This document shows, in pieces, positions 1 to 64,000 of a stretch of 64,000 nt of DNA. Location of the stretch: positions 620,001-684,000 of the forward strand of contig NZ_JAKEDS010000002.1 of the NCBI RefSeq assembly GCF_021462415.1. The letters are read 5' to 3'. The translations under genes and the position numbers were made by a program. How positions within the stretch are numbered: the first letter of the stretch is position 1; every line of letters begins with the position of its first letter. Under the pieces are notes generated by a model. It saw nothing but the letters and a program-made list of their open reading frames with translations, ran no database searches and had not been told where the DNA came from. The DNA comes from Rhodohalobacter sp. 614A. GTDB taxonomy: Bacteria > Bacteroidota > Rhodothermia > Balneolales > Balneolaceae.

Positions 1-606
1 GGCATAGCCACATATTATATTTTGGCTACGGCTGAAGCGTCAAGCAATCTTGCCCGGTATGATGGTATTCGATATGGCCATCGCGCCGATTTCGAGAAAG
101 TGGAGGAAGAACTCGCGAAAGAACGCAAAGAATTAAAAAAGGCAGCTGAGAACGCCTCGGCTTTTGAAACAGCCAATATCGATTCGCCATTGATCCGTCT
201 CTATAAAAAATCCCGAACAGAAGGATTTGGTACAGAAGTGAAGCGGAGAATTATTCTCGGTACTTATGTTTTAAGTGCGGGGTATTATGATGCGTATTAT
301 GGCAAAGCTCAAAAAGTCCGTCGGCTGATTAAACAGGATTTCCTGGATGCTTTCAATAAAGTAGATGTCATTGTTTCTCCAACGGCGCCGACAACGGCTT
401 TTAAACTTGGCGAAAATCAAGATGATCCTCTTCAAATGTATCTGAATGACGTGTATACGATTTCAGCGAACTTAGCCGGAATTTGCGGAATTAGTGTCCC
501 GGCCGGAACTCATTCAAACGGACTTCCTTATGGAATTCAGTTTATGGGAAATACCTTCCGCGAAGTAGATATTCTTAGAGCCGCAAAGCAACTCGAGTCA
601 TTGTAA
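1..606 (+). CDS. gatA: Glutamyl-tRNA(Gln)/aspartyl-tRNA(Asn) amidotransferase subunit A, C-terminal part
   Basis: The first 202 codons are open from base 1, so the gene is cut by the window edge and its true start lies to the left. The visible part begins with the [12 protein letters not shown] stretch typical of GatA C-terminal halves and ends with the family's [19 protein letters not shown]-type tail. GatA is the amidase-signature subunit of the GatCAB complex, which converts mischarged Glu-tRNA(Gln) or Asp-tRNA(Asn) to the amidated form in the cytoplasm. The catalytic Ser-Ser-Lys region is upstream of the window and cannot be checked. An SDR gene starts 11 bases after the stop. Confidence 0.93.
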
Positions 607-617
607 ACCACGGTTTG

Positions 618-1382
618 ATGAACCGATTGAAGGACAAATGGATTCTGATTACCGGGGCCACCTCCGGAATCGGGAAAGCTTCGGCTGAAGTATTTGCTGA
701 ATCCGGAGCGAACCTGATCCTAACTGGCCGTCGTGAAGAACGTTTGAAAACCGTTCAAAAAGACCTCCGGGAAAAACACTCCATCGATGTTCAAATCTTT
801 TCTTTTGATGTGAGAGACCGTGAGGCCTGCAAAAAATGTGTCGATTCTATTTCTCAACCTATCGACATTCTTTTAAATAATGCAGGCTTGGCTTCGGGAA
901 AGGATTCCATAGATGAAGCCGATTTTGAAGACTGGGACAAAATGATCGATACGAATATCAAAGGCCTTCTTTCTATGACCCGATTTGTTTCAGAGAGAAT
1001 GAAGGAAAGAAATGAAGGCCATATTATTAATATTGGATCGATTTCCGGCCATGAAGCCTATCCGGGAGGCTCTGTATACTGCGGAACCAAACACGCTGTA
1101 AAAGCTATCACACAGGCCACAAAAATGGATTTAACGGGCACTAATATTCGGGTAAGTGCAGTATCGCCGGGCTTGGTTGATACAGAATTCAGTGAAGTTC
1201 GTTTTCATGGCGATAAAGAACAGGCGAAAGAGGTCTATAAAAATATGAAACCTCTCACCGGCAGGGATATCGCAGAGATTATCTATTTTGTGGCGAACCG
1301 CCCGGCTCATGTTAATATCTTGGATACGATTGTTTTTCCGGTTCATCAATCCTCTGCAACAATTGTAGCAAGATCCGGATAG
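618..1382 (+). CDS. SDR-family NAD(P)-dependent oxidoreductase (YdfG-like)
   Basis: A 254-residue classical short-chain dehydrogenase. The Rossmann cofactor motif TGATSGIG is at residues 12-19, NNAG near residue 89, and the catalytic Tyr-x-x-x-Lys is in VYCGTKHA near residue 154. The tail resembles the YdfG group of NADP-dependent 3-hydroxy acid / serine dehydrogenases (GLVDTEFSEVRF and a HVNILDTIVFP-like end). An in-frame TTG lies directly before the ATG chosen here; the ATG gives the usual short N-terminus before the first beta strand. It follows gatA by 11 bases, so the two may be cotranscribed. The substrate cannot be told from sequence. Confidence 0.85.
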   Translation: MNRLKDKWILITGATSGIGKASAEVFAESGANLILTGRREERLKTVQKDLREKHSIDVQIFSFDVRDREACKKCVDSISQPIDILLNNAGLASGKDSIDEADFEDWDKMIDTNIKGLLSMTRFVSERMKERNEGHIINIGSISGHEAYPGGSVYCGTKHAVKAITQATKMDLTGTNIRVSAVSPGLVDTEFSEVRFHGDKEQAKEVYKNMKPLTGRDIAEIIYFVANRPAHVNILDTIVFPVHQSSATIVARSG

Positions 1383-1496
1383 CTTTCTTATGAGCGAGAG
1401 AAAATCTTATCTTGAATGAATCTCTTGTGTTTTGTCCATATGTGAAGCGCCTACTCTCTATCTTCATCAGTTTGTATATTCCTCAAAAAACCAACA

Positions 1497-2471
1497 ATGG
1501 TGAAACTTCGATTTTTACTTGTATTCATACTTCTGACTCTGATCATCGGTTGCAATTCCGAACCTAATCTCAAATTCCAGAAACAGGGCAGAGAAGTCCC
1601 TGAATTTTCGGCTGATCATGCCTATCAATATGTTGAAGATCAGGTAGCATTCGGCCCCCGGGTACCAAATTCGGAGGCACACAGAGAGACCGTCCAATAT
1701 CTGCGCAATCATTTTTTAGAAACTGCGGGAAAACAATCCGTATACGTTCAATCTTTTGAAACGGAAGTATATGGTGATTCTTTACAACTCTACAATATCC
1801 TGGCGGCATTTGGACCTGAAAAGCAGGATCGAATTTTGCTAGCTGCACATTGGGATTCCCGTCCCAGGTCTGATGAAGAAGACGATCCGGAAAAACGTAA
1901 TCAGCCGATTTTGGGAGCAGATGACGGAGCCAGCGGAGTAGCTGTTTTGATGGAACTCGCAACGATCTTTTCCGAGTATGAACTCCCGATCGGTGTTGAT
2001 ATTATTCTATTTGACGGTGAAGACTATGGAGAAAAGTCGGATTTGGAGAATTACTTTTTGGGATCGAGATATTGGGGGAATAATCCTCCGGTTGCCGGCT
2101 ATAATCCCCGATTTGGGATTCTTCTTGATATGGTTGGAGGACAAAATGCTCAGTTTCTTAAGGAGGGTTATTCGATGGACGTAGCACCGAATTTAGTGGA
2201 TGAAATTTGGGTAATTGGACAGGAATTTGGCTACGGAGATTTATTTGTGAATGAGATGGGACAGCGAATCGCGGACGACCATTATATTGTTGAAAGACTA
2301 ACGGGAATCCCAATGGTGAATATTATCCATCACCGGATATCTCCAACCGGAGTACTTGAATTTCCGCCTTATTGGCATACGCAAAATGATACTATGGACA
2401 TCATCGATCAAAATACCTTACAGGCAGTTGGAGATGTCCTTTTAGAATTGATTTATAACCGAATTCCATAA
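1497..2471 (+). CDS. Lipoprotein peptidase M28 / glutaminyl-peptide cyclotransferase-like
   Basis: A 324-residue protein with a lipoprotein signal peptide (hydrophobic segment, lipobox IIGC at about residues 16-19). The fold is that of zinc-dependent M28 enzymes: AAHWDSRP near residue 120, GADDGASG near 141, a FDGEDYG acidic motif near 180, DDHYIVERLTGIP near 260 and a final FPPYWHTQNDT. The DDH...IP and WHT-DD-like motifs match bacterial glutaminyl cyclases, which form N-terminal pyroglutamate, better than M28 aminopeptidases. Likely anchored facing the periplasm. The stop overlaps the prmA start by one base (TAATG), which suggests translational coupling. Cyclase versus peptidase activity cannot be decided by eye. 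Confidence 0.82.
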   Translation: MVKLRFLLVFILLTLIIGCNSEPNLKFQKQGREVPEFSADHAYQYVEDQVAFGPRVPNSEAHRETVQYLRNHFLETAGKQSVYVQSFETEVYGDSLQLYNILAAFGPEKQDRILLAAHWDSRPRSDEEDDPEKRNQPILGADDGASGVAVLMELATIFSEYELPIGVDIILFDGEDYGEKSDLENYFLGSRYWGNNPPVAGYNPRFGILLDMVGGQNAQFLKEGYSMDVAPNLVDEIWVIGQEFGYGDLFVNEMGQRIADDHYIVERLTGIPMVNIIHHRISPTGVLEFPPYWHTQNDTMDIIDQNTLQAVGDVLLELIYNRIP

Positions 2472-3319
2472 TGAATTACTTAAGAGTAGAGTTTGAATTG
2501 TCACCCGACCTGCATGAATTTTTCATCGCTGAGTTAATGGATCTTGATTTCTATGGATTCGAACAGTTTGATGACAAGCTTGTAGCTTATATCGACAAAC
2601 AGCGATTCAATGATTCAAACAGAGAATATTTAGAGCAATTGATTTCAGCTTATTCTGGCGATTCATTCTTGGAATTCGAAGAGATTCCCGATCAAAACTG
2701 GAATGAGGCGTGGGAACAGACGATTCAACCGCAACGAATCGGGGCGCTTTTGGTAAAACCGACTTGGTCTACAGAAGCGCCGTCAGATGGAGAAATTCTG
2801 TTAGAAATCGATCCGAAGATGTCTTTTGGAACCGGGTATCATGCAACCACCCGGCTGATGTTGAGACAGATACAGGAAATCAATCTCAAAGGAAAAAGAG
2901 TTTTGGATGCCGGAACAGGAACCGGAATTCTGGCGATTGCCGCAGTAAAACTTGGAGCAAAAAAAACGGTCGGGTTCGACAACGATCCGTGGAGCCGTGA
3001 TAATGCACGTGAAAATACGCTACTTAACCAGGTTGATGAGTCTGTGGAAATCCGGTTTGGCGGCATTGAAACTGTGGATGAACTCGAGATTTTTGATGTA
3101 ACGCTCGCCAATATCAACCGAAATGTACTTCTTGAAATCCTGCCGACTCTTGTCAACCACACCAGGGAAGGAGGCATCATCTGTCTGTCCGGACTTCTTG
3201 ACAAAGATGAAGATGTCATGCGCGATAAGGTTCAGACATTGTCCGTTCAGATCACCGCTATCGAACAGGAAGATGAATGGATTTTGATGCAAATCTTAAA
3301 GAACGAAGTGAAGGAATGA
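2471..3319 (+). CDS. prmA: Ribosomal protein L11 methyltransferase
   Basis: A 282-residue SAM-dependent methyltransferase. The PrmA signatures are all present: an N-terminal substrate-recognition domain, the linker motif DPKMSFGTGYHATT near residue 118, motif I DAGTGTGILAIAA near 142, FDNDPWSRDNA and the LANINRNVL segment that replaces the usual NPPY. PrmA trimethylates ribosomal protein L11 in the cytoplasm. It overlaps the upstream M28 gene by one base and the downstream Ppx gene by four (ATGA), so the three look like one transcript. Confidence 0.93.
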   Translation: MNYLRVEFELSPDLHEFFIAELMDLDFYGFEQFDDKLVAYIDKQRFNDSNREYLEQLISAYSGDSFLEFEEIPDQNWNEAWEQTIQPQRIGALLVKPTWSTEAPSDGEILLEIDPKMSFGTGYHATTRLMLRQIQEINLKGKRVLDAGTGTGILAIAAVKLGAKKTVGFDNDPWSRDNARENTLLNQVDESVEIRFGGIETVDELEIFDVTLANINRNVLLEILPTLVNHTREGGIICLSGLLDKDEDVMRDKVQTLSVQITAIEQEDEWILMQILKNEVKE

Positions 3320-4227
3320 TTTCAGCTTCTATTGATATCGGCACAAATACAGTTCTTTTACTGGTTGCAGAGATTAGTGATGGAAAGATTTACCCACTTG
3401 AAGAAAAACAGCGAATTCCGCGGTTGGGAAAAGGAGTGGATAAAGCGAAGAATCTTCATCCTGATAGTATTCAACGTGTTTTAAATTATCTGAAGGAATA
3501 CAAGAATTATTTGGACGACAATTATCCGGGAGTTTCCTCTCAGACAATTGTTGCCGCTACCAGTGCTGTTCGAGACGCCTCTAATCGGGATGATTTTATG
3601 GAAGCCGTAGAAAAAGAAACAGGGTGGGAAATTCGTCTCCTGAGTGGTTCTGAAGAAGCCGAGACAACCTATAAAGGTGCATTATCGGTTTTAGAAGATC
3701 GATCAGAGAAAGGAAACCTGATTCTTGATATTGGGGGAGGAAGCTCTGAATTGGCTTTTGGCAAGGGATACGATTTAAAAAGTGCCGTTTCTATTGATAT
3801 GGGAAGCGTACGGTTTACAGAACGTTTTTTTGAGAATGATCCGCCGACATCACAACAGATTCATCAGGCACAATCTGAAATCCGTAGTTTGTTGACTGAT
3901 CAGGAAATACCCGCAGGGGAATTTGATTTGATCGGTGTTGCGGGTACGATCACCTCTATTGCGGGCATTGAACTGGGATTAGATGATTATGACGTTGACC
4001 GGTTAAATCAATTTCCACTAAAAAAAGTAGCTGTCGAGAAGTTTATTGAAGAATTCTCAAAAACATCTTCAAAAGAAATTGAAAAGAAATACCCGAGATT
4101 TTTAAAGGGCAGGGGAGAAGTCGTTTTAGCCGGGATTTTGATTCTCAATGAAGTAATGCAATGGTGCGGCAGGGATTCAATTATTACTTCAACCGGCGGT
4201 ATTCGGCATGGAATATTGCTTGCCTGA
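3316..4227 (+). CDS. Exopolyphosphatase / guanosine pentaphosphatase (Ppx/GppA family)
   Basis: A 303-residue protein of the ASKHA sugar-kinase fold. It begins with ASIDIGTNTVLLLVAEI, the phosphate-1 loop, and carries LDIGGGSSELAFG near residue 138 (phosphate-2) and a GVAGTITSIAG segment near 215. Length fits the short Ppx/GppA form without the C-terminal helical domain. I chose the ATG at 3316 because it overlaps the prmA stop as ATGA and starts immediately before the first conserved strand; an ATG at 3277 would add 13 residues that overlap prmA and have no family counterpart. Probably degrades polyphosphate or pppGpp in the cytoplasm. Confidence 0.9.
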   Translation: MISASIDIGTNTVLLLVAEISDGKIYPLEEKQRIPRLGKGVDKAKNLHPDSIQRVLNYLKEYKNYLDDNYPGVSSQTIVAATSAVRDASNRDDFMEAVEKETGWEIRLLSGSEEAETTYKGALSVLEDRSEKGNLILDIGGGSSELAFGKGYDLKSAVSIDMGSVRFTERFFENDPPTSQQIHQAQSEIRSLLTDQEIPAGEFDLIGVAGTITSIAGIELGLDDYDVDRLNQFPLKKVAVEKFIEEFSKTSSKEIEKKYPRFLKGRGEVVLAGILILNEVMQWCGRDSIITSTGGIRHGILLA

Positions 4228-4247
4228 TATGCAGGTAATCAATAAAA

Positions 4248-4280
4248 AAACCCTGAAGACTTTAAAATCTATCAGGGTTT
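4248..4280. terminator. Bidirectional Rho-independent terminator
   Basis: A perfect 9-bp inverted repeat, AAACCCTGA (4248-4256) with TCAGGGTTT (4272-4280), lies between the convergent Ppx gene and the outer-membrane protein gene. A-rich sequence on the left serves as the T tract for minus-strand transcripts. Confidence 0.75.
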
Positions 4281-4308
4281 GAAATCTGTTTATCTAAATA
4301 TGTTTTAT

Positions 4309-4848
4309 TTAGTTAATCGGTACTCGAACACCAGCGGCCAGTGAGAATTGATCAAAACCACTCAGGAAAATTCGAGGTTCAGCATATAACTTTACGGATC
4401 CGAGATTGTATTCAAGTCCGGCACCAACACCAAGACCTAATTCTGTTTCAGAAGAGTCAACAGACCCAAAAAATTCAGAATCTGGTCCGTCATAATTAAC
4501 TTTGCCATAATGAATACCCAGAGTTCCAAGAGCATAAATAATCATGTCATTTTCGTTGTAGAAAATGTAGTTGTAGTTAGCATTGATTTCTAGAAAAGTG
4601 TATGAAAGCTCATAGCCGCCACCAAAGTCGTCAGAGCCCATAAGCCAGTAAATGATATCAGCTCCAAGTCTCATATCTTCATTTAAAATATAAGTTCCAC
4701 TTGCTTGGATACCAAGATTTTCAAGATCTGTACCATACGCGAGACCACCGCCGATTGAAATATCGCCTACTTCCTGAGCGTATAGGTTAGTGTTTGACAA
4801 GAATGCCAAACCGATTACGAGTGTACCGACTGTAAGTAACTTTTTCAT
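4309..4848 (-). CDS. Small outer-membrane beta-barrel protein
   Basis: A 179-residue exported protein. The N-terminus is a Sec signal peptide (MKKLLTVGTLVIGLAFLS..., ending LYAQ). The mature part is made of alternating short amphipathic strands (IGGGLAYGTDLENLGIQASGTY, ADIIYWL, FLEINANYNYIF, LGTLGIHYGKVNY, LGVGAGLEYNLGSVKLYAEPRIF) and ends RVPIN, as in 8-stranded porin-like barrels of the OmpA/OprF type. It is a diverged paralogue of the protein at 5052-5570: both have the GGGxxYGxxxxxLxIQA start, the Y-L-G-x-L segment and the R-V/I-P-I end. Function unknown. Confidence 0.75.
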   Translation of the reverse strand: MKKLLTVGTLVIGLAFLSNTNLYAQEVGDISIGGGLAYGTDLENLGIQASGTYILNEDMRLGADIIYWLMGSDDFGGGYELSYTFLEINANYNYIFYNENDMIIYALGTLGIHYGKVNYDGPDSEFFGSVDSSETELGLGVGAGLEYNLGSVKLYAEPRIFLSGFDQFSLAAGVRVPIN

Positions 4849-5051
4849 TTTTATTTAGTTGTAAGTTTGAGATTAATTTTAGGTTATTATGATAGTAGTT
4901 TTGCAATTTAGCTGTATATGCGAAATACATCGATGAGTTGTGTCATATTTTTGCAAAAAATTCTCTCCTTCTTAAGGTAAGATTCGAAAGTTTATAAATA
5001 TGCTTTCTTCGAATTTTTTACAGCCCAAATCTACGCAGAAAAACAAATATT

Positions 5052-5570
5052 TTAAATGGGAATTCTTACCCCTCCGGTCAGAACCAATTGATGGGCAGAA
5101 CTCAATGCATATTTTCCTTCAATAAATCCCAAAACCGATCCCAATGAAAGTTCATAACCTGCTCCAATATTCAGGCCTATATAAAGTTGTTCTGTACTGT
5201 CTCCACTGGGTAGCCGGATATCGTCGTGATCAGAAAATAATTTCGCGAAATTTAAACCGCCTAAAAAATAAAATTTCATGCCTTCCTGATTTATAAAAAG
5301 GTAATGGCCGTTCGTATTCACTTCCAGCCAGGTAAATTCAAGCCCATGAGAATCATTGCCGGGGAAATGATAGATTGCATCAGCACTGACACGGAATTCA
5401 CTATTTATTGTATACAATCCGCCAGCCTGGATGGCCAAAGATTGAATTTTGGAGCCATATCCAAAACCACCTTCAAGGAAAATATCACCTTCTACATCTT
5501 GAGCGGTAGCTGTTAAACTAATTCCGAATGAAATGAAGGCTAAAACAAAAATAAAAGGTAGATTTTTCAT
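5052..5570 (-). CDS. Small outer-membrane beta-barrel protein, paralogue of its neighbour
   Basis: A 172-residue exported protein from the ATG at 5570. That start has a good ribosome-binding site (GAGAGG just upstream on the minus strand) and begins a clean signal peptide (MKNLPFIFVLAFISFG...ATAQ); an upstream in-frame start would add 17 residues before the signal peptide. The mature part shows barrel strands and ends GGVRIPI, parallel to the gene at 4309-4848. The 203 bases between the two genes contain no recognisable gene; each probably has its own promoter. Specific role unknown. Confidence 0.75.
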   Translation of the reverse strand: MKNLPFIFVLAFISFGISLTATAQDVEGDIFLEGGFGYGSKIQSLAIQAGGLYTINSEFRVSADAIYHFPGNDSHGLEFTWLEVNTNGHYLFINQEGMKFYFLGGLNFAKLFSDHDDIRLPSGDSTEQLYIGLNIGAGYELSLGSVLGFIEGKYALSSAHQLVLTGGVRIPI

Positions 5571-5697
5571 ATTCCTCTCGTGTATTTGGTTTAATTTGCA
5601 GGTTACGATATTTTGCAGCACAAGTAAATTGTTTTTTTCCTTCAGAAATATTTTCTGATAAATTATTTTAAAGATCTGTACTTAAAAAATTGATTGA

Positions 5698-6327
5698 ATG
5701 AGCGGTTCCGAAAATTCTACAGATATAAACCTGGTTCGGGAAAATGCCTCCTCGAGCAGCCTGGAAGATGATAAATTTGTAAAACAAGCCATAAAGGGCA
5801 ATCAGGATGCCTATAAACAGTTAATGGATAAATACCAGAAACCGCTTTATTTCCATGTTCTGAAAATGGTGCGTAATCATGAACAGGTAGAAGACCTTGT
5901 TCAGGAGGCTTTCATGAAAGCTTTTAACAACCTGAGCTCTTACAATACAAATTATGCCTTTTCTACCTGGCTCTATCGAATTACTACCAATCACACGATT
6001 GATTATCTTCGCAAGAAAAAACTGAATACAACTTCCATAAACGAACCCGTAAAAACAAGGGATGGCGAAATGGAAATACAAATCAGCGATGAGGCGGAGA
6101 CGGATCGCAATATCATTCGCAAAGAGAGAAAAGAGATTATCCATACGGCCATCAACAATTTGCCCAAGAAATACAGGAAAGTAATTGAGATGAGACACTT
6201 GCAGGAACTCAGTTACCAGGAAATTGCCGAACAGCTTGATTTACCACTCGGTACGGTAAAAGCTCACATCTTTCGGGCAAGAGAAATGCTTTACAAGGAG
6301 TTAAAAGATAAGCGAGAGAAGTTTTAA
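5698..6327 (+). CDS. ECF-type RNA polymerase sigma factor
   Basis: A 209-residue sigma-70 family protein with regions 2 and 4 only. Region 2 covers about residues 35-105 (YKQLMDKYQKPLY, EDLVQEAFMKAFNNL, FSTWLYRITTNHTIDYLRKKK) and region 4 about 140-200 (LPKKYRKVIEMRHLQELSYQEIAEQL, then PLGTVKAHIFRAREML). No anti-sigma gene follows, which is unusual for a classical ECF factor; small Bacteroidota sigma factors of this general-stress or housekeeping-accessory class are often unpaired. Cytoplasmic, directs RNA polymerase to an alternative promoter set. Confidence 0.9.
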   Translation: MSGSENSTDINLVRENASSSSLEDDKFVKQAIKGNQDAYKQLMDKYQKPLYFHVLKMVRNHEQVEDLVQEAFMKAFNNLSSYNTNYAFSTWLYRITTNHTIDYLRKKKLNTTSINEPVKTRDGEMEIQISDEAETDRNIIRKERKEIIHTAINNLPKKYRKVIEMRHLQELSYQEIAEQLDLPLGTVKAHIFRAREMLYKELKDKREKF

Positions 6328-6597
6328 GGGTAAAACCCATTCGTTCCTTTTGGGAGATTCCAGGTCAGGACATTTGTACTAATGGAACAAAAAAACAGGT
6401 TTCTGGTTTTCTTCAAAAGGAATCCATGATGATACACTTCTCTCAGGTCTTTTTTTGAATGATATAAGTGTTGAGAAAAGTGGCACTTTTTCAACAAAAT
6501 TACGCTTTGGATACGCAGGAGAAGCGCGATGTAGATTATCTGCAGATACCGGTATGATAATTTTAAACATTAAATCAAAACTTCAAATACATATAGC
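6328..6597. other. Intergenic region, no recognised gene
   Basis: No coding sequence is supported here. One plus-strand frame stays open from about 6418 to 6600 without a plausible start and without a family I recognise, so it could be a decayed fragment or chance. Confidence 0.4.
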
Positions 6598-7416
6598 ATG
6601 AAAACTTCTTACAAACTTTTAGTACTTGCATTTCTATCCTTTTGGTTGATTTTAGGATTAAATGCTTGCAGTGATGATTCAACCGGAGCCGATGATGAAG
6701 AAAGTTGTAACATCTCGCTACCGTCTGAATTTGCTCCTGTTACAGTTGATGTTTCATACTTCGATTCTCAAACGGAACCTGAAGCGGATGAAGCTCAATT
6801 CCAAACTTATTTCCAGGTCGAGCAAACTGCCAGACAAGCTAATTTGAGCTTTGGCGGTTCAGCTGTCTTTATTCTTGCTCCTCAACTAATAACTTTTGCT
6901 AAATTCACTGGTGTATCTCCGGAATTTGAGAATGGTTCTTGTGTTTGGACGATTTCTCCCCCGCCAAGTCAGACACAGGGCCTTGATCTCACAGTTACCG
7001 TGAGAGGTTCCTCTACTGCCGATGGCGTTAACTGGGAGATTATTTATGATGGTGATTTAACGGACGGAGGTTCAGTTCAGGACTATAAAATCTTAACAGG
7101 ATTTACTTCCACTGATAATAGCAATGGGGAGTGGAATTATTATTTGCCTGAAAATCAGAGCTCTGAGGTTCTAACATATACCTGGAGTGTTGAAGCTGAA
7201 GAGGATTATGATCTTGGTGTTACGGCTAATCCTAATGAATTTGGCGTTGCAGCAATAGGCTACTCAAAGGGAGGTGTTCAAAACTCTCTTACAATTAATA
7301 CTGGAGATGGTGAGATCGAGGCGTTTTGGGACGAAGATCTAGACTCAGGATGGATCGAACTTCCCGGAGAATCACGCCAATGCTATACTGCCTTCAGAAA
7401 TGAAGCCTGTCCGTAA
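6598..7416 (+). CDS. Lipoprotein of unknown function
   Basis: A 272-residue secreted protein. The N-terminus has a hydrophobic segment and lipobox LNAC at about residues 21-24, followed by an acidic linker (SDDSTGADDEES) as is usual for exported Bacteroidota lipoproteins. The mature part contains few cysteines (one near the start, one in NGSCVW, two at the end) and predominantly short beta-type segments. It ends in a cysteine-containing tail. No domain family recognised. It stands alone, with a terminator directly after it. Confidence 0.7.
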   Translation: MKTSYKLLVLAFLSFWLILGLNACSDDSTGADDEESCNISLPSEFAPVTVDVSYFDSQTEPEADEAQFQTYFQVEQTARQANLSFGGSAVFILAPQLITFAKFTGVSPEFENGSCVWTISPPPSQTQGLDLTVTVRGSSTADGVNWEIIYDGDLTDGGSVQDYKILTGFTSTDNSNGEWNYYLPENQSSEVLTYTWSVEAEEDYDLGVTANPNEFGVAAIGYSKGGVQNSLTINTGDGEIEAFWDEDLDSGWIELPGESRQCYTAFRNEACP

Positions 7417-7440
7417 AGTAATCTTTCAATAATTTTTGAG

Positions 7441-7470
7441 GCTCTGTTGTAAATCAGCAGGGCTTTTTTT
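7441..7470 (+). terminator. Rho-independent terminator
   Basis: A 9-bp stem (GCTCTGTTG with CAGCAGGGC, two G-U pairs) followed by seven T residues, 24 bases after the lipoprotein stop. Confidence 0.8.
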
Positions 7471-7480
7471 GTTTAAATAC

Positions 7481-7533
7481 ATTATCGTCTTAAAACACGA
7501 TAATTAATGATTATCGTGTTTTAAGACGATAAT
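7481..7533. repeat. Perfect 24-bp inverted repeat with 5-base loop
   Basis: The arms 7481-7504 and 7510-7533 are exact reverse complements, separated by TAATG. No T tract follows, and a conventional terminator already precedes it, so simple termination does not explain it. The rest of the gap to the CheR gene (7534-7912) holds no recognised gene. Confidence 0.85.
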
Positions 7534-7912
7534 TGAACCAAGGGAAAATATCGAGCAGATGAAGCCGATAGAGATTGAATGTAGAATAACTTTAAGAGAA
7601 GACGAGTAAATAGATAATTCTTTGGGGCAATTCAGGTTAGAGCGACTGGCTAATCGTGTTATCCGAATCTTTTTCAGCCGAATAACTTCTGGAAAATTGT
7701 TTATCTCGTTAAAAATTATATATTCTTAATTAATTATTTCTAAAAAGACTATAAATTACGAGAAGTTAAAGAAGTTTGTCAGTCAGGTCTGTTATAGTGT
7801 ATAGATATAGCGAGTTTTGTTCTTTTTTGAGTAGCAATTGCTGATTGTAGTTTCTTATTAAAACTGTTCATTGACTATAGAGCAGTTCATTTATCTGGGT
7901 CAAATATTCCAT

Positions 7913-8782
7913 ATGAAGGAGTCTAAAAACGAGAATACTGCGAAAGGTCTGCTAACCTCCGATCAGATTATTGATTATGAGATTAAAGCGTTACTTGAAG
8001 CTGTTTTTTTAAAATATGGCTACGATTTTCGTGACTATTCAAAAGCCCATGTAAAGCGCCGCATTTTAAACCGAATGCAGCTTTCACACATCGAAAGTGT
8101 GAGTGTTTTGCAGCATCGGGTGTTACGTGAAGAAGAATTGGCCAATCAACTCTTGCGGGATTTAAGCATCAATGTGACTGAAATGTTTCGCGACCCCGAT
8201 TTTTACAAGATGGTAAGAGAGAAAGTAGTACCCATTTTAAAAACATGGTCGTTCATAAAAATCTGGCATGCAGGATGCAGTACCGGAGAGGAAGTTTATT
8301 CCATGGCAATCCTTTTAAAGGAAGAGAATTTGTATGATCGTTCCCAAATATATGCCACTGATTTTAACCAGTATTCATTAAAAAAAGCTGAGCAAGGAAT
8401 TTTTTCATCTGAAAATATGAAAAAGTACGCCCGTAACTATCAGGCATCGGGCGCCAAAGGCGTGTTTTCAGATTATTACCATGCCAAGTATGATTCAGCC
8501 ATCATGGATTCGTCCCTTAAAAAAAATGTGGTCTGGGCCAACCATAACCTTGTAACGGATAGTGATTTTGCCGAAACCCAAATCATTATTTGCAGAAATG
8601 TATTGATCTATTTCAACAATCAACTGCAAAACAGGGTGCATAAACTGTTCCATTCCAGTCTTGTAAATGGTGGGATATTATGTTTGGGGAGTAAAGAAAG
8701 TATTCAGTTTTCCGAATATGGCCAGTTTTTTGAACCGGTCAGCAAGAAGCAAAAAATTTTTAAGAAGAAATACAACGGATGA
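7913..8782 (+). CDS. cheR: CheR-type protein-glutamate O-methyltransferase
   Basis: A 289-residue SAM-dependent methyltransferase. An N-terminal helical CheR domain (about residues 20-85, with AHVKRRILNRM) is followed by the catalytic domain: WHAGCSTGEEVYSMAI near residue 117, YATDFNQ near 147 and IICRNVLIYF near 225. I use the ATG at 7913; an upstream TTG at 7871 would add 14 residues. CheR enzymes methylate receptor glutamates, but no chemoreceptor or CheA is visible, so the target may be the hybrid kinase downstream. The stop overlaps the CheB start (ATGA). Confidence 0.9.
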   Translation: MKESKNENTAKGLLTSDQIIDYEIKALLEAVFLKYGYDFRDYSKAHVKRRILNRMQLSHIESVSVLQHRVLREEELANQLLRDLSINVTEMFRDPDFYKMVREKVVPILKTWSFIKIWHAGCSTGEEVYSMAILLKEENLYDRSQIYATDFNQYSLKKAEQGIFSSENMKKYARNYQASGAKGVFSDYYHAKYDSAIMDSSLKKNVVWANHNLVTDSDFAETQIIICRNVLIYFNNQLQNRVHKLFHSSLVNGGILCLGSKESIQFSEYGQFFEPVSKKQKIFKKKYNG

Positions 8783-9381
8783 GCCGAGATCAAAAATACA
8801 AGGCGATTGTAATTGGCGCTTCTTCTGGCGGGATGGAAATAATTTCTATGCTGGTGAGATCACTTCCAGCTGATTTTTCGCTACCGATTCTTGTAGTTCT
8901 CCACGTGGCGGATACTTCTGATGGAAGTTGGGCTGGTCTTTTAAATGATCGGGTTCAGATAACCGTGAAAGAAGCAGATGAAAAAGAGCAAATCAGAGAG
9001 GGCACCGTTTATATTGCTCCGGCAAATTATCACCTGTTACTTGAGCCAGACTTAACACTGACTCTTACGGTAGACGAACGAGTGAATTATGCCCGTCCTG
9101 CAGTGGATGTATTATTTGAAACGGCGGCAGAATCCTGCAAAGATCAACTAATTGGCATTGTTTGTACGGGTGGAAATTCTGATGGAGCTTTGGGACTTCG
9201 CTACATCAAAAAAAAGGGTGGTGTAACAATTGTCCAGGATCCGGATACGGCTGATGTTGTGTCTATGCCTTTATCGGCTATCAAAGCAGCTGATCCGGAC
9301 TACATTCTGTCACCTGAGGAAATTCTTGATTTTTTATTAACCACACATTCTAATCAACGCATTTATGAATTTGAGGATTGA
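8779..9381 (+). CDS. cheB: CheB-type methylesterase, catalytic domain only
   Basis: A 200-residue CheB methylesterase domain without the N-terminal receiver of classical CheB. The catalytic triad is visible: Ser in GASSGG near residue 15, His in VVLHV near 41 and Asp135 in CTGGNSDGA. It overlaps CheR by 4 bases and the hybrid kinase by 17, which implies tight cotranslation. Lone CheB/CheR pairs next to hybrid kinases occur in non-chemotaxis signalling clusters, where they are thought to tune kinase sensitivity; that role is inference here. Confidence 0.88.
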   Translation: MSRDQKYKAIVIGASSGGMEIISMLVRSLPADFSLPILVVLHVADTSDGSWAGLLNDRVQITVKEADEKEQIREGTVYIAPANYHLLLEPDLTLTLTVDERVNYARPAVDVLFETAAESCKDQLIGIVCTGGNSDGALGLRYIKKKGGVTIVQDPDTADVVSMPLSAIKAADPDYILSPEEILDFLLTTHSNQRIYEFED

Positions 9382-12300
9382 TACGCTGAGGAAGAAAATT
9401 GGACTCGGCTTCGGTTTGTTAACAATCGTACTGGCGATTGCAGTCTTTATTACTATTTACTTGATTCAGGATATAAATAATATCTCTGATTTTATCAGGG
9501 ATCAGCGATACTCATCAGCCCGTGCCGGCCTTGAATTATCAGATGGAATAAATGAAAGTATGGCCGATTTGAGAGGCTGGACAATTTTACAGAGAGATTC
9601 ATTTAAAGTAGACCGGGAAGAGACATGGGAAAATGAGATACGGCCAAATATAAACAGATTGCAAGAAATATCTGAAGATTGGACAAACCCGGAAAATGTT
9701 GAACGCTTAGCTGAATTAGCGCCATTAATTTCCCGCCTCGAACAATTGCAGAATGAGGTGGAAGCTCTCGCCACAACGGATTTAGAACAAGCTACCAACA
9801 TCTTAGACGGAGAATTGTTTGCTTTAAATGAACAAATCGAACGAGTTCTCGAAGCGCTGGTAGAAAATCATGAACGATTGCTGCAGCAGGATTTTGCTAC
9901 AATCGATCAGGAAATCACACTGCTTAATAATATTGCGTGGCTGCTTTTAGCCGCTGGTGTGCTGATAGGTTTTGTCTTGGCTGTAATTATTACAAACTCT
10001 ATTACCGCACCTTTATCGAAAGCTGTGGAAGTAGCCAAGAATATAGGTGATGGGGACCTGACGACTTCGGTTCCGGTGACAGGTTCCGGAGAGATGAGAA
10101 AACTGGGAGAAGCGCTGGTAAATATGCGTAATTCATTGAAGAAGACTCAGGAAGAAAATCAGCTTTATGATTGGTTTACCCGGGGACAAAATAAACTAAA
10201 TAATGTAACGAGAGGGGATCAGGGAATTGAGGAGCTTGCCAATAAAATCATCAAATTTCTAACAACTTATGTAGTTGCAAGTATAGGGGCTTTGTACTTA
10301 TTTAATGATGATAAAGAGCAACTGGAGCTGATCGGAAAGTACGCTTTCAGTACAGCAGGCGAAAAAAATTCATTTAAATTTGGTGAAGGGTTGATTGGTC
10401 AGGCAGCATCAAATAAACAGACAATTACGCTTACTGAAATAGATGAAAATTATATACGCATCAAGTCATCTATCACAGAAGCACCTCCCAAAAATATTTT
10501 GGCTATTCCGTTTATTATAGATAATAAGCCTTTGGGAGTTGTGGAAATTGGCAAGTTTGAAAGTTTCGCTCAAAAAGAGATCGAGTTTTTAGAATCGAGC
10601 ATGGAGGACGTTGGCATTTCGATGTATTCTGCCATTGCCCGTAAGAAAATCCAGGAACTTCTCGAAGAGACTCAACTCCAGAGTGAAGAGCTCCAGCAGC
10701 AACAAGAAGAACTGGAACAAAACAATGAAGAGCTTGAAGAACAGGCACACAGCCTCAAAGAACAGCAAGAGGAATTGAGAGTAGCCAATGAAGAATTAGA
10801 AGAGCAAACTCAGGTTGTAGAACAGAAAAATCATGACCTGGAAAGAGCGAGAACAGAAATAGAATTAAAAGCTGAACAACTTGAAATCAGCAGTAAGTAC
10901 AAGAGTGAGTTTTTGGCAAATATGAGCCATGAACTTCGTACACCGTTAAATAGCTTGTTGATTCTTGCAGGCGATCTCAAGAGAAACAAGAATGGGAACC
11001 TCAGCGAAGATGAATTAGAGAACGCAGAAGTAATAGAAAAAAGCGGCCGCGATTTGCTGGAACTGATTAATGAAATCCTCGATCTTTCTAAAATTGAGTC
11101 CGGTAAAATGGAACTGAATGTGAGCGAGGTAAACATAAATGAATTAGCCAATGACCTCTCCAGGAATTTCAAAAAACAGGCTGAAAAAAAAGGACTTAAT
11201 CTCATCACCAATATTCATGAGAAAGTGCCAGAGGCCGTTTATACAGATCGCCAGCGCCTTGAGCAGATCCTGAAGAACTTGTTGTCGAACGCATTGAAAT
11301 TTACGGCTAACGGTGAAATTAAAATCGATTTTACCAGGAATGCCGATGAGTTTATTTCTATTGCCGTAACCGATACGGGCATTGGTATTCCACAGGAGAA
11401 GCAGGATTTGATTTTTGAGGCTTTTCAACAGGCCGACGGAGGAACATCCCGGAAATATGGTGGAACCGGTTTGGGCCTTTCCATCTCCAGGGAGCTTGCA
11501 AAATTGCTGAGCGGGAAAATGACTCTCGAAAGTTCGGAAGGGAAGGGGGCAACGTTTACAGTTACAATTCCTTTGACACTCAAATCAGACGGAAACAAGA
11601 CATCAGAAAAGACCGCTAAAGTAACTGTAAAATCCAACAATATCACTGTAAGAAATACCCGTTTTGTTGATTTCCCAACGATTGATGACAATCGGGAAGA
11701 TATATCAGAATCAGATGATACCATTCTCATCATTGAGGATGATGCGAATTTTGCAAAAATTCTTGGAAAACAGGCAACGGAGAGAGGGTTCAAATTCATT
11801 TCTGCAGCCACCGGTGAGGATGGACTTATACTGGCAAATCAATATCAGCCAACGGCCATTATTTTGGACTTGAACTTACCCGGTATTGACGGGCATATGG
11901 TACTGCGCGAACTCAAAGGAAATCCAGATGTACGCCATATTCCGGTTCACATTATTTCTGCTGAAGAAAAATCCCTGGATTCTATTAAATCAGGTGCTGT
12001 TCAATATCTTACAAAACCGGTAACCGAAGATCAGCTTCAGGGCGCTTTCGGTCGCATTGAAGATTTTATCAACAGGAAAATGAAAAATCTTCTTGTGATA
12101 GAGGATAACGACACAATGCGCAAGTCGATTGTAAAATTAATCGGTAACGGAGATGTGAAATGTTTTGAGGCAGGAACGGCAGAAGAAGCTTTTCAGCAGT
12201 TAGAAAAAAACCGTATTGATTGCATTGTCCTGGATATCGGGTTGCCGGATATCAGTGGATTTGATCTCATCCAAAAACTTGAGGAGGATTACCAGGAAAA

Positions 12301-12883
12301 ATTACCGCCCATTATTGTGTATACGGGGAAAGAGCTCACCAAAGAGGAAGTTGACAAATTACAGCAGTATGCTGAAACCATTATTGTAAAAGGGATAAAA
12401 AGTGAAGAACGTCTCCTGGATGAAACCGCCCTGTTCCTGCACAGAACTGTGAAAAATCTACCCCAAAACAAACAGGATATTATCACAAGTCTTTACGATA
12501 AAGAATCTGTGTTCAGGGATAAAAAGGTTTTGCTTGTGGATGACGATATGCGCAATGTATTTGCGCTTTCGAAAGTGCTGAAAGAGAAAGGCCTGGAAAT
12601 CGACAAGGCAGAAAATGGCCGTGTAGCTCTGAAAAAATTAGATGAGGGTGTGGTGGATTTAGTCCTGATGGATATTATGATGCCCGAAATGGACGGTTAT
12701 GAATGTATGAGACAGATTCGAAAGCAAAGCAAGTTTCGGGATTTGCCCATCATTGCTTTAACTGCAAAAGCCATGAAAACCGACAGGCAAAAATGTCTCG
12801 ATGCCGGGGCGGATGACTATATCACAAAACCCGTTGATCTTGAACGGCTACTATCCCTGATGAGAATTTGGATTAAAAAATAA
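9365..12883 (+). CDS. Membrane hybrid histidine kinase with HAMP, GAF and three receiver domains
   Basis: A 1172-residue kinase. Order: membrane segment at about 12-35; extracytoplasmic helical sensor (CHASE3-like) to about 188; second membrane segment 190-212; HAMP about 213-265; GAF about 285-425; a long Gln/Glu-rich coiled coil (EELEEQ repeats) about 430-515; HisKA with phospho-acceptor His522 in MSHELRTPLNS; HATPase with N box NLLSNALKF, DTGIGIP and GGTGLGLS. Three receivers follow, with acceptor aspartates near 835, 956 and 1102. The second receiver lacks the usual Thr/Lys-Pro pattern (IVKGIKSE in place of TKP). The start overlaps cheB by 17 bases. Probably the central sensor of the island. 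Confidence 0.93.
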   Translation: MNLRIDTLRKKIGLGFGLLTIVLAIAVFITIYLIQDINNISDFIRDQRYSSARAGLELSDGINESMADLRGWTILQRDSFKVDREETWENEIRPNINRLQEISEDWTNPENVERLAELAPLISRLEQLQNEVEALATTDLEQATNILDGELFALNEQIERVLEALVENHERLLQQDFATIDQEITLLNNIAWLLLAAGVLIGFVLAVIITNSITAPLSKAVEVAKNIGDGDLTTSVPVTGSGEMRKLGEALVNMRNSLKKTQEENQLYDWFTRGQNKLNNVTRGDQGIEELANKIIKFLTTYVVASIGALYLFNDDKEQLELIGKYAFSTAGEKNSFKFGEGLIGQAASNKQTITLTEIDENYIRIKSSITEAPPKNILAIPFIIDNKPLGVVEIGKFESFAQKEIEFLESSMEDVGISMYSAIARKKIQELLEETQLQSEELQQQQEELEQNNEELEEQAHSLKEQQEELRVANEELEEQTQVVEQKNHDLERARTEIELKAEQLEISSKYKSEFLANMSHELRTPLNSLLILAGDLKRNKNGNLSEDELENAEVIEKSGRDLLELINEILDLSKIESGKMELNVSEVNINELANDLSRNFKKQAEKKGLNLITNIHEKVPEAVYTDRQRLEQILKNLLSNALKFTANGEIKIDFTRNADEFISIAVTDTGIGIPQEKQDLIFEAFQQADGGTSRKYGGTGLGLSISRELAKLLSGKMTLESSEGKGATFTVTIPLTLKSDGNKTSEKTAKVTVKSNNITVRNTRFVDFPTIDDNREDISESDDTILIIEDDANFAKILGKQATERGFKFISAATGEDGLILANQYQPTAIILDLNLPGIDGHMVLRELKGNPDVRHIPVHIISAEEKSLDSIKSGAVQYLTKPVTEDQLQGAFGRIEDFINRKMKNLLVIEDNDTMRKSIVKLIGNGDVKCFEAGTAEEAFQQLEKNRIDCIVLDIGLPDISGFDLIQKLEEDYQEKLPPIIVYTGKELTKEEVDKLQQYAETIIVKGIKSEERLLDETALFLHRTVKNLPQNKQDIITSLYDKESVFRDKKVLLVDDDMRNVFALSKVLKEKGLEIDKAENGRVALKKLDEGVVDLVLMDIMMPEMDGYECMRQIRKQSKFRDLPIIALTAKAMKTDRQKCLDAGADDYITKPVDLERLLSLMRIWIKK

Positions 12884-12886
12884 TCG

Positions 12887-14059
12887 ATGATTAAAAACGA
12901 CAAATATCGAGAGCTAAAAGTACTTCATCAAAATAAACCGAAAATTTTGATGGTTGATGACAGGGATGAAAATCTGCTGGCATTGGAACGGCTTCTTGAA
13001 GATTTACCGGTTTTGCTGTACAAAGCAAATAGTGGAAATGAAGCTTTAAAACTGACGCTTCATCATAATTTTGCCCTTGCTCTGCTGGATATTCAAATGC
13101 CCGATATGGACGGTTATGAATTGGCAGAGATTTTAAGGCAGGAAGAAAAAACGGCTAATCTGCCATTCATTTTTATATCGGCCATTTACACAGACAGTGC
13201 AAATATTTTTAAAGGATACCGAAAAGGGGCTTTCAGTTACATTACCAAGCCTTTTGAGCCTGAAGTTCTTTTAAGCAAGGTGCGGTTTTTCATCGATAAA
13301 TATCGGCAAGAACTTGAGTTAAATATAAAAAGCGAAGAACTACAGAGGAGCAATGAAGAACTGGAATCATTCAGTTACAGTGTTTCTCACGATTTAAGAG
13401 CGCCACTTAGAGCGATTGACGGTTATGCCTCCATTCTGCTTGAAGATTACTACGACAAATTGGATGATGACGGGCAGCGGTTTTTAAGTATAGTAAAAGA
13501 TGAAGCCACCCGGATGGGGAATTTGATTGATGATTTACTTTCTTTTTCGCGTTTGAACAGGAAAGAACAAATCATTGAACCGGTAGATATGAAAAAGCTG
13601 GCTGACCATGTGATGGATAAAATCCGGGATGCCCATAAAGGCCTTAATATAAATTATAATTGTAGTTCGCTTCATGAGGTTTGCGGTGATAAATCTCTTC
13701 TGCAGCAAGTTTGGGTGAATTTATTGGGGAATGCAGTGAAGTATCGCGCGGCGGATCAAGAGCCCAAAATTAATGTTACTTCAAAACTGGATAAGGCAAC
13801 CGAACAGGTTGTGTTTTCTGTGGAAGACAAAGGGGTGGGTTTTAACACAAAATATGCCGACAAACTTTTTGGGGTTTTTCAACGGCTTCATCGGGATGAT
13901 GAATTTGAGGGTACGGGAATTGGCTTGGCTCTTGTTCGAAGAATTGTTAATCGCCATGGTGGCGATGTGTGGGCAGAGAGCGAACTCGGAAAAGGAAGTA
14001 CTTTTTATTTTTCACTACCAATTTTAAAGCAGCAAATAACATCAAATAATCATGCCTAA
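12887..14059 (+). CDS. Receiver-histidine kinase (cytoplasmic)
   Basis: A 390-residue protein. A receiver domain ([13 protein letters not shown], acceptor Asp68 in [19 protein letters not shown]) is followed by a short coiled coil ([12 protein letters not shown]) and a kinase core with His168 in [18 protein letters not shown], the signature of phytochrome-type kinases. The ATP domain carries [17 protein letters not shown] and [12 protein letters not shown]. No membrane segment, so it takes its input through the receiver, plausibly from the hybrid kinase 3 bases upstream. Its stop region overlaps the next receiver gene by 8 bases. Confidence 0.92.
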
Positions 14060-14492
14060 TCAAGTTGAAATTTTATTATGTGAAGATAACCCGAGGGATG
14101 CAGAATTAACGATCCGCGCCCTCAAAAAAAGAAACCTTTCCAATAATGTACAATGGGTCAGGGATGGTGAAGAAGCCCTGGAATACCTTTTTGCTACAGG
14201 GCGTTACGAGCAAAGATCTATAAAAGACAAACCAAAAGTGGTTTTACTGGATTTGAAGATGCCTAAAGTGGATGGACTGGAAGTTCTGAAAGAAATTCGA
14301 ACACATCCCGAAACAAAGAAAATACCGGTTGTGATACTTACTTCATCAAAGGAAGAGAATGATATTGTACAGAGCTACGAATACGGAGTAAACAGCTACA
14401 TCGTAAAACCTGTTAATTTTGAGAAGTTCTTGGATTCAATCGCTGATGTTGGTTTTTACTGGCTGTTGCTGAATCAACCGGGGAATAGATAA
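14052..14492 (+). CDS. Single-domain response regulator (Rcp1-like)
   Basis: A 146-residue lone receiver. It has the acidic pocket [10 protein letters not shown], acceptor Asp67 in [24 protein letters not shown] and the VKPVNFEKF segment. The [14 protein letters not shown] and long YEQR...KDKPK insert are typical of receivers paired with phytochrome-type kinases, which fits the neighbouring SHDLRAPL kinase. It has no output domain and so probably relays phosphate between kinases. Confidence 0.92.
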
Positions 14493-14511
14493 ATCAACGG
14501 AGAATGCGAAT

Positions 14512-16332
14512 ATGGGATATAAAATTTTAATTGTTGATGACAATCAAGTAGATGCCCAATTGATGAAAGAATATCTTATTCGTTCAGGAGAGGGCTTCGG
14601 GGAAATTACGCTTGTTCATGATAGAGAAGCTTATGAAGAATCGCTTCAGACTTTAAAACTCGATTTGATTCTTTCGGATTATCGGCTGATCGATTTCAAT
14701 GGAATAGATGCTATTCGTCTTAGAAATCAATACTGCAAGGAGGTTCCCTTAATTATTATCTCAGGGACAATCGGGGAAGAAAAAGCCGTAGAAGTGATAA
14801 AAGCAGGAGCGATTGATTTTTTAATCAAGAACAATACAGAAAAACGCCTTGCTCAAATAGCGATCCGGGCTATTGAGGAAGCCGCTGAGAAAAGAAGGCG
14901 AAAACAGGCAGAGGAATCATTAGAAACGAGTGAAGAAAACTACCGTTTGCTCACAGAAAACTCTACCGATATGATTAGCCGTAATAAACCAGATGGGGAA
15001 TATTTATACGTATCTCCCTCGAGCAAAGATGTTTTGGGATACGAACCGGAGGAACTTGTGGGCACGTCGGTTTTTGATTATATCCACCCCGATCATCAGG
15101 ATGTTATTGAGAAGTCACGCCAAAACCACCAGGACAATCCTGATATAAATATTTTTCAATATCTGATAAAACGAAAAGATGGAGAGTGGCAATGGGTGGA
15201 GACCACCAGCAGAATACTCCGGCACCCGGAAACTGGAGAGGTACATGAAATTCAAGCCTCAACGAGAGACATAACAAAAAGAATAAGCTATGAGAAAGAT
15301 CTTGAAAAAGAGGTTCATCTGAATGACCAAATTATCAACAGTTTGCCTGGAATATTTTTTATTCTTTCTGAGGATAAAAAAATTATCCGGGTTAATAAAA
15401 AACTGCAAACTATTCTTGGATATACCGCTGATGAGCTTGCAGAAATGAGACTTCAGGATTTATACACTGAGGAAGATCAGAATAAGGTCAGGAAAACAGT
15501 TGAAAGTGCTTTTAAAAATGGCAGTGCCTCATTGTCTTCTCAACTGAATACCAAAGAAGGTCTACAGCCTTACTATTATTTAACTTGTTCCCGGATTCGC
15601 CAGGAAGAGAAAGATTTAGTTTTGGGAATGGGGATTGATATTTCTGATCGGGTCAGGGCTGAAGAGATGATTCAAAAATCTCTTAAAGAGAAAGAAATCC
15701 TATTGATGGAAATACATCACAGAGTAAAGAATAATCTTGCTTTGATCTCGGGAATTATGCAACTGCACGCTTCAAAAACGAATAACAATGAAGTTTCCGA
15801 GCATTTGACAAATAGCCAAAGCCGAATCAAATCCATCGCAATTGTCCATGAATTGCTGTATGAAACTCACAATTTCTCCGACATTCCACTGAATAAGGAT
15901 ATCGAGAAACTGATTAAACATATTTCAAACACAGTTCAGGCTAAAACTAACATCGATTGGAAAATAGATATGGATCATGTTGAATTGAACGTGAACCAGG
16001 CCATTCCGTGTGCACTTATTGTAAATGAAGTTATTACGAATATTTATAAGCACGCTTTTCATATGCAAGAGGAAGGAAAAGTTACAGTTTCTCTGAAGGA
16101 AAAGAATGGTGGCGTGACGGTTACCATAGATGATGACGGAATTGGCATGGCAGAAGACATGGACTTATCCAATTCAGATAGCCTGGGAATGACCCTTATC
16201 AAAACCTTAAGCAATCAACTGGATGGTAACGTTGAATATAAAACAGAGGCAGACGCAACAAGGTTTAAATTAACCTTCCAAAAAATGGACGTGAAAGGCG
16301 GGGCCAGCCATTTTTACAGTCAACACCTTTGA
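14512..16332 (+). CDS. Receiver-PAS-PAS-HisKA_2 histidine kinase
   Basis: A 606-residue cytoplasmic kinase. A receiver occupies about residues 3-125 (acceptor Asp56 in LILSDYRLIDFNG). The first PAS, about 140-265, has LTENSTDMISRNKPDG and LGYEPEELVG, ending in a PAC segment (EIQASTRDITKR). The second PAS is about 270-390. The kinase core is of the HisKA_2/HWE-like group with EIHHRVKNNLALISGIMQLHA (His403), NEVITNIYKHAF and DDDGIGM. This kinase family often feeds atypical output regulators. It lies 19 bases after the lone receiver and closes the island. Confidence 0.92.
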   Translation: MGYKILIVDDNQVDAQLMKEYLIRSGEGFGEITLVHDREAYEESLQTLKLDLILSDYRLIDFNGIDAIRLRNQYCKEVPLIIISGTIGEEKAVEVIKAGAIDFLIKNNTEKRLAQIAIRAIEEAAEKRRRKQAEESLETSEENYRLLTENSTDMISRNKPDGEYLYVSPSSKDVLGYEPEELVGTSVFDYIHPDHQDVIEKSRQNHQDNPDINIFQYLIKRKDGEWQWVETTSRILRHPETGEVHEIQASTRDITKRISYEKDLEKEVHLNDQIINSLPGIFFILSEDKKIIRVNKKLQTILGYTADELAEMRLQDLYTEEDQNKVRKTVESAFKNGSASLSSQLNTKEGLQPYYYLTCSRIRQEEKDLVLGMGIDISDRVRAEEMIQKSLKEKEILLMEIHHRVKNNLALISGIMQLHASKTNNNEVSEHLTNSQSRIKSIAIVHELLYETHNFSDIPLNKDIEKLIKHISNTVQAKTNIDWKIDMDHVELNVNQAIPCALIVNEVITNIYKHAFHMQEEGKVTVSLKEKNGGVTVTIDDDGIGMAEDMDLSNSDSLGMTLIKTLSNQLDGNVEYKTEADATRFKLTFQKMDVKGGASHFYSQHL

Positions 16333-16488
16333 TATTCTGTTAATGTGATTTAGGAAAAGCAGACTGCTTGTTTTTTTGATTGAGTTCAAACCAAAAATCT
16401 TTTCTTAATAGATAATTTGTGGAACGTATGGAAGAAGCATTTGTTGATTTAATAGTTTAATCAACATTAAAACGAAGTTTTTTCATAC

Positions 16489-17289
16489 ATGGATCTGAAG
16501 TTAAAGGGTAAAAATGCGATTGTAACTGGTGCCAGTAAAGGAATTGGAAAAGGGATTGCTGAATCCCTGGCTAAAGAAGGGTGTAATGTAAGTATTTGCG
16601 CACGTCACAAAAAAGAACTTGAAGCCACTGTTGAAGAACTGCTTGAATATGATGGCGATATAATATCTGTTGCAGCTGATTTAACGAGAGAAGAAGACAT
16701 TCAAATGTTGGTGGATACTACATTCAATTCCTTTGGTTCAATCGATATTCTTGTCAATAATGCCGGAACTATTGGTAAAGCGGGAACTTTTGATGCAACT
16801 CCTCTTGCTAAATGGAAGGATGTTTTTGAGCTAAATCTATTTTCAGTTGTTTCACTTACCAAGAAAGTTGTACCCTACATGAAGGAAAAAGGGTGGGGAC
16901 GAATCATTAATATTTCTTCTGAGAATGGTTCACAACCTTATCCCGATATGATCCATTACAGTGCCTCAAAAGGAGCTCTCGACAATTTTTCAAAAGCTTT
17001 GTCGAAGGCTGTAGCTGGTGACGGAATTCTGGTTAATACAGTAAGTCCGGCCTTTATTATGACGCCGCTTGTTGAGAATATGATGGAACAGGCAGCAAAA
17101 GAAGAAGGGATTTCCAAAGATGAGGCTATACAATCATTTCTAAAAAATCACCGACCAAATATTGAAGTAGAGCGTCCGGGAACCATTGAAGAAGTGGGAG
17201 AGTTGGTTGCTTTTCTCGCCTCACCCAAATCATCATTTATTAATGGAGCCAATTACCGGGTAGATGGCGGTTCGGTTGCTGCGGAATAA
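16489..17289 (+). CDS. SDR-family oxidoreductase (3-oxoacyl-ACP reductase-like)
   Basis: A 266-residue classical short-chain dehydrogenase. TGASKGIGKGIA is at residues 13-24, NNAGT near 90, the active-site segment IHYSASKGALDNFSKAL near 160 and a C-terminal YRVDGGSV. A long insert after NTVSPAFIMTPLVENMMEQ is typical of the FabG-like group active on sugars or keto acids. The 156 bases before it hold no gene. It precedes the LytTR regulatory region but is separated from it by operator-like repeats and a terminator, so cotranscription is unlikely. Confidence 0.85.
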   Translation: MDLKLKGKNAIVTGASKGIGKGIAESLAKEGCNVSICARHKKELEATVEELLEYDGDIISVAADLTREEDIQMLVDTTFNSFGSIDILVNNAGTIGKAGTFDATPLAKWKDVFELNLFSVVSLTKKVVPYMKEKGWGRIINISSENGSQPYPDMIHYSASKGALDNFSKALSKAVAGDGILVNTVSPAFIMTPLVENMMEQAAKEEGISKDEAIQSFLKNHRPNIEVERPGTIEEVGELVAFLASPKSSFINGANYRVDGGSVAAE

Positions 17290-17352
17290 TTTTTATCAGG
17301 CAAATACGATTTTTTTGTTCTTCATAAAGCTTTGTAACACTTTGAGATAACC

Positions 17353-17380
17353 TTCATCACATCATAAAGCATTTCATCAC
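17353..17380 (+). promoter_or_regulatory. Operator-like direct repeat pair A (putative LytTR sites)
   Basis: Two copies of TTCATCAC start at 17353 and 17373, exactly 20 bp apart. The same motif, at 20-21 bp spacing and the same orientation, occurs before the LytTR operon and before susC. Paired direct repeats about two helical turns apart are the known binding pattern of LytTR regulators such as AgrA. A T-rich promoter-like element (TTATTTATA) begins 34 bp after the second copy, at 17414. Confidence 0.6.
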
Positions 17381-17424
17381 ATTTGTTTTCAGAGCTATCT
17401 GGGAATAAGTAGATTATTTATACA

Positions 17425-17520
17425 AAGATGCCCTACGAAGGCCTGATACCTATCATGATAATTAAAAGGGGAGTAGCTTCCTTTATCATATAAGACCTCA
17501 AGGTATCAGGTCTTTTTTTT
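17425..17520 (+). ncRNA. Candidate small structured RNA ending in a Rho-independent terminator
   Basis: A perfect 10-bp outer stem, CCTGATACCT (17442-17451) with AGGTATCAGG (17501-17510), is followed by a long T run (17512-17520). Inside lies a second stem formed by ATGATA (17455-17460) and TATCAT (17484-17489), extended by AAAGG with CCTTT. No open reading frame of any size lies between the terminator and the promoter-like element downstream of repeat pair A. The 5' end is a guess from promoter spacing. It could also be a leader attenuator, but a second promoter lies after it. Confidence 0.45.
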
Positions 17521-17548
17521 CTGAAAGCCCTGTATCCCAAAATTAAAA

Positions 17549-17597
17549 TTCGTCACACGGTAAGGCATTTCATCACACAAATGGATGTGTTCGTCAC
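17549..17597 (+). promoter_or_regulatory. Operator-like direct repeat triplet B (putative LytTR sites)
   Basis: TTCGTCAC at 17549, TTCATCAC at 17569 and TTCGTCAC at 17590, spaced 20 and 21 bp. The third copy ends 10 bp before the TTTG box of the promoter that would serve the LytTR operon. Confidence 0.62.
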
Positions 17598-17607
17598 TTC
17601 AGTGTTT

Positions 17608-17640
17608 TTTGAACTCATCTGAATTGATAACTTAGGTTTT
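17608..17640 (+). promoter_or_regulatory. Bacteroidota-type promoter of the LytTR operon
   Basis: TTTG (17608-17611), a 21-bp spacer and TAGGTTTT (17633-17640) match the -33 TTTG / -7 TAnnTTTG pattern of Bacteroidota, with one mismatch. It lies just after the repeat triplet and 56 bp before the small lipoprotein start. Confidence 0.6.
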
Positions 17641-17696
17641 ATTTGTATCTACAGAAAGAAGTTGATTACCCGTAACCTTTCTCCGTACGATTAGAC

Positions 17697-17861
17697 ATGC
17701 AATATTTAGTCTCCCAAAAAATCACAGGACTAGTCGTTCTATTTGTTTTTTTTCTCTCATGCGGTACGGGAAAATCCGCCATTGATCATTCTTCATTTGG
17801 TGTAACCTCTCAGGCCAATATCAGTAAAGTTGGTATATCCAAAACCGGGGGAAATGAGTGA
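17697..17861 (+). CDS. Very small lipoprotein (54 residues)
   Basis: A 54-codon frame from ATG 17697 to TGA 17861. It has a charged N-terminus, a hydrophobic stretch (residues 10-20) and a lipobox FLSC with Cys22, leaving a mature peptide of about 33 residues (GTGKSAIDHSS... ending KTGGNE). It is the first gene after the operator repeats and promoter, and ends 6 bases before the degenerate kinase gene, whose ribosome-binding site GAGG overlaps its end. No family recognised. Its position in a LytTR operon suggests a signal, sensor accessory or anchor role, but that is inference. Confidence 0.6.
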   Translation: MQYLVSQKITGLVVLFVFFLSCGTGKSAIDHSSFGVTSQANISKVGISKTGGNE

Positions 17862-17867
17862 GGTCAT

Positions 17868-18962
17868 ATGAAAAAGAACTTAGGGTATATAGTCTTAGCC
17901 ATCTCCGGTTCTATATATATACTCTATAATTTTACTGTTACCAGCTATATTTTGCACCTGATACCGGAAAGAACTCTTGTTCTAAGAGAAACAGCTGTGG
18001 CTGAAATTTCAGCTTTCATTCCTGTTGCCATTCTTTTTATCGGGTTGATGAAGCTCTCACAATTCAGGGAAGAATTATTTAACCGGTTCTCGGCTAAATC
18101 ACTTTTTATTCATTCGTTGATACTGATTTCATTTATTGGGATCCATTCTTTTTGGCAAGTGTTTTCTAATTCACTTCTCATATCGGAGACCAAATTCAGT
18201 TTTGATGCAATTACTGTAGATGCCATGACTTTTCTGAATATGCGGACGATGGTATATGTACTTATTGTGGGATTAATTATCGGCGTAAAGCGTATTGAAG
18301 AGAAAGAGAGTTATACGCTAAAAGAATCGGAACTGAAATTAAAACTTGAACGGGCAAAAATTCGAAAATTCGAGTTAAAACTGAATCCTGATGTCATTTA
18401 CCCCACACTGGAATATGTAAAAGAAAATGCAGAAAAAAATCCGGAGTTATCTTCTCAACTAATTCTCAATTTAAGCAAGCAGATGAGAATTTTAATTGAT
18501 CATCTCAGTGATGAATGTATTCCACTGAACGAGGATGTGCAATTCTTTAAATACTACTTTGAAAGTTTGAATATTCGTCTTAAAAAGAAGATAGAAATTG
18601 ATGTGAAAGTAGATGAAAAACATATGGATATGAAAAATCCATCGCTGGTTTTGCTGGTGCCTTTTTTTGAGAAATTATTTATCGGAGAATATTCAGGATT
18701 TACAAAACAAGTGGAGAAGATAACCTACAGTTCGGGACATACACGGCCCAATGCTGTGGAGCTCTCCATTGAAATATCTCCCGTAGAAAGTATTGTGGAA
18801 CTGAAAAAAGATTTGAAGGATGATGAGCATATACAAGCTATTCAAAATCTCTTAAAATATTATGATGAAAACAGCTCTCTGAATGCAATTTTGGCAATAA
18901 ATACTCTTGCCATTCATCTTACCATTCCATTTGTACCTGTAACAATGGAGGAGTATGCCTGA
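17868..18962 (+). CDS. LytS-like membrane histidine kinase homologue lacking the catalytic histidine (pseudokinase)
   Basis: A 364-residue protein with four probable membrane segments (about 5-28, 48-64, 82-102, 129-144), a short coiled coil and a degenerate His_kinase/HATPase region. In LytS relatives the acceptor motif is NPHFLFN; here it reads NPDVIYPTLEYV, with Asp175 in place of His. The N box, normally LLQPLVENAIKHG, reads LVLLVPFFEKLFIGE, without the Asn, and no DNG or GxGL glycine motifs are seen. It overlaps the next, intact kinase by 8 bases. Probably a signalling partner or sensor subunit of that kinase and not an enzyme. Confidence 0.8.
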   Translation: MKKNLGYIVLAISGSIYILYNFTVTSYILHLIPERTLVLRETAVAEISAFIPVAILFIGLMKLSQFREELFNRFSAKSLFIHSLILISFIGIHSFWQVFSNSLLISETKFSFDAITVDAMTFLNMRTMVYVLIVGLIIGVKRIEEKESYTLKESELKLKLERAKIRKFELKLNPDVIYPTLEYVKENAEKNPELSSQLILNLSKQMRILIDHLSDECIPLNEDVQFFKYYFESLNIRLKKKIEIDVKVDEKHMDMKNPSLVLLVPFFEKLFIGEYSGFTKQVEKITYSSGHTRPNAVELSIEISPVESIVELKKDLKDDEHIQAIQNLLKYYDENSSLNAILAINTLAIHLTIPFVPVTMEEYA

Positions 18963-20115
18963 GAAGATCAAACAAAAAGTATTTCATTCGCTGCCATATA
19001 TCGGTGTGCTGTTTATGATACTTTTTTTAACTACTCTCATACCGGCACTTTACTTTCAAAGCGAGAGTAATATGGAGATAAGTTTTTGGTTTGTCAGGGC
19101 ATTTTTAATTGCGATAACTCCAATTCTATTTATTCCGGCTATCTATTGGATTTCAATAAAAAGGCCTATTCTCCAGAACTGGAAGAACATTCTACTGCAT
19201 GTAGTTTTAAGTGCTGTTTTCTGCTTCTTTTTCCTGCTGATATTTCAACTCACACTATTCTACTTATACCAGGGAAAAAATTTCCTGGCACTTGCCCTGG
19301 AAAGTATTACCAATATTTTAACGCGCCAGTTTTTCTCTGTTGGAACCATACTTTTCTTTGGCTATTGGGGAATTGTGGTTCTTTTTGGCCTGAAAAGATA
19401 TTATGAAGAAGTGGATGACGTGCAGCGAAAAGCCAATGAAATTCAATCTCAGCTTGAACAGGCAACTCTTTCCAGCCTGCAGGCTCAGCTGAAGCCACAT
19501 TTTTTATTTAACACCTTAAGCATGGTTGACCAGATGCTTACTGAAAATCCCTCACAAGCTGTTGCCATGGTTGACAAACTGGAGAGACTGCTTCGAAATA
19601 CTTTCGATCGCAATAACTCTGAGAGTTGTACCATAGAAGAAGAGGTCGAATTTCTTAAAAAATACCTGTCGATTGAGGAGAACAGATTTCAGGACCGGTT
19701 AACGGTTGAATATTCGATCTCCGATAGTACTGAAAATATTATGATTCCACGTTACCTATTACAGCCGCTGGTTGAGAATGCCATTGTGCATGGGGTCGGT
19801 AAGACGATTCAGAAATCTGTAATTTTGATAAAATCTGAATTTTTAGCTGACCAGCTGGTTCTTTCTGTAGAAAATAACGTATCAAGCTTTCGAAGTTTCA
19901 GGCGGGAAAGGTCAAAGGGAATCGGGTTGAATAATGTGGAAAAACGTATTCATATATATTTTGGTGAAGACGCCAGGTTAAACGTATTAAGTTCAAAAGC
20001 CGATGTTTTTAAAAGCAGGATCCTGATCCCTAAAAAGTATTTGTTGGATCAGCAAACAGAGAAAGCAAGAGACCGTTCTTCAAAACCTCAATATCATAAA
20101 TCTCTAAAGCTATGA
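18955..20115 (+). CDS. LytS-type sensor histidine kinase
   Basis: A 386-residue membrane kinase with four N-terminal membrane segments (about 12-34, 44-65, 78-105, 122-145), a coiled coil, and the His_kinase motif LQAQLKPHFLFNTLSMV (His182). The ATP domain has LLQPLVENAIVHG and a GIGLNNVEKRI glycine motif. All residues missing from the preceding paralogue are present here. It overlaps that gene by 8 bases and the response regulator by 4 (ATGA). It should phosphorylate the LytTR regulator downstream. Confidence 0.93.
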   Translation: MPEKIKQKVFHSLPYIGVLFMILFLTTLIPALYFQSESNMEISFWFVRAFLIAITPILFIPAIYWISIKRPILQNWKNILLHVVLSAVFCFFFLLIFQLTLFYLYQGKNFLALALESITNILTRQFFSVGTILFFGYWGIVVLFGLKRYYEEVDDVQRKANEIQSQLEQATLSSLQAQLKPHFLFNTLSMVDQMLTENPSQAVAMVDKLERLLRNTFDRNNSESCTIEEEVEFLKKYLSIEENRFQDRLTVEYSISDSTENIMIPRYLLQPLVENAIVHGVGKTIQKSVILIKSEFLADQLVLSVENNVSSFRSFRRERSKGIGLNNVEKRIHIYFGEDARLNVLSSKADVFKSRILIPKKYLLDQQTEKARDRSSKPQYHKSLKL

Positions 20116-20870
20116 TTCGGGTAATTGTCGTTGATGACGAAAAACACGCACGTAACAAGCTTGCCAATTTGTTAGCTGGTTACGCTGATCTGGACGTGGT
20201 TTCAGTCTGTAAAAACGGTCTTGAAGCTATAAATGAAATCAATAGTAAAAATCCTAACTTGGTTTTCCTGGATATCGAAATGCCTGAAATTGACGGTTTT
20301 CAGGTAATTGAAAATATTGAGTGCGATCCGCTTCCATATATAATATTTGTTACTGCTTTCAGCCATTATGCGGTAAAAGCGTTTGAAGTTGAAGCGCTGG
20401 ACTATATTCACAAACCCATTGACAGGGCTCGAATCAAAAAAAGTATGGACCGATATTTTAAAGTGGCCAGCAATAATGGAAGTATGGATGAGTATGAAGA
20501 GCGCGTTCGAACCGTTTTGAGAGAGGTTGAGAACCACAAATGGCTGGAAAGATTTATCGTAAAGAAATCGGGAGAATATTTCCTGGTGAATGCCAATGAT
20601 GTTTTTTGGATTGAAGCTGACGGCAATTACATAAATATCGTAACGAGTGATTCAAAATACTTTGTAAGGCATACTTTAACCGGGTTTGAAAACCATTTGG
20701 ATTCAGCGCAGTTCTTTCGAATTTCACGATCCGTTATTGTTAATATCGATTGGATTTCAAAAATCGAAGATCATCATTATGGGAATTTTATGATTCAGAT
20801 GAAAAACGGTTCAAAGCTGAAAATGAGCAAGAATTACAGGGGAATACTGGAAGAATTCAAAAACTTTTAG
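20112..20870 (+). CDS. LytTR-family response regulator
   Basis: A 252-residue regulator. The receiver (residues 1-120) has VVDDEKHARNKL, acceptor Asp54 in FLDIEMPEIDGFQVI and DYIHKP; the LytTR DNA-binding domain (about 150-250) has RFIVKKSGEYFLV, DVFWIEADGNYINI and FFRISRSVIVNIDWI. LytTR proteins bind pairs of direct repeats spaced about two turns apart; the TTCRTCAC repeats before this operon and before susC are the obvious candidates. Expected to respond to the tandem kinases upstream. Confidence 0.93.
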   Translation: MIRVIVVDDEKHARNKLANLLAGYADLDVVSVCKNGLEAINEINSKNPNLVFLDIEMPEIDGFQVIENIECDPLPYIIFVTAFSHYAVKAFEVEALDYIHKPIDRARIKKSMDRYFKVASNNGSMDEYEERVRTVLREVENHKWLERFIVKKSGEYFLVNANDVFWIEADGNYINIVTSDSKYFVRHTLTGFENHLDSAQFFRISRSVIVNIDWISKIEDHHYGNFMIQMKNGSKLKMSKNYRGILEEFKNF

Positions 20871-20910
20871 GCCCAACATGTCAGGATTTAATCCAAGTAT
20901 TTTAAGTTTG

Positions 20911-20942
20911 ATGGATGTAAGCTGAGGCAATTTTACATCCAT
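20911..20942 (+). terminator. Inverted repeat after the LytTR gene, possible terminator
   Basis: A perfect 10-bp stem, ATGGATGTAA (20911-20920) with TTACATCCAT (20933-20942), and a 12-base loop, 41 bases after the regulator stop. There is no clear T tract, so it could equally be an operator. Confidence 0.4.
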
Positions 20943-20978
20943 GTACACTTTAAAGATTTAAACCATTTTTTAAATCTG

Positions 20979-21007
20979 TTCATCTCACCTCAAAGGGAGT
21001 TCGTCAC
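20979..21007 (+). promoter_or_regulatory. Operator-like direct repeat pair C before susC
   Basis: TTCATCTCAC (20979-20988, one inserted dinucleotide) and TTCGTCAC (21000-21007), 21 bp apart. The second copy is 89 bp before the susC start; the equivalent copy before the LytTR operon is 99 bp before its first gene. Confidence 0.58.
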
Positions 21008-21040
21008 ATTCTTTTTAAACCGGCCGGCGATATTCTCAAT

Positions 21041-21048
21041 TTGGTTTA
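21041..21048 (+). promoter_or_regulatory. Promoter -7 element of susC
   Basis: TTGGTTTA begins 34 bp after the end of the last operator repeat; in the LytTR operon promoter the equivalent TAGGTTTT begins 36 bp after its last repeat. A clear TTTG box is lacking at the -33 distance (TTTTT is there), which fits a promoter dependent on an activator. Confidence 0.45.
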
Positions 21049-21096
21049 TAGCTATTTCAATAAACCAAAACATTAATAAACCCAGAGGGTATTTCT

Positions 21097-24000
21097 ATGA
21101 TTAGAAAGATACTTCTATGTGGGATTCTTTTATTAATTCCATTCTCAATAGCACTTGCACAAACAGGCAGTTTAACAGGTAGAGTTACGGATACCGAAAC
21201 CGGTGAGGTATTACCCGGGGTGAATGTTTTAATTATGGACCTTGAACGGGGCGCTGCAACGAACGTGGATGGTGTTTATACCATCGAAAATATGCCTATG
21301 GGTACCTATTCAGTTAGATTTACCTATATAGGATATCGTCCGTTAACTGAAATGGTAAATATCTCGGCCGGCCAGAACACACTGAATGTGAGCCTTTCAA
21401 TAGAAAGCTATACTCTCAGTGATGTGGTCGTTACCGCAATGGGCCTTGAAAGGTCTGAGCGCTCGCTTGGATATGCCTCACAGCAAGTAAGCGGGGAGGT
21501 ATTGGAGGACGCTCAGGAATCGAATATGGTAAGTGCACTTGCCGGACGCACGGCTGGGGTGCAGATTAACAACTCAAGTGGACAACCTGGTTCATCATCC
21601 CGAATTATCATCAGGGGGAACTCGTCGCTGCTGGGCAATAACCAGCCACTGTTTGTTGTGGATGGCGTTCCCATCAGTAATGAGTCGGACGATAATATTC
21701 AAGGCTCAACCGTATTTACAGGTGGAACCTCAAACAGAGCCCTTGATCTTGACGCAAGTAATATTGAGTCAATGACTGTATTGAAGGGAGCCAGTGCTAC
21801 CGCATTGTATGGTTCGCGGGCTGCTAATGGTGCCATTATTATTACTACCAAAAGCGGTCAGGAAAATCAGAATCCTGTAATCACTTTTAATACATCTGTA
21901 GGATGGTCTGATACATATACCGATGGTTATCAATCGGAGTATCTGGGTGGTACCAACGGCTTTTACTATAATGGGCTGCCAGCGGATCGTGGAGGTTATA
22001 CAAACAATCCCGATGCCGGCGGGACACAGACCAGCCAGAGCTGGGGACCTCACAAGGATGAAGTGCCACAAGAAGTGCTTGATGATCTGGGTGTGGACCG
22101 GATTGAGACGTTCGACCCAAGAGAGCAGTTTTATGAAACCGGGGTGAACCTGAAAAATTCACTAAATCTGAGTGGTGGCACGAATAATTCAACATATTAT
22201 GCTTCAATCAGTAATACCAACCAGGATGGAACCGTGCCGGGCACTGATCTGGAGCGTACCAATGTGATGGCTCGTTTTGGAACTTCCTTAAGTGAAGATC
22301 TGAATGTGGAGACTTCGGTTAACTATATAAATACGTCCAACAGGTGGCTCGCAGAGGGAAATGGATCTCAGGTTTATTTGTACGGTCTGAATTTTACGCC
22401 TATTAATTTCGATCTGTCTCAGCCCTCAACATTTGAAGACGGCACACAGCGGAATTTTTCCACTTCATTTAACAATCCTATTTGGTTATCCGAAAACAAC
22501 GGTTTTACCAGTGATATAAGCCGGTTTATCGTAAACGGTAATATTACTTACAACATCTTGCCTTGGCTGAATGTTTCAGAGCGAATCGGAATCGATACCT
22601 ATACCGATCAGCGAAAAGGCGAAACTAATATCGGTACACGGGGAGTCCCCAACGGTAGTATGTATGATCAGGTGATTAAACGATCGGAAATTAATTCAGA
22701 CCTGATGTTTAATGCCAATTTTGATTTGTCACAGGACATCACTCTCGAAATGATGGTGGGCAATAATATCAATATCCGGGATTTCAGTTCGGAAGAAGTT
22801 ATAGGGACAGGCCTGAATATTCCCGGTTTCTTTCATATCTCAAATGCAAATTCAACAGTACCCAATGAAGATATCACCGAGCAACGGCTGGTAAGCTTGT
22901 TTTCAAGTGCAACAATCGACTATCAGGATATCGTTTATCTGACATTGACAGGCCGAAACGATTGGACGTCAACCCTTCCAACTAATGAAAACTCCTACTT
23001 TTACGGGTCAGCCAGCTTAGGATTTGTCCTTACGGATGCTTTCGAACTGTTTCAAAATACTTTTCTGTCGTACGCCAAACTTCGGGCCTCCATATCCCAG
23101 ATTGGTAATGATGCACCGGTATATTCCCTGTCCACAATCTTTATACAATCTGATCCAAGCGATGGAGTTCGGGGTGTGATCAATTATCCATTTAATAGTG
23201 TAAACGGGTATCGTCTGAGTACTTCGTTAGGAAATCCGGATTTGAAACCTGAAATATCCACCGAATATGAAATTGGCCTGGATCTTCGACCCTTCGAAGG
23301 CAGGGTGAGGCTGGATGGGGCTTACTATAACCGTAAAACTGTGGATCAGATCTTTGATATTCCCACTTCTTCAGCTACCGGTTATACCAGTCGGCTGACA
23401 AACGCCGGAGAATTGAGGAATTATGGGTTTGAGCTCTCTGGCGGGATCTCGTTGATCGAATCCAGAAATTTCCAGTGGGATGTGGATGTGAATTTTTCAA
23501 AAAATACAACTGAAGTGGTAGAATTTGCTCCCGGAGTGGAAAGTATTTTCCTCGGCGGATTCTCCAACCCTCAGATTCGCATTGAAGATACGAAAGATGG
23601 TTATGGAGTGATCTGGGGTATCCGTTATCAGCGCAATGATGATGGACAGTTATTAATCGGTGAAGATGGCCTGCCACTGGTAGCTCCAGACTTGGGACCG
23701 ATAGGTAATGTTTCTCCTGACTGGACCGGTAACCTGCGAACCAGTTTCAGCTTCAGGGGTATCAGTTTGTCGGCCTTGCTGGACAAACGCCAGGGCGGTG
23801 ATATCCTGAACTTTGATCAGTATTATTCCTCGTACTATGGAACGCATGAGGTAACAGCAGACCGCGGATCCACATATATTTTTGAAGGTGTAAATGCGGA
23901 AACCGGTGCCCCAAATGATATCGAAATTGTTCGTGACCAAAACTTCTATCAGGGTCACTACAGTAGTATCTATGAGAATTTCGTTGAAGATGGCAGCTTC

Positions 24001-24234
24001 CTGAAACTGAGGGAACTCAGTCTTTCCTATTCGCTTCCACAGTCAATGTTGGACCAACTTCCAATCCGTTCACTGAGAGTAACCGGAACAGGCCGTAACC
24101 TTTGGATTGATAGTGACTTTTCGTACAAAGACCCTGAAGGAAGTCTATTAGGCGCTGGAAATGCACAAGGATTTTATCACTCTGTAACGCCGAGTACGAG
24201 AAGTTTTGTGGTCAGTTTAAACATATCATTTTAA
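21097..24234 (+). CDS. susC: SusC/RagA-family TonB-dependent outer-membrane transporter
   Basis: A 1045-residue protein. Signal peptide to about residue 22 (ending ALAQ), then a carboxypeptidase-regulatory-like domain at about 25-105 (GRVTDTETGEVLPGVNV, GYRPLTE), the TonB plug at about 115-240 (LAGRTAGVQINNSSGQPGSS, GNNQPLFVVDGVPIS, ASATALYGSRAANGAIIITTK) and a long barrel ending in VVSLNISF with the terminal Phe. SusC proteins import oligosaccharides or peptides together with a SusD lid. The gene follows the LytTR regulator and putative operators. The ribosome-binding site is AGAGGG. The substrate is not evident: no glycosidase or other hydrolase is adjacent. Confidence 0.95.
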   Translation: MIRKILLCGILLLIPFSIALAQTGSLTGRVTDTETGEVLPGVNVLIMDLERGAATNVDGVYTIENMPMGTYSVRFTYIGYRPLTEMVNISAGQNTLNVSLSIESYTLSDVVVTAMGLERSERSLGYASQQVSGEVLEDAQESNMVSALAGRTAGVQINNSSGQPGSSSRIIIRGNSSLLGNNQPLFVVDGVPISNESDDNIQGSTVFTGGTSNRALDLDASNIESMTVLKGASATALYGSRAANGAIIITTKSGQENQNPVITFNTSVGWSDTYTDGYQSEYLGGTNGFYYNGLPADRGGYTNNPDAGGTQTSQSWGPHKDEVPQEVLDDLGVDRIETFDPREQFYETGVNLKNSLNLSGGTNNSTYYASISNTNQDGTVPGTDLERTNVMARFGTSLSEDLNVETSVNYINTSNRWLAEGNGSQVYLYGLNFTPINFDLSQPSTFEDGTQRNFSTSFNNPIWLSENNGFTSDISRFIVNGNITYNILPWLNVSERIGIDTYTDQRKGETNIGTRGVPNGSMYDQVIKRSEINSDLMFNANFDLSQDITLEMMVGNNINIRDFSSEEVIGTGLNIPGFFHISNANSTVPNEDITEQRLVSLFSSATIDYQDIVYLTLTGRNDWTSTLPTNENSYFYGSASLGFVLTDAFELFQNTFLSYAKLRASISQIGNDAPVYSLSTIFIQSDPSDGVRGVINYPFNSVNGYRLSTSLGNPDLKPEISTEYEIGLDLRPFEGRVRLDGAYYNRKTVDQIFDIPTSSATGYTSRLTNAGELRNYGFELSGGISLIESRNFQWDVDVNFSKNTTEVVEFAPGVESIFLGGFSNPQIRIEDTKDGYGVIWGIRYQRNDDGQLLIGEDGLPLVAPDLGPIGNVSPDWTGNLRTSFSFRGISLSALLDKRQGGDILNFDQYYSSYYGTHEVTADRGSTYIFEGVNAETGAPNDIEIVRDQNFYQGHYSSIYENFVEDGSFLKLRELSLSYSLPQSMLDQLPIRSLRVTGTGRNLWIDSDFSYKDPEGSLLGAGNAQGFYHSVTPSTRSFVVSLNISF

Positions 24235-24255
24235 ACACATTAGGGATATAAGATT

Positions 24256-25731
24256 ATGAAAATCTCAAAGATAATATCAGTATTTCTATTAACAACAGTT
24301 CTGCTGTTTGTATTTGGATGTGAAGATTTTTTAGATGTAAATACGGACCCAACGGCACCCTCAAATGTGCCTCCCAATCTGCAGCTTTCAGGGTTGCTTG
24401 GAACGTTTAGTTATGAGATAATCGGCAACGATCCTGCTCGAACCACCAATCGGTGGGTACAGCAGCTTTCATGGACTGGTTTTCCTCCCTCTTCGGATAA
24501 TTATGATTTCGATGAGTCGGGGCCCAATAACTTTTGGGATTCTACCTATACACGGGTTTTGAACAATGCCAGGGAAATGGAACAAAAAGCCGAGGAGAAC
24601 GGCAATCCGGCTTACTCAGGAATTTCAAAAATAATCCAGGCTTGGACATTTGCCATTTTGACGGATCTGTGGAACGAAATTCCTTACAGCGAAGCATTTG
24701 ATCCTGCAAATACAACGCCGGATTACGATAATCAGGAGTTCATGTATGGAGAGATTATGAGATTGCTTATTTCTGCCCTGGAAAACTTAGCAGAGCAAAG
24801 TCCGGCACCGCCGGGAAATGATGATCTGCTCTATGGAGGTGACATGGACAAATGGAAACGGCTTGCATACACCTTGATAGCTCGTTATGAACTGAGGCTT
24901 ACAAACGCCCCCGGCCACACTGCCGAAAATCAGGCCAATGCAGCTCTTGATGCACTCCAAAATGGGTTTACAAGTAATGATGACGATGCAGATTTCCAGT
25001 ATTTCAATAATGATGGAGAAGAAAATCCATGGTACCAGTTTGCCATTGACGGTAAATGGGATACCCGTGATCAGCTCAGTGCACATTACATCAATCTGCT
25101 GCAGGATCTTAACGATCCACGGTTGTCTATTCAAGCGCGGCCTGTAGGAGCTGTAGACAACAATGGTCTGGTGGCCGGTTTCGATCCGGATATGGTGGAG
25201 TACACAGGGAATCTAAATGGAGAGGATGGCGGTGGTGCCAGTAATTTTTCATCTATCGGTACCTTTTACAGTGCTCCCGATGCTCCGCTCACCTGGTTCA
25301 GCTATGCGGAAGCCAAGTTTATTGAGGCTGAAGCAATCTATATTACTCAGGGTGCAGAAGCTGCCCAAGCTGTTTATGAAGATGCAATACGTGCTTCGAT
25401 GGATAAACTGGATGTTGATCAGGGAGATGTTGACACCTATATCACATCGCTTTCGCTGCTGTCAGTAGCAATGGATCCGCTCGAAGAGATCATCACACAG
25501 AAATATATCGCCAATTTCTTATCTCTTGAAAATTTCAATGACTGGCGACGAACAGGCTATCCTGAACTTGAGGCTGCAGTCGATGCGGTAACTCCTTCAG
25601 ACCAGATTCCGGTGCGATATCCATATCCCAGTTCTGAGCTACAGAATAATGCAGATAATGTATCCCAAACCGGTGTTCCTGTTGGTTTCGAATCGCTGGT
25701 CATAAATGTGTGGTGGGACTCCGCAAATTAA
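24256..25731 (+). CDS. susD: SusD/RagB-family substrate-binding lipoprotein
   Basis: A 491-residue surface lipoprotein. The lipobox VFGC is near residues 19-22 and is followed by the family's EDFLDVNTDPTAPSN start. The helical SusD segments are visible (AWTFAILTDLWNEIPYSEAF, KRLAYTLIARYELRL, WFSYAEAKFIEAEAIY, and the C-terminal NDWRRTGYPEL, IPVRYPYPSSE). It lies 21 bases after susC and forms the lid of the same transporter. The sequence belongs to the SusD-like group often paired with peptide or unknown-substrate SusC proteins. A terminator-like hairpin lies about 100 bases after the stop. Confidence 0.95.
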   Translation: MKISKIISVFLLTTVLLFVFGCEDFLDVNTDPTAPSNVPPNLQLSGLLGTFSYEIIGNDPARTTNRWVQQLSWTGFPPSSDNYDFDESGPNNFWDSTYTRVLNNAREMEQKAEENGNPAYSGISKIIQAWTFAILTDLWNEIPYSEAFDPANTTPDYDNQEFMYGEIMRLLISALENLAEQSPAPPGNDDLLYGGDMDKWKRLAYTLIARYELRLTNAPGHTAENQANAALDALQNGFTSNDDDADFQYFNNDGEENPWYQFAIDGKWDTRDQLSAHYINLLQDLNDPRLSIQARPVGAVDNNGLVAGFDPDMVEYTGNLNGEDGGGASNFSSIGTFYSAPDAPLTWFSYAEAKFIEAEAIYITQGAEAAQAVYEDAIRASMDKLDVDQGDVDTYITSLSLLSVAMDPLEEIITQKYIANFLSLENFNDWRRTGYPELEAAVDAVTPSDQIPVRYPYPSSELQNNADNVSQTGVPVGFESLVINVWWDSAN

Positions 25732-25832
25732 CAGCATTCGCGATCATGTTTAATAATTGAAAGGTGGGAATGTGAAAGTGGCATTTTCCCTCAAAGGGTA
25801 AAGTAGCTATGTTTTACTTTTCATACATAAAA

Positions 25833-25866
25833 AAAGGACTAACCAGCGCGAGCTAATTAGTCCTTT
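25833..25866. terminator. Rho-independent terminator, usable on both strands
   Basis: AAAGGACTA (25833-25841) pairs with TAGTCCTTT (25858-25866) and is followed by AATTTTTT; A-rich sequence also precedes it. It could end susCD transcripts, and also has the position, relative to the tRNA remnant at 25874, that a minus-strand tRNA terminator would have. Confidence 0.75.
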
Positions 25867-25873
25867 AATTTTT

Positions 25874-25890
25874 TGGCTCCCCAGGCTGGA
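25874..25890 (-). pseudogene. tRNA 3'-end fragment including CCA
   Basis: Read on the minus strand, TCCAGC CTGGGGA G CCA is the 3' half of a T stem, a seven-base acceptor strand, discriminator G and CCA. The 15 bases 25876-25890 match the 3' end of the intact tRNA-Asn (27356-27370) with one mismatch. The rest of the tRNA is missing. This is how the duplicated end of an element inserted in a tRNA gene looks, although conserved tRNA sequence alone could give a match this short. Confidence 0.55.
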
Positions 25891-25904
25891 CGAGGAAGAT
25901 TTAA

Positions 25905-26498
25905 GCGATCGCTATAGAGCTCAAACTCCGAACTGTTTTGAGTTTAGTGGAGGTTGGGCGTGAGCTGCTTCAGGATAGCGCAAATATTGATGAAGCATTA
26001 ACGACGGCGTTTGTTGGGACCATCAACCAAGCTGTTTTGGATGCTACGTTTACCGGCGCTGGTGGAAAGACCCCATGGCAACAATTATCAGGCAAACAGA
26101 AGAATATACTAACGGCGGGAATCCCGATTGGTCACATTTTGTCAAAGCATCTCGAACGCTTCACGATAATAACGTTCCTGAGGATGCACGCTCGTTTATG
26201 TATGCGCCGGCTGTATGGGAAACTTTGGCATTAACTGAGGATGATAATGGCCGGTATCAAGACGCGCCGTCTTTCATCCGGAATATAACAGGGTTTACCC
26301 CTTCGGGTGTTGCAGAGGGTGAAGCCTATGCCGGGGACTTCTCAAATGTGGTATACGGATAGGAAATATTACTCTGGAACAGCATCAAGGAGTTTCAGCC
26401 AGAAAGTACGCAAGTGTGTGTGGCTGGCAGCTGCGCGGTTGGATATTGCAGTATTCAGGCCAAATGCATTGGTGCGAATTGAGGAAGCTTCTGCATAA
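25905..26498 (+). pseudogene. Broken HK97-type phage major capsid protein gene
   Basis: Three stretches in two frames together give the central and C-terminal part of an HK97-fold major capsid protein. The first (from 25905) reads ELKLRTVLSLVEVGRELLQ and goes on to VLDATFTGAGGKTP; the second (about 26075-26355) has GGNPDWSHFVKA, FMYAPAVWETLA and GDFSNVVYG; the third, back in the first frame (about 26353-26498), has DRKYYSG and ends FRPNALVRIEEAS. The split motif GDFSNVVYG/DRK is the family's late signature. The N-terminal third is missing and at least two frameshifts are present, so no functional capsid can be made. Independent ORFs in this stretch are fragments of this one gene. Confidence 0.8.
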
Positions 26499-26665
26499 GA
26501 ACTTATTCATCGGAAGTTGAAAAACTTCCATTCTCGTCTGCGATATCGGACTGGCTATAAAGCCTTTCCGGTATCGCTTTTATTTATAGATTTGACAACA
26601 AATATTGTCACTTTCCGTTTTGATTATGTACATTATGTACAAATCGTACAAAATGAGGTGTAATT
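26499..26665 (+). promoter_or_regulatory. Toxin-antitoxin promoter region with three GTAC half-sites
   Basis: GTAC occurs at 26628, 26637 and 26646, each 9 bp apart, forming two overlapping palindromes (TGTAC-N5-GTACA) just before the antitoxin start. A TTGACA box lies at 26592-26597. Regular half-sites fit cooperative autorepression by a Phd-type antitoxin. Confidence 0.6.
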
Positions 26666-26926
26666 ATGGATGTGAAAACTGTAAATAGCTCCAGTGCTCG
26701 ACAGTCCTTCTCCGATATTCTTAATGATAGTGGGTATGGAGGCCAACGGATCGTTGTCACTCGTAAGGGTAAGGCGGTTGCTGCCGTAGTACCTATTGAG
26801 GATCTTGAAGCCATTCAGGCTTTGGAAGATCACAAAGATGTTGAAGAAGCCAGACGTATTCTCTCAGATTCTAAGAGTGAATTTATTCCCTGGGAGCAAG
26901 CTAAAAAAGAGCTGATTAAAAAATAA
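26666..26926 (+). CDS. Phd/YefM-family antitoxin
   Basis: An 86-residue antitoxin. The N-terminal Phd/YefM DNA-binding fold is visible (VNSSSARQSFSDILND, RIVVTRKGKAVAAVVPIEDLE), followed by an acidic helical tail (KDVEEARRIL, FIPWEQAKKEL) that would wrap the toxin. Ribosome-binding site GAGGTG. The stop overlaps the toxin start by one base (TAATG). It should neutralise the RelE-like toxin and repress this operon through the GTAC sites. Confidence 0.92.
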   Translation: MDVKTVNSSSARQSFSDILNDSGYGGQRIVVTRKGKAVAAVVPIEDLEAIQALEDHKDVEEARRILSDSKSEFIPWEQAKKELIKK

Positions 26927-27189
26927 TGGCTTGGCAGGTAGAAATTGAGCGCAAAGCCCAAAAAGCTCTCAAGAAAATACCTAATCCATTCAAGTCGAAT
27001 ATTATCGAGGCAATTGATCGGTTGACGGAGGATGTAAGGCCTGTTGGAAGCAAGAAATTGAGAGGAGCAGAGGACCTATACCGAATTAGAGTAAATGATT
27101 ATCGAATTGTCTATCAAATTCATGATCAAAAACTGGTGGTGTTAATTGTCCGTATTGGTCACCGAAAAGATATTTATGAGGGGCTTTGA
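26926..27189 (+). CDS. RelE/ParE-family toxin
   Basis: An 87-residue toxin of the RelE superfamily: N-terminal VEIERKAQKALKKIP helix, KLRGAEDLYRIRVNDYRIVYQI core strands and the GHRKDIYEGL end. The LYRIRVNDYRIVY...GHRKDIY pattern is that of RelE-type mRNA interferases. It is translationally coupled to the antitoxin. The pair sits between a tRNA remnant and an intact tRNA-Asn and is the only intact cargo of the putative element. Confidence 0.92.
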   Translation: MAWQVEIERKAQKALKKIPNPFKSNIIEAIDRLTEDVRPVGSKKLRGAEDLYRIRVNDYRIVYQIHDQKLVVLIVRIGHRKDIYEGL

Positions 27190-27312
27190 AAGATTCTTAT
27201 CAATAATTCTTATTTAGTGAAGCATATCTATATCTAAAACCTTGTTCTTACAGAGCGCAATTAAACGAAAAGAAGGGGACAAGAAAAATGTTTTACCCTG
27301 TACAAATAAAAA

Positions 27313-27347
27313 AGCTCTAACCCATTGTTTTACAATTGATTAGAGCT
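27313..27347 (-). terminator. Terminator of tRNA-Asn
   Basis: AGCTCTAA (27313-27320) pairs with TTAGAGCT (27340-27347), with an inner ATTGT/ACAAT stem; on the minus strand it is followed by a T run. It lies 10 bases after the tRNA 3' end. Confidence 0.8.
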
Positions 27348-27356
27348 ATTTAACAG

Positions 27357-27428
27357 CTCCCCGGGCTGGATTCGAACCAGCGACCGATCGGTTAACAGCC
27401 GATTGCTCTGCCACTGAGCTACCGAGGA
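27357..27428 (-). tRNA. tRNA-Asn (anticodon GTT)
   Basis: On the minus strand a full cloverleaf can be folded: acceptor TCCTCGG with CCGGGGA, D arm with AGCTCAGTGG, anticodon arm around CTGTTAA (GTT, Asn), and T arm GCTGG-TTCGAAT-CCAGC. Discriminator G. CCA is not encoded. The fragment at 25874 carries the same 3' end. Confidence 0.95.
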
Positions 27429-27539
27429 GTGACATATAAATCTGTATTGAACTCGTTTTCGAAACAATAAGAAGTACCAAATATAAGGCCTTCTGAATTC
27501 AGATGTCAAGGAAAAAATGCACTAATTTTTTGGCAAAAA

Positions 27540-27565
27540 AATAGCCGCTTCCATAAGCGGCTATT
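27540..27565 (-). terminator. Terminator of the histone-like gene
   Basis: A perfect 11-bp stem, AATAGCCGCTT (27540-27550) with AAGCGGCTATT (27555-27565), and a 4-base loop, with T runs for the minus strand. It is 22 bases after the stop of the Hc1-like gene. Confidence 0.88.
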
Positions 27566-27587
27566 AAAAAAAAACTTAGTCAGAGAA

Positions 27588-27770
27588 TTAAACTTCACCT
27601 GAATTCTTCATATCCTGAATCTCCAAACGAACTTCCTGAGATAATTTTTTTATCTCCTGTAATTTTTTACGTGCTCTGGTTCCAGCGGCCTTATTTCCTT
27701 TCTCATAGAATTTATCAATATCCGGCTCAAGCTCTGAAATTAGCTGGTTTAGTTCTTCTTTTCTACTCAT
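27588..27770 (-). CDS. Histone H1-like (Hc1-type) small protein
   Basis: A 60-residue lysine-rich helical protein. The core KFYEKGNKAAGTRARKKLQEIKKL and the following QEVRLEIQDMKN match the short Hc1-like proteins that are widespread in Bacteroidota, named for chlamydial histone H1 homologues. Likely a nucleoid-associated protein that coats or compacts DNA. I chose the ATG at 27770, which has AGGTG upstream; a GTG at 27779 would add three residues. It is a single gene with its own terminator. Confidence 0.85.
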   Translation of the reverse strand: MSRKEELNQLISELEPDIDKFYEKGNKAAGTRARKKLQEIKKLSQEVRLEIQDMKNSGEV

Positions 27771-27916
27771 AAGTAACACCTGTGGGTTAGTTTATGTTTT
27801 CTAATACTTCAATGCGCACAAACTATTGAAGAAGTGCTTAACTGGCAAATTAAAAGCGGGTTATTTTTCATTATTTACGCATATTATTTAGCAGAATGCT
27901 GCAATTGATCTAAAAT

Positions 27917-28519
27917 TCAGAAAGTGGACGCACTTTTTATCCGAATCGGCATTGAAATTCCTCTTAAGTGTTTGGGAATATGCTTTTTAACCAAAGAAGC
28001 ATCGATTTTTTCAATCCTCAGTGTTTCGGGAAAATCTTGTTTGATGAAATCGGACGATTTATCCTTGTTAAAGACTGTGATCGCATCAATTCCAAAGTTT
28101 TCTGCTACCACTACCGCCATATCTGAGAGCGGTAACGGCCGATAACTTTTTACTTTTAAATCCAGAGCGAGGTTTGATAATAATATCATTGGCTGATCGG
28201 GAAGGGCATCAATCTGTTTCTTATCGAACTGAACAGTATCGTTATCTATAGTCAAAAGAGACTTCTGAAATCCATTCAAAGCAATCGTTGAAATTCCCTC
28301 ATCTGCAAATAACGCTACCAGTCGATGATTCAGTTCTTTAATCGCCCGAATCTCGGCATCTTTCCTCATGACACCTGTTTGTATGATGCGTTCGGTATGT
28401 TGACTGTCACCATGAATGATAATACCACGCTTCTTTTTTCTGGATAGAGACTTTGCAAATGATGACAAAAAAACACCGTTATCGAGATGCTCGTAATCCA
28501 GAATTGCGAGAAAATCCAT
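27917..28519 (-). CDS. Uncharacterised protein, possibly of amino-acid-kinase fold
   Basis: A 200-residue cytoplasmic protein with no signal peptide. The pattern IIIHGDSQHTERIIQTG, the middle GISTIALNG, and PLPLSDMAVVVAENFGIDAITVFNKDKSSDF resemble the order of motifs in amino-acid kinases (HGGG, substrate loop, then D-x-A-x-x-x-A...TDVDG), but the glycine-rich motif is incomplete, so catalysis is doubtful. It is the last gene of a minus-strand run, 2 bases after the cytidine deaminase. The fold assignment is tentative and the role unknown. Confidence 0.5.
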   Translation of the reverse strand: MDFLAILDYEHLDNGVFLSSFAKSLSRKKKRGIIIHGDSQHTERIIQTGVMRKDAEIRAIKELNHRLVALFADEGISTIALNGFQKSLLTIDNDTVQFDKKQIDALPDQPMILLSNLALDLKVKSYRPLPLSDMAVVVAENFGIDAITVFNKDKSSDFIKQDFPETLRIEKIDASLVKKHIPKHLRGISMPIRIKSASTF

Positions 28520-28521
28520 AG

Positions 28522-29223
28522 TTACTTTTTCAATGAACTTGATGAAAAACCGTTTGGCAGAAGATGAGAGACTAAATGACGGGACAGGGATTGATCATCA
28601 TGATGAAGTACCAATGTCTGGTCCGGCATGAATTCGAACAGAACCTGACGGCACGCACCACACGGGCTTATATATTCACTTTGAGGGGCGTAAACGTGCA
28701 TGCCAAGGAATTCACTGTAACCGGAGGCCAAAGCTCTTGAGAGGGCCACACGTTCGGCGCAGAGGCCAAGATTCCATTCTTTGAACTCAATGTTTACGCC
28801 GGGAATATATCCATCGGTTGTTTTCAGAAGAGCCGTAACGGGAAAGTCCGATTGATCAGATACGGTTGATTCGCAGAGCTTCTGTAAATACAGATTCACA
28901 TCGTCCACTTTTTTTACGATCGGATCATAGATTACAGCGTCCTCTGGGAGGGATTCGAGCTTTTTGAGGTTAAATTTTTCAATCCAGAATTTGGATAACT
29001 GATTGGAACGGCTTGAATCCAGAATAGCAACAGGATGGTCTCCATTTCCCAGGGAACTGCATATCGCGGCCTGATCGGCTGGGATCGTCAATGGATATGA
29101 GCTATTTTCTACCCGAACACCCGGATAGAAAGTCCCGGATTTTCCCAACACATAACAATACTCATCGCTGTTGGAATAGGGGGCGTAAGCATTGGATGCT
29201 ATATTTGTGGTTTGATTCTTCAA
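28522..29223 (-). CDS. Two-domain cytidine deaminase-like protein with inactive N-terminal domain
   Basis: A 233-residue protein made of two cytidine deaminase folds. The C-terminal domain (about 115-220) has a complete zinc site: CAERVALSRAL and SPCGACRQVLFEF. The N-terminal domain (about 10-85) keeps the AYAPYSNSDEY and VENSSYPLTI segments but the zinc motif reads PADQAA in place of CAERTA, and no PCxxC follows. It overlaps the upstream GH3 fusion by 4 bases. Likely deaminates cytidine or deoxycytidine, though a related substrate is possible. Confidence 0.82.
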   Translation of the reverse strand: MKNQTTNIASNAYAPYSNSDEYCYVLGKSGTFYPGVRVENSSYPLTIPADQAAICSSLGNGDHPVAILDSSRSNQLSKFWIEKFNLKKLESLPEDAVIYDPIVKKVDDVNLYLQKLCESTVSDQSDFPVTALLKTTDGYIPGVNIEFKEWNLGLCAERVALSRALASGYSEFLGMHVYAPQSEYISPCGACRQVLFEFMPDQTLVLHHDDQSLSRHLVSHLLPNGFSSSSLKK

Positions 29224-32138
29224 TATTGAATGCTGTTCATCACGGCGTCTGCAATTTGTGCACGAATCCGACTGATTCTGCTTCCGTAACTGCGGTTGGG
29301 AAACGTTCGGTTTGTTAAAATGATAATTGCGATGTTTTCATTCGGATCCACCCAAAAACTGGTCCCGGTAAAACCTGTATGCCCGAAACTGTCTTCGCTG
29401 GTTAATGTGCCCGCAGTACTGAATCCCTGGCTTTTCCTGTCGAATCCGAGTCCCCGCTGGTTTATTGGTGATTGATGGCTTGTAAACAGATTGATGGTTT
29501 CCGGCGAGAGATACTGATGACCGGCATAAACGCCATCATTCAAAAGCATAAAGAAATACTTTGCCATATCCTGAATGCTGGAGAACAGACCGGCATGGCC
29601 TGAAACTCCATCCATAAAATAAGCACGTTCGTCATGAACTCGGTGGTGAACCAATCCCCGGCCGTAAACGGTATCAATTTCTGTGGGAGGGATGCGATTC
29701 GTTAACAGCCTTCCCAAATGTTCCGGATTGTATGTCGTGGATGTCATTCCCATTGGTTCGAAGAATTCATCTTGTACATACTCATCAATCCGTTTGCCGC
29801 TCACTTCTTCAATAATTTCAGCAAGAAGAATAAATCCAAGATCGCTGTATACGTACTCTTCTCCGGGATCATTGATGAGCGGTTCATTTCGAACGGCTTC
29901 AATCAATTCTTCGCGCGTGCGCAATTTGTCCACATAAATTCGGAATGCAGGAAGTCCGGACGTGTGCAAAAGAAAATGCCGTATTGTGATGTCCCGTTTT
30001 TTTCCCTGATCATACTCGGGAATGTATTTCGAAACAGGATCATCAAGAGTGATTTTACCCTCATCGACCAGTTTCATCATGGATGTGGTTGTCGCCATAA
30101 TTTTGGATATGGAAGCGAGGTCGTAAACATTATTCGGCTGTACGGCTTTGGTTTTGGAATAGTCGTGATATCCGTAAGATTGTTGCCATACAAGTGATCC
30201 ATTCCGTACAACTCCAACCACACCACCGGGAAAGACGGAATCATCAATAGCACTTTGCATAATTTGATCGACTTTAATGAGCGAATCAATGGACATATCT
30301 GCGGCAATAGGTTCATCAAACCGAAGAGAGCTTTGAGGAATTTCTAAACCATCGCCGATATTGTACATGTTCGGAACTTCGCCGGGAAACTTGCCCTTAA
30401 CATCAGCAGCTCCAAAAATTGCCGGAACTGTTTGGCGAACCTGATCCGCCGCACCCGACCATGCGATTAAATGTACATCTGTGTCCGGCAGTGTTTCTAC
30501 CAAATAGGGATTGCCGAAGGCGAGAAGAATTTCAGGTTTATTCAGGCTGGATATCTGGTCCAGGATCCTGAGATAGTTCCGCGGCATATGTGAAGAACGG
30601 TATGAACTAACCCGAATGAATGAGCCCAGGATTACCAGATCCGCTGATTTTGCATCATCCAGAAGTTCATCAATTTCCTCTTCGCTTGTTCGGGAATCGA
30701 GCGAGTGAAAACTAACATTCTCATGATATTTTCGAATTTCATTTCTTAAAACTCCGGCTGAGGAGTGTTCATCGCCATCAGAAATTCCAACCACCAGAAT
30801 ACTTGGGTAGTCAGCCTGCCGGACGGGAAGAACGTTGTTATTCTTCAAAACAGTGATCGATTCTCGTGCAATTCGATTCGCCGTATTTTGAAACTGTGGA
30901 GTATTAATCTGATAACTCAGCGTTTCAATATCTGCAAATCTGTTCGTGAAAACTCCCTGAGAAGATTTCAACGTCAGAATTTTTCGGACTGATTTATCGA
31001 TTCGATCTTCTGTCAATTTCCCTGATTCAACTGCTTTTTTAATTTCATTGATGGCGGCCTTTTCATCGGTGCTGACAAGCATTTGATCAACCCCGGCTTG
31101 TAATGCTTTAATGACGGCTTGCCCCGGAGAAAAGTGACTGGTAATTCCCTGCATTTCCAAACCATCGGTAACTACCAGCCCATCAAAAGAAAGAGAATCG
31201 ATAAGAATTCGTTGTAAAATGGATTCGTCCAACGTTCCGGGAAGTCCCTCGTGTTCACTGATGTTTGGAAAGGAGATATGAGCACTCATGATGCTCTGCA
31301 TTCCTTCATTAATGGCATTCCTGAAAGGGACAAGTTCAATCGAATCTAACCTTGAATAGTCATGGGTAATCGTTGGAAGAGCGAGGTGAGAATCCGTATC
31401 TGTATCTCCATGGCCCGGAAAGTGTTTGCCGGTTGAGACAAGTCCTTCACTCTGAACACCTTTCATGAATTCAATCCCATATTCTGATACCATTTGTGGA
31501 TCGGCAGAATAAGAACGAACGTTAATCACGGGGTTTTCAGGATTGTTGTTTACATCCAAAACCGGCGCATAGATTTGGTGGACACCTACCGCTTTTGCCT
31601 CAATTGCTGTTATTTTTCCCTTTAAAAATGCATTGTAGGGATTTCCCGTTGCTGCAATTCCCATTGCCGGAGTGAAACGGGTGGTTCCATCAATCCTCAT
31701 TGCGGCTCCAAACTCCATATCCTGTGCGATCCATAAAGGATATTTAGCCAATTCCTGAAGTTGGTTGTTCGTAACTGCCTGACCATAAATATCTCCCTGG
31801 AAAAAAAGAATTCCCCCAACATGATAATCCGTGATCAATTCCTTTAAACGCAGATAATCCAAATCGCGGTCATTCATAAATGTACCATAGGCCCGAACCA
31901 TAAATAGCTGCCCGATTTTTTCATCGAGAGTCATTTCAGACATGATTGAATCAACATTCACCACGATCGCTGATGAATCTATCAAACTGTCCTGATCATT
32001 TGTAAAGGCGGGTGTGCTGGTAATTTGAGCATCGGCAGAATGAGTGAGTAGAGTAACGATCAAAAGAAGTGGAAGTGAGAAATATCTGAAAAAAGATTCT
32101 ATCTGATTTAGAGCAATGGGCTTTATTTGAGTCATCAA
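29220..32138 (-). CDS. Exported GH3 (NagZ-like) - beta-lactamase-fold fusion protein
   Basis: A 972-residue protein with an N-terminal signal segment (SLPLLLIVTLLTHSADAQ). Residues of about 55-430 form a glycoside hydrolase family 3 domain with KHFPGHGDTDTDSHL near 237 (the NagZ His/Asp loop) and VVTDGLEMQGI carrying the nucleophile Asp. A GH3 C-terminal-like linker follows. The last 350 residues are a serine beta-lactamase/transpeptidase-like domain with Ser-x-x-Lys in ASISKIM (about 674-677), YSD and a GHTGFTG motif. Such fusions are known in Bacteroidota; the likely substrate is N-acetylglucosamine-containing muropeptide. It lies 24 bases after the penicillin acylase gene. Confidence 0.9.
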   Translation of the reverse strand: MMTQIKPIALNQIESFFRYFSLPLLLIVTLLTHSADAQITSTPAFTNDQDSLIDSSAIVVNVDSIMSEMTLDEKIGQLFMVRAYGTFMNDRDLDYLRLKELITDYHVGGILFFQGDIYGQAVTNNQLQELAKYPLWIAQDMEFGAAMRIDGTTRFTPAMGIAATGNPYNAFLKGKITAIEAKAVGVHQIYAPVLDVNNNPENPVINVRSYSADPQMVSEYGIEFMKGVQSEGLVSTGKHFPGHGDTDTDSHLALPTITHDYSRLDSIELVPFRNAINEGMQSIMSAHISFPNISEHEGLPGTLDESILQRILIDSLSFDGLVVTDGLEMQGITSHFSPGQAVIKALQAGVDQMLVSTDEKAAINEIKKAVESGKLTEDRIDKSVRKILTLKSSQGVFTNRFADIETLSYQINTPQFQNTANRIARESITVLKNNNVLPVRQADYPSILVVGISDGDEHSSAGVLRNEIRKYHENVSFHSLDSRTSEEEIDELLDDAKSADLVILGSFIRVSSYRSSHMPRNYLRILDQISSLNKPEILLAFGNPYLVETLPDTDVHLIAWSGAADQVRQTVPAIFGAADVKGKFPGEVPNMYNIGDGLEIPQSSLRFDEPIAADMSIDSLIKVDQIMQSAIDDSVFPGGVVGVVRNGSLVWQQSYGYHDYSKTKAVQPNNVYDLASISKIMATTTSMMKLVDEGKITLDDPVSKYIPEYDQGKKRDITIRHFLLHTSGLPAFRIYVDKLRTREELIEAVRNEPLINDPGEEYVYSDLGFILLAEIIEEVSGKRIDEYVQDEFFEPMGMTSTTYNPEHLGRLLTNRIPPTEIDTVYGRGLVHHRVHDERAYFMDGVSGHAGLFSSIQDMAKYFFMLLNDGVYAGHQYLSPETINLFTSHQSPINQRGLGFDRKSQGFSTAGTLTSEDSFGHTGFTGTSFWVDPNENIAIIILTNRTFPNRSYGSRISRIRAQIADAVMNSIQY

Positions 32139-32162
32139 TTCGTTCGTTTGTTGAGCGTTGAT

Positions 32163-34607
32163 TTAATTCGGTGATAAAGTCATGGTTTCAAAACTGGTCT
32201 CCTGAAAGAAGGTACTATCCTGGTAGATAAATCGGTAGCGGCCGTCGAGCCACAAGTTTGTTTGATCTCCATAATACGTAGATAACGGATTGCCCGATTG
32301 GCCTGTCGGCAAGATTGTTTGAGATTTTCCCGGCGTGGAAAAATCAACGATTCTTCGAATGGAAGGTCCCAGGTACATTTCGAAAGGGAATTCCCAATTG
32401 TATTGGCCTTTGTTGATAGACATTGTATTTCCACGCACGGTAAACGGGCCTTTACTGAATAAGTTATTAACGATCATTTTAAATACGGCCGGTGCTTCCG
32501 GAGATTGGCTGGCTTCACTTAATAAGGGCGGTTGCAAAGTCAGTTTCAGAACATTTTCCCAACGCCATTCAAAGGGTTGTGATCCAAATTCTTCATTTAG
32601 CTGCTGAAGAGTTTCCGCCATACTATCGCGTACAATCTGATCCCGTGTTTCGGTTTGAAGTGTGTTCTGATTATCAAAAAAAGCACTGTTTGATTGTAGC
32701 ATTTCCGAAATAATCATGACCGGAAGATGCTCAAGACGGGTCAGTTTTTCATATAGATCTGATCCGATTTCATCGAGTAAAACGTTTCGGGTAAGATTGA
32801 TAAAAAACAGGTCAAATATCGTGGCGGCAGTTGATGATTCGGTATACTCAAAGTTCCAGTTCTCGAGGTAGGAAAGTGCGGTTTGAAGCTCATTCGAATT
32901 TTCTCCGCTACGAAGAATCGGAAGAATCATTTCGGTAATTTCCCGGGCATGTTCTGAGTAAACATCGTTTTGCATAGCCTGCATCGTTTCTGTTTGCAGG
33001 CTGTCGGACATCTCCAGGTATTGGTTGATCCTCATTATACGGGAAGGCGGTTCCCAAAAGGTGGAAATGTAATAGGGATAACTGTCGGTATGCATTTTGT
33101 TATTTGCATGGGCAACAAAACCTTGCTCGGGATTTACTACATGAGGTAGGTCATCAAACGGAATGGTGGATTGCCAATCGTAAGACGGATCCCATCCATG
33201 CCTGAACATTAATGGATTGTAGTCGCGGATTGGAAGATTGGCACCGGTAAAAATGGCAATATTATCGTCGCTGTCAGCATAAATAAAATTCATTCCGGGA
33301 GTGTCGAATCCTTCAACGGCATTTCTGAATTCATTCATTGTTTTGGCATGGTTCATCTTATACAATGCCCAGACTTCCTGGCTGACTTGATGCCCCATCC
33401 AACTGAAGCTAACGAGTTTATCACCAAGAGAGGAATCGGGATGAATGTCACTGATGATTGGCCCGTGCTTTGTACTTCTTACAACATGAAGTTCATCATC
33501 ACTGTCTTTTACTTGTATGATTTCGCGTCTTTCGTTGAATTCTTCATACACAACCACACTGTCGGAGACACTGTCCAGAATATATTCATCAGGATTGTTT
33601 GAATTGATTTGTTCAGAGAAAAAATCGGTATCATCGGCCATGATGTTTGTCATCGACCATGCGATGTATTCATTTTGTCCCAAAACAACAAAGGGCGAAC
33701 CCGGGATGGTAGCCCCGGATATTTGGTGATTGGGAGTGTGATAGGAAACCTCGTACCAAAACCCAGGAATGCTTAGCCCCATATGCGGATCGCCGGCGAG
33801 AATCGGTCTTCCGGAAACAGTTTTACTGCCGTTGACAGCCCAGGCATTACTCCCAAATTGCGTTCCTTTTTTTTGAAGAGCCGATCTTAAATCGAGTTCC
33901 GTTTCAAGTAAAGGCATGGTTGCCGATGCTACGGATGAAGATTCAGAGTCGGAAAGCGTCGTTGGATACCGATCGTTGTAAACCGGAATCAGTTGTTGAA
34001 ATTGGTACGGATCCAATTCCTCTGCCAGGTATGCATACGTCAATTCACTCCACCAGTGTATATTTTGATCCCAGGCCATCAATCTTGAAAGAGCAATGGT
34101 ATGAGTTGGAGTCCATTCGATAGGCTTCACACCAAGCAAGGTAAATTCAGCAGGAAGATTATCCCTGTTTTGATCGATAAAAGCGTTCACCCCGGCTGAG
34201 TATCGTTCCAGGATATGAAGTAATGAATCAGGAGCTTCGGCTTCTATTCGCTTCGCCGTTTCCCAAAAACCGAGCGTGCGTTGATGGATATCATATTCAA
34301 CCAGATCTTTGCCCAGGAATTCTGCAAACCGGCCTTCGGCTGCAATTTGTGAAAGCGTCATTTGCCAGAGTCGATCCTGTGCGTGAATGTACCCGATGGA
34401 ATAGTAAAGATCGTCTTCACTTTCAGCATAAATGTAGGGAACCGCATATGGATCCCAGTGGACTTTTACCTCTTGCTGAAGTTCATCAAGATGGATTTCA
34501 GCGTCGTATTCGGGGAGGGGAGAGTAAAAGGTCCAGTAAGCGGACAGGATGGCAATCCCGAATAATAGAATTCCTAAAAAAATCAGGAGTTTTAAAATGA
34601 ACCTCAT
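32163..34607 (-). CDS. Penicillin acylase family protein (Ntn hydrolase)
   Basis: An 814-residue protein with an N-terminal membrane or signal segment (residues 5-25). An A-chain-like part (SIGYIHAQDRLWQMTL, AEGRFAEFLG) precedes the autocatalytic junction near residue 252 in QFGSNAWAVNGSKT, where the Ser after Gly becomes the N-terminal nucleophile of the B chain. LAGDPHMGLSIPGFWYEV and the late GNPLSTYYGDQTNLW segment also fit. Substrates in such bacteria can be amides such as acyl-homoserine lactones or cell-wall compounds; the actual one is not evident. First gene of the run 34607-27917. Confidence 0.9.
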   Translation of the reverse strand: MRFILKLLIFLGILLFGIAILSAYWTFYSPLPEYDAEIHLDELQQEVKVHWDPYAVPYIYAESEDDLYYSIGYIHAQDRLWQMTLSQIAAEGRFAEFLGKDLVEYDIHQRTLGFWETAKRIEAEAPDSLLHILERYSAGVNAFIDQNRDNLPAEFTLLGVKPIEWTPTHTIALSRLMAWDQNIHWWSELTYAYLAEELDPYQFQQLIPVYNDRYPTTLSDSESSSVASATMPLLETELDLRSALQKKGTQFGSNAWAVNGSKTVSGRPILAGDPHMGLSIPGFWYEVSYHTPNHQISGATIPGSPFVVLGQNEYIAWSMTNIMADDTDFFSEQINSNNPDEYILDSVSDSVVVYEEFNERREIIQVKDSDDELHVVRSTKHGPIISDIHPDSSLGDKLVSFSWMGHQVSQEVWALYKMNHAKTMNEFRNAVEGFDTPGMNFIYADSDDNIAIFTGANLPIRDYNPLMFRHGWDPSYDWQSTIPFDDLPHVVNPEQGFVAHANNKMHTDSYPYYISTFWEPPSRIMRINQYLEMSDSLQTETMQAMQNDVYSEHAREITEMILPILRSGENSNELQTALSYLENWNFEYTESSTAATIFDLFFINLTRNVLLDEIGSDLYEKLTRLEHLPVMIISEMLQSNSAFFDNQNTLQTETRDQIVRDSMAETLQQLNEEFGSQPFEWRWENVLKLTLQPPLLSEASQSPEAPAVFKMIVNNLFSKGPFTVRGNTMSINKGQYNWEFPFEMYLGPSIRRIVDFSTPGKSQTILPTGQSGNPLSTYYGDQTNLWLDGRYRFIYQDSTFFQETSFETMTLSPN

Positions 34608-34718
34608 GTAGTAACTTATAGATGGAAAATAACTTTCGCGTAAGATTGAAAATTCATCACAAAATACATACTCTCACAACCGAAAGTAATGATAATCCAC
34701 TGAAAATTTGGAGCCAGG

Positions 34719-35576
34719 ATGAGTGACATAAAAAAAGTATCGGTAATTGGAGGCGGAACAATGGGAAATGGAATCGCTCATGTCTTTGCGATGAGTGGTT
34801 TTGAAGTGACGCTTGTTGAGACGAAACAGGAATTTCTGGATAAAGCTTTGAACACCATTGAGAAAAATTTATCCCGAATGGTTAACAAAGAGAAAATTTC
34901 CGAGAGTGATAAGACGGAAACCCTGAACCGTATTCACTCCGCATTGGATATTTCTGAGGGAGTAAAAGACAGTGATTTGGTTGTGGAGGCTATTCCGGAA
35001 AATTTTGCCCTGAAGAAAAAGGCTTTTGAAGAGATTGAATCCGCCGCTTCATCAGAGACCATTTTTGCTTCAAACACTTCATCCATTTCCATCACAAAAT
35101 TGGCTGCAGTAACCCATCGTCCCGAGAAATTCATCGGGATGCATTTTTTCAATCCCGTTCCTGTGATGAAACTCGTGGAAGTGATTAATGGATTGGAAAC
35201 CAGTCCTGAAACTACAAAAGCGGTCATGGATTTGGCGGAGAAACTTGGCAAAGTTCCGGTACCGGCAAATGATTCACCGGGATTTGTTTCCAATCGAGTG
35301 CTGATGCCGATGATCAACGAGGCGATTTTTTGTGTGTATGAAGGCGTGGCAAAACCGGAAGATGTGGACCAGGTGATGAAATTGGGAATGGCCCATCCTA
35401 TGGGGCCGCTACGGCTTGCGGATTTCATCGGCCTTGATGTATGCCTGGATATTTTAAATGTCTTGTATGATGGTTTTAAAGATCCAAAATATCGGCCGTG
35501 CCCTCTTCTGGTGAAGATGGTGAATGCCGGAAAACTCGGTAATAAAACCGGGGAAGGTTTTTTTAAATACGATTAA
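34719..35576 (+). CDS. 3-hydroxybutyryl-CoA dehydrogenase
   Basis: A 285-residue short HBDH. The NAD-binding Rossmann motif GGGTMGNGIAHVFA is at residues 11-24, the catalytic segment IGMHFFNPVPVMKLVEVI near 140, and the C-terminal helical domain has the AHPMGPLRLADFIGLDV motif. Size and order match the stand-alone Hbd/PaaH type, which acts on acetoacetyl-CoA/3-hydroxyacyl-CoA in butanoate metabolism or fatty-acid oxidation. Divergent from the penicillin acylase gene across 111 bases. Confidence 0.92.
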   Translation: MSDIKKVSVIGGGTMGNGIAHVFAMSGFEVTLVETKQEFLDKALNTIEKNLSRMVNKEKISESDKTETLNRIHSALDISEGVKDSDLVVEAIPENFALKKKAFEEIESAASSETIFASNTSSISITKLAAVTHRPEKFIGMHFFNPVPVMKLVEVINGLETSPETTKAVMDLAEKLGKVPVPANDSPGFVSNRVLMPMINEAIFCVYEGVAKPEDVDQVMKLGMAHPMGPLRLADFIGLDVCLDILNVLYDGFKDPKYRPCPLLVKMVNAGKLGNKTGEGFFKYD

Positions 35577-35599
35577 TTATAAATGATGAATGTTGAAAA

Positions 35600-35693
35600 G
35601 TCATTGCGAGGGAGTCCCGATGCTTCGGGGCGACCGCGGCAATCCCCAACTGGTTTTTTTAGCGGGAGATTGCTTCGCTTAGCTCACAATGGC
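35600..35693. repeat. REP-like palindromic interspersed repeat
   Basis: The 94-bp stretch has near-inverted ends (GTCATTGCGAG at 35600 and CTCACAATGGC ending 35693) and internal complementary parts (GGCAATCCCC, GGGAGATTGC). Elements starting GTCATTGCGAGG...GCAATC are common intergenic repeats in many genomes. No gene lies in 35577-35749. Confidence 0.6.
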
Positions 35694-35749
35694 AAAACCA
35701 CGGCAGGTTACGGACACAACATTCATCCATTAAAACTCTAATTTTTAAA

Positions 35750-36766
35750 ATGATAGATTTACGAAGTGATACAATAACGCGGCCGACCCCCGAAATGCTT
35801 CGGACGATGATTCGGGCCGAAGTTGGTGATGATGTATTTGCAGCCGATCCAACGGTGAATAAATTTCAACAGAGAATGGCCGATATGTTCGGGATGGAAG
35901 CGGGGCTTTTTGTGCCAAGTGGCACGATGAGTAATCAACTTTGTCTGCACGTTCTCACAGAACCGGGAGATGAAGTGATTATTGATGAGGCCGGTCATGT
36001 ATTTAACTATGAATCGGGTGCAGCGGCCTATCTTTCGTCCATTCAATTACGGTCTTTAAAAGGAAATCGGGGAAAATTAACTTCCGAATTGATTGAATCG
36101 GCCATTCGTCCCAAAAATGAGTGGGATCCGAAATCCAAAGTCATTGCACTTGAGAATACCACGAACAAAGGCGGAGGGGCGTATTACACAAAAGACGAAC
36201 TTACAGAAATTCGTGAGCTTGCCGACAGGCATGGACTTTTTGTTCATCTGGATGGCGCCAGAATCTGGAATGCGATGGCAGTTTCCGGAATAGAACCGGA
36301 TTTTTTTGGAAGTATCAGCGATACGATTTCCATCTGTTTTAGTAAAGGACTCGGCGCCCCGATAGGTTCAATGATGCTGGCAAACAAAGAGCAAATTAAA
36401 CGGGCACGAAGGCACCGGAAAATGCTGGGAGGAGGGATGCGGCAGGTTGGGCTTCTTGCGGCTGCTGCGGAATATGCAGTTGATCATCACCAAACACTTT
36501 TGGATGATGATCATAAAAGAGCCAAAAAATTTGCTGAGACAATTTCAAAGAATCCAGCTTTTGGGGTTGATCTTTCAACTGTTGACACAAACATTGTTTT
36601 GTTTGATGTGGTTGATGAAACGGCCGAAGAAGCCCTTCAAAAGTTTTCAGATGCTGGAATCGCATTTGTACCTTTTGGGCCAAAAACTATTCGCGCTACA
36701 TTTCATTTCCAAGTCGATGATGAGGATTTGGAAAACGTGTTGAAAGCTGTAGCGGAATATCAGTGA
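35750..36766 (+). CDS. ltaE: Low-specificity L-threonine aldolase
   Basis: A 338-residue PLP enzyme of fold type I. It begins with the family's MIDLRSDTITRPT, then VGDDVFAADPTV, PSGTMSNQL, and HLDGARIWNA with the cofactor-contacting Asp. The Schiff-base lysine is Lys199 in CFSKGLGAPIGS. The enzyme cleaves L-threonine or allo-threonine to glycine and acetaldehyde. No in-operon partner. Downstream it converges with argJ across a 57-bp palindrome. Confidence 0.93.
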   Translation: MIDLRSDTITRPTPEMLRTMIRAEVGDDVFAADPTVNKFQQRMADMFGMEAGLFVPSGTMSNQLCLHVLTEPGDEVIIDEAGHVFNYESGAAAYLSSIQLRSLKGNRGKLTSELIESAIRPKNEWDPKSKVIALENTTNKGGGAYYTKDELTEIRELADRHGLFVHLDGARIWNAMAVSGIEPDFFGSISDTISICFSKGLGAPIGSMMLANKEQIKRARRHRKMLGGGMRQVGLLAAAAEYAVDHHQTLLDDDHKRAKKFAETISKNPAFGVDLSTVDTNIVLFDVVDETAEEALQKFSDAGIAFVPFGPKTIRATFHFQVDDEDLENVLKAVAEYQ

Positions 36767-36776
36767 AAGTTAGAGC

Positions 36777-36833
36777 CATCGGATGAGTATTTAGAACGGA
36801 GAATTACTTTCAACCAGTTACACTCATCCGATG
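36777..36833. repeat. 57-bp dispersed palindrome, copy 1
   Basis: CATCGGATGAGT (36777-36788) and ACTCATCCGATG (36822-36833) are exact inverted arms around a 33-base centre. A second copy with the same arms and total length is at 42021-42077. Both lie between convergent genes. Confidence 0.8.
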
Positions 36834-36844
36834 ACTTGGCTTAT

Positions 36845-38056
36845 TTACGTAGTATATTCAGCGTTAATTCTCACGTATTCATAAGAGAAATCCGAACCCC
36901 AGCCTACGGATTTTTCGTCACCCTGGTTTAGATCTATCAAAATGATGATAGTTGATTCCGCCATCACTTTTTTGAGTTTCTTTCGAACGCCGTCAATAGG
37001 CTGACCCGCTTTCACAACCTGCTCCATTTTGTTAATATCTGCGCCGATGTAGAGATCTACTTTCTCAGGATCAAAATCAACTCCGGATCGTCCGGCTGCG
37101 GCAATAATTCGTCCCCAGTTGGGATCAGAACCAAAAATAGCTGTTTTTACAAGATTGGAGTTGGAAACTGTTCGAACAACCTGCCGTGCCTCTTTCTCTG
37201 TTTTGGCTCCTTCAGTGTGATATTCAATCAGTTTCGTGGAGCCTTCGCCATCCGAAATAATCAGTTTTGCGAGGTGTGTACAAAGTTGTTCGAGATTGGC
37301 TAAAAACAGATCATAGTTGGCATCTTTTTCGGTGATTTCTTTGTTGCCAGCTTCTCCATTGCACATAATTGAAACCATGTCATTGGTAGACGTATCGCCA
37401 TCCACTGTAATCATGTTGAATGATTTGTCGACAGCCGTTCGGAGAGCTTCATCCAGCAACTTTGGGCTGATGGCAATATCGCAAACAATAAATCCGAGCA
37501 TGGTGCCCATATCAGGATGAATCATTCCAGAGCCTTTGGCAATCCCCGCCATGTTGATTTCGTGTCCTTCAACAGTGAACGATGTAAATCCTTCTTTGGC
37601 AAAAGTGTCGGTTGTGAGGATCGCATTTGCTGTTAAAGATCCGGCAATTACCCGATCCGAAAGTTTTTTCACACATTCTTTGATTCCTTTAACCACTTTC
37701 TCCGTAGGGAAGGGTTCTCCAATCAAACCGGTGGATGCGACGATGACCGCTTCTTTTGGAATCTTCAACTCTTTGGCCGTGGTTTCTGCCATGGCCACGG
37801 CGCCTTTCCAGCCTTCTTTACCGGTACAGGCATTGGCATTTCCGGAGTTGATGATAAACGCCTGTGCCATTCCATCTTTGATGTGCTGGCGACTCAGTTT
37901 AATGGGTTCAGCCGCTACAATATTTCGGGTAAATACGGCTGCTGCGGATGCCGGCACCGATGAGTAAATAAGAGCGATGTCTCTCCGCTTCGATTTGATT
38001 CCCATATGGGCTCCCCAGCATTTGAAACCACGTACGTGAGTAAGATTATTTAACAT
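36845..38056 (-). CDS. argJ: Glutamate N-acetyltransferase / ornithine acetyltransferase
   Basis: A 403-residue ArgJ protein. It has the FKCWGAHMGIKSKRRDIALI start, the IINSGNANACTGKEGW motif, the autocleavage site GTMLGF near residue 184 with Thr as the new N-terminal nucleophile, and GSDPNWGRIIAAAGRSGV. Length is normal. ArgJ transfers the acetyl group from acetylornithine back to glutamate and may also make N-acetylglutamate from acetyl-CoA. It is the last of the arg genes, 295 bases after argC, so it may have its own promoter. Confidence 0.95.
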   Translation of the reverse strand: MLNNLTHVRGFKCWGAHMGIKSKRRDIALIYSSVPASAAAVFTRNIVAAEPIKLSRQHIKDGMAQAFIINSGNANACTGKEGWKGAVAMAETTAKELKIPKEAVIVASTGLIGEPFPTEKVVKGIKECVKKLSDRVIAGSLTANAILTTDTFAKEGFTSFTVEGHEINMAGIAKGSGMIHPDMGTMLGFIVCDIAISPKLLDEALRTAVDKSFNMITVDGDTSTNDMVSIMCNGEAGNKEITEKDANYDLFLANLEQLCTHLAKLIISDGEGSTKLIEYHTEGAKTEKEARQVVRTVSNSNLVKTAIFGSDPNWGRIIAAAGRSGVDFDPEKVDLYIGADINKMEQVVKAGQPIDGVRKKLKKVMAESTIIILIDLNQGDEKSVGWGSDFSYEYVRINAEYTT

Positions 38057-38351
38057 AATTTTAGTATATGAAAATTAATTTGAGAAAAAGTTTGGTTGGT
38101 AAGCGAGTAGGATGAGAGGACAGAAGCTGCCTTCTCAACATGAGAAGTGATCAGACCCGCCTGCCGGGAGGAGCTATACGTACCGGTGGAGTTGGATTGA
38201 GGAAGTAGATTCCTGAACCACTGGAAATGGGTGATATGTTGAATGGATAGCTTTTCATAAGTTCCTGTGATGATAAGAAAAAAATCCATTTAATTTCATC
38301 AAAAGTTTTTAATCATTCTTGTTTAATAAAGAATGAATAATTCAAACACTT
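38057..38351. other. Gap between argC and argJ without a recognised gene
   Basis: An 80-codon minus-strand frame crosses this gap but starts within argC-downstream sequence, has no conserved features and overlaps the argJ start; I do not call it. Short inverted repeats (CTTCTCA/TGAGAAG at about 38131-38147 and AGGAAGTAGATTCCT at about 38198-38212) may be leader structure for argJ. Confidence 0.35.
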
Positions 38352-39389
38352 TTATGGGTTTAGCGGGATATGTTTCAACCCGGTTGATTCAATCAGCCCG
38401 AAGACGATGTTCATATTTTGCACCGCTTGTCCGGCCGCTCCTTTTACAAGATTATCAATTGTAGAGATTGTTATAATTCTATGTGTCCGCTCATCATAAG
38501 TTGCATGAATATCGCAGTAATTAGAACCGCGAATATTTTTAAGGGATGGCGGAGCATCGAAGACTCTTACAAAATGTTCCTTCTCATAGACAGAATGGAA
38601 GAGTTCTTCTACCATTTCCATGTTTACTTCTTTTTTTGGCGTACTGTAAGTCGTGGTCAAAATTCCCCGGTCAATGGGCAGCAAATGTGGAGTAAACAGA
38701 ATTTCAGTTGAATATCCCGAGTAATTCAGGAGTGTATTTTCGATCTCTGGCGTGTGCCTGTGATTGACCAGCGAATAAGCTGAGAAATTTCCAAAGACAT
38801 CGGGAAAGTGCAGGCCCTCTTTGGGTTTTGCCCCGGCACCGGTCACACCGGATTTCGAATCCACAACAATAGAAGAAGGATTAACATACCCGTGTTTGAT
38901 GAGAGGCGCGAGTGCTAAAATCGCAGAAGTTGGATAACATCCGGGATTGGCAATAAGTCTCGCATTTCGAATCTTATCCCGAAACAGTTCCGGCAAACCA
39001 TAGACAGAATGCTCCATAAATTCCGCAGACACATGCGTTTTTTTATACCACTCCTCGTAAATCCCCTGAGAAGAAAATCGGAAATCACCGGAGAGATCAA
39101 TCGTAACGAACTCATCAATCCCATGATCTTTTACAAAGTTCATGGAAACTCCATGGGGGAGTGCAAGAAAAACCAAATCCGGCTCAAAATCCGATACGTT
39201 TTCAATGGAAATCAGTTCGATATCCACCAAATCCTGGAGATGCGGATAGATATCGGAGATTCGTTTTCCTGAATATGTTTCGCTGGTTACAAACTCAAGG
39301 GTAACTTCCGGGTGATGGGCAAGCAATCTGACAAGCTCTGATCCGGTATATCCGGAAGCACCTACAATTCCTACTTTATGCTTGGGCAT
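38352..39389 (-). CDS. argC: N-acetyl-gamma-glutamyl-phosphate reductase
   Basis: A 345-residue dehydrogenase. GIVGASGYTGSELVRLL is the nucleotide-binding start, LIANPGCYPTSAILAL carries the catalytic Cys near residue 149, followed by KSGVTGAGAKPKEGLHF and HTPEIENTLL. Catalyses the NADPH-dependent third step of ornithine synthesis. It overlaps argD by 14 bases on the minus strand. Confidence 0.96.
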   Translation of the reverse strand: MPKHKVGIVGASGYTGSELVRLLAHHPEVTLEFVTSETYSGKRISDIYPHLQDLVDIELISIENVSDFEPDLVFLALPHGVSMNFVKDHGIDEFVTIDLSGDFRFSSQGIYEEWYKKTHVSAEFMEHSVYGLPELFRDKIRNARLIANPGCYPTSAILALAPLIKHGYVNPSSIVVDSKSGVTGAGAKPKEGLHFPDVFGNFSAYSLVNHRHTPEIENTLLNYSGYSTEILFTPHLLPIDRGILTTTYSTPKKEVNMEMVEELFHSVYEKEHFVRVFDAPPSLKNIRGSNYCDIHATYDERTHRIITISTIDNLVKGAAGQAVQNMNIVFGLIESTGLKHIPLNP

Positions 39390-40623
39390 TCTTTTCTACT
39401 TCTTTAATCGATTCTACGAGTACGTCTACAACGGTGTCCAGTTCATCTTTGGTGATGATAAGCGGTGGAACCAGCCGGATCACATTTCCCGAGGCGCAAT
39501 TAGAGAGCACGCCCCGTTTCATCATTTCTTTCACAACATCCCCACCGGGAAATGCCAATTCAATCCCAACCATCAAACCTTTTCCTCTTACTTCACGGAT
39601 GGAATTCCAATTGTTGGAGAGATCGTCTAATCTTGTTTTTAAATAATTTCCGCGAACCCTGGCTTTTTCACAGATATCTTCATCCTGAATAGTTTTCAGA
39701 GTTTCGAGTGCGGCGGCACAAGCCAATGGGTTTCCACCAAAAGTGGTGCCGTGAGTTCCATGATCGAAAGCCTTGGCGAATTCCTCTTTTGCAACTACAG
39801 CACCGATTGGGAAACCCGATCCGAGTGCTTTGGCAAGCGGCATGATATCCGGTTTGATTCCGTAATGTTCAAAAGCAAACATTTTCCCTGTTCTTGCGAT
39901 GCCGCATTGAACTTCATCAAAAATCAGCGGGATTTCATATTGATTACAAAGTTTTCGGGCTTTTTTTAGATACTCCGCGGATGCTTCAATAATTCCGCCT
40001 TCACCCTGAATCGGTTCGATAATGATCGCAACCGTTTCATCATTCACCGCTTCTTCAAGTGCATCGGGATCGTTCATAGGAACCCGTTTGAATCCGGGGG
40101 GAATGGGATGAAATCCATCCTGATATTTCTCTTTTCCCATAGCAATGGTACCGAGTGTTCGCCCGTGAAACGAATTTTCCATACTGATGATGGTTCCGGT
40201 TTTGCCTTTTTTGTACGAATATCGTCGGGCAAGTTTTATAGATCCTTCAACCGCCTCAGCGCCACTGTTACAAAAGAAAGCGCGATCCAAACCAGAAAGT
40301 TTAACCAACATTTCGGCAAGATTACTCTGCGGACCATTGTAATAAAAGTTGGAAACATGGATAAGCTTTTCGGCTTGTTTTTGAATGGCTTTTACAATTC
40401 TTGGGTGCGAATGTCCCAAACTGTTTACGGCGATACCGGCAAGCGCATCGATGTATTCATTGTGTTCATCATCCCACACTTTGGAGCCTTTTCCTTTTAC
40501 CAACGAAATGGGATAGCGGCCATAAAGGTCAAAGTGATATTTTTCCGCTTTTTTTTGGGCCGGTTCTTTTCCAAAAATAGTTTTTACAGTTTTAAAAACT
40601 TTCCCGGGAATATTCGTGGGCAT
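39376..40623 (-). CDS. argD: Acetylornithine aminotransferase
   Basis: A 415-residue class-III aminotransferase. HYDL-like start with YPISLVKGKGSKVWDDEHNEYIDALAGIAVNSLGH, then CNSGAEAVEGSIKLARRY, SFHGRTLG, IIEPIQGEGGI and LIFDEVQCGIARTG; the PLP lysine is in LAKALGSGFPIGAV. An N-terminal extension of about 20 residues is seen. The neighbouring argB and argC fix the role as the acetylornithine step, although class-III enzymes often also act in lysine synthesis. It is 49 bases after argB. Confidence 0.92.
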   Translation of the reverse strand: MPTNIPGKVFKTVKTIFGKEPAQKKAEKYHFDLYGRYPISLVKGKGSKVWDDEHNEYIDALAGIAVNSLGHSHPRIVKAIQKQAEKLIHVSNFYYNGPQSNLAEMLVKLSGLDRAFFCNSGAEAVEGSIKLARRYSYKKGKTGTIISMENSFHGRTLGTIAMGKEKYQDGFHPIPPGFKRVPMNDPDALEEAVNDETVAIIIEPIQGEGGIIEASAEYLKKARKLCNQYEIPLIFDEVQCGIARTGKMFAFEHYGIKPDIMPLAKALGSGFPIGAVVAKEEFAKAFDHGTHGTTFGGNPLACAAALETLKTIQDEDICEKARVRGNYLKTRLDDLSNNWNSIREVRGKGLMVGIELAFPGGDVVKEMMKRGVLSNCASGNVIRLVPPLIITKDELDTVVDVLVESIKEVEKNAQA

Positions 40624-40672
40624 GGTAGTATAAAATTGAAATTAATAAGTAGTTATAAAGAGTTGGAAAATC

Positions 40673-41572
40673 TTAGTTTTTGATTTCAGTTCCAAGCTTC
40701 TTGTCTGTCAATAAGATACGTAATAAAGTTTCCTTTTTCGTACCGTTTATTATATGAGATGATTGTACGCCTTTTTCCAGCGCTATCAGGCAAGACTCAA
40801 TCTTCGGGATCATTCCTCCCTGTATCACAGAACCGAATAAATTTTTGGCTTCCTCAGCAGATAGTTCATGAATAATGGAGGCCGGATCATCAACATCCTC
40901 CAATAAACCATCAATGTTTGTGAGGGCGATAAACTTTTCAGCTTTTACAGAACCCGCCATGTGTCCGGCAAACATATCGGCATTTACGTTGTAACTGCTT
41001 CCGTCTTCCCCGGATGAGACTGGAGAAAGAACCGGAACATAGCCGGCATCCAAAAGGGTGTGAATGAGCTTGGTGTCAACGGAGTCTACATCTCCAACAA
41101 AACCCAGATCGTGTTTCTCTTCAACCTCATCTTTTTTTGTAATGTGAAATCGTTTTTTAGCCCGAACCATAGAAGCATCCCGCCCAGAAATCCCGACTGC
41201 CTGAACTCCTTTGGCATTTAGAAGCCCGACCAATTCCTTGTTCACCATTCCGCTGAGAGCCATTTCCACATACCCCATAGCGGTAGCATCGGTCTTTCGA
41301 TGGCCACCAACGAATTCAGAAATTACACCAACATCGTCCAATAGCTGTTTGATTTCAATTCCGCCTCCATGAACAACCACAACTTTTGCTCCGAGTTGAT
41401 AGAGAACGGCAATCTGCGAGATAATTTCATTTTTTGTCTCATCATCTGTGAGGGCATTACCACCGGTTTTGATGAGAAATACTTTTTCCTTTAATGATTG
41501 AAGAAGGCTTTCATCAACCTCAAAAGAAAGTGATGAAATCAGGTGATTAATGTCAGGTTTATTTGTGGACAA
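40673..41572 (-). CDS. argB: Acetylglutamate kinase
   Basis: A 299-residue amino-acid kinase. FLIKTGGNALTD is the phosphate loop, VVVVHGGGIEIKQLL the second, GHRKTDATAMGYVEMAL and YNVNADMFAGHMAGSV the substrate and nucleotide parts, and ALTNIDGLLEDVDDPAS the ATP motif. A 30-residue N-terminal helix precedes the core, as in hexameric, arginine-sensitive forms, so feedback inhibition is possible. First gene of the minus-strand order argB-argD-argC-argJ; argF, argG and argH are not in the window. Confidence 0.94.
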   Translation of the reverse strand: MSTNKPDINHLISSLSFEVDESLLQSLKEKVFLIKTGGNALTDDETKNEIISQIAVLYQLGAKVVVVHGGGIEIKQLLDDVGVISEFVGGHRKTDATAMGYVEMALSGMVNKELVGLLNAKGVQAVGISGRDASMVRAKKRFHITKKDEVEEKHDLGFVGDVDSVDTKLIHTLLDAGYVPVLSPVSSGEDGSSYNVNADMFAGHMAGSVKAEKFIALTNIDGLLEDVDDPASIIHELSAEEAKNLFGSVIQGGMIPKIESCLIALEKGVQSSHIINGTKKETLLRILLTDKKLGTEIKN

Positions 41573-41787
41573 TGGTATAGAGTCTTTTAATGCTTACTTG
41601 GGATTAAGCCTGTAAAATAAAAGACTTTGGGGAAATGTCTTATGAGAAGTTTGGAAGAATTTTATATAGTTTAGTCATTGAATTATTGCCTTGAGAGATC
41701 TGAACTTGAAAACAGATATTTAAGAGTTATTACACTTGAAGATAAGACAACCATTCATAATGCATTCCCTGACAGAAGGTTCCAGCC

Positions 41788-42015
41788 ATGAAAGTTAATT
41801 ACTATCCTGACACCGATTCGCTCTATATTGACCTTTCTTCAAATCCAAGTGCAAACAGTGAAGAAGTATCAGAAGGTATTGTTATTGATTATGATGCAGA
41901 CGGAAATATTGTAGGAATCGATATTGATAATGCAAGCAAAAAGATTGATCTGGAAGACTTATCATTTTCTAAAATTCCTTTTAAGAAAAATCCTGTCTCA
42001 GATTCAATCACCTGA
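41788..42015 (+). CDS. DUF2283 family small protein
   Basis: A 75-residue protein matching DUF2283: MKVNYYPDTDSLYIDLS at the start, EEVSEGIVIDYDADGNIVGIDI in the middle, ending with a short helix. These small proteins are often found near toxin-antitoxin or mobile genes, and their role is not known. It stands alone, between argB (215 bases away, divergent) and tex (convergent). Confidence 0.85.
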   Translation: MKVNYYPDTDSLYIDLSSNPSANSEEVSEGIVIDYDADGNIVGIDIDNASKKIDLEDLSFSKIPFKKNPVSDSIT

Positions 42016-42020
42016 AGAAT

Positions 42021-42077
42021 CATCGGATGAGTATTTACGCCAGCTTATCAAACTCCGGTTTATGAACTCATCCGATG
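42021..42077. repeat. 57-bp dispersed palindrome, copy 2
   Basis: CATCGGATGAGT (42021-42032) and ACTCATCCGATG (42066-42077) flank a 33-base centre. The arms and the first four centre bases (ATTT, then A) match copy 1 at 36777; the rest of the centre differs. Confidence 0.8.
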
Positions 42078-42086
42078 ATGGATTAT

Positions 42087-44261
42087 TTATACCAATGCCA
42101 GTCCAATTCGTCCGCGTTCCATATCAATATTGGTAATTTCTACATTGATGATATCGCCGACAGCAACTTCTTCATGAGGATCATCCACACGCTTGTCTTT
42201 CGCCATGTTTGAGATGTGAAGGAGTCCGTCCTGTTTCACGCCGATATCCACAAAAGCGCCAAAATCTACTACATTTCGAACCGTCCCTTCCAGCTTCATG
42301 CCGGGGGAAAGGTCTTCCATTTTGAGAATATCTGATCTTAATAATGGTTTTGGTAAAGACTCACGCGGATCACGCCCTGGTTTTTGGAGGTTTTCGATGA
42401 TGAGTTCTAATGTGGGAACGCCAACGCCGATCTGTTCAGCTACCTGTTTTTTGTTGATGTTTGATAAGGACGATTCAATTTTCTTTTGCTCTTTGGTAAG
42501 ATTTTCAACATCAATTCCGAACAAGTTGCAGAGCTTTTCAGCGGCCTCATAACTCTCCGGGTGAATCGCAGTATTGTCCAGCGGATGTTCTCCTTCGGGG
42601 ATTCGTAAGAAACCGGCGGCTTGCTGGAACCGAAAATCACCAACACCTGAGATCGTTTTAATCTCTTCACGGTTTTTGAACCGGCCTTTGTTTTCACGGT
42701 ATTCAATAATTTTCTGTGCCACGCTTTTACTCAATCCGGAAATGTGTGTGAGAAGCTCGGAACTCGCCGTATTCAAATTCACGCCCACATCATTTACACA
42801 GCTTTCCACAACGTCATCGAGCTTCTTTGATAAAGCGGTTTGGTTGATATCATGCTGATAAAGTCCCACTCCAATCGATTTCGGATCAATTTTTACCAGC
42901 TCGGCAAGGGGATCCTGAACACGTCTCGCGATTGAAATATTTCCCCGCTGGGCAGCATCCAGCTCTGGAAATTCTTCCCGAGCCACTTTGGAAGCAGAAT
43001 AAACGGACGCGCCCGCCTCGCTGATAATCAGGTAGTTCAGCACTTCATCTTTATTCTTTTCCTTTCTCTCGCGAATCACGTCGACAATGAATTTTTCAGT
43101 TTCACGGCTGCCGGTTCCATTTCCGATGGCAATCAAAGTTACACCGTACTTGTCGATATACCTGTTCACTACCTGAGCACTTTCTTCGATTTTTTTCTGA
43201 GGAGGTGTGGGGAAAATTGTAGAACCTTCCAGGTACTGACCCGTTTCATTGATAATCGCTACTTTACAGCCGGTTCGGTAAGCCGGATCCACACCCATCA
43301 CGACCTGGTCTTTAAGCGGTGGCTGCATCAGCAAATTTTTGAGATTGGTGGCAAAGGTTAGAATGGCGTGCTCATCGGCCTGTTCGGTCAGTTCGTTTCG
43401 GAGTTCCCGTTCCAGTGATGGAAACAGAAGGCGTTTGTACGCATCTTCCACAGCATCCTGCAGGTAAGGCGTAAAAATGGATAAATCATTGGTAATCACA
43501 ACATCATCCAGGTTGTCGAGTGTGCGGTCGGTGTTTAACTCCAGGTCCACAAAAAGCACGTTCTCCCGTTCACCCCGATTCAGCGCCAGTGTTTGGTGGG
43601 GTTTGATATACTGAACCCGGTTTTTGAATTCATAATAATCTTCAAAATTTGTTCGCTCATTTACAGCAGGATTTTTCTTTGATGTGATCACACCGTGTTT
43701 TCTCATAATTGCACGGAGCATATCACGTACATCAACCGATTCGTTAATCCATTCCGCTACAATATCTAACGAGGTATTGAGAGCAGTATCTGCATCGGGA
43801 ATTTCATGTTCTTCACTGATGTATTCCCGGGCATAATCCAGCGGATTTCCATCTTCAATTTCCTGATCCCAGATGAGCTGTGCCAGCGGTTCAAGACCTT
43901 TCTCTTTGGCCATATCTCCACGGGTCTTTCTTTTTTTCTTGTAGGGAAGGTAGAGGTCTTCAAGTGTTTGAAGATCCTTGCATGCTTTAATTTTTTCTTC
44001 AAGTTCGGGTGTAAGTTTGTCCTGCTCTTTTATGGATTTCAGAATGGTCTGTTTACGGTCTTCGAGCGTGCGGTGGAATTCAAGCGAGTCGCGAACGGCC
44101 CGGAGTTGCTCCTCATCCAAACCACCGGTGGCTTCTTTTCGGTAGCGGGCCAAAAATGGAATGGTAGCTCCCTCATCTAATAAATTGGCTGTAGTTTGCA
44201 CCTGTTTTTCGGAAAGTGACAGGGCAGAGGAAATATGTTTGATGATTTGTAATTCGGTCAT
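42087..44261 (-). CDS. tex: Tex-family RNA-binding transcription accessory protein
   Basis: A 724-residue Tex protein. The N-terminal helical part has IPFLARYRKEATGGLDEEQLRAVRD, the YqgF-like nuclease fold has VMGVDPAYRTGCKVAIIN, a helix-hairpin-helix pair follows (NTASSELLTHISGLSKSVAQKI, FKNREEIKTISGVGDF) and the C-terminus is an S1 RNA-binding domain (LEGTVRNVVDFGAFVDIGV, GLLHISNMA). Length and order are those of full Tex. It probably aids transcription or mRNA processing in the cytoplasm. Confidence 0.96.
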   Translation of the reverse strand: MTELQIIKHISSALSLSEKQVQTTANLLDEGATIPFLARYRKEATGGLDEEQLRAVRDSLEFHRTLEDRKQTILKSIKEQDKLTPELEEKIKACKDLQTLEDLYLPYKKKRKTRGDMAKEKGLEPLAQLIWDQEIEDGNPLDYAREYISEEHEIPDADTALNTSLDIVAEWINESVDVRDMLRAIMRKHGVITSKKNPAVNERTNFEDYYEFKNRVQYIKPHQTLALNRGERENVLFVDLELNTDRTLDNLDDVVITNDLSIFTPYLQDAVEDAYKRLLFPSLERELRNELTEQADEHAILTFATNLKNLLMQPPLKDQVVMGVDPAYRTGCKVAIINETGQYLEGSTIFPTPPQKKIEESAQVVNRYIDKYGVTLIAIGNGTGSRETEKFIVDVIRERKEKNKDEVLNYLIISEAGASVYSASKVAREEFPELDAAQRGNISIARRVQDPLAELVKIDPKSIGVGLYQHDINQTALSKKLDDVVESCVNDVGVNLNTASSELLTHISGLSKSVAQKIIEYRENKGRFKNREEIKTISGVGDFRFQQAAGFLRIPEGEHPLDNTAIHPESYEAAEKLCNLFGIDVENLTKEQKKIESSLSNINKKQVAEQIGVGVPTLELIIENLQKPGRDPRESLPKPLLRSDILKMEDLSPGMKLEGTVRNVVDFGAFVDIGVKQDGLLHISNMAKDKRVDDPHEEVAVGDIINVEITNIDMERGRIGLALV

Positions 44262-44418
44262 GGTAGTTTAAAACTTCACTTCTAAAAATTTCAATGGAAT
44301 GGTGGTTCAAAAGGGAGAGAAAATAAACATCTGTTGAGTCAATCTCATCCTGAAAATTTAACGGATAGAGCGATTATTTTTCAGGGAAGGTGAATCATTG
44401 AATCTACACAAATCTTAT

Positions 44419-45180
44419 TTATTGATTACTGACCGTGATTTTCTTGTCATAATACGCGAGAAGGTTTACCAAATCTTTTTGAGACTTGTCATCCAGATCA
44501 TTTTGTTTGATAAATGAATTCAACTCTTTTTTAGAATCGCCACCGATGGTTTTTATAATCTCCTTTGCTCTTAATCGGCCCAGTTTATGCAATTTATTAT
44601 CCGGTGTCTCCAGAAAATACTCAGTATCGTTTTTATAACGGTTGGTTATTTTTCCTGTGAATGGATCTTGCCTGTTCCCTCTGACAAATTTTACTGTATG
44701 AAGAGCAAATAATTTGATGGCCCCGTTTTGGTTGTATAATACCTGAACAGGGATTGTTTCAGCAAAGCCAAACTCTTTGTCCGTAAGTTCTAAGGTGTAC
44801 ACTTCCTGGATGTTTTCAGATGAATCAAAATCATCAGGTAATTCAAAAGAGAACCCTTTTATATTTTCATTTTCAAGAATTAAAATCTGCCCGTCTTTTT
44901 TATATAAAATTTGATTCTGCTCAAGGTCGTAATTGATGGGTACAATGTCACTTTGGTTATTTGATTTAAAAAGAAAACGCCCATTTTTAAATTCATCATT
45001 CAGAAGCGGGCTGCCAACAACGTCAGTGTTTTTGAAAGTATAAATTCGACTTCCTCCAAGATGAGTCTCCCTTGAAACACCGTATGCAGTTGTTTTTTCC
45101 GGGCCTTCCTGTGCTTTCAAGTCAACAGAAAAGATGAATAAAAGAACAAGAGATAATGGAATATGGTATGATTTTCTCAT
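44419..45180 (-). CDS. Exported protein of unknown function
   Basis: A 253-residue protein with a signal peptide (MRKSYHIPLSLVLLFIFSVDLKAQ). The mature part has a YGVSRETHLGGSRIYTFKN start, several strand-like segments and a lysine-rich helical tail (KTIGGDSKKELNSFIKQNDLDDKSQKDLVNLLAYY). No domain recognised. Single gene with 157 empty bases before tex and 110 before the next divergent gene. Confidence 0.7.
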   Translation of the reverse strand: MRKSYHIPLSLVLLFIFSVDLKAQEGPEKTTAYGVSRETHLGGSRIYTFKNTDVVGSPLLNDEFKNGRFLFKSNNQSDIVPINYDLEQNQILYKKDGQILILENENIKGFSFELPDDFDSSENIQEVYTLELTDKEFGFAETIPVQVLYNQNGAIKLFALHTVKFVRGNRQDPFTGKITNRYKNDTEYFLETPDNKLHKLGRLRAKEIIKTIGGDSKKELNSFIKQNDLDDKSQKDLVNLLAYYDKKITVSNQ

Positions 45181-45317
45181 AATAGAATAGTTTTTGTATG
45201 ACTTGAACTGTAGAAGTCAGAATATGATTTTAAAATGTAATGCTTACACCTGATCATTTTTGAAATTAAGCATATATTAAAATTGCCCGAATGAAAAGGC
45301 AAATTAACAAACGAAGT

Positions 45318-46094
45318 ATGGATATATCACTACAAGAACTACAGAGCGCGGCAGTAGAGTTTGCGAAGGCTGGTGGGAAATCAACACTCAACTATTTTAA
45401 AAAATCATTTGACCTGGAGTTTAAATCAGACGACACTCCTGTTACAAATGCTGACCGAAATGCGGAAAAAATTATTCGTGAAATGATTCATAAGCATTTC
45501 CCTGATCATGGAATTATCGGTGAAGAGTTTGGCAGGGAGAATGAAAACAGCGATGTTGTTTGGGTTTTGGACCCCATTGATGGAACTCAATCCTTCATTC
45601 ACGGTATTCCTTTCTATACAACGCTCATTGGAATTTTGATCAAAGGTAGACCGGAAGTCGGAATTATTTATGCACCGGCATTGGATGAAATTGCATCCGC
45701 AGCAACCGGTTTGGGTTGTACGCTAAATGGTTCCGAAATCCATGTGAGAAAGTGCGATGAACTGAGCAAGGCTACCTTTTTGACAACGGATGTTACGACT
45801 TATGGCGAACACGGATTTCAAAAACCGCTGGATTCCCTCTTGGAATCTACACGCATTCACCGAACCTGGGGAGATGCCTATGGACACTTGATGGTTGCTG
45901 CCGGCAGAGCCGATATTATGATCGATCCCATTTTAAGCATTTGGGATGCTGCCGCACTTTTACCGATTATCAAAGAAGCAGGAGGTTCTTTTTCTGATGT
46001 TCATGGAGAAGAAACGATTGAAACAGGCAATGCTATTTCAACAAATAAAACGTTAGTTAAACAAATTATTCCACTATTTGATGAAGTTTCCTGA
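45318..46094 (+). CDS. Inositol monophosphatase family protein, HisN-like histidinol phosphatase
   Basis: A 258-residue metal-dependent phosphatase. It has GEEFG (metal-binding Glu), WVLDPIDGTQSFIHGIPFYTTLIGI (the DPIDGT motif) and LSIWDAAALLPIIKEAGG (WDAAA motif). The GTQSF and HIHGIP-like spacing fits HisN-type histidinol-phosphate phosphatases more than inositol enzymes. I take the start at 45318, where the conserved MDISLQELQ begins; an ATG at 45291 would add nine basic residues. It is followed after one base by the M1-like gene. Confidence 0.85.
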   Translation: MDISLQELQSAAVEFAKAGGKSTLNYFKKSFDLEFKSDDTPVTNADRNAEKIIREMIHKHFPDHGIIGEEFGRENENSDVVWVLDPIDGTQSFIHGIPFYTTLIGILIKGRPEVGIIYAPALDEIASAATGLGCTLNGSEIHVRKCDELSKATFLTTDVTTYGEHGFQKPLDSLLESTRIHRTWGDAYGHLMVAAGRADIMIDPILSIWDAAALLPIIKEAGGSFSDVHGEETIETGNAISTNKTLVKQIIPLFDEVS

Positions 46095-46095
46095 A

Positions 46096-48405
46096 ATGAG
46101 AAAAATCACACTGTCAACCGCGCTACTTTTTGTTTTCTGTTCTGTCAACCTGCTGTATGCACAGGATTGGGATTATCAAAAATACCCGAAACTGGACATC
46201 ACTCTACAGCATCTGAATGCTGATATTCATATTGATGAATTTGGTGCCATTGAGGGAGACGTTCTCTACAGGGCATCGGTGAATGTCGATGATCCCGATT
46301 CCCTGGTTTTTGATGCGAGCAGACTTAATATTCTTGGCGTATGGGTAAATGACGCCGAAAAACAGTTTAGTGCACAGAATGATCAGCTTGCCATTTATCT
46401 TGATGAGGTCTTTGCTCAGCAATCGGTTTTGAACATCCGAATCCAATACGAAGCAAATCCGAAATATGGCGTCCTCAGAGATGTAAACCGAATCACATGG
46501 ACGTCCCAATTGCCCAAGTCAACACGGCACTGGCTTCCGGTTATTGATCATCCCAGGGCACAGTTTACAACAGAGTTTGTATTTACCCATCCATCCGGAA
46601 ACACGATGATTGCCAACGGAAGGAGAATGGAATCCGGTGTGGTAAGTGTTGACGAGGAACGAAGCACTTTTCAAACCAGTAGTGAAATTCCGGCAACGGC
46701 TTTGGGATGGGCCCTTGGTGAATTTTATGAAAGCGGGTCTGAAAATGTAAACAGGCTTCGCCGGGATGGGAATCAATCACCCATTCAGGTTCATGTTTAT
46801 TCGGAGACAGAAGTTGATACAGACGCCAATTTAGCAACGGTAGCAACCAACGCCCTTCAAACGGTTCGTAACAGTTTACGCACACCTTATCCATTCCGTG
46901 ATTTGAACATTGTTATTCTGGATAATGATTTTTGGGAGACCAAAACGTATGCTGCCGGAATCCTTTTTGTGTACCGGGATCGGGGCGATATTGAAAATCA
47001 GATCAGGCGGGGAGTTCTAAGCCAATGGATCGGAACATATATCAGGGAAGAACAATGGAATGATGCCGATGCCATTCAGGCCATTCATGCACGGCTTTCA
47101 AACCAGTTGTTTGATTTAGAACCTGAAACGAATGACGGCTTCGAACCCTATGATGTTTTCTCTCCATATAGTTTTTCCAAATGGGAAAATTTTATGAACT
47201 CAAACGACCTGCCGCGATTTAAAGCCTCACTGGATTCATCGCTCAATACTATTTTCAACGATGGTCATAACATTTTGGGATGGAATGAATTATCAGAAAT
47301 TATATATAACCGGAGTGGTCAGCCTTTCTTTGAAGGTTTTGAGTTTGAGGATCCGGAGAGCGAAGAAAGCCAACCGATTGTCTACACGGCCGGCATGGAC
47401 TGGAATGAGACCGATAACACCATTCAAATTAATTTCGAAGCCGTAAATCAAAGTGTGGATGAATTGGTAACCGTTTCCGTAGAGGAAATAACTTTCCAGG
47501 GACCTCGGCAGCATGAAGTAACATTTACGGGCGAATCGGAGAGTTCTGTACTCAGTGTTTCTTCCGGAATTGAAAACATGTTGCTAAGTATTGAGGGGCG
47601 TGATGACATTGAACTGAATGTTGAAAAACCATTTATGTTTTGGATTTATCAGCTCAGAAATAGTTCTGATCCCCAAGAGCGCCAGGAAGCGGCAAAAGGG
47701 TTGGCCGCTTTTACTGATAATCCAGATTTACAACTTGCTCTTGACGATATTCTACGCGTGGAATCCAACCCTGAAGTTTATGCCGAAATTGTTCGCGCGC
47801 TCTCTAAATTAACAGCCGGTGCTTCCGGAATGGATCAGCGGTTTCTCGATTACTCATCCAACCAGCAGCATCCGGCGGTTCGAACCGCGGCGGTACAGGC
47901 ACTTGCTGAATTTCCAAACAATGAGCGTGTCATCAGTCGCCTTCAAACTGTGATTCTACAATCCGAGAATGCTGAGCTTCAACAAGCGGCGATCCGATCC
48001 ATGGCTGAGGTTACTGATGCCGAGCGATTCAATACCATCGCCGGAAACCTTGTGTCCCGTGAGCCGGTTCTTGAACATGTGCCTTTGATCCTTCAGTTAC
48101 TCGCAGAAAAAGGTGAGGAAGAATCGGCCGTTGAAATGGCTTCTACATTTATCACGGAACAGTTTCCTTATGAAGTTAGAAACGAAGCGCTGGAAATTGT
48201 GTTGGAATATGATCGGTCATCCCGAAATTGGGAAGAGCGATTGTCAGAACTTTTTGCCGATACTCATCCCGGAATCAGATACAGGGCGGCTTCAGCACTT
48301 CAGTACGTGAACGGATCAGCCAGAAATTCTTTGGTAGAACAGGTTTTACAGGAAGAGTATGATGAGAGAGTCAGGATACTGCTGGAAAGCTATCAATCAA
48401 ATTAG
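46096..48405 (+). CDS. Exported M1-peptidase-like protein without catalytic motifs, with HEAT repeats
   Basis: A 769-residue protein. The start at 46096 gives a clean signal peptide (MRKITLSTALLFVFCSVNLLYAQ) right after the upstream stop. Residues of about 25-200 resemble the N-terminal beta domain of M1 aminopeptidases. Where a GAMEN motif is expected the sequence reads YAAGILFVYRD, and the HExxH zinc motif is replaced by RGVLSQWIGTYI near residue 316, so neither zinc nor substrate amine can be bound. The last 230 residues are HEAT-like helical repeats (ERQEAAKGLAAF, AVRTAAVQALAEFP). Probably a scaffold or binding protein in the periplasm or on the surface. Confidence 0.8.
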   Translation: MRKITLSTALLFVFCSVNLLYAQDWDYQKYPKLDITLQHLNADIHIDEFGAIEGDVLYRASVNVDDPDSLVFDASRLNILGVWVNDAEKQFSAQNDQLAIYLDEVFAQQSVLNIRIQYEANPKYGVLRDVNRITWTSQLPKSTRHWLPVIDHPRAQFTTEFVFTHPSGNTMIANGRRMESGVVSVDEERSTFQTSSEIPATALGWALGEFYESGSENVNRLRRDGNQSPIQVHVYSETEVDTDANLATVATNALQTVRNSLRTPYPFRDLNIVILDNDFWETKTYAAGILFVYRDRGDIENQIRRGVLSQWIGTYIREEQWNDADAIQAIHARLSNQLFDLEPETNDGFEPYDVFSPYSFSKWENFMNSNDLPRFKASLDSSLNTIFNDGHNILGWNELSEIIYNRSGQPFFEGFEFEDPESEESQPIVYTAGMDWNETDNTIQINFEAVNQSVDELVTVSVEEITFQGPRQHEVTFTGESESSVLSVSSGIENMLLSIEGRDDIELNVEKPFMFWIYQLRNSSDPQERQEAAKGLAAFTDNPDLQLALDDILRVESNPEVYAEIVRALSKLTAGASGMDQRFLDYSSNQQHPAVRTAAVQALAEFPNNERVISRLQTVILQSENAELQQAAIRSMAEVTDAERFNTIAGNLVSREPVLEHVPLILQLLAEKGEEESAVEMASTFITEQFPYEVRNEALEIVLEYDRSSRNWEERLSELFADTHPGIRYRAASALQYVNGSARNSLVEQVLQEEYDERVRILLESYQSN

Positions 48406-48417
48406 GGAAAAGTAATC

Positions 48418-48457
48418 ACAGAAGTACAGATATCATATCAACAAGCTGTACTTCTGT
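48418..48457. terminator. Bidirectional terminator-like hairpin
   Basis: ACAGAAGTACAG (48418-48429) pairs exactly with CTGTACTTCTGT (48446-48457) between the convergent M1-like and ABC permease genes. A T run is weak on both sides. Confidence 0.6.
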
Positions 48458-48471
48458 TGATTAAAATAAAA

Positions 48472-49767
48472 TCACTGCCGAATCCATTTTAAAATGTCCT
48501 TGAAACCGGCTGTACTACCGTAGCTTAGAATCCCTACTTTGTAGATTCTGGCACTCAGCCACATCGTTCCTACAAATGTGAGAAGCATCAGGAACATCGC
48601 TAATCCAATTTGCCAGAACGGGACTTCAGTTATGGCAATTCGCGTAATCATCACAATAGGAGAGAAGAATGGTATCAGCGAACTGATGATGGACAATGTA
48701 CTGTCGGGACTTCTCCAGGCATGAAACATGATGAAATAAGCCAACATAATCGGGATGGTTACCGGCATCATAAGCTGCTGGGTATCGGTCTCGGAATCTG
48801 CGGCAGAACCAATTGCGGCAAACAGAGAACTGTACAGGACGTATCCCAAAATAAAAAAGAGAATAAAATAGACGATTAATGAAGTTTCAATGGTTGGAAT
48901 ATCCAGGAAAGCCGGAACCTCTGCCTGCTCGGCGGCACCCATCGCTTCGCTCATTTGTGTTGATTGATCAGTCATCAGGGAAGCTGCAATCGGGCCGGCA
49001 ATGGACGACAAACCAAACAGGGCAATAATCCAGATTCCAAATTGTGTGATGGCAAGCGCGCCAACACCCGCCATTTTTCCTGAGAGCAATTCAATCGGTT
49101 TTACGGATGAAGTGATGACCTCAACAATTCGGTTGGTTTTCTCTTCAATCACACCCCGCATGATATAGCCACCGTAACCAAAAATGGCAAAGAAGATAAC
49201 AAAGCCCATGGCCATGCCCACAAACGTGAAAAATGCTGTATCGTCTTCGGTTTCTTCACCCTCGGCGGTTAATCTCCGTGAATCGAGTGCGATGCTTGTT
49301 TCAAAAATATTTTTGATGTCTTCGGATACATCTGCCCGTTGCAGGCGTTCTTCACGAATCACTTCGCGCATGTCCGACCGAATGGAATTCAGGAGTTGAA
49401 TACCGCCGCTTCCGCTGTAGATCAACTCAATGGTTTTATCAGTAGTGATGTTATCTTCATCCAAAATTACATATCCGGTAATCTGCTCTTGCTGTACCAA
49501 TGATCGCAGAGAATCTTCCGAAACGTTACTAAAATCAGTGTATCGGTCGGCATTCAGGTCTTCGAGCGACTGTACAAGAACTTGCGTATTGTCAATCACA
49601 CCGATTTCAAAGGTGATATCGCTGTCCCAGATAGAGATAAAAACGCCAATACCAAACATGGCTGCAAATCCCACCGGCACCAAAATGGTAGCCGCAATAA
49701 AGCCCTTACTTTTAATGCGGGTCATGTATTCCCGCTTCAATACCAAGAAAACCTGTCGCCAACTCAT
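48472..49767 (-). CDS. ABC-2 type exporter permease (NatB-like)
   Basis: A 431-residue membrane protein. A first membrane helix (about 20-45) is followed by a long external loop (VIDNTQVLVQSLEDLNADRY...) and five or more helices from about residue 185, with the intervening segment VIEEKTNRIVEVITSSVKP typical of the NatB/ABC2_membrane_3 family. It overlaps the ATPase gene by four bases. Together they would export a small molecule or ion such as sodium; substrate not determined. Confidence 0.9.
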   Translation of the reverse strand: MSWRQVFLVLKREYMTRIKSKGFIAATILVPVGFAAMFGIGVFISIWDSDITFEIGVIDNTQVLVQSLEDLNADRYTDFSNVSEDSLRSLVQQEQITGYVILDEDNITTDKTIELIYSGSGGIQLLNSIRSDMREVIREERLQRADVSEDIKNIFETSIALDSRRLTAEGEETEDDTAFFTFVGMAMGFVIFFAIFGYGGYIMRGVIEEKTNRIVEVITSSVKPIELLSGKMAGVGALAITQFGIWIIALFGLSSIAGPIAASLMTDQSTQMSEAMGAAEQAEVPAFLDIPTIETSLIVYFILFFILGYVLYSSLFAAIGSAADSETDTQQLMMPVTIPIMLAYFIMFHAWRSPDSTLSIISSLIPFFSPIVMITRIAITEVPFWQIGLAMFLMLLTFVGTMWLSARIYKVGILSYGSTAGFKDILKWIRQ

Positions 49768-50690
49768 GATGCTAATTGTTGTTGATTTTTGATGTTATCT
49801 TCACCCACGGTAGATATAAAAATTTCGTTAAGAGAAGGTTCAACCAACTGGAATTTGTGAACCTCTGCTTTTTCCATCGCCTTTTTCAGAATATCCTGGT
49901 GGTTTAATCCATTCAGAATTCGAATCTCGGCAAAATTCGTTGAACGATTATTGATACGAATATCCTCCAATTCATCTAAAAATGAAGCATCTCCCTGGAA
50001 TTCAAGAAGAACAGTGTTTTTGCCAAATTCTTTTTTGATTTCTCTCAGATTTCCGGTCAATACAACCTTCCCGTTATTAAACAGGCAGATATCATCGCAC
50101 ATCTGTTCAACCTGTTCCATCCGGTGTGTGGAGAATAGAATGGTTTTATTTTTTTCGCGCAGTTCAATAATAATCTCTTTCAATAATTCGCTATTGATGG
50201 GATCGAGGCCGCTGAATGGCTCATCAAAAATATAAATCTCGGGATCATGAACAATCGTAGAGATAAACTGAATTTTCTGGCTCATTCCTTTGGATAGTTC
50301 ACCAACTACCTTGGAATGCCAGTCAATGGCGCCGAAGCGTTCCAGCCAGTAGCGAATCTGCTTTTTAGCCTCACCGGCACTCAAACCTTTCAATTGGGCC
50401 AGGTAGAGAAGCTGTTCCCCGACTTTCATTTTTTTGTAGAGTCCGCGCTCTTCAGGCATATACCCAATCAGTTTTTGAGTATTCGGGCCCACTTTATTTC
50501 CTTTGATGGTTATTTCGCCGGCATCCGGTGGAATGATGTAGTTAATCATCCGGATGGTTGTCGTCTTGCCGGCACCGTTCGGGCCGAGAAGTCCGAAAAT
50601 ACGTCCCTGCTTCGCTTCAAAGGAGACATTGTTAACGGCTAACGTTTTACCAAAAGCTTTACTTAGATTTTGTACCTGAATCGTAGTCAT
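49764..50690 (-). CDS. ABC exporter ATP-binding protein (NatA-like)
   Basis: A 308-residue ATPase. Walker A GPNGAGKTTT near residue 36, signature LSKGMSQKIQF near 134, Walker B IYIFDEPFSGLDP near 155 and an H loop STHRME. The C-terminal 90 residues form the DrrA/NatA-type regulatory tail (SLNEIFISTVGED). It is the first gene of the NatA-NatB pair and diverges from glgA. Confidence 0.93.
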   Translation of the reverse strand: MTTIQVQNLSKAFGKTLAVNNVSFEAKQGRIFGLLGPNGAGKTTTIRMINYIIPPDAGEITIKGNKVGPNTQKLIGYMPEERGLYKKMKVGEQLLYLAQLKGLSAGEAKKQIRYWLERFGAIDWHSKVVGELSKGMSQKIQFISTIVHDPEIYIFDEPFSGLDPINSELLKEIIIELREKNKTILFSTHRMEQVEQMCDDICLFNNGKVVLTGNLREIKKEFGKNTVLLEFQGDASFLDELEDIRINNRSTNFAEIRILNGLNHQDILKKAMEKAEVHKFQLVEPSLNEIFISTVGEDNIKNQQQLAS

Positions 50691-50880
50691 TTCAGTTCAT
50701 TTGTTTAGAAAAAACATAGTTGAATTCTTATGAAAGCAATCAACAAATGAGGTGTAACAATAGGAAGAATCTTCCTTAGATAAAAGCCGGATTGCAGATA
50801 GAAAAACAGAATTAAACCGATGAATAAATCATTGGATAATTATTGAATGATAAAACATAAAAAGGGTTTTATATTACTAA

Positions 50881-50917
50881 AAGATTAAGGCCGTTGCGGA
50901 TGGCGCGATCTTTTTAT
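50881..50917 (+). terminator. Possible attenuator hairpin in the glgA leader
   Basis: AAGAT (50881-50885) and ATCTT (50908-50912) enclose a GC-rich imperfect stem (GGCC...GGCGC), followed by TTTATTTC. It lies 58 bases before the glgA start, so it could terminate leader transcripts; structure is by eye only. Confidence 0.3.
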
Positions 50918-50974
50918 TTCTTCTACCAATGATGTTCAGGGTTTGGTTGAGCCCGAAATTTTTAAAATGAAAAC

Positions 50975-52411
50975 ATGCATATTGTTCATATTTCTGCAGA
51001 GTGTTATCCCATTGCAAAAGCCGGGGGATTAGGGGATGTTGTTGGAGCATTGCCAAAATATTTAAACCAGGCCGGGGAAACGGCAAAGGTTATTTTACCT
51101 CACTATTATAACAGCTGGATGGAAAAAGCGGAGACCGAATTGCTTCTCGAAGAACGGGCTCCATTCGGACAAGCTTCTTTCGCATACAGGGTTAGTAAAT
51201 TGATACAACCGGATTTGGGTTTTGAATTATTCCTGATTGATATTCCCGGCCGATTTGACCGTCCCGGAGTCTATCTTGATCCATGGTCCGGCTATGCGTA
51301 TTGGGACGAGAAAGAACGTTTTTTCAGTTTTCAAATTGCCGCTCTTGATTGGATCAATCAACAAGAAAATATTCCGGATATTGTTCATTGTCACGATCAT
51401 CACACAGCGCTGGTTCCTTTCATGATGACCCAGAGTTATCGTTACGAAAAGCTGAAACATGTGCCCACCGTTCTGACCATTCATAATGGCGAGTACCAGG
51501 GGCGATATGACATGGATAGTACGGCATTGCTTCCGGATTTTGATCATTACAAAATCGGTCTTCTGGATTGGGATGAAACACTCAATTCACTTGCAGCGGG
51601 AATTAAAACAGCCTGGAAAGTAACAACCGTTTCCGAGGGCTATATGGATGAACTTCAGGAATACTGCCATGGACTTGAACATCTTCTTCGGGCTGAAAGT
51701 GAAAAAACACTAGGGATTTTGAATGGTATCGATTCAGAAATCTGGGATCCCGCCACAGATAATTATTTGGAAGACCACTACTCTGCTAAAAACTACAAGT
51801 CGGGGAAGAAGAAAAATAAAGAGAAGCTTTGTGAACATTTTTCATTAACTCCAGAAAAACCGCTCTTTTCCTTTATCGGCAGACTGGTTCGGGAGAAAGG
51901 AGCCGATTTGCTTCCGGATCTCATCAAAAAAAGCCACAGTGAAGGAATTGATGCAAACTTTATTGTTTTGGGAACCGGAGAACCTTCGCTGCATTCCGTT
52001 TTTGAGAATCTTCAAAATGAATACACCGGTTATTTCGACTCCCGGTTAGAATACAATGAGGGACTTGCTCATTTAATTTATGCCGGAAGTGATTTTCTTT
52101 TGATGCCTTCCCGGGTGGAACCTTGTGGACTGAACCAGCTTTATAGTATGAGGTACGGTACTATTCCCGTAGTTCGGAAAACAGGAGGTTTGGCAGATAC
52201 GGTAAAAGACGTTCAGGAAGAAGACGGATACGGATTTGTTTTCGGAGAATTTAATCTTCAGGAAGCCTTTGAAGCGGTAGAAAGAGCGGTGGAAATATTT
52301 AATAAAAAGCGCTTATTTGATAATAAACGAAGGCATGTAATGAATCTGGATTTTTCGTGGAAAAAAGCCGCACAAAATTACATATCAATGTATAAATCTA
52401 TGAAGGGATAA
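50975..52411 (+). CDS. glgA: Glycogen synthase (ADP-glucose)
   Basis: A 478-residue GT5 enzyme. It starts with MHIVHISAECYPIAKAGGLGDVVGALP, including the KAGGLGDV ADP-glucose motif, continues with HCHDHHTALVP and TIHNGEYQGRYD, and has a GT-B C-terminal half with FIGRLVREKGADLL and a FLLMPSRVEPCGLNQLYSMRYGT catalytic region. It uses ADP-glucose to extend alpha-1,4-glucan. Three bases separate it from glgC, so substrate synthesis and use are coexpressed. No branching enzyme in the window. Confidence 0.95.
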   Translation: MHIVHISAECYPIAKAGGLGDVVGALPKYLNQAGETAKVILPHYYNSWMEKAETELLLEERAPFGQASFAYRVSKLIQPDLGFELFLIDIPGRFDRPGVYLDPWSGYAYWDEKERFFSFQIAALDWINQQENIPDIVHCHDHHTALVPFMMTQSYRYEKLKHVPTVLTIHNGEYQGRYDMDSTALLPDFDHYKIGLLDWDETLNSLAAGIKTAWKVTTVSEGYMDELQEYCHGLEHLLRAESEKTLGILNGIDSEIWDPATDNYLEDHYSAKNYKSGKKKNKEKLCEHFSLTPEKPLFSFIGRLVREKGADLLPDLIKKSHSEGIDANFIVLGTGEPSLHSVFENLQNEYTGYFDSRLEYNEGLAHLIYAGSDFLLMPSRVEPCGLNQLYSMRYGTIPVVRKTGGLADTVKDVQEEDGYGFVFGEFNLQEAFEAVERAVEIFNKKRLFDNKRRHVMNLDFSWKKAAQNYISMYKSMKG

Positions 52412-52414
52412 GTT

Positions 52415-53689
52415 ATGAGCATGGAAGATAAAACGATCGCTATTATTTTAGGAGGAGGAAGAGGTACACGTCTCGATCCGTTGACACGTCACCGAAGTAA
52501 ACCTGCGGTTCCAATCGCAGGAAAATACCGGTTGGTAGATATCCCGATTTCAAACTGTTTGAATTCCTGGATCCGTAAAATTTTTGTTCTCACACAGTTT
52601 AACTCTGCTTCGCTGAACAGGCATATCAAAAACACGTATAATTTTGATCTTTTTTCTCACGGTTTTGTTGATATTCTTGCGGCTGAGCAGACACCCAAAA
52701 GTACCAACTGGTTTCAGGGGACGGCGGATGCTGTACGCCAGTCACTTCATCACTTAGCCAATTACGACTATGATCATGTTCTCGTACTCTCCGGTGATCA
52801 GCTTTACCAGATGGATTATCGAAAGCTGCTGGAAGTTCATGATAAAGAAAATGCAGACGTAACCATTGCCACGTTGCCCGTTACGGCAGAAGAAGCCACC
52901 GGTTTTGGTATCATGAAAACCAACGAAGACGGATTGATCGAAAGCTTTGTGGAAAAGCCCTCATCTGAGGAATTGGCTAAATGGGCATCTGACACTGCCC
53001 CGGAAATGAAAGCAAAGGGCAAGGAATATCTTGCATCCATGGGGATTTATGTATTCAGTAAAGACATTATGCTGCGTCTTTTTGATGAAAATCCAGATGC
53101 AACCGATTTCGGAAAAGAGATCATTCCAAAAGCCATTGAGGAAGGAAGTAAAGTTTCGAGCTACTTGTTTAACGGTTATTGGACAGATATCGGAACCATC
53201 AGCTCCTTTTTTGATGCAAATCTTGAGCTTTCCAACACGGTGCCAGCTTTCAATCTGTATGACAACGAACAGGTTATTTATACGAGAGCAAGATATTTGC
53301 CGGCTTCCAAATTAACCGGCACAAGCCTCGAAAGGGTCCTGATTGCTGAAGGCTGTATCATTGAAGCAAGCCGGATTGAACAATCGGTCATCGGAATTCG
53401 AGCCAGGATCGGGAAAGGAACAACGATTGAAAACTCCATCGTGATGGGTAACGATACATTTGCCACACAGGAAGATATAGACCGTCAGTCGGATCGACCA
53501 ATGATGGGAATCGGCCAGCGCTGCTTTATCAGCCGAGCTATTCTCGATAAAAACGTTCGAATCGGGAATGACGTCAAGATTGTTGGCGGCCCGCATCTTG
53601 AAGATGGCGAATATGAAAAACACTCTGTTGTGGATGGAATCGTCATCATCCAAAAAGGAGAGGTCATTCCGGACGGGTACAGTATTTAG
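52415..53689 (+). CDS. glgC: Glucose-1-phosphate adenylyltransferase
   Basis: A 424-residue ADP-glucose pyrophosphorylase. The N-terminal nucleotidyltransferase part has AIILGGGRGTRLDPLTRHRSKPAVPIAGKYRLVDI (signature), and GTADAVRQSL and SGDQLYQMDYR follow; the C-terminal left-handed beta helix shows hexapeptide-like repeats (IGIRARIGKGTTIENSIVMG). Makes the ADP-glucose used by GlgA, normally the allosterically controlled step of glycogen synthesis. Confidence 0.96.
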   Translation: MSMEDKTIAIILGGGRGTRLDPLTRHRSKPAVPIAGKYRLVDIPISNCLNSWIRKIFVLTQFNSASLNRHIKNTYNFDLFSHGFVDILAAEQTPKSTNWFQGTADAVRQSLHHLANYDYDHVLVLSGDQLYQMDYRKLLEVHDKENADVTIATLPVTAEEATGFGIMKTNEDGLIESFVEKPSSEELAKWASDTAPEMKAKGKEYLASMGIYVFSKDIMLRLFDENPDATDFGKEIIPKAIEEGSKVSSYLFNGYWTDIGTISSFFDANLELSNTVPAFNLYDNEQVIYTRARYLPASKLTGTSLERVLIAEGCIIEASRIEQSVIGIRARIGKGTTIENSIVMGNDTFATQEDIDRQSDRPMMGIGQRCFISRAILDKNVRIGNDVKIVGGPHLEDGEYEKHSVVDGIVIIQKGEVIPDGYSI

Positions 53690-53753
53690 GTTGAACAGTG
53701 TTCAGTCTGCAATAAACAGTTTGTTTGACAAACACTGTCACTTTTAAAATTTT

Positions 53754-53809
53754 CTGATAGCTGATAGCTGATAGCTGATAGCTGATAGCTGATAGCTGAT
53801 AGCTGATAG
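53754..53809 (+). repeat. Eight tandem copies of CTGATAG
   Basis: A perfect heptanucleotide array of eight units, followed by CTGTAGG. It lies 64 bases after glgC and 61 bases before the DUF4199 gene. All three frames contain stops, so it is not coding. Arrays like this change length by slippage. Confidence 0.95.
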
Positions 53810-53870
53810 CTGTAGGATTATTTCTCTGCCTGTACTACATTCCGTTTCAACTCTCACTCAATACAGGTAT

Positions 53871-54353
53871 ATGAAAAAGTACACCACGGAGATCAAATGG
53901 GGACTGATTTTCACAATTGTAGCTTTGTTGTGGATGATTTTTGAACGACTGATGGGATGGCACGGCGAGAATATTGATCAACATGCTACCATGACAAATC
54001 TTTTCGCCATCCCGGCCCTCGTTATTTATGTTTTGGCACTTCTCGACAAACGAAAACGGGATTACAATGGAGTCATGACATGGAGACAAGGCTTTGTTTC
54101 CGGATTGATAATCACGCTGGTGGTTGTTATTCTTAGCCCGCCGGCTCAATATCTGACTCACACACTGATTACACCAGATTATTTCCCAAACGTGATTGAT
54201 TATGCAGTCAGTAGTGGAAATATGAACAGGGAGGAGGCAGAAGCATATTTCTCATTAAATAACTATATGATGCAAAGTGCCATTGGCGCCCTGATTATGG
54301 GAGTTGTTACGTCAGCTATTGTTGCGATTTTCACAAGGAAATCTGCCGCTTAA
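53871..54353 (+). CDS. DUF4199 family membrane protein
   Basis: A 160-residue protein with four probable membrane helices (about 10-28, 43-58, 75-93, 130-155). The KWGLIFTIVALLWMIFER start, the TWRQGFVSGLIITLVV middle and the alternating loops are those of DUF4199, a Bacteroidota-specific family of unknown function. It is expressed from a region containing the heptamer array. Confidence 0.85.
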   Translation: MKKYTTEIKWGLIFTIVALLWMIFERLMGWHGENIDQHATMTNLFAIPALVIYVLALLDKRKRDYNGVMTWRQGFVSGLIITLVVVILSPPAQYLTHTLITPDYFPNVIDYAVSSGNMNREEAEAYFSLNNYMMQSAIGALIMGVVTSAIVAIFTRKSAA

Positions 54354-54413
54354 ACTTCTCCGGGATAGAGTGAATGGATTGAATCAGATTTCTGAATCGC
54401 GTGAAGAATAGAA

Positions 54414-56009
54414 TTAATCTTTGGCTAAGTGGAGTTCTACAGCTTTGTTTTTCTGAGCATCTGAACCTTTTATCAAATCTATAACCTTGTTTTCTACAGA
54501 ATAATGGGCCAGTGTTCCTCTGCCTTTTTCAGGAACTTCAACAGCATTCCAGAAACCGTACATGTGAACCTTTAGATGCACTCCGGAATTAGGTAATTCA
54601 ACTTGCGCATTGAGTCCTGAGGTATTGCCCGAGTATGCGCCACTGGTTTCTTCCCCGATAAATGTTCCTCTGTTCATATTGTGAAGAATCGCACTCACGT
54701 CCGCTGCGGTAGAAAAGGTGCCTCCGTCAATCAGTACAAAAAGCTGTCCGGTGAATGGTTGGTCAACAGGTTCTTGTATCGTTAGCTCATCATACAATTT
54801 GTTGGTGACCAGGTATCCGCCATCACTATTGGGTTCGGTTCCATTTCGTAAATCTTCGTAAGTGTCCGGCTTCCATGTTGTGAATGACGGATCAATAGAT
54901 ATGACCTCAATCCGGTCGAAATAGCGGAACGGTTTGTCCGTAAAACAGGAAATAAGGTGAGCTCCGTAGGCTTCAACGCCGCCGCCATTTCCTCTCAAAT
55001 CCAGAATAACCATCTCCGCGTTCTTTGATCGGATTTCTTCCATGGCAGAATCAATCTCGGAAATAAAATCTTCACCCAAAAACCATCGGACCTGCAGATG
55101 AGCAATATCGTTATTGTGAGAAAAATTCAGGGTTACAATATCTGATTGTCGTCCGGGCAGGGGCGAATGCTGCAGAATTTCGCGATTCACCGGATTTTGG
55201 TTCTTGTTATCACTTCGGTCGGATCCTTTCACTCCATCAAGAGTTGCGGTAACTGTTTCCCCATTTTGAGTTTTTGCGGTAATCTCAAACGTTTCAGCCT
55301 GCTCAACAAACAGCCAATAATAAGAATCAAAGCCTCGTCCGATCCGGCTGAGTTTACCCGTTTCAATATAACCGTCACCGCTGATCGTTTTCATAATCGT
55401 ATGGATCACAGAGGAGGCGGAGTGACCGTTTATAGACAGAATTTCCATGCCGGGTTTTATGGTTGTATTTGCCGGCGTTTCATTATAAAGAACCATCAAC
55501 TTCTCGCCATTTTCTATCGTGACATCCAATGGAAATCGGGATGCATTTGCACGTTTTGTATCGGTTTCTTCATCATATTCCAGTCTCATGTGGCCGTCTC
55601 TCACTTCTGTAAGTGCTTCAGATAACAGAGTGATAAACTCTAATTTTGATGCCGGACCTTGTATCTGGTTGTAATAGGATGTCCAATTTTGCTCTAACTC
55701 TTCTTTGTCAGTAAATCGATGTAGTCCTCCATGCACTTCCTTTACAGCGTTGATCATGATCGTAAAATCTTCCTGCATTTGGGATTGAGTAAGTACATCT
55801 TTTGGCAATGGATTTGCTGAATCCTGTGCAAAAACATAAACATGCACGAGCAGAAGATGGAGGATAAGGAGTAGAGTTTTTAAGAAAGAGGTTTTGAAGA
55901 AATGGCTGGGAATGTATTCCGGAATAGTATGTGAAGGAATCACGTTTGTAAATTTGATGGCAATTAATGGTTCCGTTGGGAAGCCTTTCGTTGAACAGAC
56001 GAATAACAA
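54414..56009 (-). CDS. S41-family peptidase, start uncertain
   Basis: A 531-residue frame. A signal peptide lies at about residues 39-62 (KTSFLKTLLLILHLLLVHVYVFAQ), then an N-terminal helical part, a PDZ-like region (KPGMEILSINGHSASSVIH) and an S41 core: ILDLRGNGGGVEAYG, LIDGGTFSTAADVSAIL with the catalytic Ser, and EETSGAYSGN. No ATG occurs before the signal peptide in this frame; the only candidate start seen is a TTG at 56009 with 38 extra residues. A frameshift near the 5' end or an unusual start is possible. Likely a secreted processing protease. Confidence 0.78.
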   Translation of the reverse strand: MLFVCSTKGFPTEPLIAIKFTNVIPSHTIPEYIPSHFFKTSFLKTLLLILHLLLVHVYVFAQDSANPLPKDVLTQSQMQEDFTIMINAVKEVHGGLHRFTDKEELEQNWTSYYNQIQGPASKLEFITLLSEALTEVRDGHMRLEYDEETDTKRANASRFPLDVTIENGEKLMVLYNETPANTTIKPGMEILSINGHSASSVIHTIMKTISGDGYIETGKLSRIGRGFDSYYWLFVEQAETFEITAKTQNGETVTATLDGVKGSDRSDNKNQNPVNREILQHSPLPGRQSDIVTLNFSHNNDIAHLQVRWFLGEDFISEIDSAMEEIRSKNAEMVILDLRGNGGGVEAYGAHLISCFTDKPFRYFDRIEVISIDPSFTTWKPDTYEDLRNGTEPNSDGGYLVTNKLYDELTIQEPVDQPFTGQLFVLIDGGTFSTAADVSAILHNMNRGTFIGEETSGAYSGNTSGLNAQVELPNSGVHLKVHMYGFWNAVEVPEKGRGTLAHYSVENKVIDLIKGSDAQKNKAVELHLAKD

Positions 56010-56084
56010 CGAGAACCATTACAGACAATCATTTGGATACTCTAAGGTTTTACGAAGAAGAAAGAGATATAGGAATGATTTCGT

Positions 56085-56939
56085 TTACCAGGCGGAAGTT
56101 TTCTCATATCCTAATTTAATCAACAAGTCGTTGTATTCCTCCTTAAAGAACCGAATATGTTCCTGGCTAAAATGATTGACCCAGTCGCCGGAAATACCTT
56201 TACGGTAGTGACTTTTGGTATCTTCTTGACCTCTATCACGACCTTTGGATAATTTCGAAAATCGTTTTTGGAATATGTGACCTAACAATCGTTCGGCTGG
56301 AATTTTTGTTCTCTTTATGCGATAAGGAATCCAACCTCCCGTTTTAGCATTGATTCTATTCAATACCGTGATAAGGAGGTTTTTAATGCTGTGTTTTATA
56401 CGAGGGGAATCATCCACCATTTCCAGGAAAGTCATCGCTTCTAAAATTGAGTTATACGGAGAACGAATCAACTCTTCCATCTTCATTTCCAGTACATTTT
56501 TTTGAGTATAATCCCAATTGTAAAGGTCCTCAAATCTATCCCTGACAAATTCCATTTCAAGAAGTAATCCATCCTCCTTGCTAAGCTCCTTTAGTTTATT
56601 TCTGTGATCTACAAGAGCAAGCCAACCTCTTATGGGATGTGAATATAGGTGAGAATAATAGCCGGAAACAATAATGTCTCTTGGATCACGAATTACATGA
56701 AACCCTAAAAAGTTATCAATTTTTTTTACATGCTTTATATTGGCATTTGTGTACGAAAAAAAATCGATATGATTTTCATTTAAATACCGGTTAAGGTCAT
56801 ATTCGAACACTTCCGGAGCATGTGCACTTTTGTATGTCAACTGTAATTCATCGCATACCAATTGCAGGATTAAGCTTATCCATGTTGAAGCACATTTGTG
56901 GTGACCAAAGTATGCACGTAATGGTTGTATCCGATTCAT
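56085..56939 (-). CDS. Sulfotransferase-domain protein
   Basis: A 284-residue protein. The PAPS 5'-phosphosulfate loop reads FGHHKCASTWISLIL near residue 11, and the 3'-phosphate motif is FHVIRDPRDIIVSGYYSHL near 78. A lysine-rich tail near the end (KLSKGRDRGQEDTKSHYRKGISGDWVNHFS) has the RKGxxGDW motif that closes this family. It would transfer sulfate to a sugar or lipid acceptor. A lone gene; no glycan locus next to it. Confidence 0.88.
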   Translation of the reverse strand: MNRIQPLRAYFGHHKCASTWISLILQLVCDELQLTYKSAHAPEVFEYDLNRYLNENHIDFFSYTNANIKHVKKIDNFLGFHVIRDPRDIIVSGYYSHLYSHPIRGWLALVDHRNKLKELSKEDGLLLEMEFVRDRFEDLYNWDYTQKNVLEMKMEELIRSPYNSILEAMTFLEMVDDSPRIKHSIKNLLITVLNRINAKTGGWIPYRIKRTKIPAERLLGHIFQKRFSKLSKGRDRGQEDTKSHYRKGISGDWVNHFSQEHIRFFKEEYNDLLIKLGYEKTSAW

Positions 56940-57210
56940 CTTATCCGTCTGTTTGAACGATTTGAAGTTTGTTTAACCTGTATTGATTGGGTCAAAAACT
57001 ATAGGTTCAGAAGAAATGAATCTGTTCAGTGAAGAGATTAGCTATTTAATGTGAGGATGGCAACAAGTGAGCGGGTTTGGTCAGTAGGCTTACTAAGATA
57101 GTATTTACTTCGGAAGTGAGGGCATTTTTTGTGAAGAAGAAAAGCACGGTTTAATAGGATAACTGAATTAGGATTCGTCAGTTTAAGCGCAATAAGGAGG
57201 GACGAAAAAT
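56940..57210. other. Intergenic region, no recognised gene
   Basis: No supported gene on either strand; contains the promoter region of the sulfotransferase gene. Confidence 0.5.
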
Positions 57211-57237
57211 GAAGTCGAAAACAAATATTTCGACTTC
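57211..57237 (-). terminator. Terminator of the TlpA-like gene
   Basis: GAAGTCGAAA (57211-57220) pairs exactly with TTTCGACTTC (57228-57237), 7-base loop, followed on the minus strand by ATTTTTCG. Confidence 0.8.
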
Positions 57238-57289
57238 CACAACAATTCGGGCAGGCTACTCCGCTGAGCTCAATATGACGTTTATTACT

Positions 57290-58426
57290 TCAGTTATCCC
57301 GGAACAGTTCGGCCAGTTTTTCCTCGAGTTCCCCGCCGTGAAGATCTTTTGCGATGATGATTCCATCCTCATCCACGAGGAAGTTTTTTGGCAGGGAAGT
57401 GATGGCATACTCTTTTGCGATTTCTCCATCGTACCCATCCACATTTGATACATTGGTCCAGGTTCTGCTGTCCTGGTCAAGTGCCCGGAGCCAGCTTTGC
57501 CTGTTGAACTCCACGCCAAAGCCGAAGATTTCAAATCCGGCATCGTTGTATTGGTCGTACATTCTGTTCAAGTGATCGCTTTCGGATCGGCAGGGACCAC
57601 ACCAGCTCCCAAAAAAGTCGATGAGAGTATAGGTACCTAAGTTATTATAAAGTGAGATTTCTTCGCCGTCGGGATTCGGAGCCAAGATTTCTGATGCCTC
57701 CCCGCCAATGGAAACCTGTTTCAGAATCCGGACTTTCTCTGATACAAATTCAGCCACTACAAGTCCTTCGTGTTCTTCGGAGAAATCTGCAGCCAGTTGT
57801 TCATAATAATCCATGTGCTTGTCTCCGTCCCAGCGGACCATTGTTGGATAGATGGCAATCGAGGTTCCCATGTCCTGCACGGCATGGAGCAGCGTATCGC
57901 GATAGGTTTCCTCTGCCTGAAACACTTGTGTTCCAAGCTGTTCGATTCGTTCGGCATTTTCCGGGTTATTTTCATCTACCAGGTCTTCCAGCGGATCACG
58001 CACCGGGTACACAATTTCTCTCAAAATCCTTCTGCGGAATTCTTCATACTCTTCAAACAGATCGGTATCCGGCGATCCGGTCACTTCATACTCGCCGTCC
58101 AATGAGAAATTGATTACGATATTCTGGCCGAAATCCGCAACAATCGGCACATCCAGCGAATCGTTGATTCGCAACTCATACAGATGAGGTTCCAAACTGT
58201 AGGATGTCGAAAAGGTACTGTCTGCATTGACGGTGAGTGTATCCACAACATCAAATTCATTGGCGTTTAAACCGGTAGCCTGGAAGAGACGGATTGTCTG
58301 CTGGTCAGCGTTGTGAAGTTTTCCTTCTAACGTAAAAACGGTTTCTTGTTCTTCAGGAGTTGTTGTACAAGAGATACATAAAAGGAGGGAGAGAGCGAAG
58401 AGTGAAAAAGACGTTTTGGAGGTCAC
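57290..58426 (-). CDS. TlpA-family thioredoxin-like lipoprotein
   Basis: A 378-residue protein with a lipobox LCISC near residues 16-20 and an N-terminal DUF4369-like beta domain (LEGKLHNADQQTIRLFQ, SLEPHLYELRIND). The C-terminal third is a TlpA/ResA thioredoxin fold with the active site FFGSWCGPCRSESDHL and a cis-proline-like SLPKNFLVDEDG. Starts at GTG 58426. Such proteins reduce or shuffle disulfides in the periplasm. Single gene with its own terminator. Confidence 0.9.
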   Translation of the reverse strand: MTSKTSFSLFALSLLLCISCTTTPEEQETVFTLEGKLHNADQQTIRLFQATGLNANEFDVVDTLTVNADSTFSTSYSLEPHLYELRINDSLDVPIVADFGQNIVINFSLDGEYEVTGSPDTDLFEEYEEFRRRILREIVYPVRDPLEDLVDENNPENAERIEQLGTQVFQAEETYRDTLLHAVQDMGTSIAIYPTMVRWDGDKHMDYYEQLAADFSEEHEGLVVAEFVSEKVRILKQVSIGGEASEILAPNPDGEEISLYNNLGTYTLIDFFGSWCGPCRSESDHLNRMYDQYNDAGFEIFGFGVEFNRQSWLRALDQDSRTWTNVSNVDGYDGEIAKEYAITSLPKNFLVDEDGIIIAKDLHGGELEEKLAELFRDN

Positions 58427-58632
58427 GTAGGTTAAGTTGGTTAATTTTTTAAGATAGTTATGCCGGCAGCATATTTGGATTGCTGTATAAATACGTTCAT
58501 ACCATCTTTAAACCAAATAACCGGGTGTTATAGTTCGTTAAAAAAACAGCGACCGTACATTAAAAACGAGTCGAAATGATTGGTTCTTTATTCCTTACTT
58601 CTTTAAATCATACGATTGGATAAAAGATTGAA

Positions 58633-59031
58633 TTAGCCAATTTTTTTACCGGCCATAGGCCCGGGTTTCAGACTGTGAATCTCTTCGATGTTGAGCAAAA
58701 TAGCTGCCTTGGGCTTTGGCATTCCCGCCTTAAGTGACATCTCTGCGGTTTTCTCATAAATCTCTCCGTTAGTCAGAACTTCAGGGTTTCCGATAAACCG
58801 GTATCCATCCATGATCTCTGTGTTTACAACGGCCGTTACCACTTTCGAACCATCCAAAATATTCTGATAGGTTCTGCCGCCGGTGCCTTCGGTAAAAATG
58901 AGTGTTTCGTCATTGAAAACACGGGTGGAGCGTTTGGGAGCATTATTGGGAATTCCGTCTTTACTAATAGTAGCGTGAAAGCATTGCTGAGACCGGATCA
59001 TCTCTTTCATCTCTTTTGTAAGCTGTGACAT
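58633..59031 (-). CDS. Pyridoxamine 5'-phosphate oxidase-fold protein
   Basis: A 132-residue flavin-binding split-barrel protein: LTKEMKEMIRSQQCFHATISKDGIPNNAPKRS start, then ETLIFTEGTGGRTYQNI and a GYRFIGNPEVLTNG barrel strand. It is smaller than PdxH and lacks its C-terminal motif, so it is more likely an FMN-dependent oxidoreductase or F420/FMN-binding relative than the vitamin B6 enzyme. The 206 bases before the TlpA-like gene contain nothing recognised. Confidence 0.8.
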   Translation of the reverse strand: MSQLTKEMKEMIRSQQCFHATISKDGIPNNAPKRSTRVFNDETLIFTEGTGGRTYQNILDGSKVVTAVVNTEIMDGYRFIGNPEVLTNGEIYEKTAEMSLKAGMPKPKAAILLNIEEIHSLKPGPMAGKKIG

Positions 59032-59323
59032 AACTGCAATTTCTCTTTATAATTTTTGATGTTTGAAGCCAATCATGTGGTGAGGGAGTGACTTGAAAAA
59101 ATGTATTATGAGCGTCCTCTTTTGTTTGATCATCTGACTTCATTTCCTTCTATCAACTTCAATCTATCCGGCAAAATTGTCAACTCTTTTTTGGATCTTT
59201 AATTAAGATATCCGGCTTGAATCCGAAACAATCGTTATGTCCGGCGAGTCTTTAATTCTCAGTTGGTAAAAATGTGATTTCAAGCTATAAGGATACCGAA
59301 AGTGTACGATCATCCTTAAATTA

Positions 59324-59362
59324 ACTCCGAAACAACTCCGTATATACTCCGTGTTTACTCCG
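59324..59362. repeat. Four 11-bp repeats with core ACTCCG
   Basis: ACTCCG starts at 59324, 59335, 59346 and 59357, exactly 11 bp apart, with one helical turn between copies. GGAGTTGG follows at about 59372 in inverted sense. The rest of 59032-59487 holds no recognised gene. Confidence 0.75.
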
Positions 59363-59487
59363 TAAAATTAGGGAGTTGGTACGGGGTTGGTCAGGTTTTG
59401 GTCTGAAGAAGGGACGAAGATAGCAGGAGGGAGGGTTGGGGTTGCGACATTTACGGTTTTGCTTACATCATGAATTGGATAAAACTG

Positions 59488-59574
59488 TATAACGGCGTGG
59501 CATTTCTGCCGCCGGTCTATCAATTTAAAAATTTAAGTATAAACGAAACCGGTCGGCAGGAAATGCTTGTTATA
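59488..59574 (-). repeat. attC-like palindromic site 1 (end of cassette array)
   Basis: On the gene (minus) strand it begins TATAACAAGCATTTCCTGCC and ends with the imperfect complement GGCAGAAATGCCACGCCGTTA plus TA. Ends TAAC...GTTA correspond to the R'' and R' core sites of attC; the middle is variable and AT-rich. It starts 16 bases after the PIN-domain gene stop and shares its arms with the sites at 60776 and 62605. Confidence 0.7.
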
Positions 59575-59590
59575 TGACTAATAATCAAAA

Positions 59591-60730
59591 CTAGCTTTCA
59601 TAATTTTCTACATATACATGGAAATCAGTTGGATTAACAATATTGAAATTCAACAACTCACCTGCAGTTTTCTTAATAGGGTCCCAATTAATTGTAGCAA
59701 CAATACGGATTCTAGCCCATTCATAAACTGATTGTGGATGTCCTAAATCTGAAAATGGACTCCTCCGAGCATACATTTCTGAAATATGGCCTGGAATACC
59801 TCTATTCGATAAATACTCTAAATACGCCGTATAGTTTATTCCTAATTCTAAAGAAAAATCAATCGTATCAGGAGTTACATTTACAACATTATGCTCGTAG
59901 TAATTAATGTTTTCAACTTCAATATTTGTGACAATTGCATCACGATCTGCCACAAAAAAACCAAGCGTTTGAAACTCTTCATAAATCTTAGACTCAAGAT
60001 TTCTTAATTGATCATTTTTTCCCTCGTCTTGTATTTTACTTCCATACGTATAACTCTTGGGTAAAATATACTCAAGCAGTTCTCGTGCACTTTGGAATAA
60101 ATCTGTTTCCTTCTGTAGTGACTGCAAAAAACCATCTATCATCTCAAAATGATCAAAATTATAAACCTTACAGGCTTCTTTCCAATCAGGATCATTTGAT
60201 ACAACATTGAGTTTTATATTATTTTCTTCACAATATTTATATAATATTTCAAGAGAAAATGCATCAGGAAATTCGGCCTTTTTCTTTGGGTTATGAAATG
60301 GAGGTAGTGACGAAAAATATCTTTTGAATACGACTGAAGGCTTAATCGTATCAACTGGAATAATTACTGCATTTGTACTACTTAAAAAAGTCCTAAACTG
60401 TTTTTTAAGATCATTCAATATTTTATTTCTTTTATGATCTTTAAAGAAATGAGCTATGTTGGGAGATTTAGAGTTCCTAAGAATCCTACCTTTAGTTCGT
60501 AAACTTTGCAAAGCAGAGAATCCATCATCGACAAAATTTGATATATTATCAATGATTTCATCGACAGTTACTTCGGTGATAATCAATTGAACCCTATTAG
60601 ACTGGACGTGCTGAGAAAAAGCCGCTAACAACCCACGTTCATACTGAAAATTTTGCTGTATAAACACTTCCGTATCTAAAAAAACATACTTTTCAGAAGG
60701 ATCGATATCAGCTGATTTTTGTTTAGTCAA
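59591..60730 (-). CDS. PIN-domain protein (DUF4935-like), cassette-borne
   Basis: A 379-residue protein. The PIN fold shows conserved acidic residues: VFLDTEVFIQQ near residue 15, KKAEFPDAFSLEILYKY near 147 and LNVVSNDPDWKEAC near 173, the pattern of DUF4935 PIN nucleases. The C-terminal half is a separate, beta-rich domain of unknown kind. The start is TTG at 60730, supported by AGGTGAT upstream. It is bounded by attC-like sites and its AT-rich composition differs from the backbone genes. RNase activity is inferred from the fold. Confidence 0.75.
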   Translation of the reverse strand: MTKQKSADIDPSEKYVFLDTEVFIQQNFQYERGLLAAFSQHVQSNRVQLIITEVTVDEIIDNISNFVDDGFSALQSLRTKGRILRNSKSPNIAHFFKDHKRNKILNDLKKQFRTFLSSTNAVIIPVDTIKPSVVFKRYFSSLPPFHNPKKKAEFPDAFSLEILYKYCEENNIKLNVVSNDPDWKEACKVYNFDHFEMIDGFLQSLQKETDLFQSARELLEYILPKSYTYGSKIQDEGKNDQLRNLESKIYEEFQTLGFFVADRDAIVTNIEVENINYYEHNVVNVTPDTIDFSLELGINYTAYLEYLSNRGIPGHISEMYARRSPFSDLGHPQSVYEWARIRIVATINWDPIKKTAGELLNFNIVNPTDFHVYVENYES

Positions 60731-60775
60731 TTAATATCACCTGAACTGTTTAGGAAAAATTTACCATTGTAATCA

Positions 60776-60865
60776 TATAACGGTATGGCAATTCTGCTGC
60801 GGGGCAATCAACTCAAAAATCGAGCAATCAACGCGAGCCGGTCAGCAGGAATTGCTTTGTTAGAG
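60776..60865 (-). repeat. attC-like palindromic site 2
   Basis: On the minus strand it begins CTCTAACAAAGCAATTCC and ends GAATTGCCATACCGTTATA, with complementary arms CTGCTGACCGG / CCCCGCAGCAG inside. The centre (TTGATTGCTCGATTTTTGAG) is its own small hairpin. Total 90 bp. It begins 22 bases after the stop of the lipoprotein gene that precedes it in the gene orientation. Confidence 0.72.
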
Positions 60866-60887
60866 GTCAAGTCATCATCTTTTTTAA

Positions 60888-62567
60888 TTACAGGTTTGAC
60901 TTAATTACGGATAAATCAGTTTTGTAGACATCATTGTTTGATTTTATAAACAACCCATCTTCTGATAAAAATAAGACTGGATTATTGATACTGGGCAAAT
61001 TATCGCCCACCAACTGAACTATTTCAGTCCATGAATCGCCCAAGTCATGAGACCCAAATATTCTATTATTCTCTACTTTAATCAGAATATTATCAATCCA
61101 AATATTACTTAAAGGAGATACATCTTGCTGGTTCCAGGTTGAGCCTCCATCACTGCTATTATGCCCCTGAATAAGCAACTCCTGAGAATTATCTGGATTT
61201 ACCACTATTCCGTCAGCAAAAACAAAGGGACTGATCGTTATTCCACTCTTGATTGATGAGAAAGTACTGCCTCCATTTGTTGATTTCCAAATGTTATGAT
61301 CAAATGATGTTGATGTATAGATTACATTTGAATTTTCAGGAGATATCTCTACGTGTTGAAGCAGTGCATCGAATGTATCACTCACATCATCAGATGATAG
61401 AATATGTTGCCAAGATTGCCCTAAATTTGTTGACTTATACAATCCAAACCCAAGTGCATCACTTGTAACAACATAAATACCATCGGTTGCTGTTATTATT
61501 GCTGCATTATTTAAGGAAAGCGGATCACCTGATAAGGTATTATCGATTGAACCGACATCCCATGTTTGTCCTCCATCCTGAGATATTAAATACCCATCAT
61601 CGTGGCCAGCGAAAACCAAATCAGGCTCATTAGCCGCGATAGTAATAAAATTCACATTGATTTCAGCAGTTTTATCCCAAGATTGCCCATCATCGCTTGA
61701 ACGCCAAATACCGTCATTTCCATCGTCAAATGCCACCTCTTCAGTCGAAACAAAAACTACTCCACTTGGGGCATTGTTTGCCTGTAATATTGTCACATTC
61801 CCCTGTTGTGGTAAGCTAATGGCCATAGTATTTGGGGCTTCCTCAAAAATAGCCGTTATATTTTTGTTGTCGTCAACAGTAATATTTATCGGGTTTTTAT
61901 TCCCGGTTGTGTCTCCTTCCCAATGAGAAAAAATCCAACCTTCTTCAGCCTCCGCAGTTACTTCAATTTCTTCTCCCTGCTCATATTCTTCTTTATCAGG
62001 ATTAAGTATTACACTTCCTTCTCCTTCAACCTGTACCGTTATTGAGAATGATTGAATCTCGAATACAGCAGTAACAGATATATCTTCATTGATAGTAATC
62101 GTTTTTGGATTTTCGTTGCCCTCTATATTCCCACTCCATTCGATAAACTCCCAGCCTTCCGCTGGATTTGCAGTGAGTTGAACTATTGTACCATGAGGAT
62201 AATCCGTCGTTTTTTGTTGAATAACTTCTTCCTGTACACTTCCTTCCCCTTCTACATTAATAGTTAACGGGTATTCTCTTTTTATAAACTGTGCAGTGAT
62301 ACTCTTATCGGAATCCATCACGATAGAAGCTGGATTTCGATTTCCGGAATGGTCCCCCTGCCATCCATTAAAAACCCAATGTTCGTTTGGTGTTACAGTT
62401 AATTCAACCTCGGTGCCTTCATCAAATTCACCAGAAGATGGATTTACTGAGCCTGCCTCAGAGGGATTAACATTTGTAGACAACGTATAGATCGGCGTGT
62501 TCTCAGTAGAACAGTCCGTAAGAAGCAGTAAACTAGCAAGTAAAAATGGTATTGATAATTTTCTCAT
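60888..62567 (-). CDS. Lipoprotein with InlB-like repeats and Asp-box beta-propeller, cassette-borne
   Basis: A 559-residue lipoprotein (lipobox LLTDC near residues 15-19). Three tandem repeats of about 75 residues at 25-245 share a GEGSV...G..V.LTA.P.EGW.F..W.GD..GN.NP..I..D....ITA.F pattern, as in divergent InlB B-repeats. The C-terminal part has at least six Asp-box motifs (RSSDDGQSWD, ISQDGGQTWD, KSTNLGQSWQ, KSTNGGSTFS, SDGGSTWN, GSHDLGDSWT), which indicates a BNR/sortilin-type beta-propeller. Probably exposed on the surface and binding a ligand. It is unusually long for a cassette gene. Confidence 0.8.
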   Translation of the reverse strand: MRKLSIPFLLASLLLLTDCSTENTPIYTLSTNVNPSEAGSVNPSSGEFDEGTEVELTVTPNEHWVFNGWQGDHSGNRNPASIVMDSDKSITAQFIKREYPLTINVEGEGSVQEEVIQQKTTDYPHGTIVQLTANPAEGWEFIEWSGNIEGNENPKTITINEDISVTAVFEIQSFSITVQVEGEGSVILNPDKEEYEQGEEIEVTAEAEEGWIFSHWEGDTTGNKNPINITVDDNKNITAIFEEAPNTMAISLPQQGNVTILQANNAPSGVVFVSTEEVAFDDGNDGIWRSSDDGQSWDKTAEINVNFITIAANEPDLVFAGHDDGYLISQDGGQTWDVGSIDNTLSGDPLSLNNAAIITATDGIYVVTSDALGFGLYKSTNLGQSWQHILSSDDVSDTFDALLQHVEISPENSNVIYTSTSFDHNIWKSTNGGSTFSSIKSGITISPFVFADGIVVNPDNSQELLIQGHNSSDGGSTWNQQDVSPLSNIWIDNILIKVENNRIFGSHDLGDSWTEIVQLVGDNLPSINNPVLFLSEDGLFIKSNNDVYKTDLSVIKSNL

Positions 62568-62604
62568 GAAGTAACGCAGTCTTGTTTTCTGGCCATTATT
62601 GACC

Positions 62605-62692
62605 GCTAACGGTTTGGTGTTTCTGTTGCGGGGCTGTGATATTGAATTTCAGCAATCAACGCAAACCCGCCAGCAGGAAACACTTTGTTAGC
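62605..62692 (-). repeat. attC-like palindromic site 3
   Basis: On the minus strand GCTAACAAAGTGTTTCCTGC at the start is matched by CAGAAACACCAAACCGTTAGC at the end; inner arms are CTGGCGGGT and CCCCGCAACAG. 88 bp. It begins 4 bases after the stop of the 230-residue gene. Confidence 0.72.
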
Positions 62693-62695
62693 TGT

Positions 62696-63388
62696 CTATT
62701 CATCATCGAGCTGAAAGAATCTGCGTAAGTAATAGTTTCCTGACTTTTTACCATCTAAACCAGAAGCAGCTCCTATCACAAAATATTTAAACTCAGATAA
62801 TGCTCTAAAATTAACAGTCTCAATAGTATAACGTTCGTTATTGTGATTTAAGAGCACATGGTTGTAATAGTTGAATCTATAGTAACCAGATTGAGCGTAA
62901 TTGTATGAGTAAAAATTCACCCAATTTCCCTCATTATTAGTTAGACGAATAATGTTTGTTAAGTCAGATATGTCTTGATTAAAATCCAATCCGTCTGTAG
63001 CTACTGTTCGCTTATATCTTGTTAAGGCGGTGAAAATATGATCAATTAAACCAACACTTATTCCATCACCAAAGTATTTTGATGACAAATTATGATTATA
63101 ATATTCAGTTCCTCTTGCAAAAATGTCTTCGTGCTTATATTTGGCTCTTATGGCAATATACCCTTGTCTATCCTCATAGCTGATTTCGATAATTATTGGC
63201 TTGATAGCATCAGTAACCCCGAAGTCTGATAAAACTGCCAAGAAAATATCAATGTTTTCTTGAAATTTATTTTCATACTCGACAGAGATACCATTTGTCT
63301 GTAACTCGATATCTTCTTCTAAAATTTGGGCATTTAACTTAGTAATACTCACAAAGAGCATAGTTAATATGATTAATAACAGTTTCAT
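62696..63388 (-). CDS. Exported protein of unknown function, cassette-borne
   Basis: A 230-residue protein with a signal peptide (MKLLLIILTMLFVSITKLNA). The mature part is rich in aromatic and acidic residues (ISYEDRQGYIAIRAKY, NFYSYNYAQSGYYRFNYYN) and has no family I recognise. Its ATG lies two bases after the stop of the preceding nuclease-like gene, so both are translated from one transcript and probably share one cassette. Its stop directly precedes attC-like site 3. Confidence 0.65.
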   Translation of the reverse strand: MKLLLIILTMLFVSITKLNAQILEEDIELQTNGISVEYENKFQENIDIFLAVLSDFGVTDAIKPIIIEISYEDRQGYIAIRAKYKHEDIFARGTEYYNHNLSSKYFGDGISVGLIDHIFTALTRYKRTVATDGLDFNQDISDLTNIIRLTNNEGNWVNFYSYNYAQSGYYRFNYYNHVLLNHNNERYTIETVNFRALSEFKYFVIGAASGLDGKKSGNYYLRRFFQLDDE

Positions 63389-63390
63389 TT

Positions 63391-64000
63391 TTAATTGGAA
63401 TTTATAAGAAGGGCAATGTCATTTATAAATTCATCGAAATCAGGTAATAGTGTAATTTCACGGTAAGCTTTTTGTGAACTCTGAATATTTGGATGTACTC
63501 CATCAGTGAAAAAGTAATATTTAGAATTTTTATAACCATTTTGCCCACAAAGTTCATCGAGCTGAGAACATAATGCATTGATATTTATGTTTTTTCGACT
63601 GATTACTGCTATTGGATAAGATGCTTTCTCTGATACTTTTATTACAAATTCTTCTTTTGTTATTCCATCTTTATAAGTTACTGATTTACCGCATACAGCT
63701 CTAAGATGTGATTTCGCCTTTTCGTGGATTGACAAAATAGCTTCTCTTTTTCTACCCAAATCCATTTTTAAATCTATAAAACACTTTATTTCATTGTTAA
63801 CAACTATTGAAAGGTCAGGGTGGATGGTCTTTTTCTTTGATCCTATTTGAAAAGTTATCGCTTGATCCAGCATAATTTTGTCAATCATTGGAAAGGCATC
63901 AACTAAATAACAAGCCAATAAATCTTCAACTGTACTCGATACAGTATGGCTTCTTCCTCTTCGAACTTTTGATTGAGAAATTTCAAGTTCAGCAAACCGC
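63391..64000 (-). CDS. PD-(D/E)XK nuclease-like protein, 5' end beyond the window
   Basis: The frame stays open through base 64000, so the gene is cut by the window edge; an internal TTG at 63918 is not its start. The visible 203 residues include TIHPDLSIVV and, 11 residues later, CFIDLKMDLGRKRE, giving a PD...DxK arrangement as in restriction-type nucleases. The upstream part (SQSKVRRGRSHTVSS) resembles the basic N-terminal segment of some type II endonucleases. Family and activity are not certain. It is followed by the exported-protein gene after two bases. Confidence 0.5.
   Translation of the reverse strand, partial: RFAELEISQSKVRRGRSHTVSSTVEDLLACYLVDAFPMIDKIMLDQAITFQIGSKKKTIHPDLSIVVNNEIKCFIDLKMDLGRKREAILSIHEKAKSHLRAVCGKSVTYKDGITKEEFVIKVSEKASYPIAVISRKNININALCSQLDELCGQNGYKNSKYYFFTDGVHPNIQSSQKAYREITLLPDFDEFINDIALLINSN

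Follow-up and report, generated by a model that had tools for sequence, protein, structure and literature searches.

A candidate LytTR-driven small RNA upstream of a two-component operon in Rhodohalobacter sp. 614A, with predicted pairing to the start of its first kinase gene

Introduction

What is the short, strongly folded stretch of DNA that lies directly upstream of a LytTR two-component operon in Rhodohalobacter sp. 614A (Balneolaceae), and could it act on the operon that it precedes? The element belongs to a 64,000-nt stretch of contig NZ_JAKEDS010000002.1 (positions 620,001 to 684,000), which we refer to as the window and whose own numbering is used throughout. A first-pass annotation, made from the sequence alone, had noticed here a compact fold with a T tail, flanked on either side by LytTR-type boxes, and both folding and a box search confirm this arrangement. 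It had also proposed that the element is a small RNA under its own LytTR promoter, reminiscent of agr RNAIII, with susC among the mRNAs to be searched for pairing.

The operon and its neighbours

The genes that surround the element are the following:

16489–17289, short-chain dehydrogenase gene upstream of the element, with its stop at 17289
17697–17861, + strand, open reading frame (ORF) of 54 amino acids, the first gene of the operon (ORF list)
17868–18962, + strand, HK1, a His_kinase-family gene (domain search and alignment)
18955–20115, + strand, HK2, a His_kinase-family gene whose start overlaps the HK1 stop
20112–20870, + strand, LytTR response regulator gene whose start overlaps the HK2 stop
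21000–21007, + strand, LytTR-type box ahead of susC, which starts at 21097 (box search)

The element lies 148–231 nt beyond the dehydrogenase stop, and the intervening DNA holds LytTR boxes and a predicted promoter. The 54-residue product has an N-terminus that we read as lipoprotein-like. It has no Pfam match, and a search of 92 family genomes returned two weak matches (E 0.002 and 0.006), both within longer frames, and no convincing relatives. The start of HK1 is supported by one ortholog (L033), in which a Met-Lys-Lys aligns with it. At the position that we take to be the family's phosphoacceptor histidine, all six aligned orthologous HK1 sequences carry Asp or Glu, and HK1 may be a non-catalytic (degenerate) partner of the second kinase.

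Downstream of the operon lie SusC/SusD-type genes. The susC box reads TTCGTCAC and is preceded, at a distance of 22 nt, by a weaker TTCATCTC match (20978–21007). It suggests that the SusC/D pair belongs to the same LytTR regulon, though the spacing from this box to a −10 is a misfit. Further on, the interval from the SusD gene to a tRNA gene encodes a Phd/YefM antitoxin and ParE toxin pair (26666–27189). A search for Hfq that does recover the protein in 5 of 14 control genomes gave no match in this genome.

LytTR-type boxes and predicted promoters

Two sets of boxes flank the element, each followed by a predicted −10 hexamer:

17353–17380, + strand, box pair A, TTCATCAC at 17353 and 17373 with a 20-nt period (box search)
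17410–17415, + strand, predicted −10 (TAGATT) of promoter A, at a 37-nt offset from the proximal box start (from the shared spacing)
17549–17597, + strand, box triplet B, at 17549, 17569 and 17590 (box search)
17628–17633, + strand, predicted −10 (TAACTT) of promoter B, at a 38-nt offset from the proximal box start (from the shared spacing)

LytTR direct repeats lie about two helical turns (20–22 nt) apart. Pair A, which has a weaker third repeat near 17331, and triplet B, with periods of 20 and 21 nt, both show this spacing. Without a mismatch, the arrangement TTCRTCAC-N12-TTCRTCAC occurs only at A and B in the 4.69-Mb genome; allowing one mismatch adds two more places, and the backwards control gives none. 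The paired boxes at A and B are not chance. Across 92 family genomes, pairs with a 20-nt period were found at 12 places (2 in the backwards control) and pairs with a 21-nt period at 11 (10 in the control), a near-equality that makes the 21-nt period alone unspecific. Fourteen of the 21 family box-pair loci checked fall inside frames of at least 234 codons. Two genomes of the same genus (L098 and L099) carry a 20-nt box pair near position 1500 of their loci, ahead of a gene that we read as TonB-receptor-like, and lack a −10 at the shared offset.

This shared offset was seen by comparing promoters. A −10-like hexamer lies 37–38 nt from the proximal box in seven of the nine promoters examined, namely A, B, both directions at L032, and L034, L035 and L036; L033 and the box before susC depart from this spacing and were excluded from the −10 score. 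With hand-set −10 weights, base shuffles of the seven promoters score as well in 5 of 2000 cases, and the relatives' promoters alone give the same offset of 37–38 nt. Taken singly, promoter A is weak, as 5% of its shuffles match a −10 at the offset, and for promoter B the figure is 21%. The predicted transcription starts are about 17422 (A) and about 17640 (B), which by arithmetic places the centres of the box pairs some 56–57 nt upstream of them. The Bacteroidota-type promoter TAnnTTTG is not enriched before genes of this genome (29 sense and 26 antisense occurrences) and no motif stood out in a two-part promoter search; as no promoter motif was validated in the genome, neither type was used. 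The independent operon promoter proposed earlier is therefore backed by the box-to-−10 spacing common to relatives, but not by a promoter motif validated in the genome.

Regions A and B also resemble each other. Their alignment score of 68.5 was reached by none of 1000 shuffles (maximum 62.5), and downstream of the boxes the similarity is weaker, with 42 of 1000 shuffles as good. This fits the two regions being diverged copies of an old duplication.

A long-stemmed structure ending in a T run

Between the two promoters, folding and a survey of terminators define these features:

17422–17520, + strand, predicted small RNA of about 99 nt (fold, terminator survey and shared box-to-−10 spacing; transcription predicted)
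17428–17493, + strand, ORF of 21 codons from ATG to TAA, possibly a chance occurrence (ORF list and shuffles)
17437–17451, + strand, 5′ arm of the outer stem (fold and terminator survey)
17452–17491, + strand, inner hairpin (fold)
17501–17515, + strand, 3′ arm of the outer stem, running into T8 (17513–17520), an intrinsic terminator (fold and terminator survey)

The structured stretch has a fold energy of −29.5 kcal/mol on the + strand (z = −2.99; 1 of 200 shuffles equally stable), compared with z = −1.58 and 12 of 200 shuffles for the opposite strand. The outer stem, first read as 10 bp with a T9 tail, in fact has 15 bp (17437–17451 with 17501–17515; 13 Watson–Crick and two G–U pairs, six of the pairs being GC) and a T8 run, three of whose Ts are base-paired within the stem. 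Nine unpaired bases separate the inner hairpin from the 3′ arm, and the stem encloses an interior of 49 nt.

To place this structure within its genome, T runs of at least six were surveyed on both strands of 464 kb of the same chromosome, with the reversed sequence as a control. A stem of at least 14 bp with at least five GC pairs and an interior above 20 nt occurs only here; the near misses are one 14-bp stem with four GC pairs and one 12-bp stem with six. The control holds no stem at the level of the element and one at 12 bp. Compact strong terminators (loop of at most 12 nt) number 28 in the same 464 kb, versus this one of the long-interior type. Like an intrinsic terminator, the element has a GC-containing stem directly adjoined by a T run; its 49-nt interior departs from the short loop typical of the strong terminators of this genome. 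A simple terminator scan misses it owing to a loop limit of 8 nt, and the counts from such simple scans are at chance level in any case (promoters, 14 versus 16.0 in shuffles; terminators, 3 versus 2.9). No Rfam family matches the element at the gathering score, the sole such match in the window being a tRNA (27357–27428); under relaxed thresholds, 17290–17870 gives eight matches, every one below gathering. The structured feature is real, and it is unusual for the genome.

The element is not strictly without coding capacity, as had been claimed, since the 21-codon ORF crosses it. An ORF at least as long arises in 6.5% of shuffles. Its start lies about 6 nt past the predicted transcript start at 17422, and its stop codon adjoins a short alternative hairpin in which AAGACCT (17492–17498) pairs with AGGTCTT (17508–17514). 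This hairpin (−6.7 versus −29.5 kcal/mol) and the 15-bp stem are mutually exclusive and have the 3′ arm in common.

A LytTR-driven small RNA is our leading reading of the element. The earlier proposal that operator A and its promoter give rise to a short terminated RNA finds support in the shared spacing, in an AgrA-like distance between repeats and start, and in the unusual terminator, and the transcript itself stands as a prediction.

Predicted pairing with the start of HK1

If the element is transcribed, the strongest case for a target comes from the start of HK1. The predicted contacts are as follows:

17428–17435, + strand, unpaired segment of the 5′ tail, with predicted partner 17881–17888 (pairing score −9.0)
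17486–17500, + strand, partly unpaired segment, with predicted partner 17859–17871 (pairing score −9.5)
17859–17888, + strand, predicted target, spanning the Shine–Dalgarno-like GAGG, the start codon and codons 5–7 of HK1

Within the second segment, the core GACCTCA (17494–17500) is unpaired and the beginning belongs to the inner stem; its partner site covers both the GAGG and the ATG of HK1. Pairing of the predicted 99-nt RNA was evaluated at 363 gene starts from 464 kb, roughly a tenth of the genome, so that better targets may lie outside this sample; the score adds to the pairing energy what it costs to unfold the two partners. By this accessibility-weighted measure HK1 comes third of 363, below an FtsX/MacB_PCD protein and a TonB-dependent receptor in single-site pairing. 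When two order-compatible sites of at most −4 kcal/mol are demanded among the five best sites per gene, HK1 alone qualifies among the 363, a criterion that was picked after the HK1 result was known, so that the two-site figures overstate the case somewhat. Laxer thresholds admit 4 (−3), 8 (−2) and 10 (−1) of the 363 genes.

Dinucleotide shuffling of the HK1 start never reproduced the two-site score (0 of 600), nor did shuffling the loops of the RNA (0 of 250, scored against seven genes of the locus). The single-site score was reached by 31 of the 600 HK1 shuffles; among the 250 loop-shuffled RNAs, 3 reached it with HK1 and 13 with at least one of the seven genes. Both strands of the 464 kb were also sampled with a 100-nt window every 200 nt, 4640 windows in all. 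The two-site value of HK1 was reached once, by 17801–17900, in which the HK1 start itself lies, and the single-site value by 82 windows.

By raw duplex energy without accessibility, HK1 ranks 25th of 370 with the whole RNA and 6th with the interior segment; shuffling that segment gave an equally strong best target in 2 of 20 cases. On the same measure susC comes 82nd (whole RNA) and 29th (interior segment) of 370, and it has no two-site pairing with the RNA, which makes susC a poorly supported target; HK1 is the better one. The HK1 start region is partly structured within its own mRNA, and joint pairing at both sites may be strained, as one of the pairing stretches lies inside the loop of the outer stem. 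The computed support for feedback on HK1 is moderate, and the prediction is specific and testable.

Conservation of the element and of its operon

The element appears to be confined to one lineage. A blastn search of 98 genomes, including its own, returned the element itself as the sole significant match. At E values up to 1 there was some match in 71 genomes, the best non-self one at E 0.014 and a second match in its own genome at E 0.286, and ten match places viewed by eye showed no element-like structure. A covariance model (two copies of one sequence, searched under stricter filters) found no significant homologue in 128 genomes of the order: the element itself scores 118 bits, the next match 25.5 bits (E 0.037 for one genome), and seven other genomes have matches at E up to 1. 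These searches gave no conservation in support of the element. The 25.5-bit match was rejected as a homologue, as it is a hairpin between convergent genes. Two genomes of another genus, identical in gene order here, carry long-stemmed hairpins with a T tail between convergent genes (L064:1501–1585 and L065:1501–1585), and these are probably terminators. An origin as a multi-copy repeat was likewise set aside, since blastn and the covariance model both find one significant copy in the genome. The element may thus be lineage-specific or fast-evolving, as judged from these searches.

HK1 itself is more widely found. At 1e-10 it has matches in 11 of 92 family genomes, the window included, and five of the others are matched over most of the length; at 1e-15 it matches 8 of 128 genomes of the order. 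It has no match in 27 other genomes of the genus or in viral contigs. Orthologs also occur in two Balneolaceae metagenome-assembled genomes (MAGs) and one Rhodothermia MAG, apparently already among the genomes counted. For the dehydrogenase, a search of the same 27 genomes at 1e-60 found nothing, so synteny is no help here.

The element is absent upstream of all five orthologs matched over most of HK1. Six weaker HK1 matches were covered as well: about 0.9 kb upstream of one (L040) is a long-loop stem of 11 bp with T5, and about 1 kb upstream of another (L041) is a compact hairpin. Neither is comparable to the element, and both were rejected as counterparts. A clear box precedes HK1 in four of the five orthologs (L032, L034, L035 and L036), reading CTTATCAC in L035, and L033 has only box variants. 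Box pairs among the 42 loci scanned were found only at the window's own loci and in the nearest relative, L032. There, a further box triplet on the other strand (L032:2761–2883; periods of 20–21 nt, TATACT at the same 37-nt offset) precedes a divergent 160-aa gene, ankyrin-repeat-like by our own reading, so that in the nearest relative, too, boxes precede a neighbouring gene.

A proposed feedback loop

We tentatively propose, at somewhat less than an even chance, that the element is the gene of an RNA of about 99 nt that is activated by the LytTR regulator and represses the regulator's own operon by pairing with the HK1 start. The regulator encoded downstream would bind box pair A and activate the promoter with the −10 at 17410–17415. 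The transcript would start near 17422 and, judging by the computed anatomy, end at the 15-bp stem and T8. Its 5′ tail (AUGCCCUA), computed to be largely single-stranded, would anneal to HK1 mRNA at +13 to +20 (0 being the A of the ATG), and the strand preceding the terminator arm (UCAUAUAAGACCUCA), also predicted to be largely single-stranded, would anneal at −9 to +3. Such pairing would mask the Shine–Dalgarno-like GAGG and the start codon and block HK1 translation; since the genes for HK1, HK2 and the regulator overlap, this block could lower all three. As the same regulator presumably also drives the operon from triplet B, the RNA would restrain the operon in negative feedback. The fuller version, in which an Hfq-less bipartite contact on a degenerate HK1 closes a LytTR feedback loop through an RNA that looks lineage-specific, is one that we hold still more tentatively.

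Other readings of the element

The RNA could be real and act elsewhere. A LytTR-driven RNA that regulates other mRNAs, such as those of the TonB-dependent receptor or the FtsX/MacB-type permease, with the HK1 pairing a chance match, would account for the higher single-site ranks of these two genes; yet neither has two order-compatible sites at or below −4 kcal/mol, and we consider this reading unlikely. The same judgement applies to a plain intrinsic terminator that yields no functional RNA and stops read-through from the dehydrogenase gene, or from a spurious promoter A, thereby insulating promoter B. The element is the sole T-tailed stem in the 1.5 kb before HK1 (L031) under the criteria used, and the family's long-stem look-alike between convergent genes looks like a terminator. 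Against this stand the distance from the dehydrogenase stop with boxes and a predicted promoter intervening, the usually compact build of the genome's strong terminators, and the pairing with HK1, which a terminator does not predict.

Two further readings turn on the 21-codon ORF. That the ORF and the two exclusive stems form a leader or attenuator, tying read-through from promoter A to translation or to a ligand, draws on the existence of both the ORF and an alternative hairpin next to its stop. Both stems, however, finish at the same T run and should both terminate, and since both use the 3′ arm of the terminator, neither is an antiterminator. The short stem is also far weaker, the ORF starts almost at the predicted transcript start and has a length that shuffles match, promoter B lies downstream, and no Rfam family reaches its cut-off, all of which makes an attenuator decidedly improbable. 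Least probable of all, and by our estimate hardly credible, is that the ORF is itself the product, a small hydrophobic peptide (a signal, or toxin-like) made from the LytTR promoter. Its sequence is short, partly hydrophobic and next to a LytTR system, but its length is near chance, there is almost no leader for ribosome binding, and the strong stem begins inside it.

Comparison with known regulatory RNAs

For the proposed small RNA acting on HK1, four known cases offer comparison. The closest working parallel is the Hfq-dependent pair OmrA and OmrB, which are not adjacent to ompR-envZ; as is proposed for the predicted RNA, they are two-component-activated and repress the operon of their own regulator. 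In E. coli and Yersinia enterocolitica, they are activated by EnvZ/OmpR and repress the ompR-envZ operon, resulting in negative feedback, and in Y. enterocolitica their pairing is predicted over the ribosome-binding site of the regulator's operon (PMC12692685). The candidate described here differs in having a LytTR regulator, no Hfq match in the genome, an RNA gene directly upstream of the operon, and no homologue found.

RNAIII, to which the element was first likened, is far longer than about 99 nt. In Staphylococcus aureus it is controlled by AgrA, whose direct repeats are centred near −60; it is divergently transcribed, encodes delta-haemolysin and regulates virulence factors (PMC4227749). 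The likeness is that of an RNA under a LytTR regulator, with its own promoter beside a LytTR two-component operon and repeats at a comparable distance upstream (about 60 versus about 56 nt), and goes no further. Unlike RNAIII, a long divergent haemolysin-coding RNA, the predicted RNA is in tandem with the operon on the same strand, is about 99 nt, holds only a 21-codon ORF, and is predicted to act on its own operon.

The VirR domain is LytTR-type, and the VirR RNAs resemble the predicted RNA in being transcribed under tandem boxes. In Clostridium perfringens, VR-RNA, VirT and VirU are regulatory RNAs under tandem VirR boxes; VirT exerts negative feedback on some VirR targets, and the RNAs of the regulon vary between strains (PMC2838878). 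They belong to a different phylum and have different targets, and pairing with the virRS start region goes unmentioned in the part of PMC2838878 considered. GibS of Bacteroides thetaiotaomicron (145 nt, with a largely unstructured 5′ part) is raised by N-acetylglucosamine and has metabolic targets, an adjacent operon being among them; two adjacent seed regions pair with start-codon regions, in a genus that lacks any obvious homologue of Hfq or ProQ (PMC7366714). GibS thereby shows the kind of two-seed start-codon pairing, where no obvious Hfq exists, that is predicted for the RNA described here; control by a two-component system is not described in the part of PMC7366714 considered.

In the open-access papers searched, we found no paper combining LytTR, small RNA, negative feedback, histidine kinase and translation, and none on LytTR direct-repeat binding sites in Bacteroidetes. 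The predicted two-site pairing of the RNA with HK1 is new here.

Significance

If the proposed loop is true, a LytTR system would be controlling itself by way of an RNA, and this small RNA would come from a lineage for which a literature search (Balneola) returned no small-RNA papers, judged by title. With operators found across related operons and the RNA in one lineage, the locus would be a testable case of RNA origin. It would also offer a clean test of base-pairing without Hfq.
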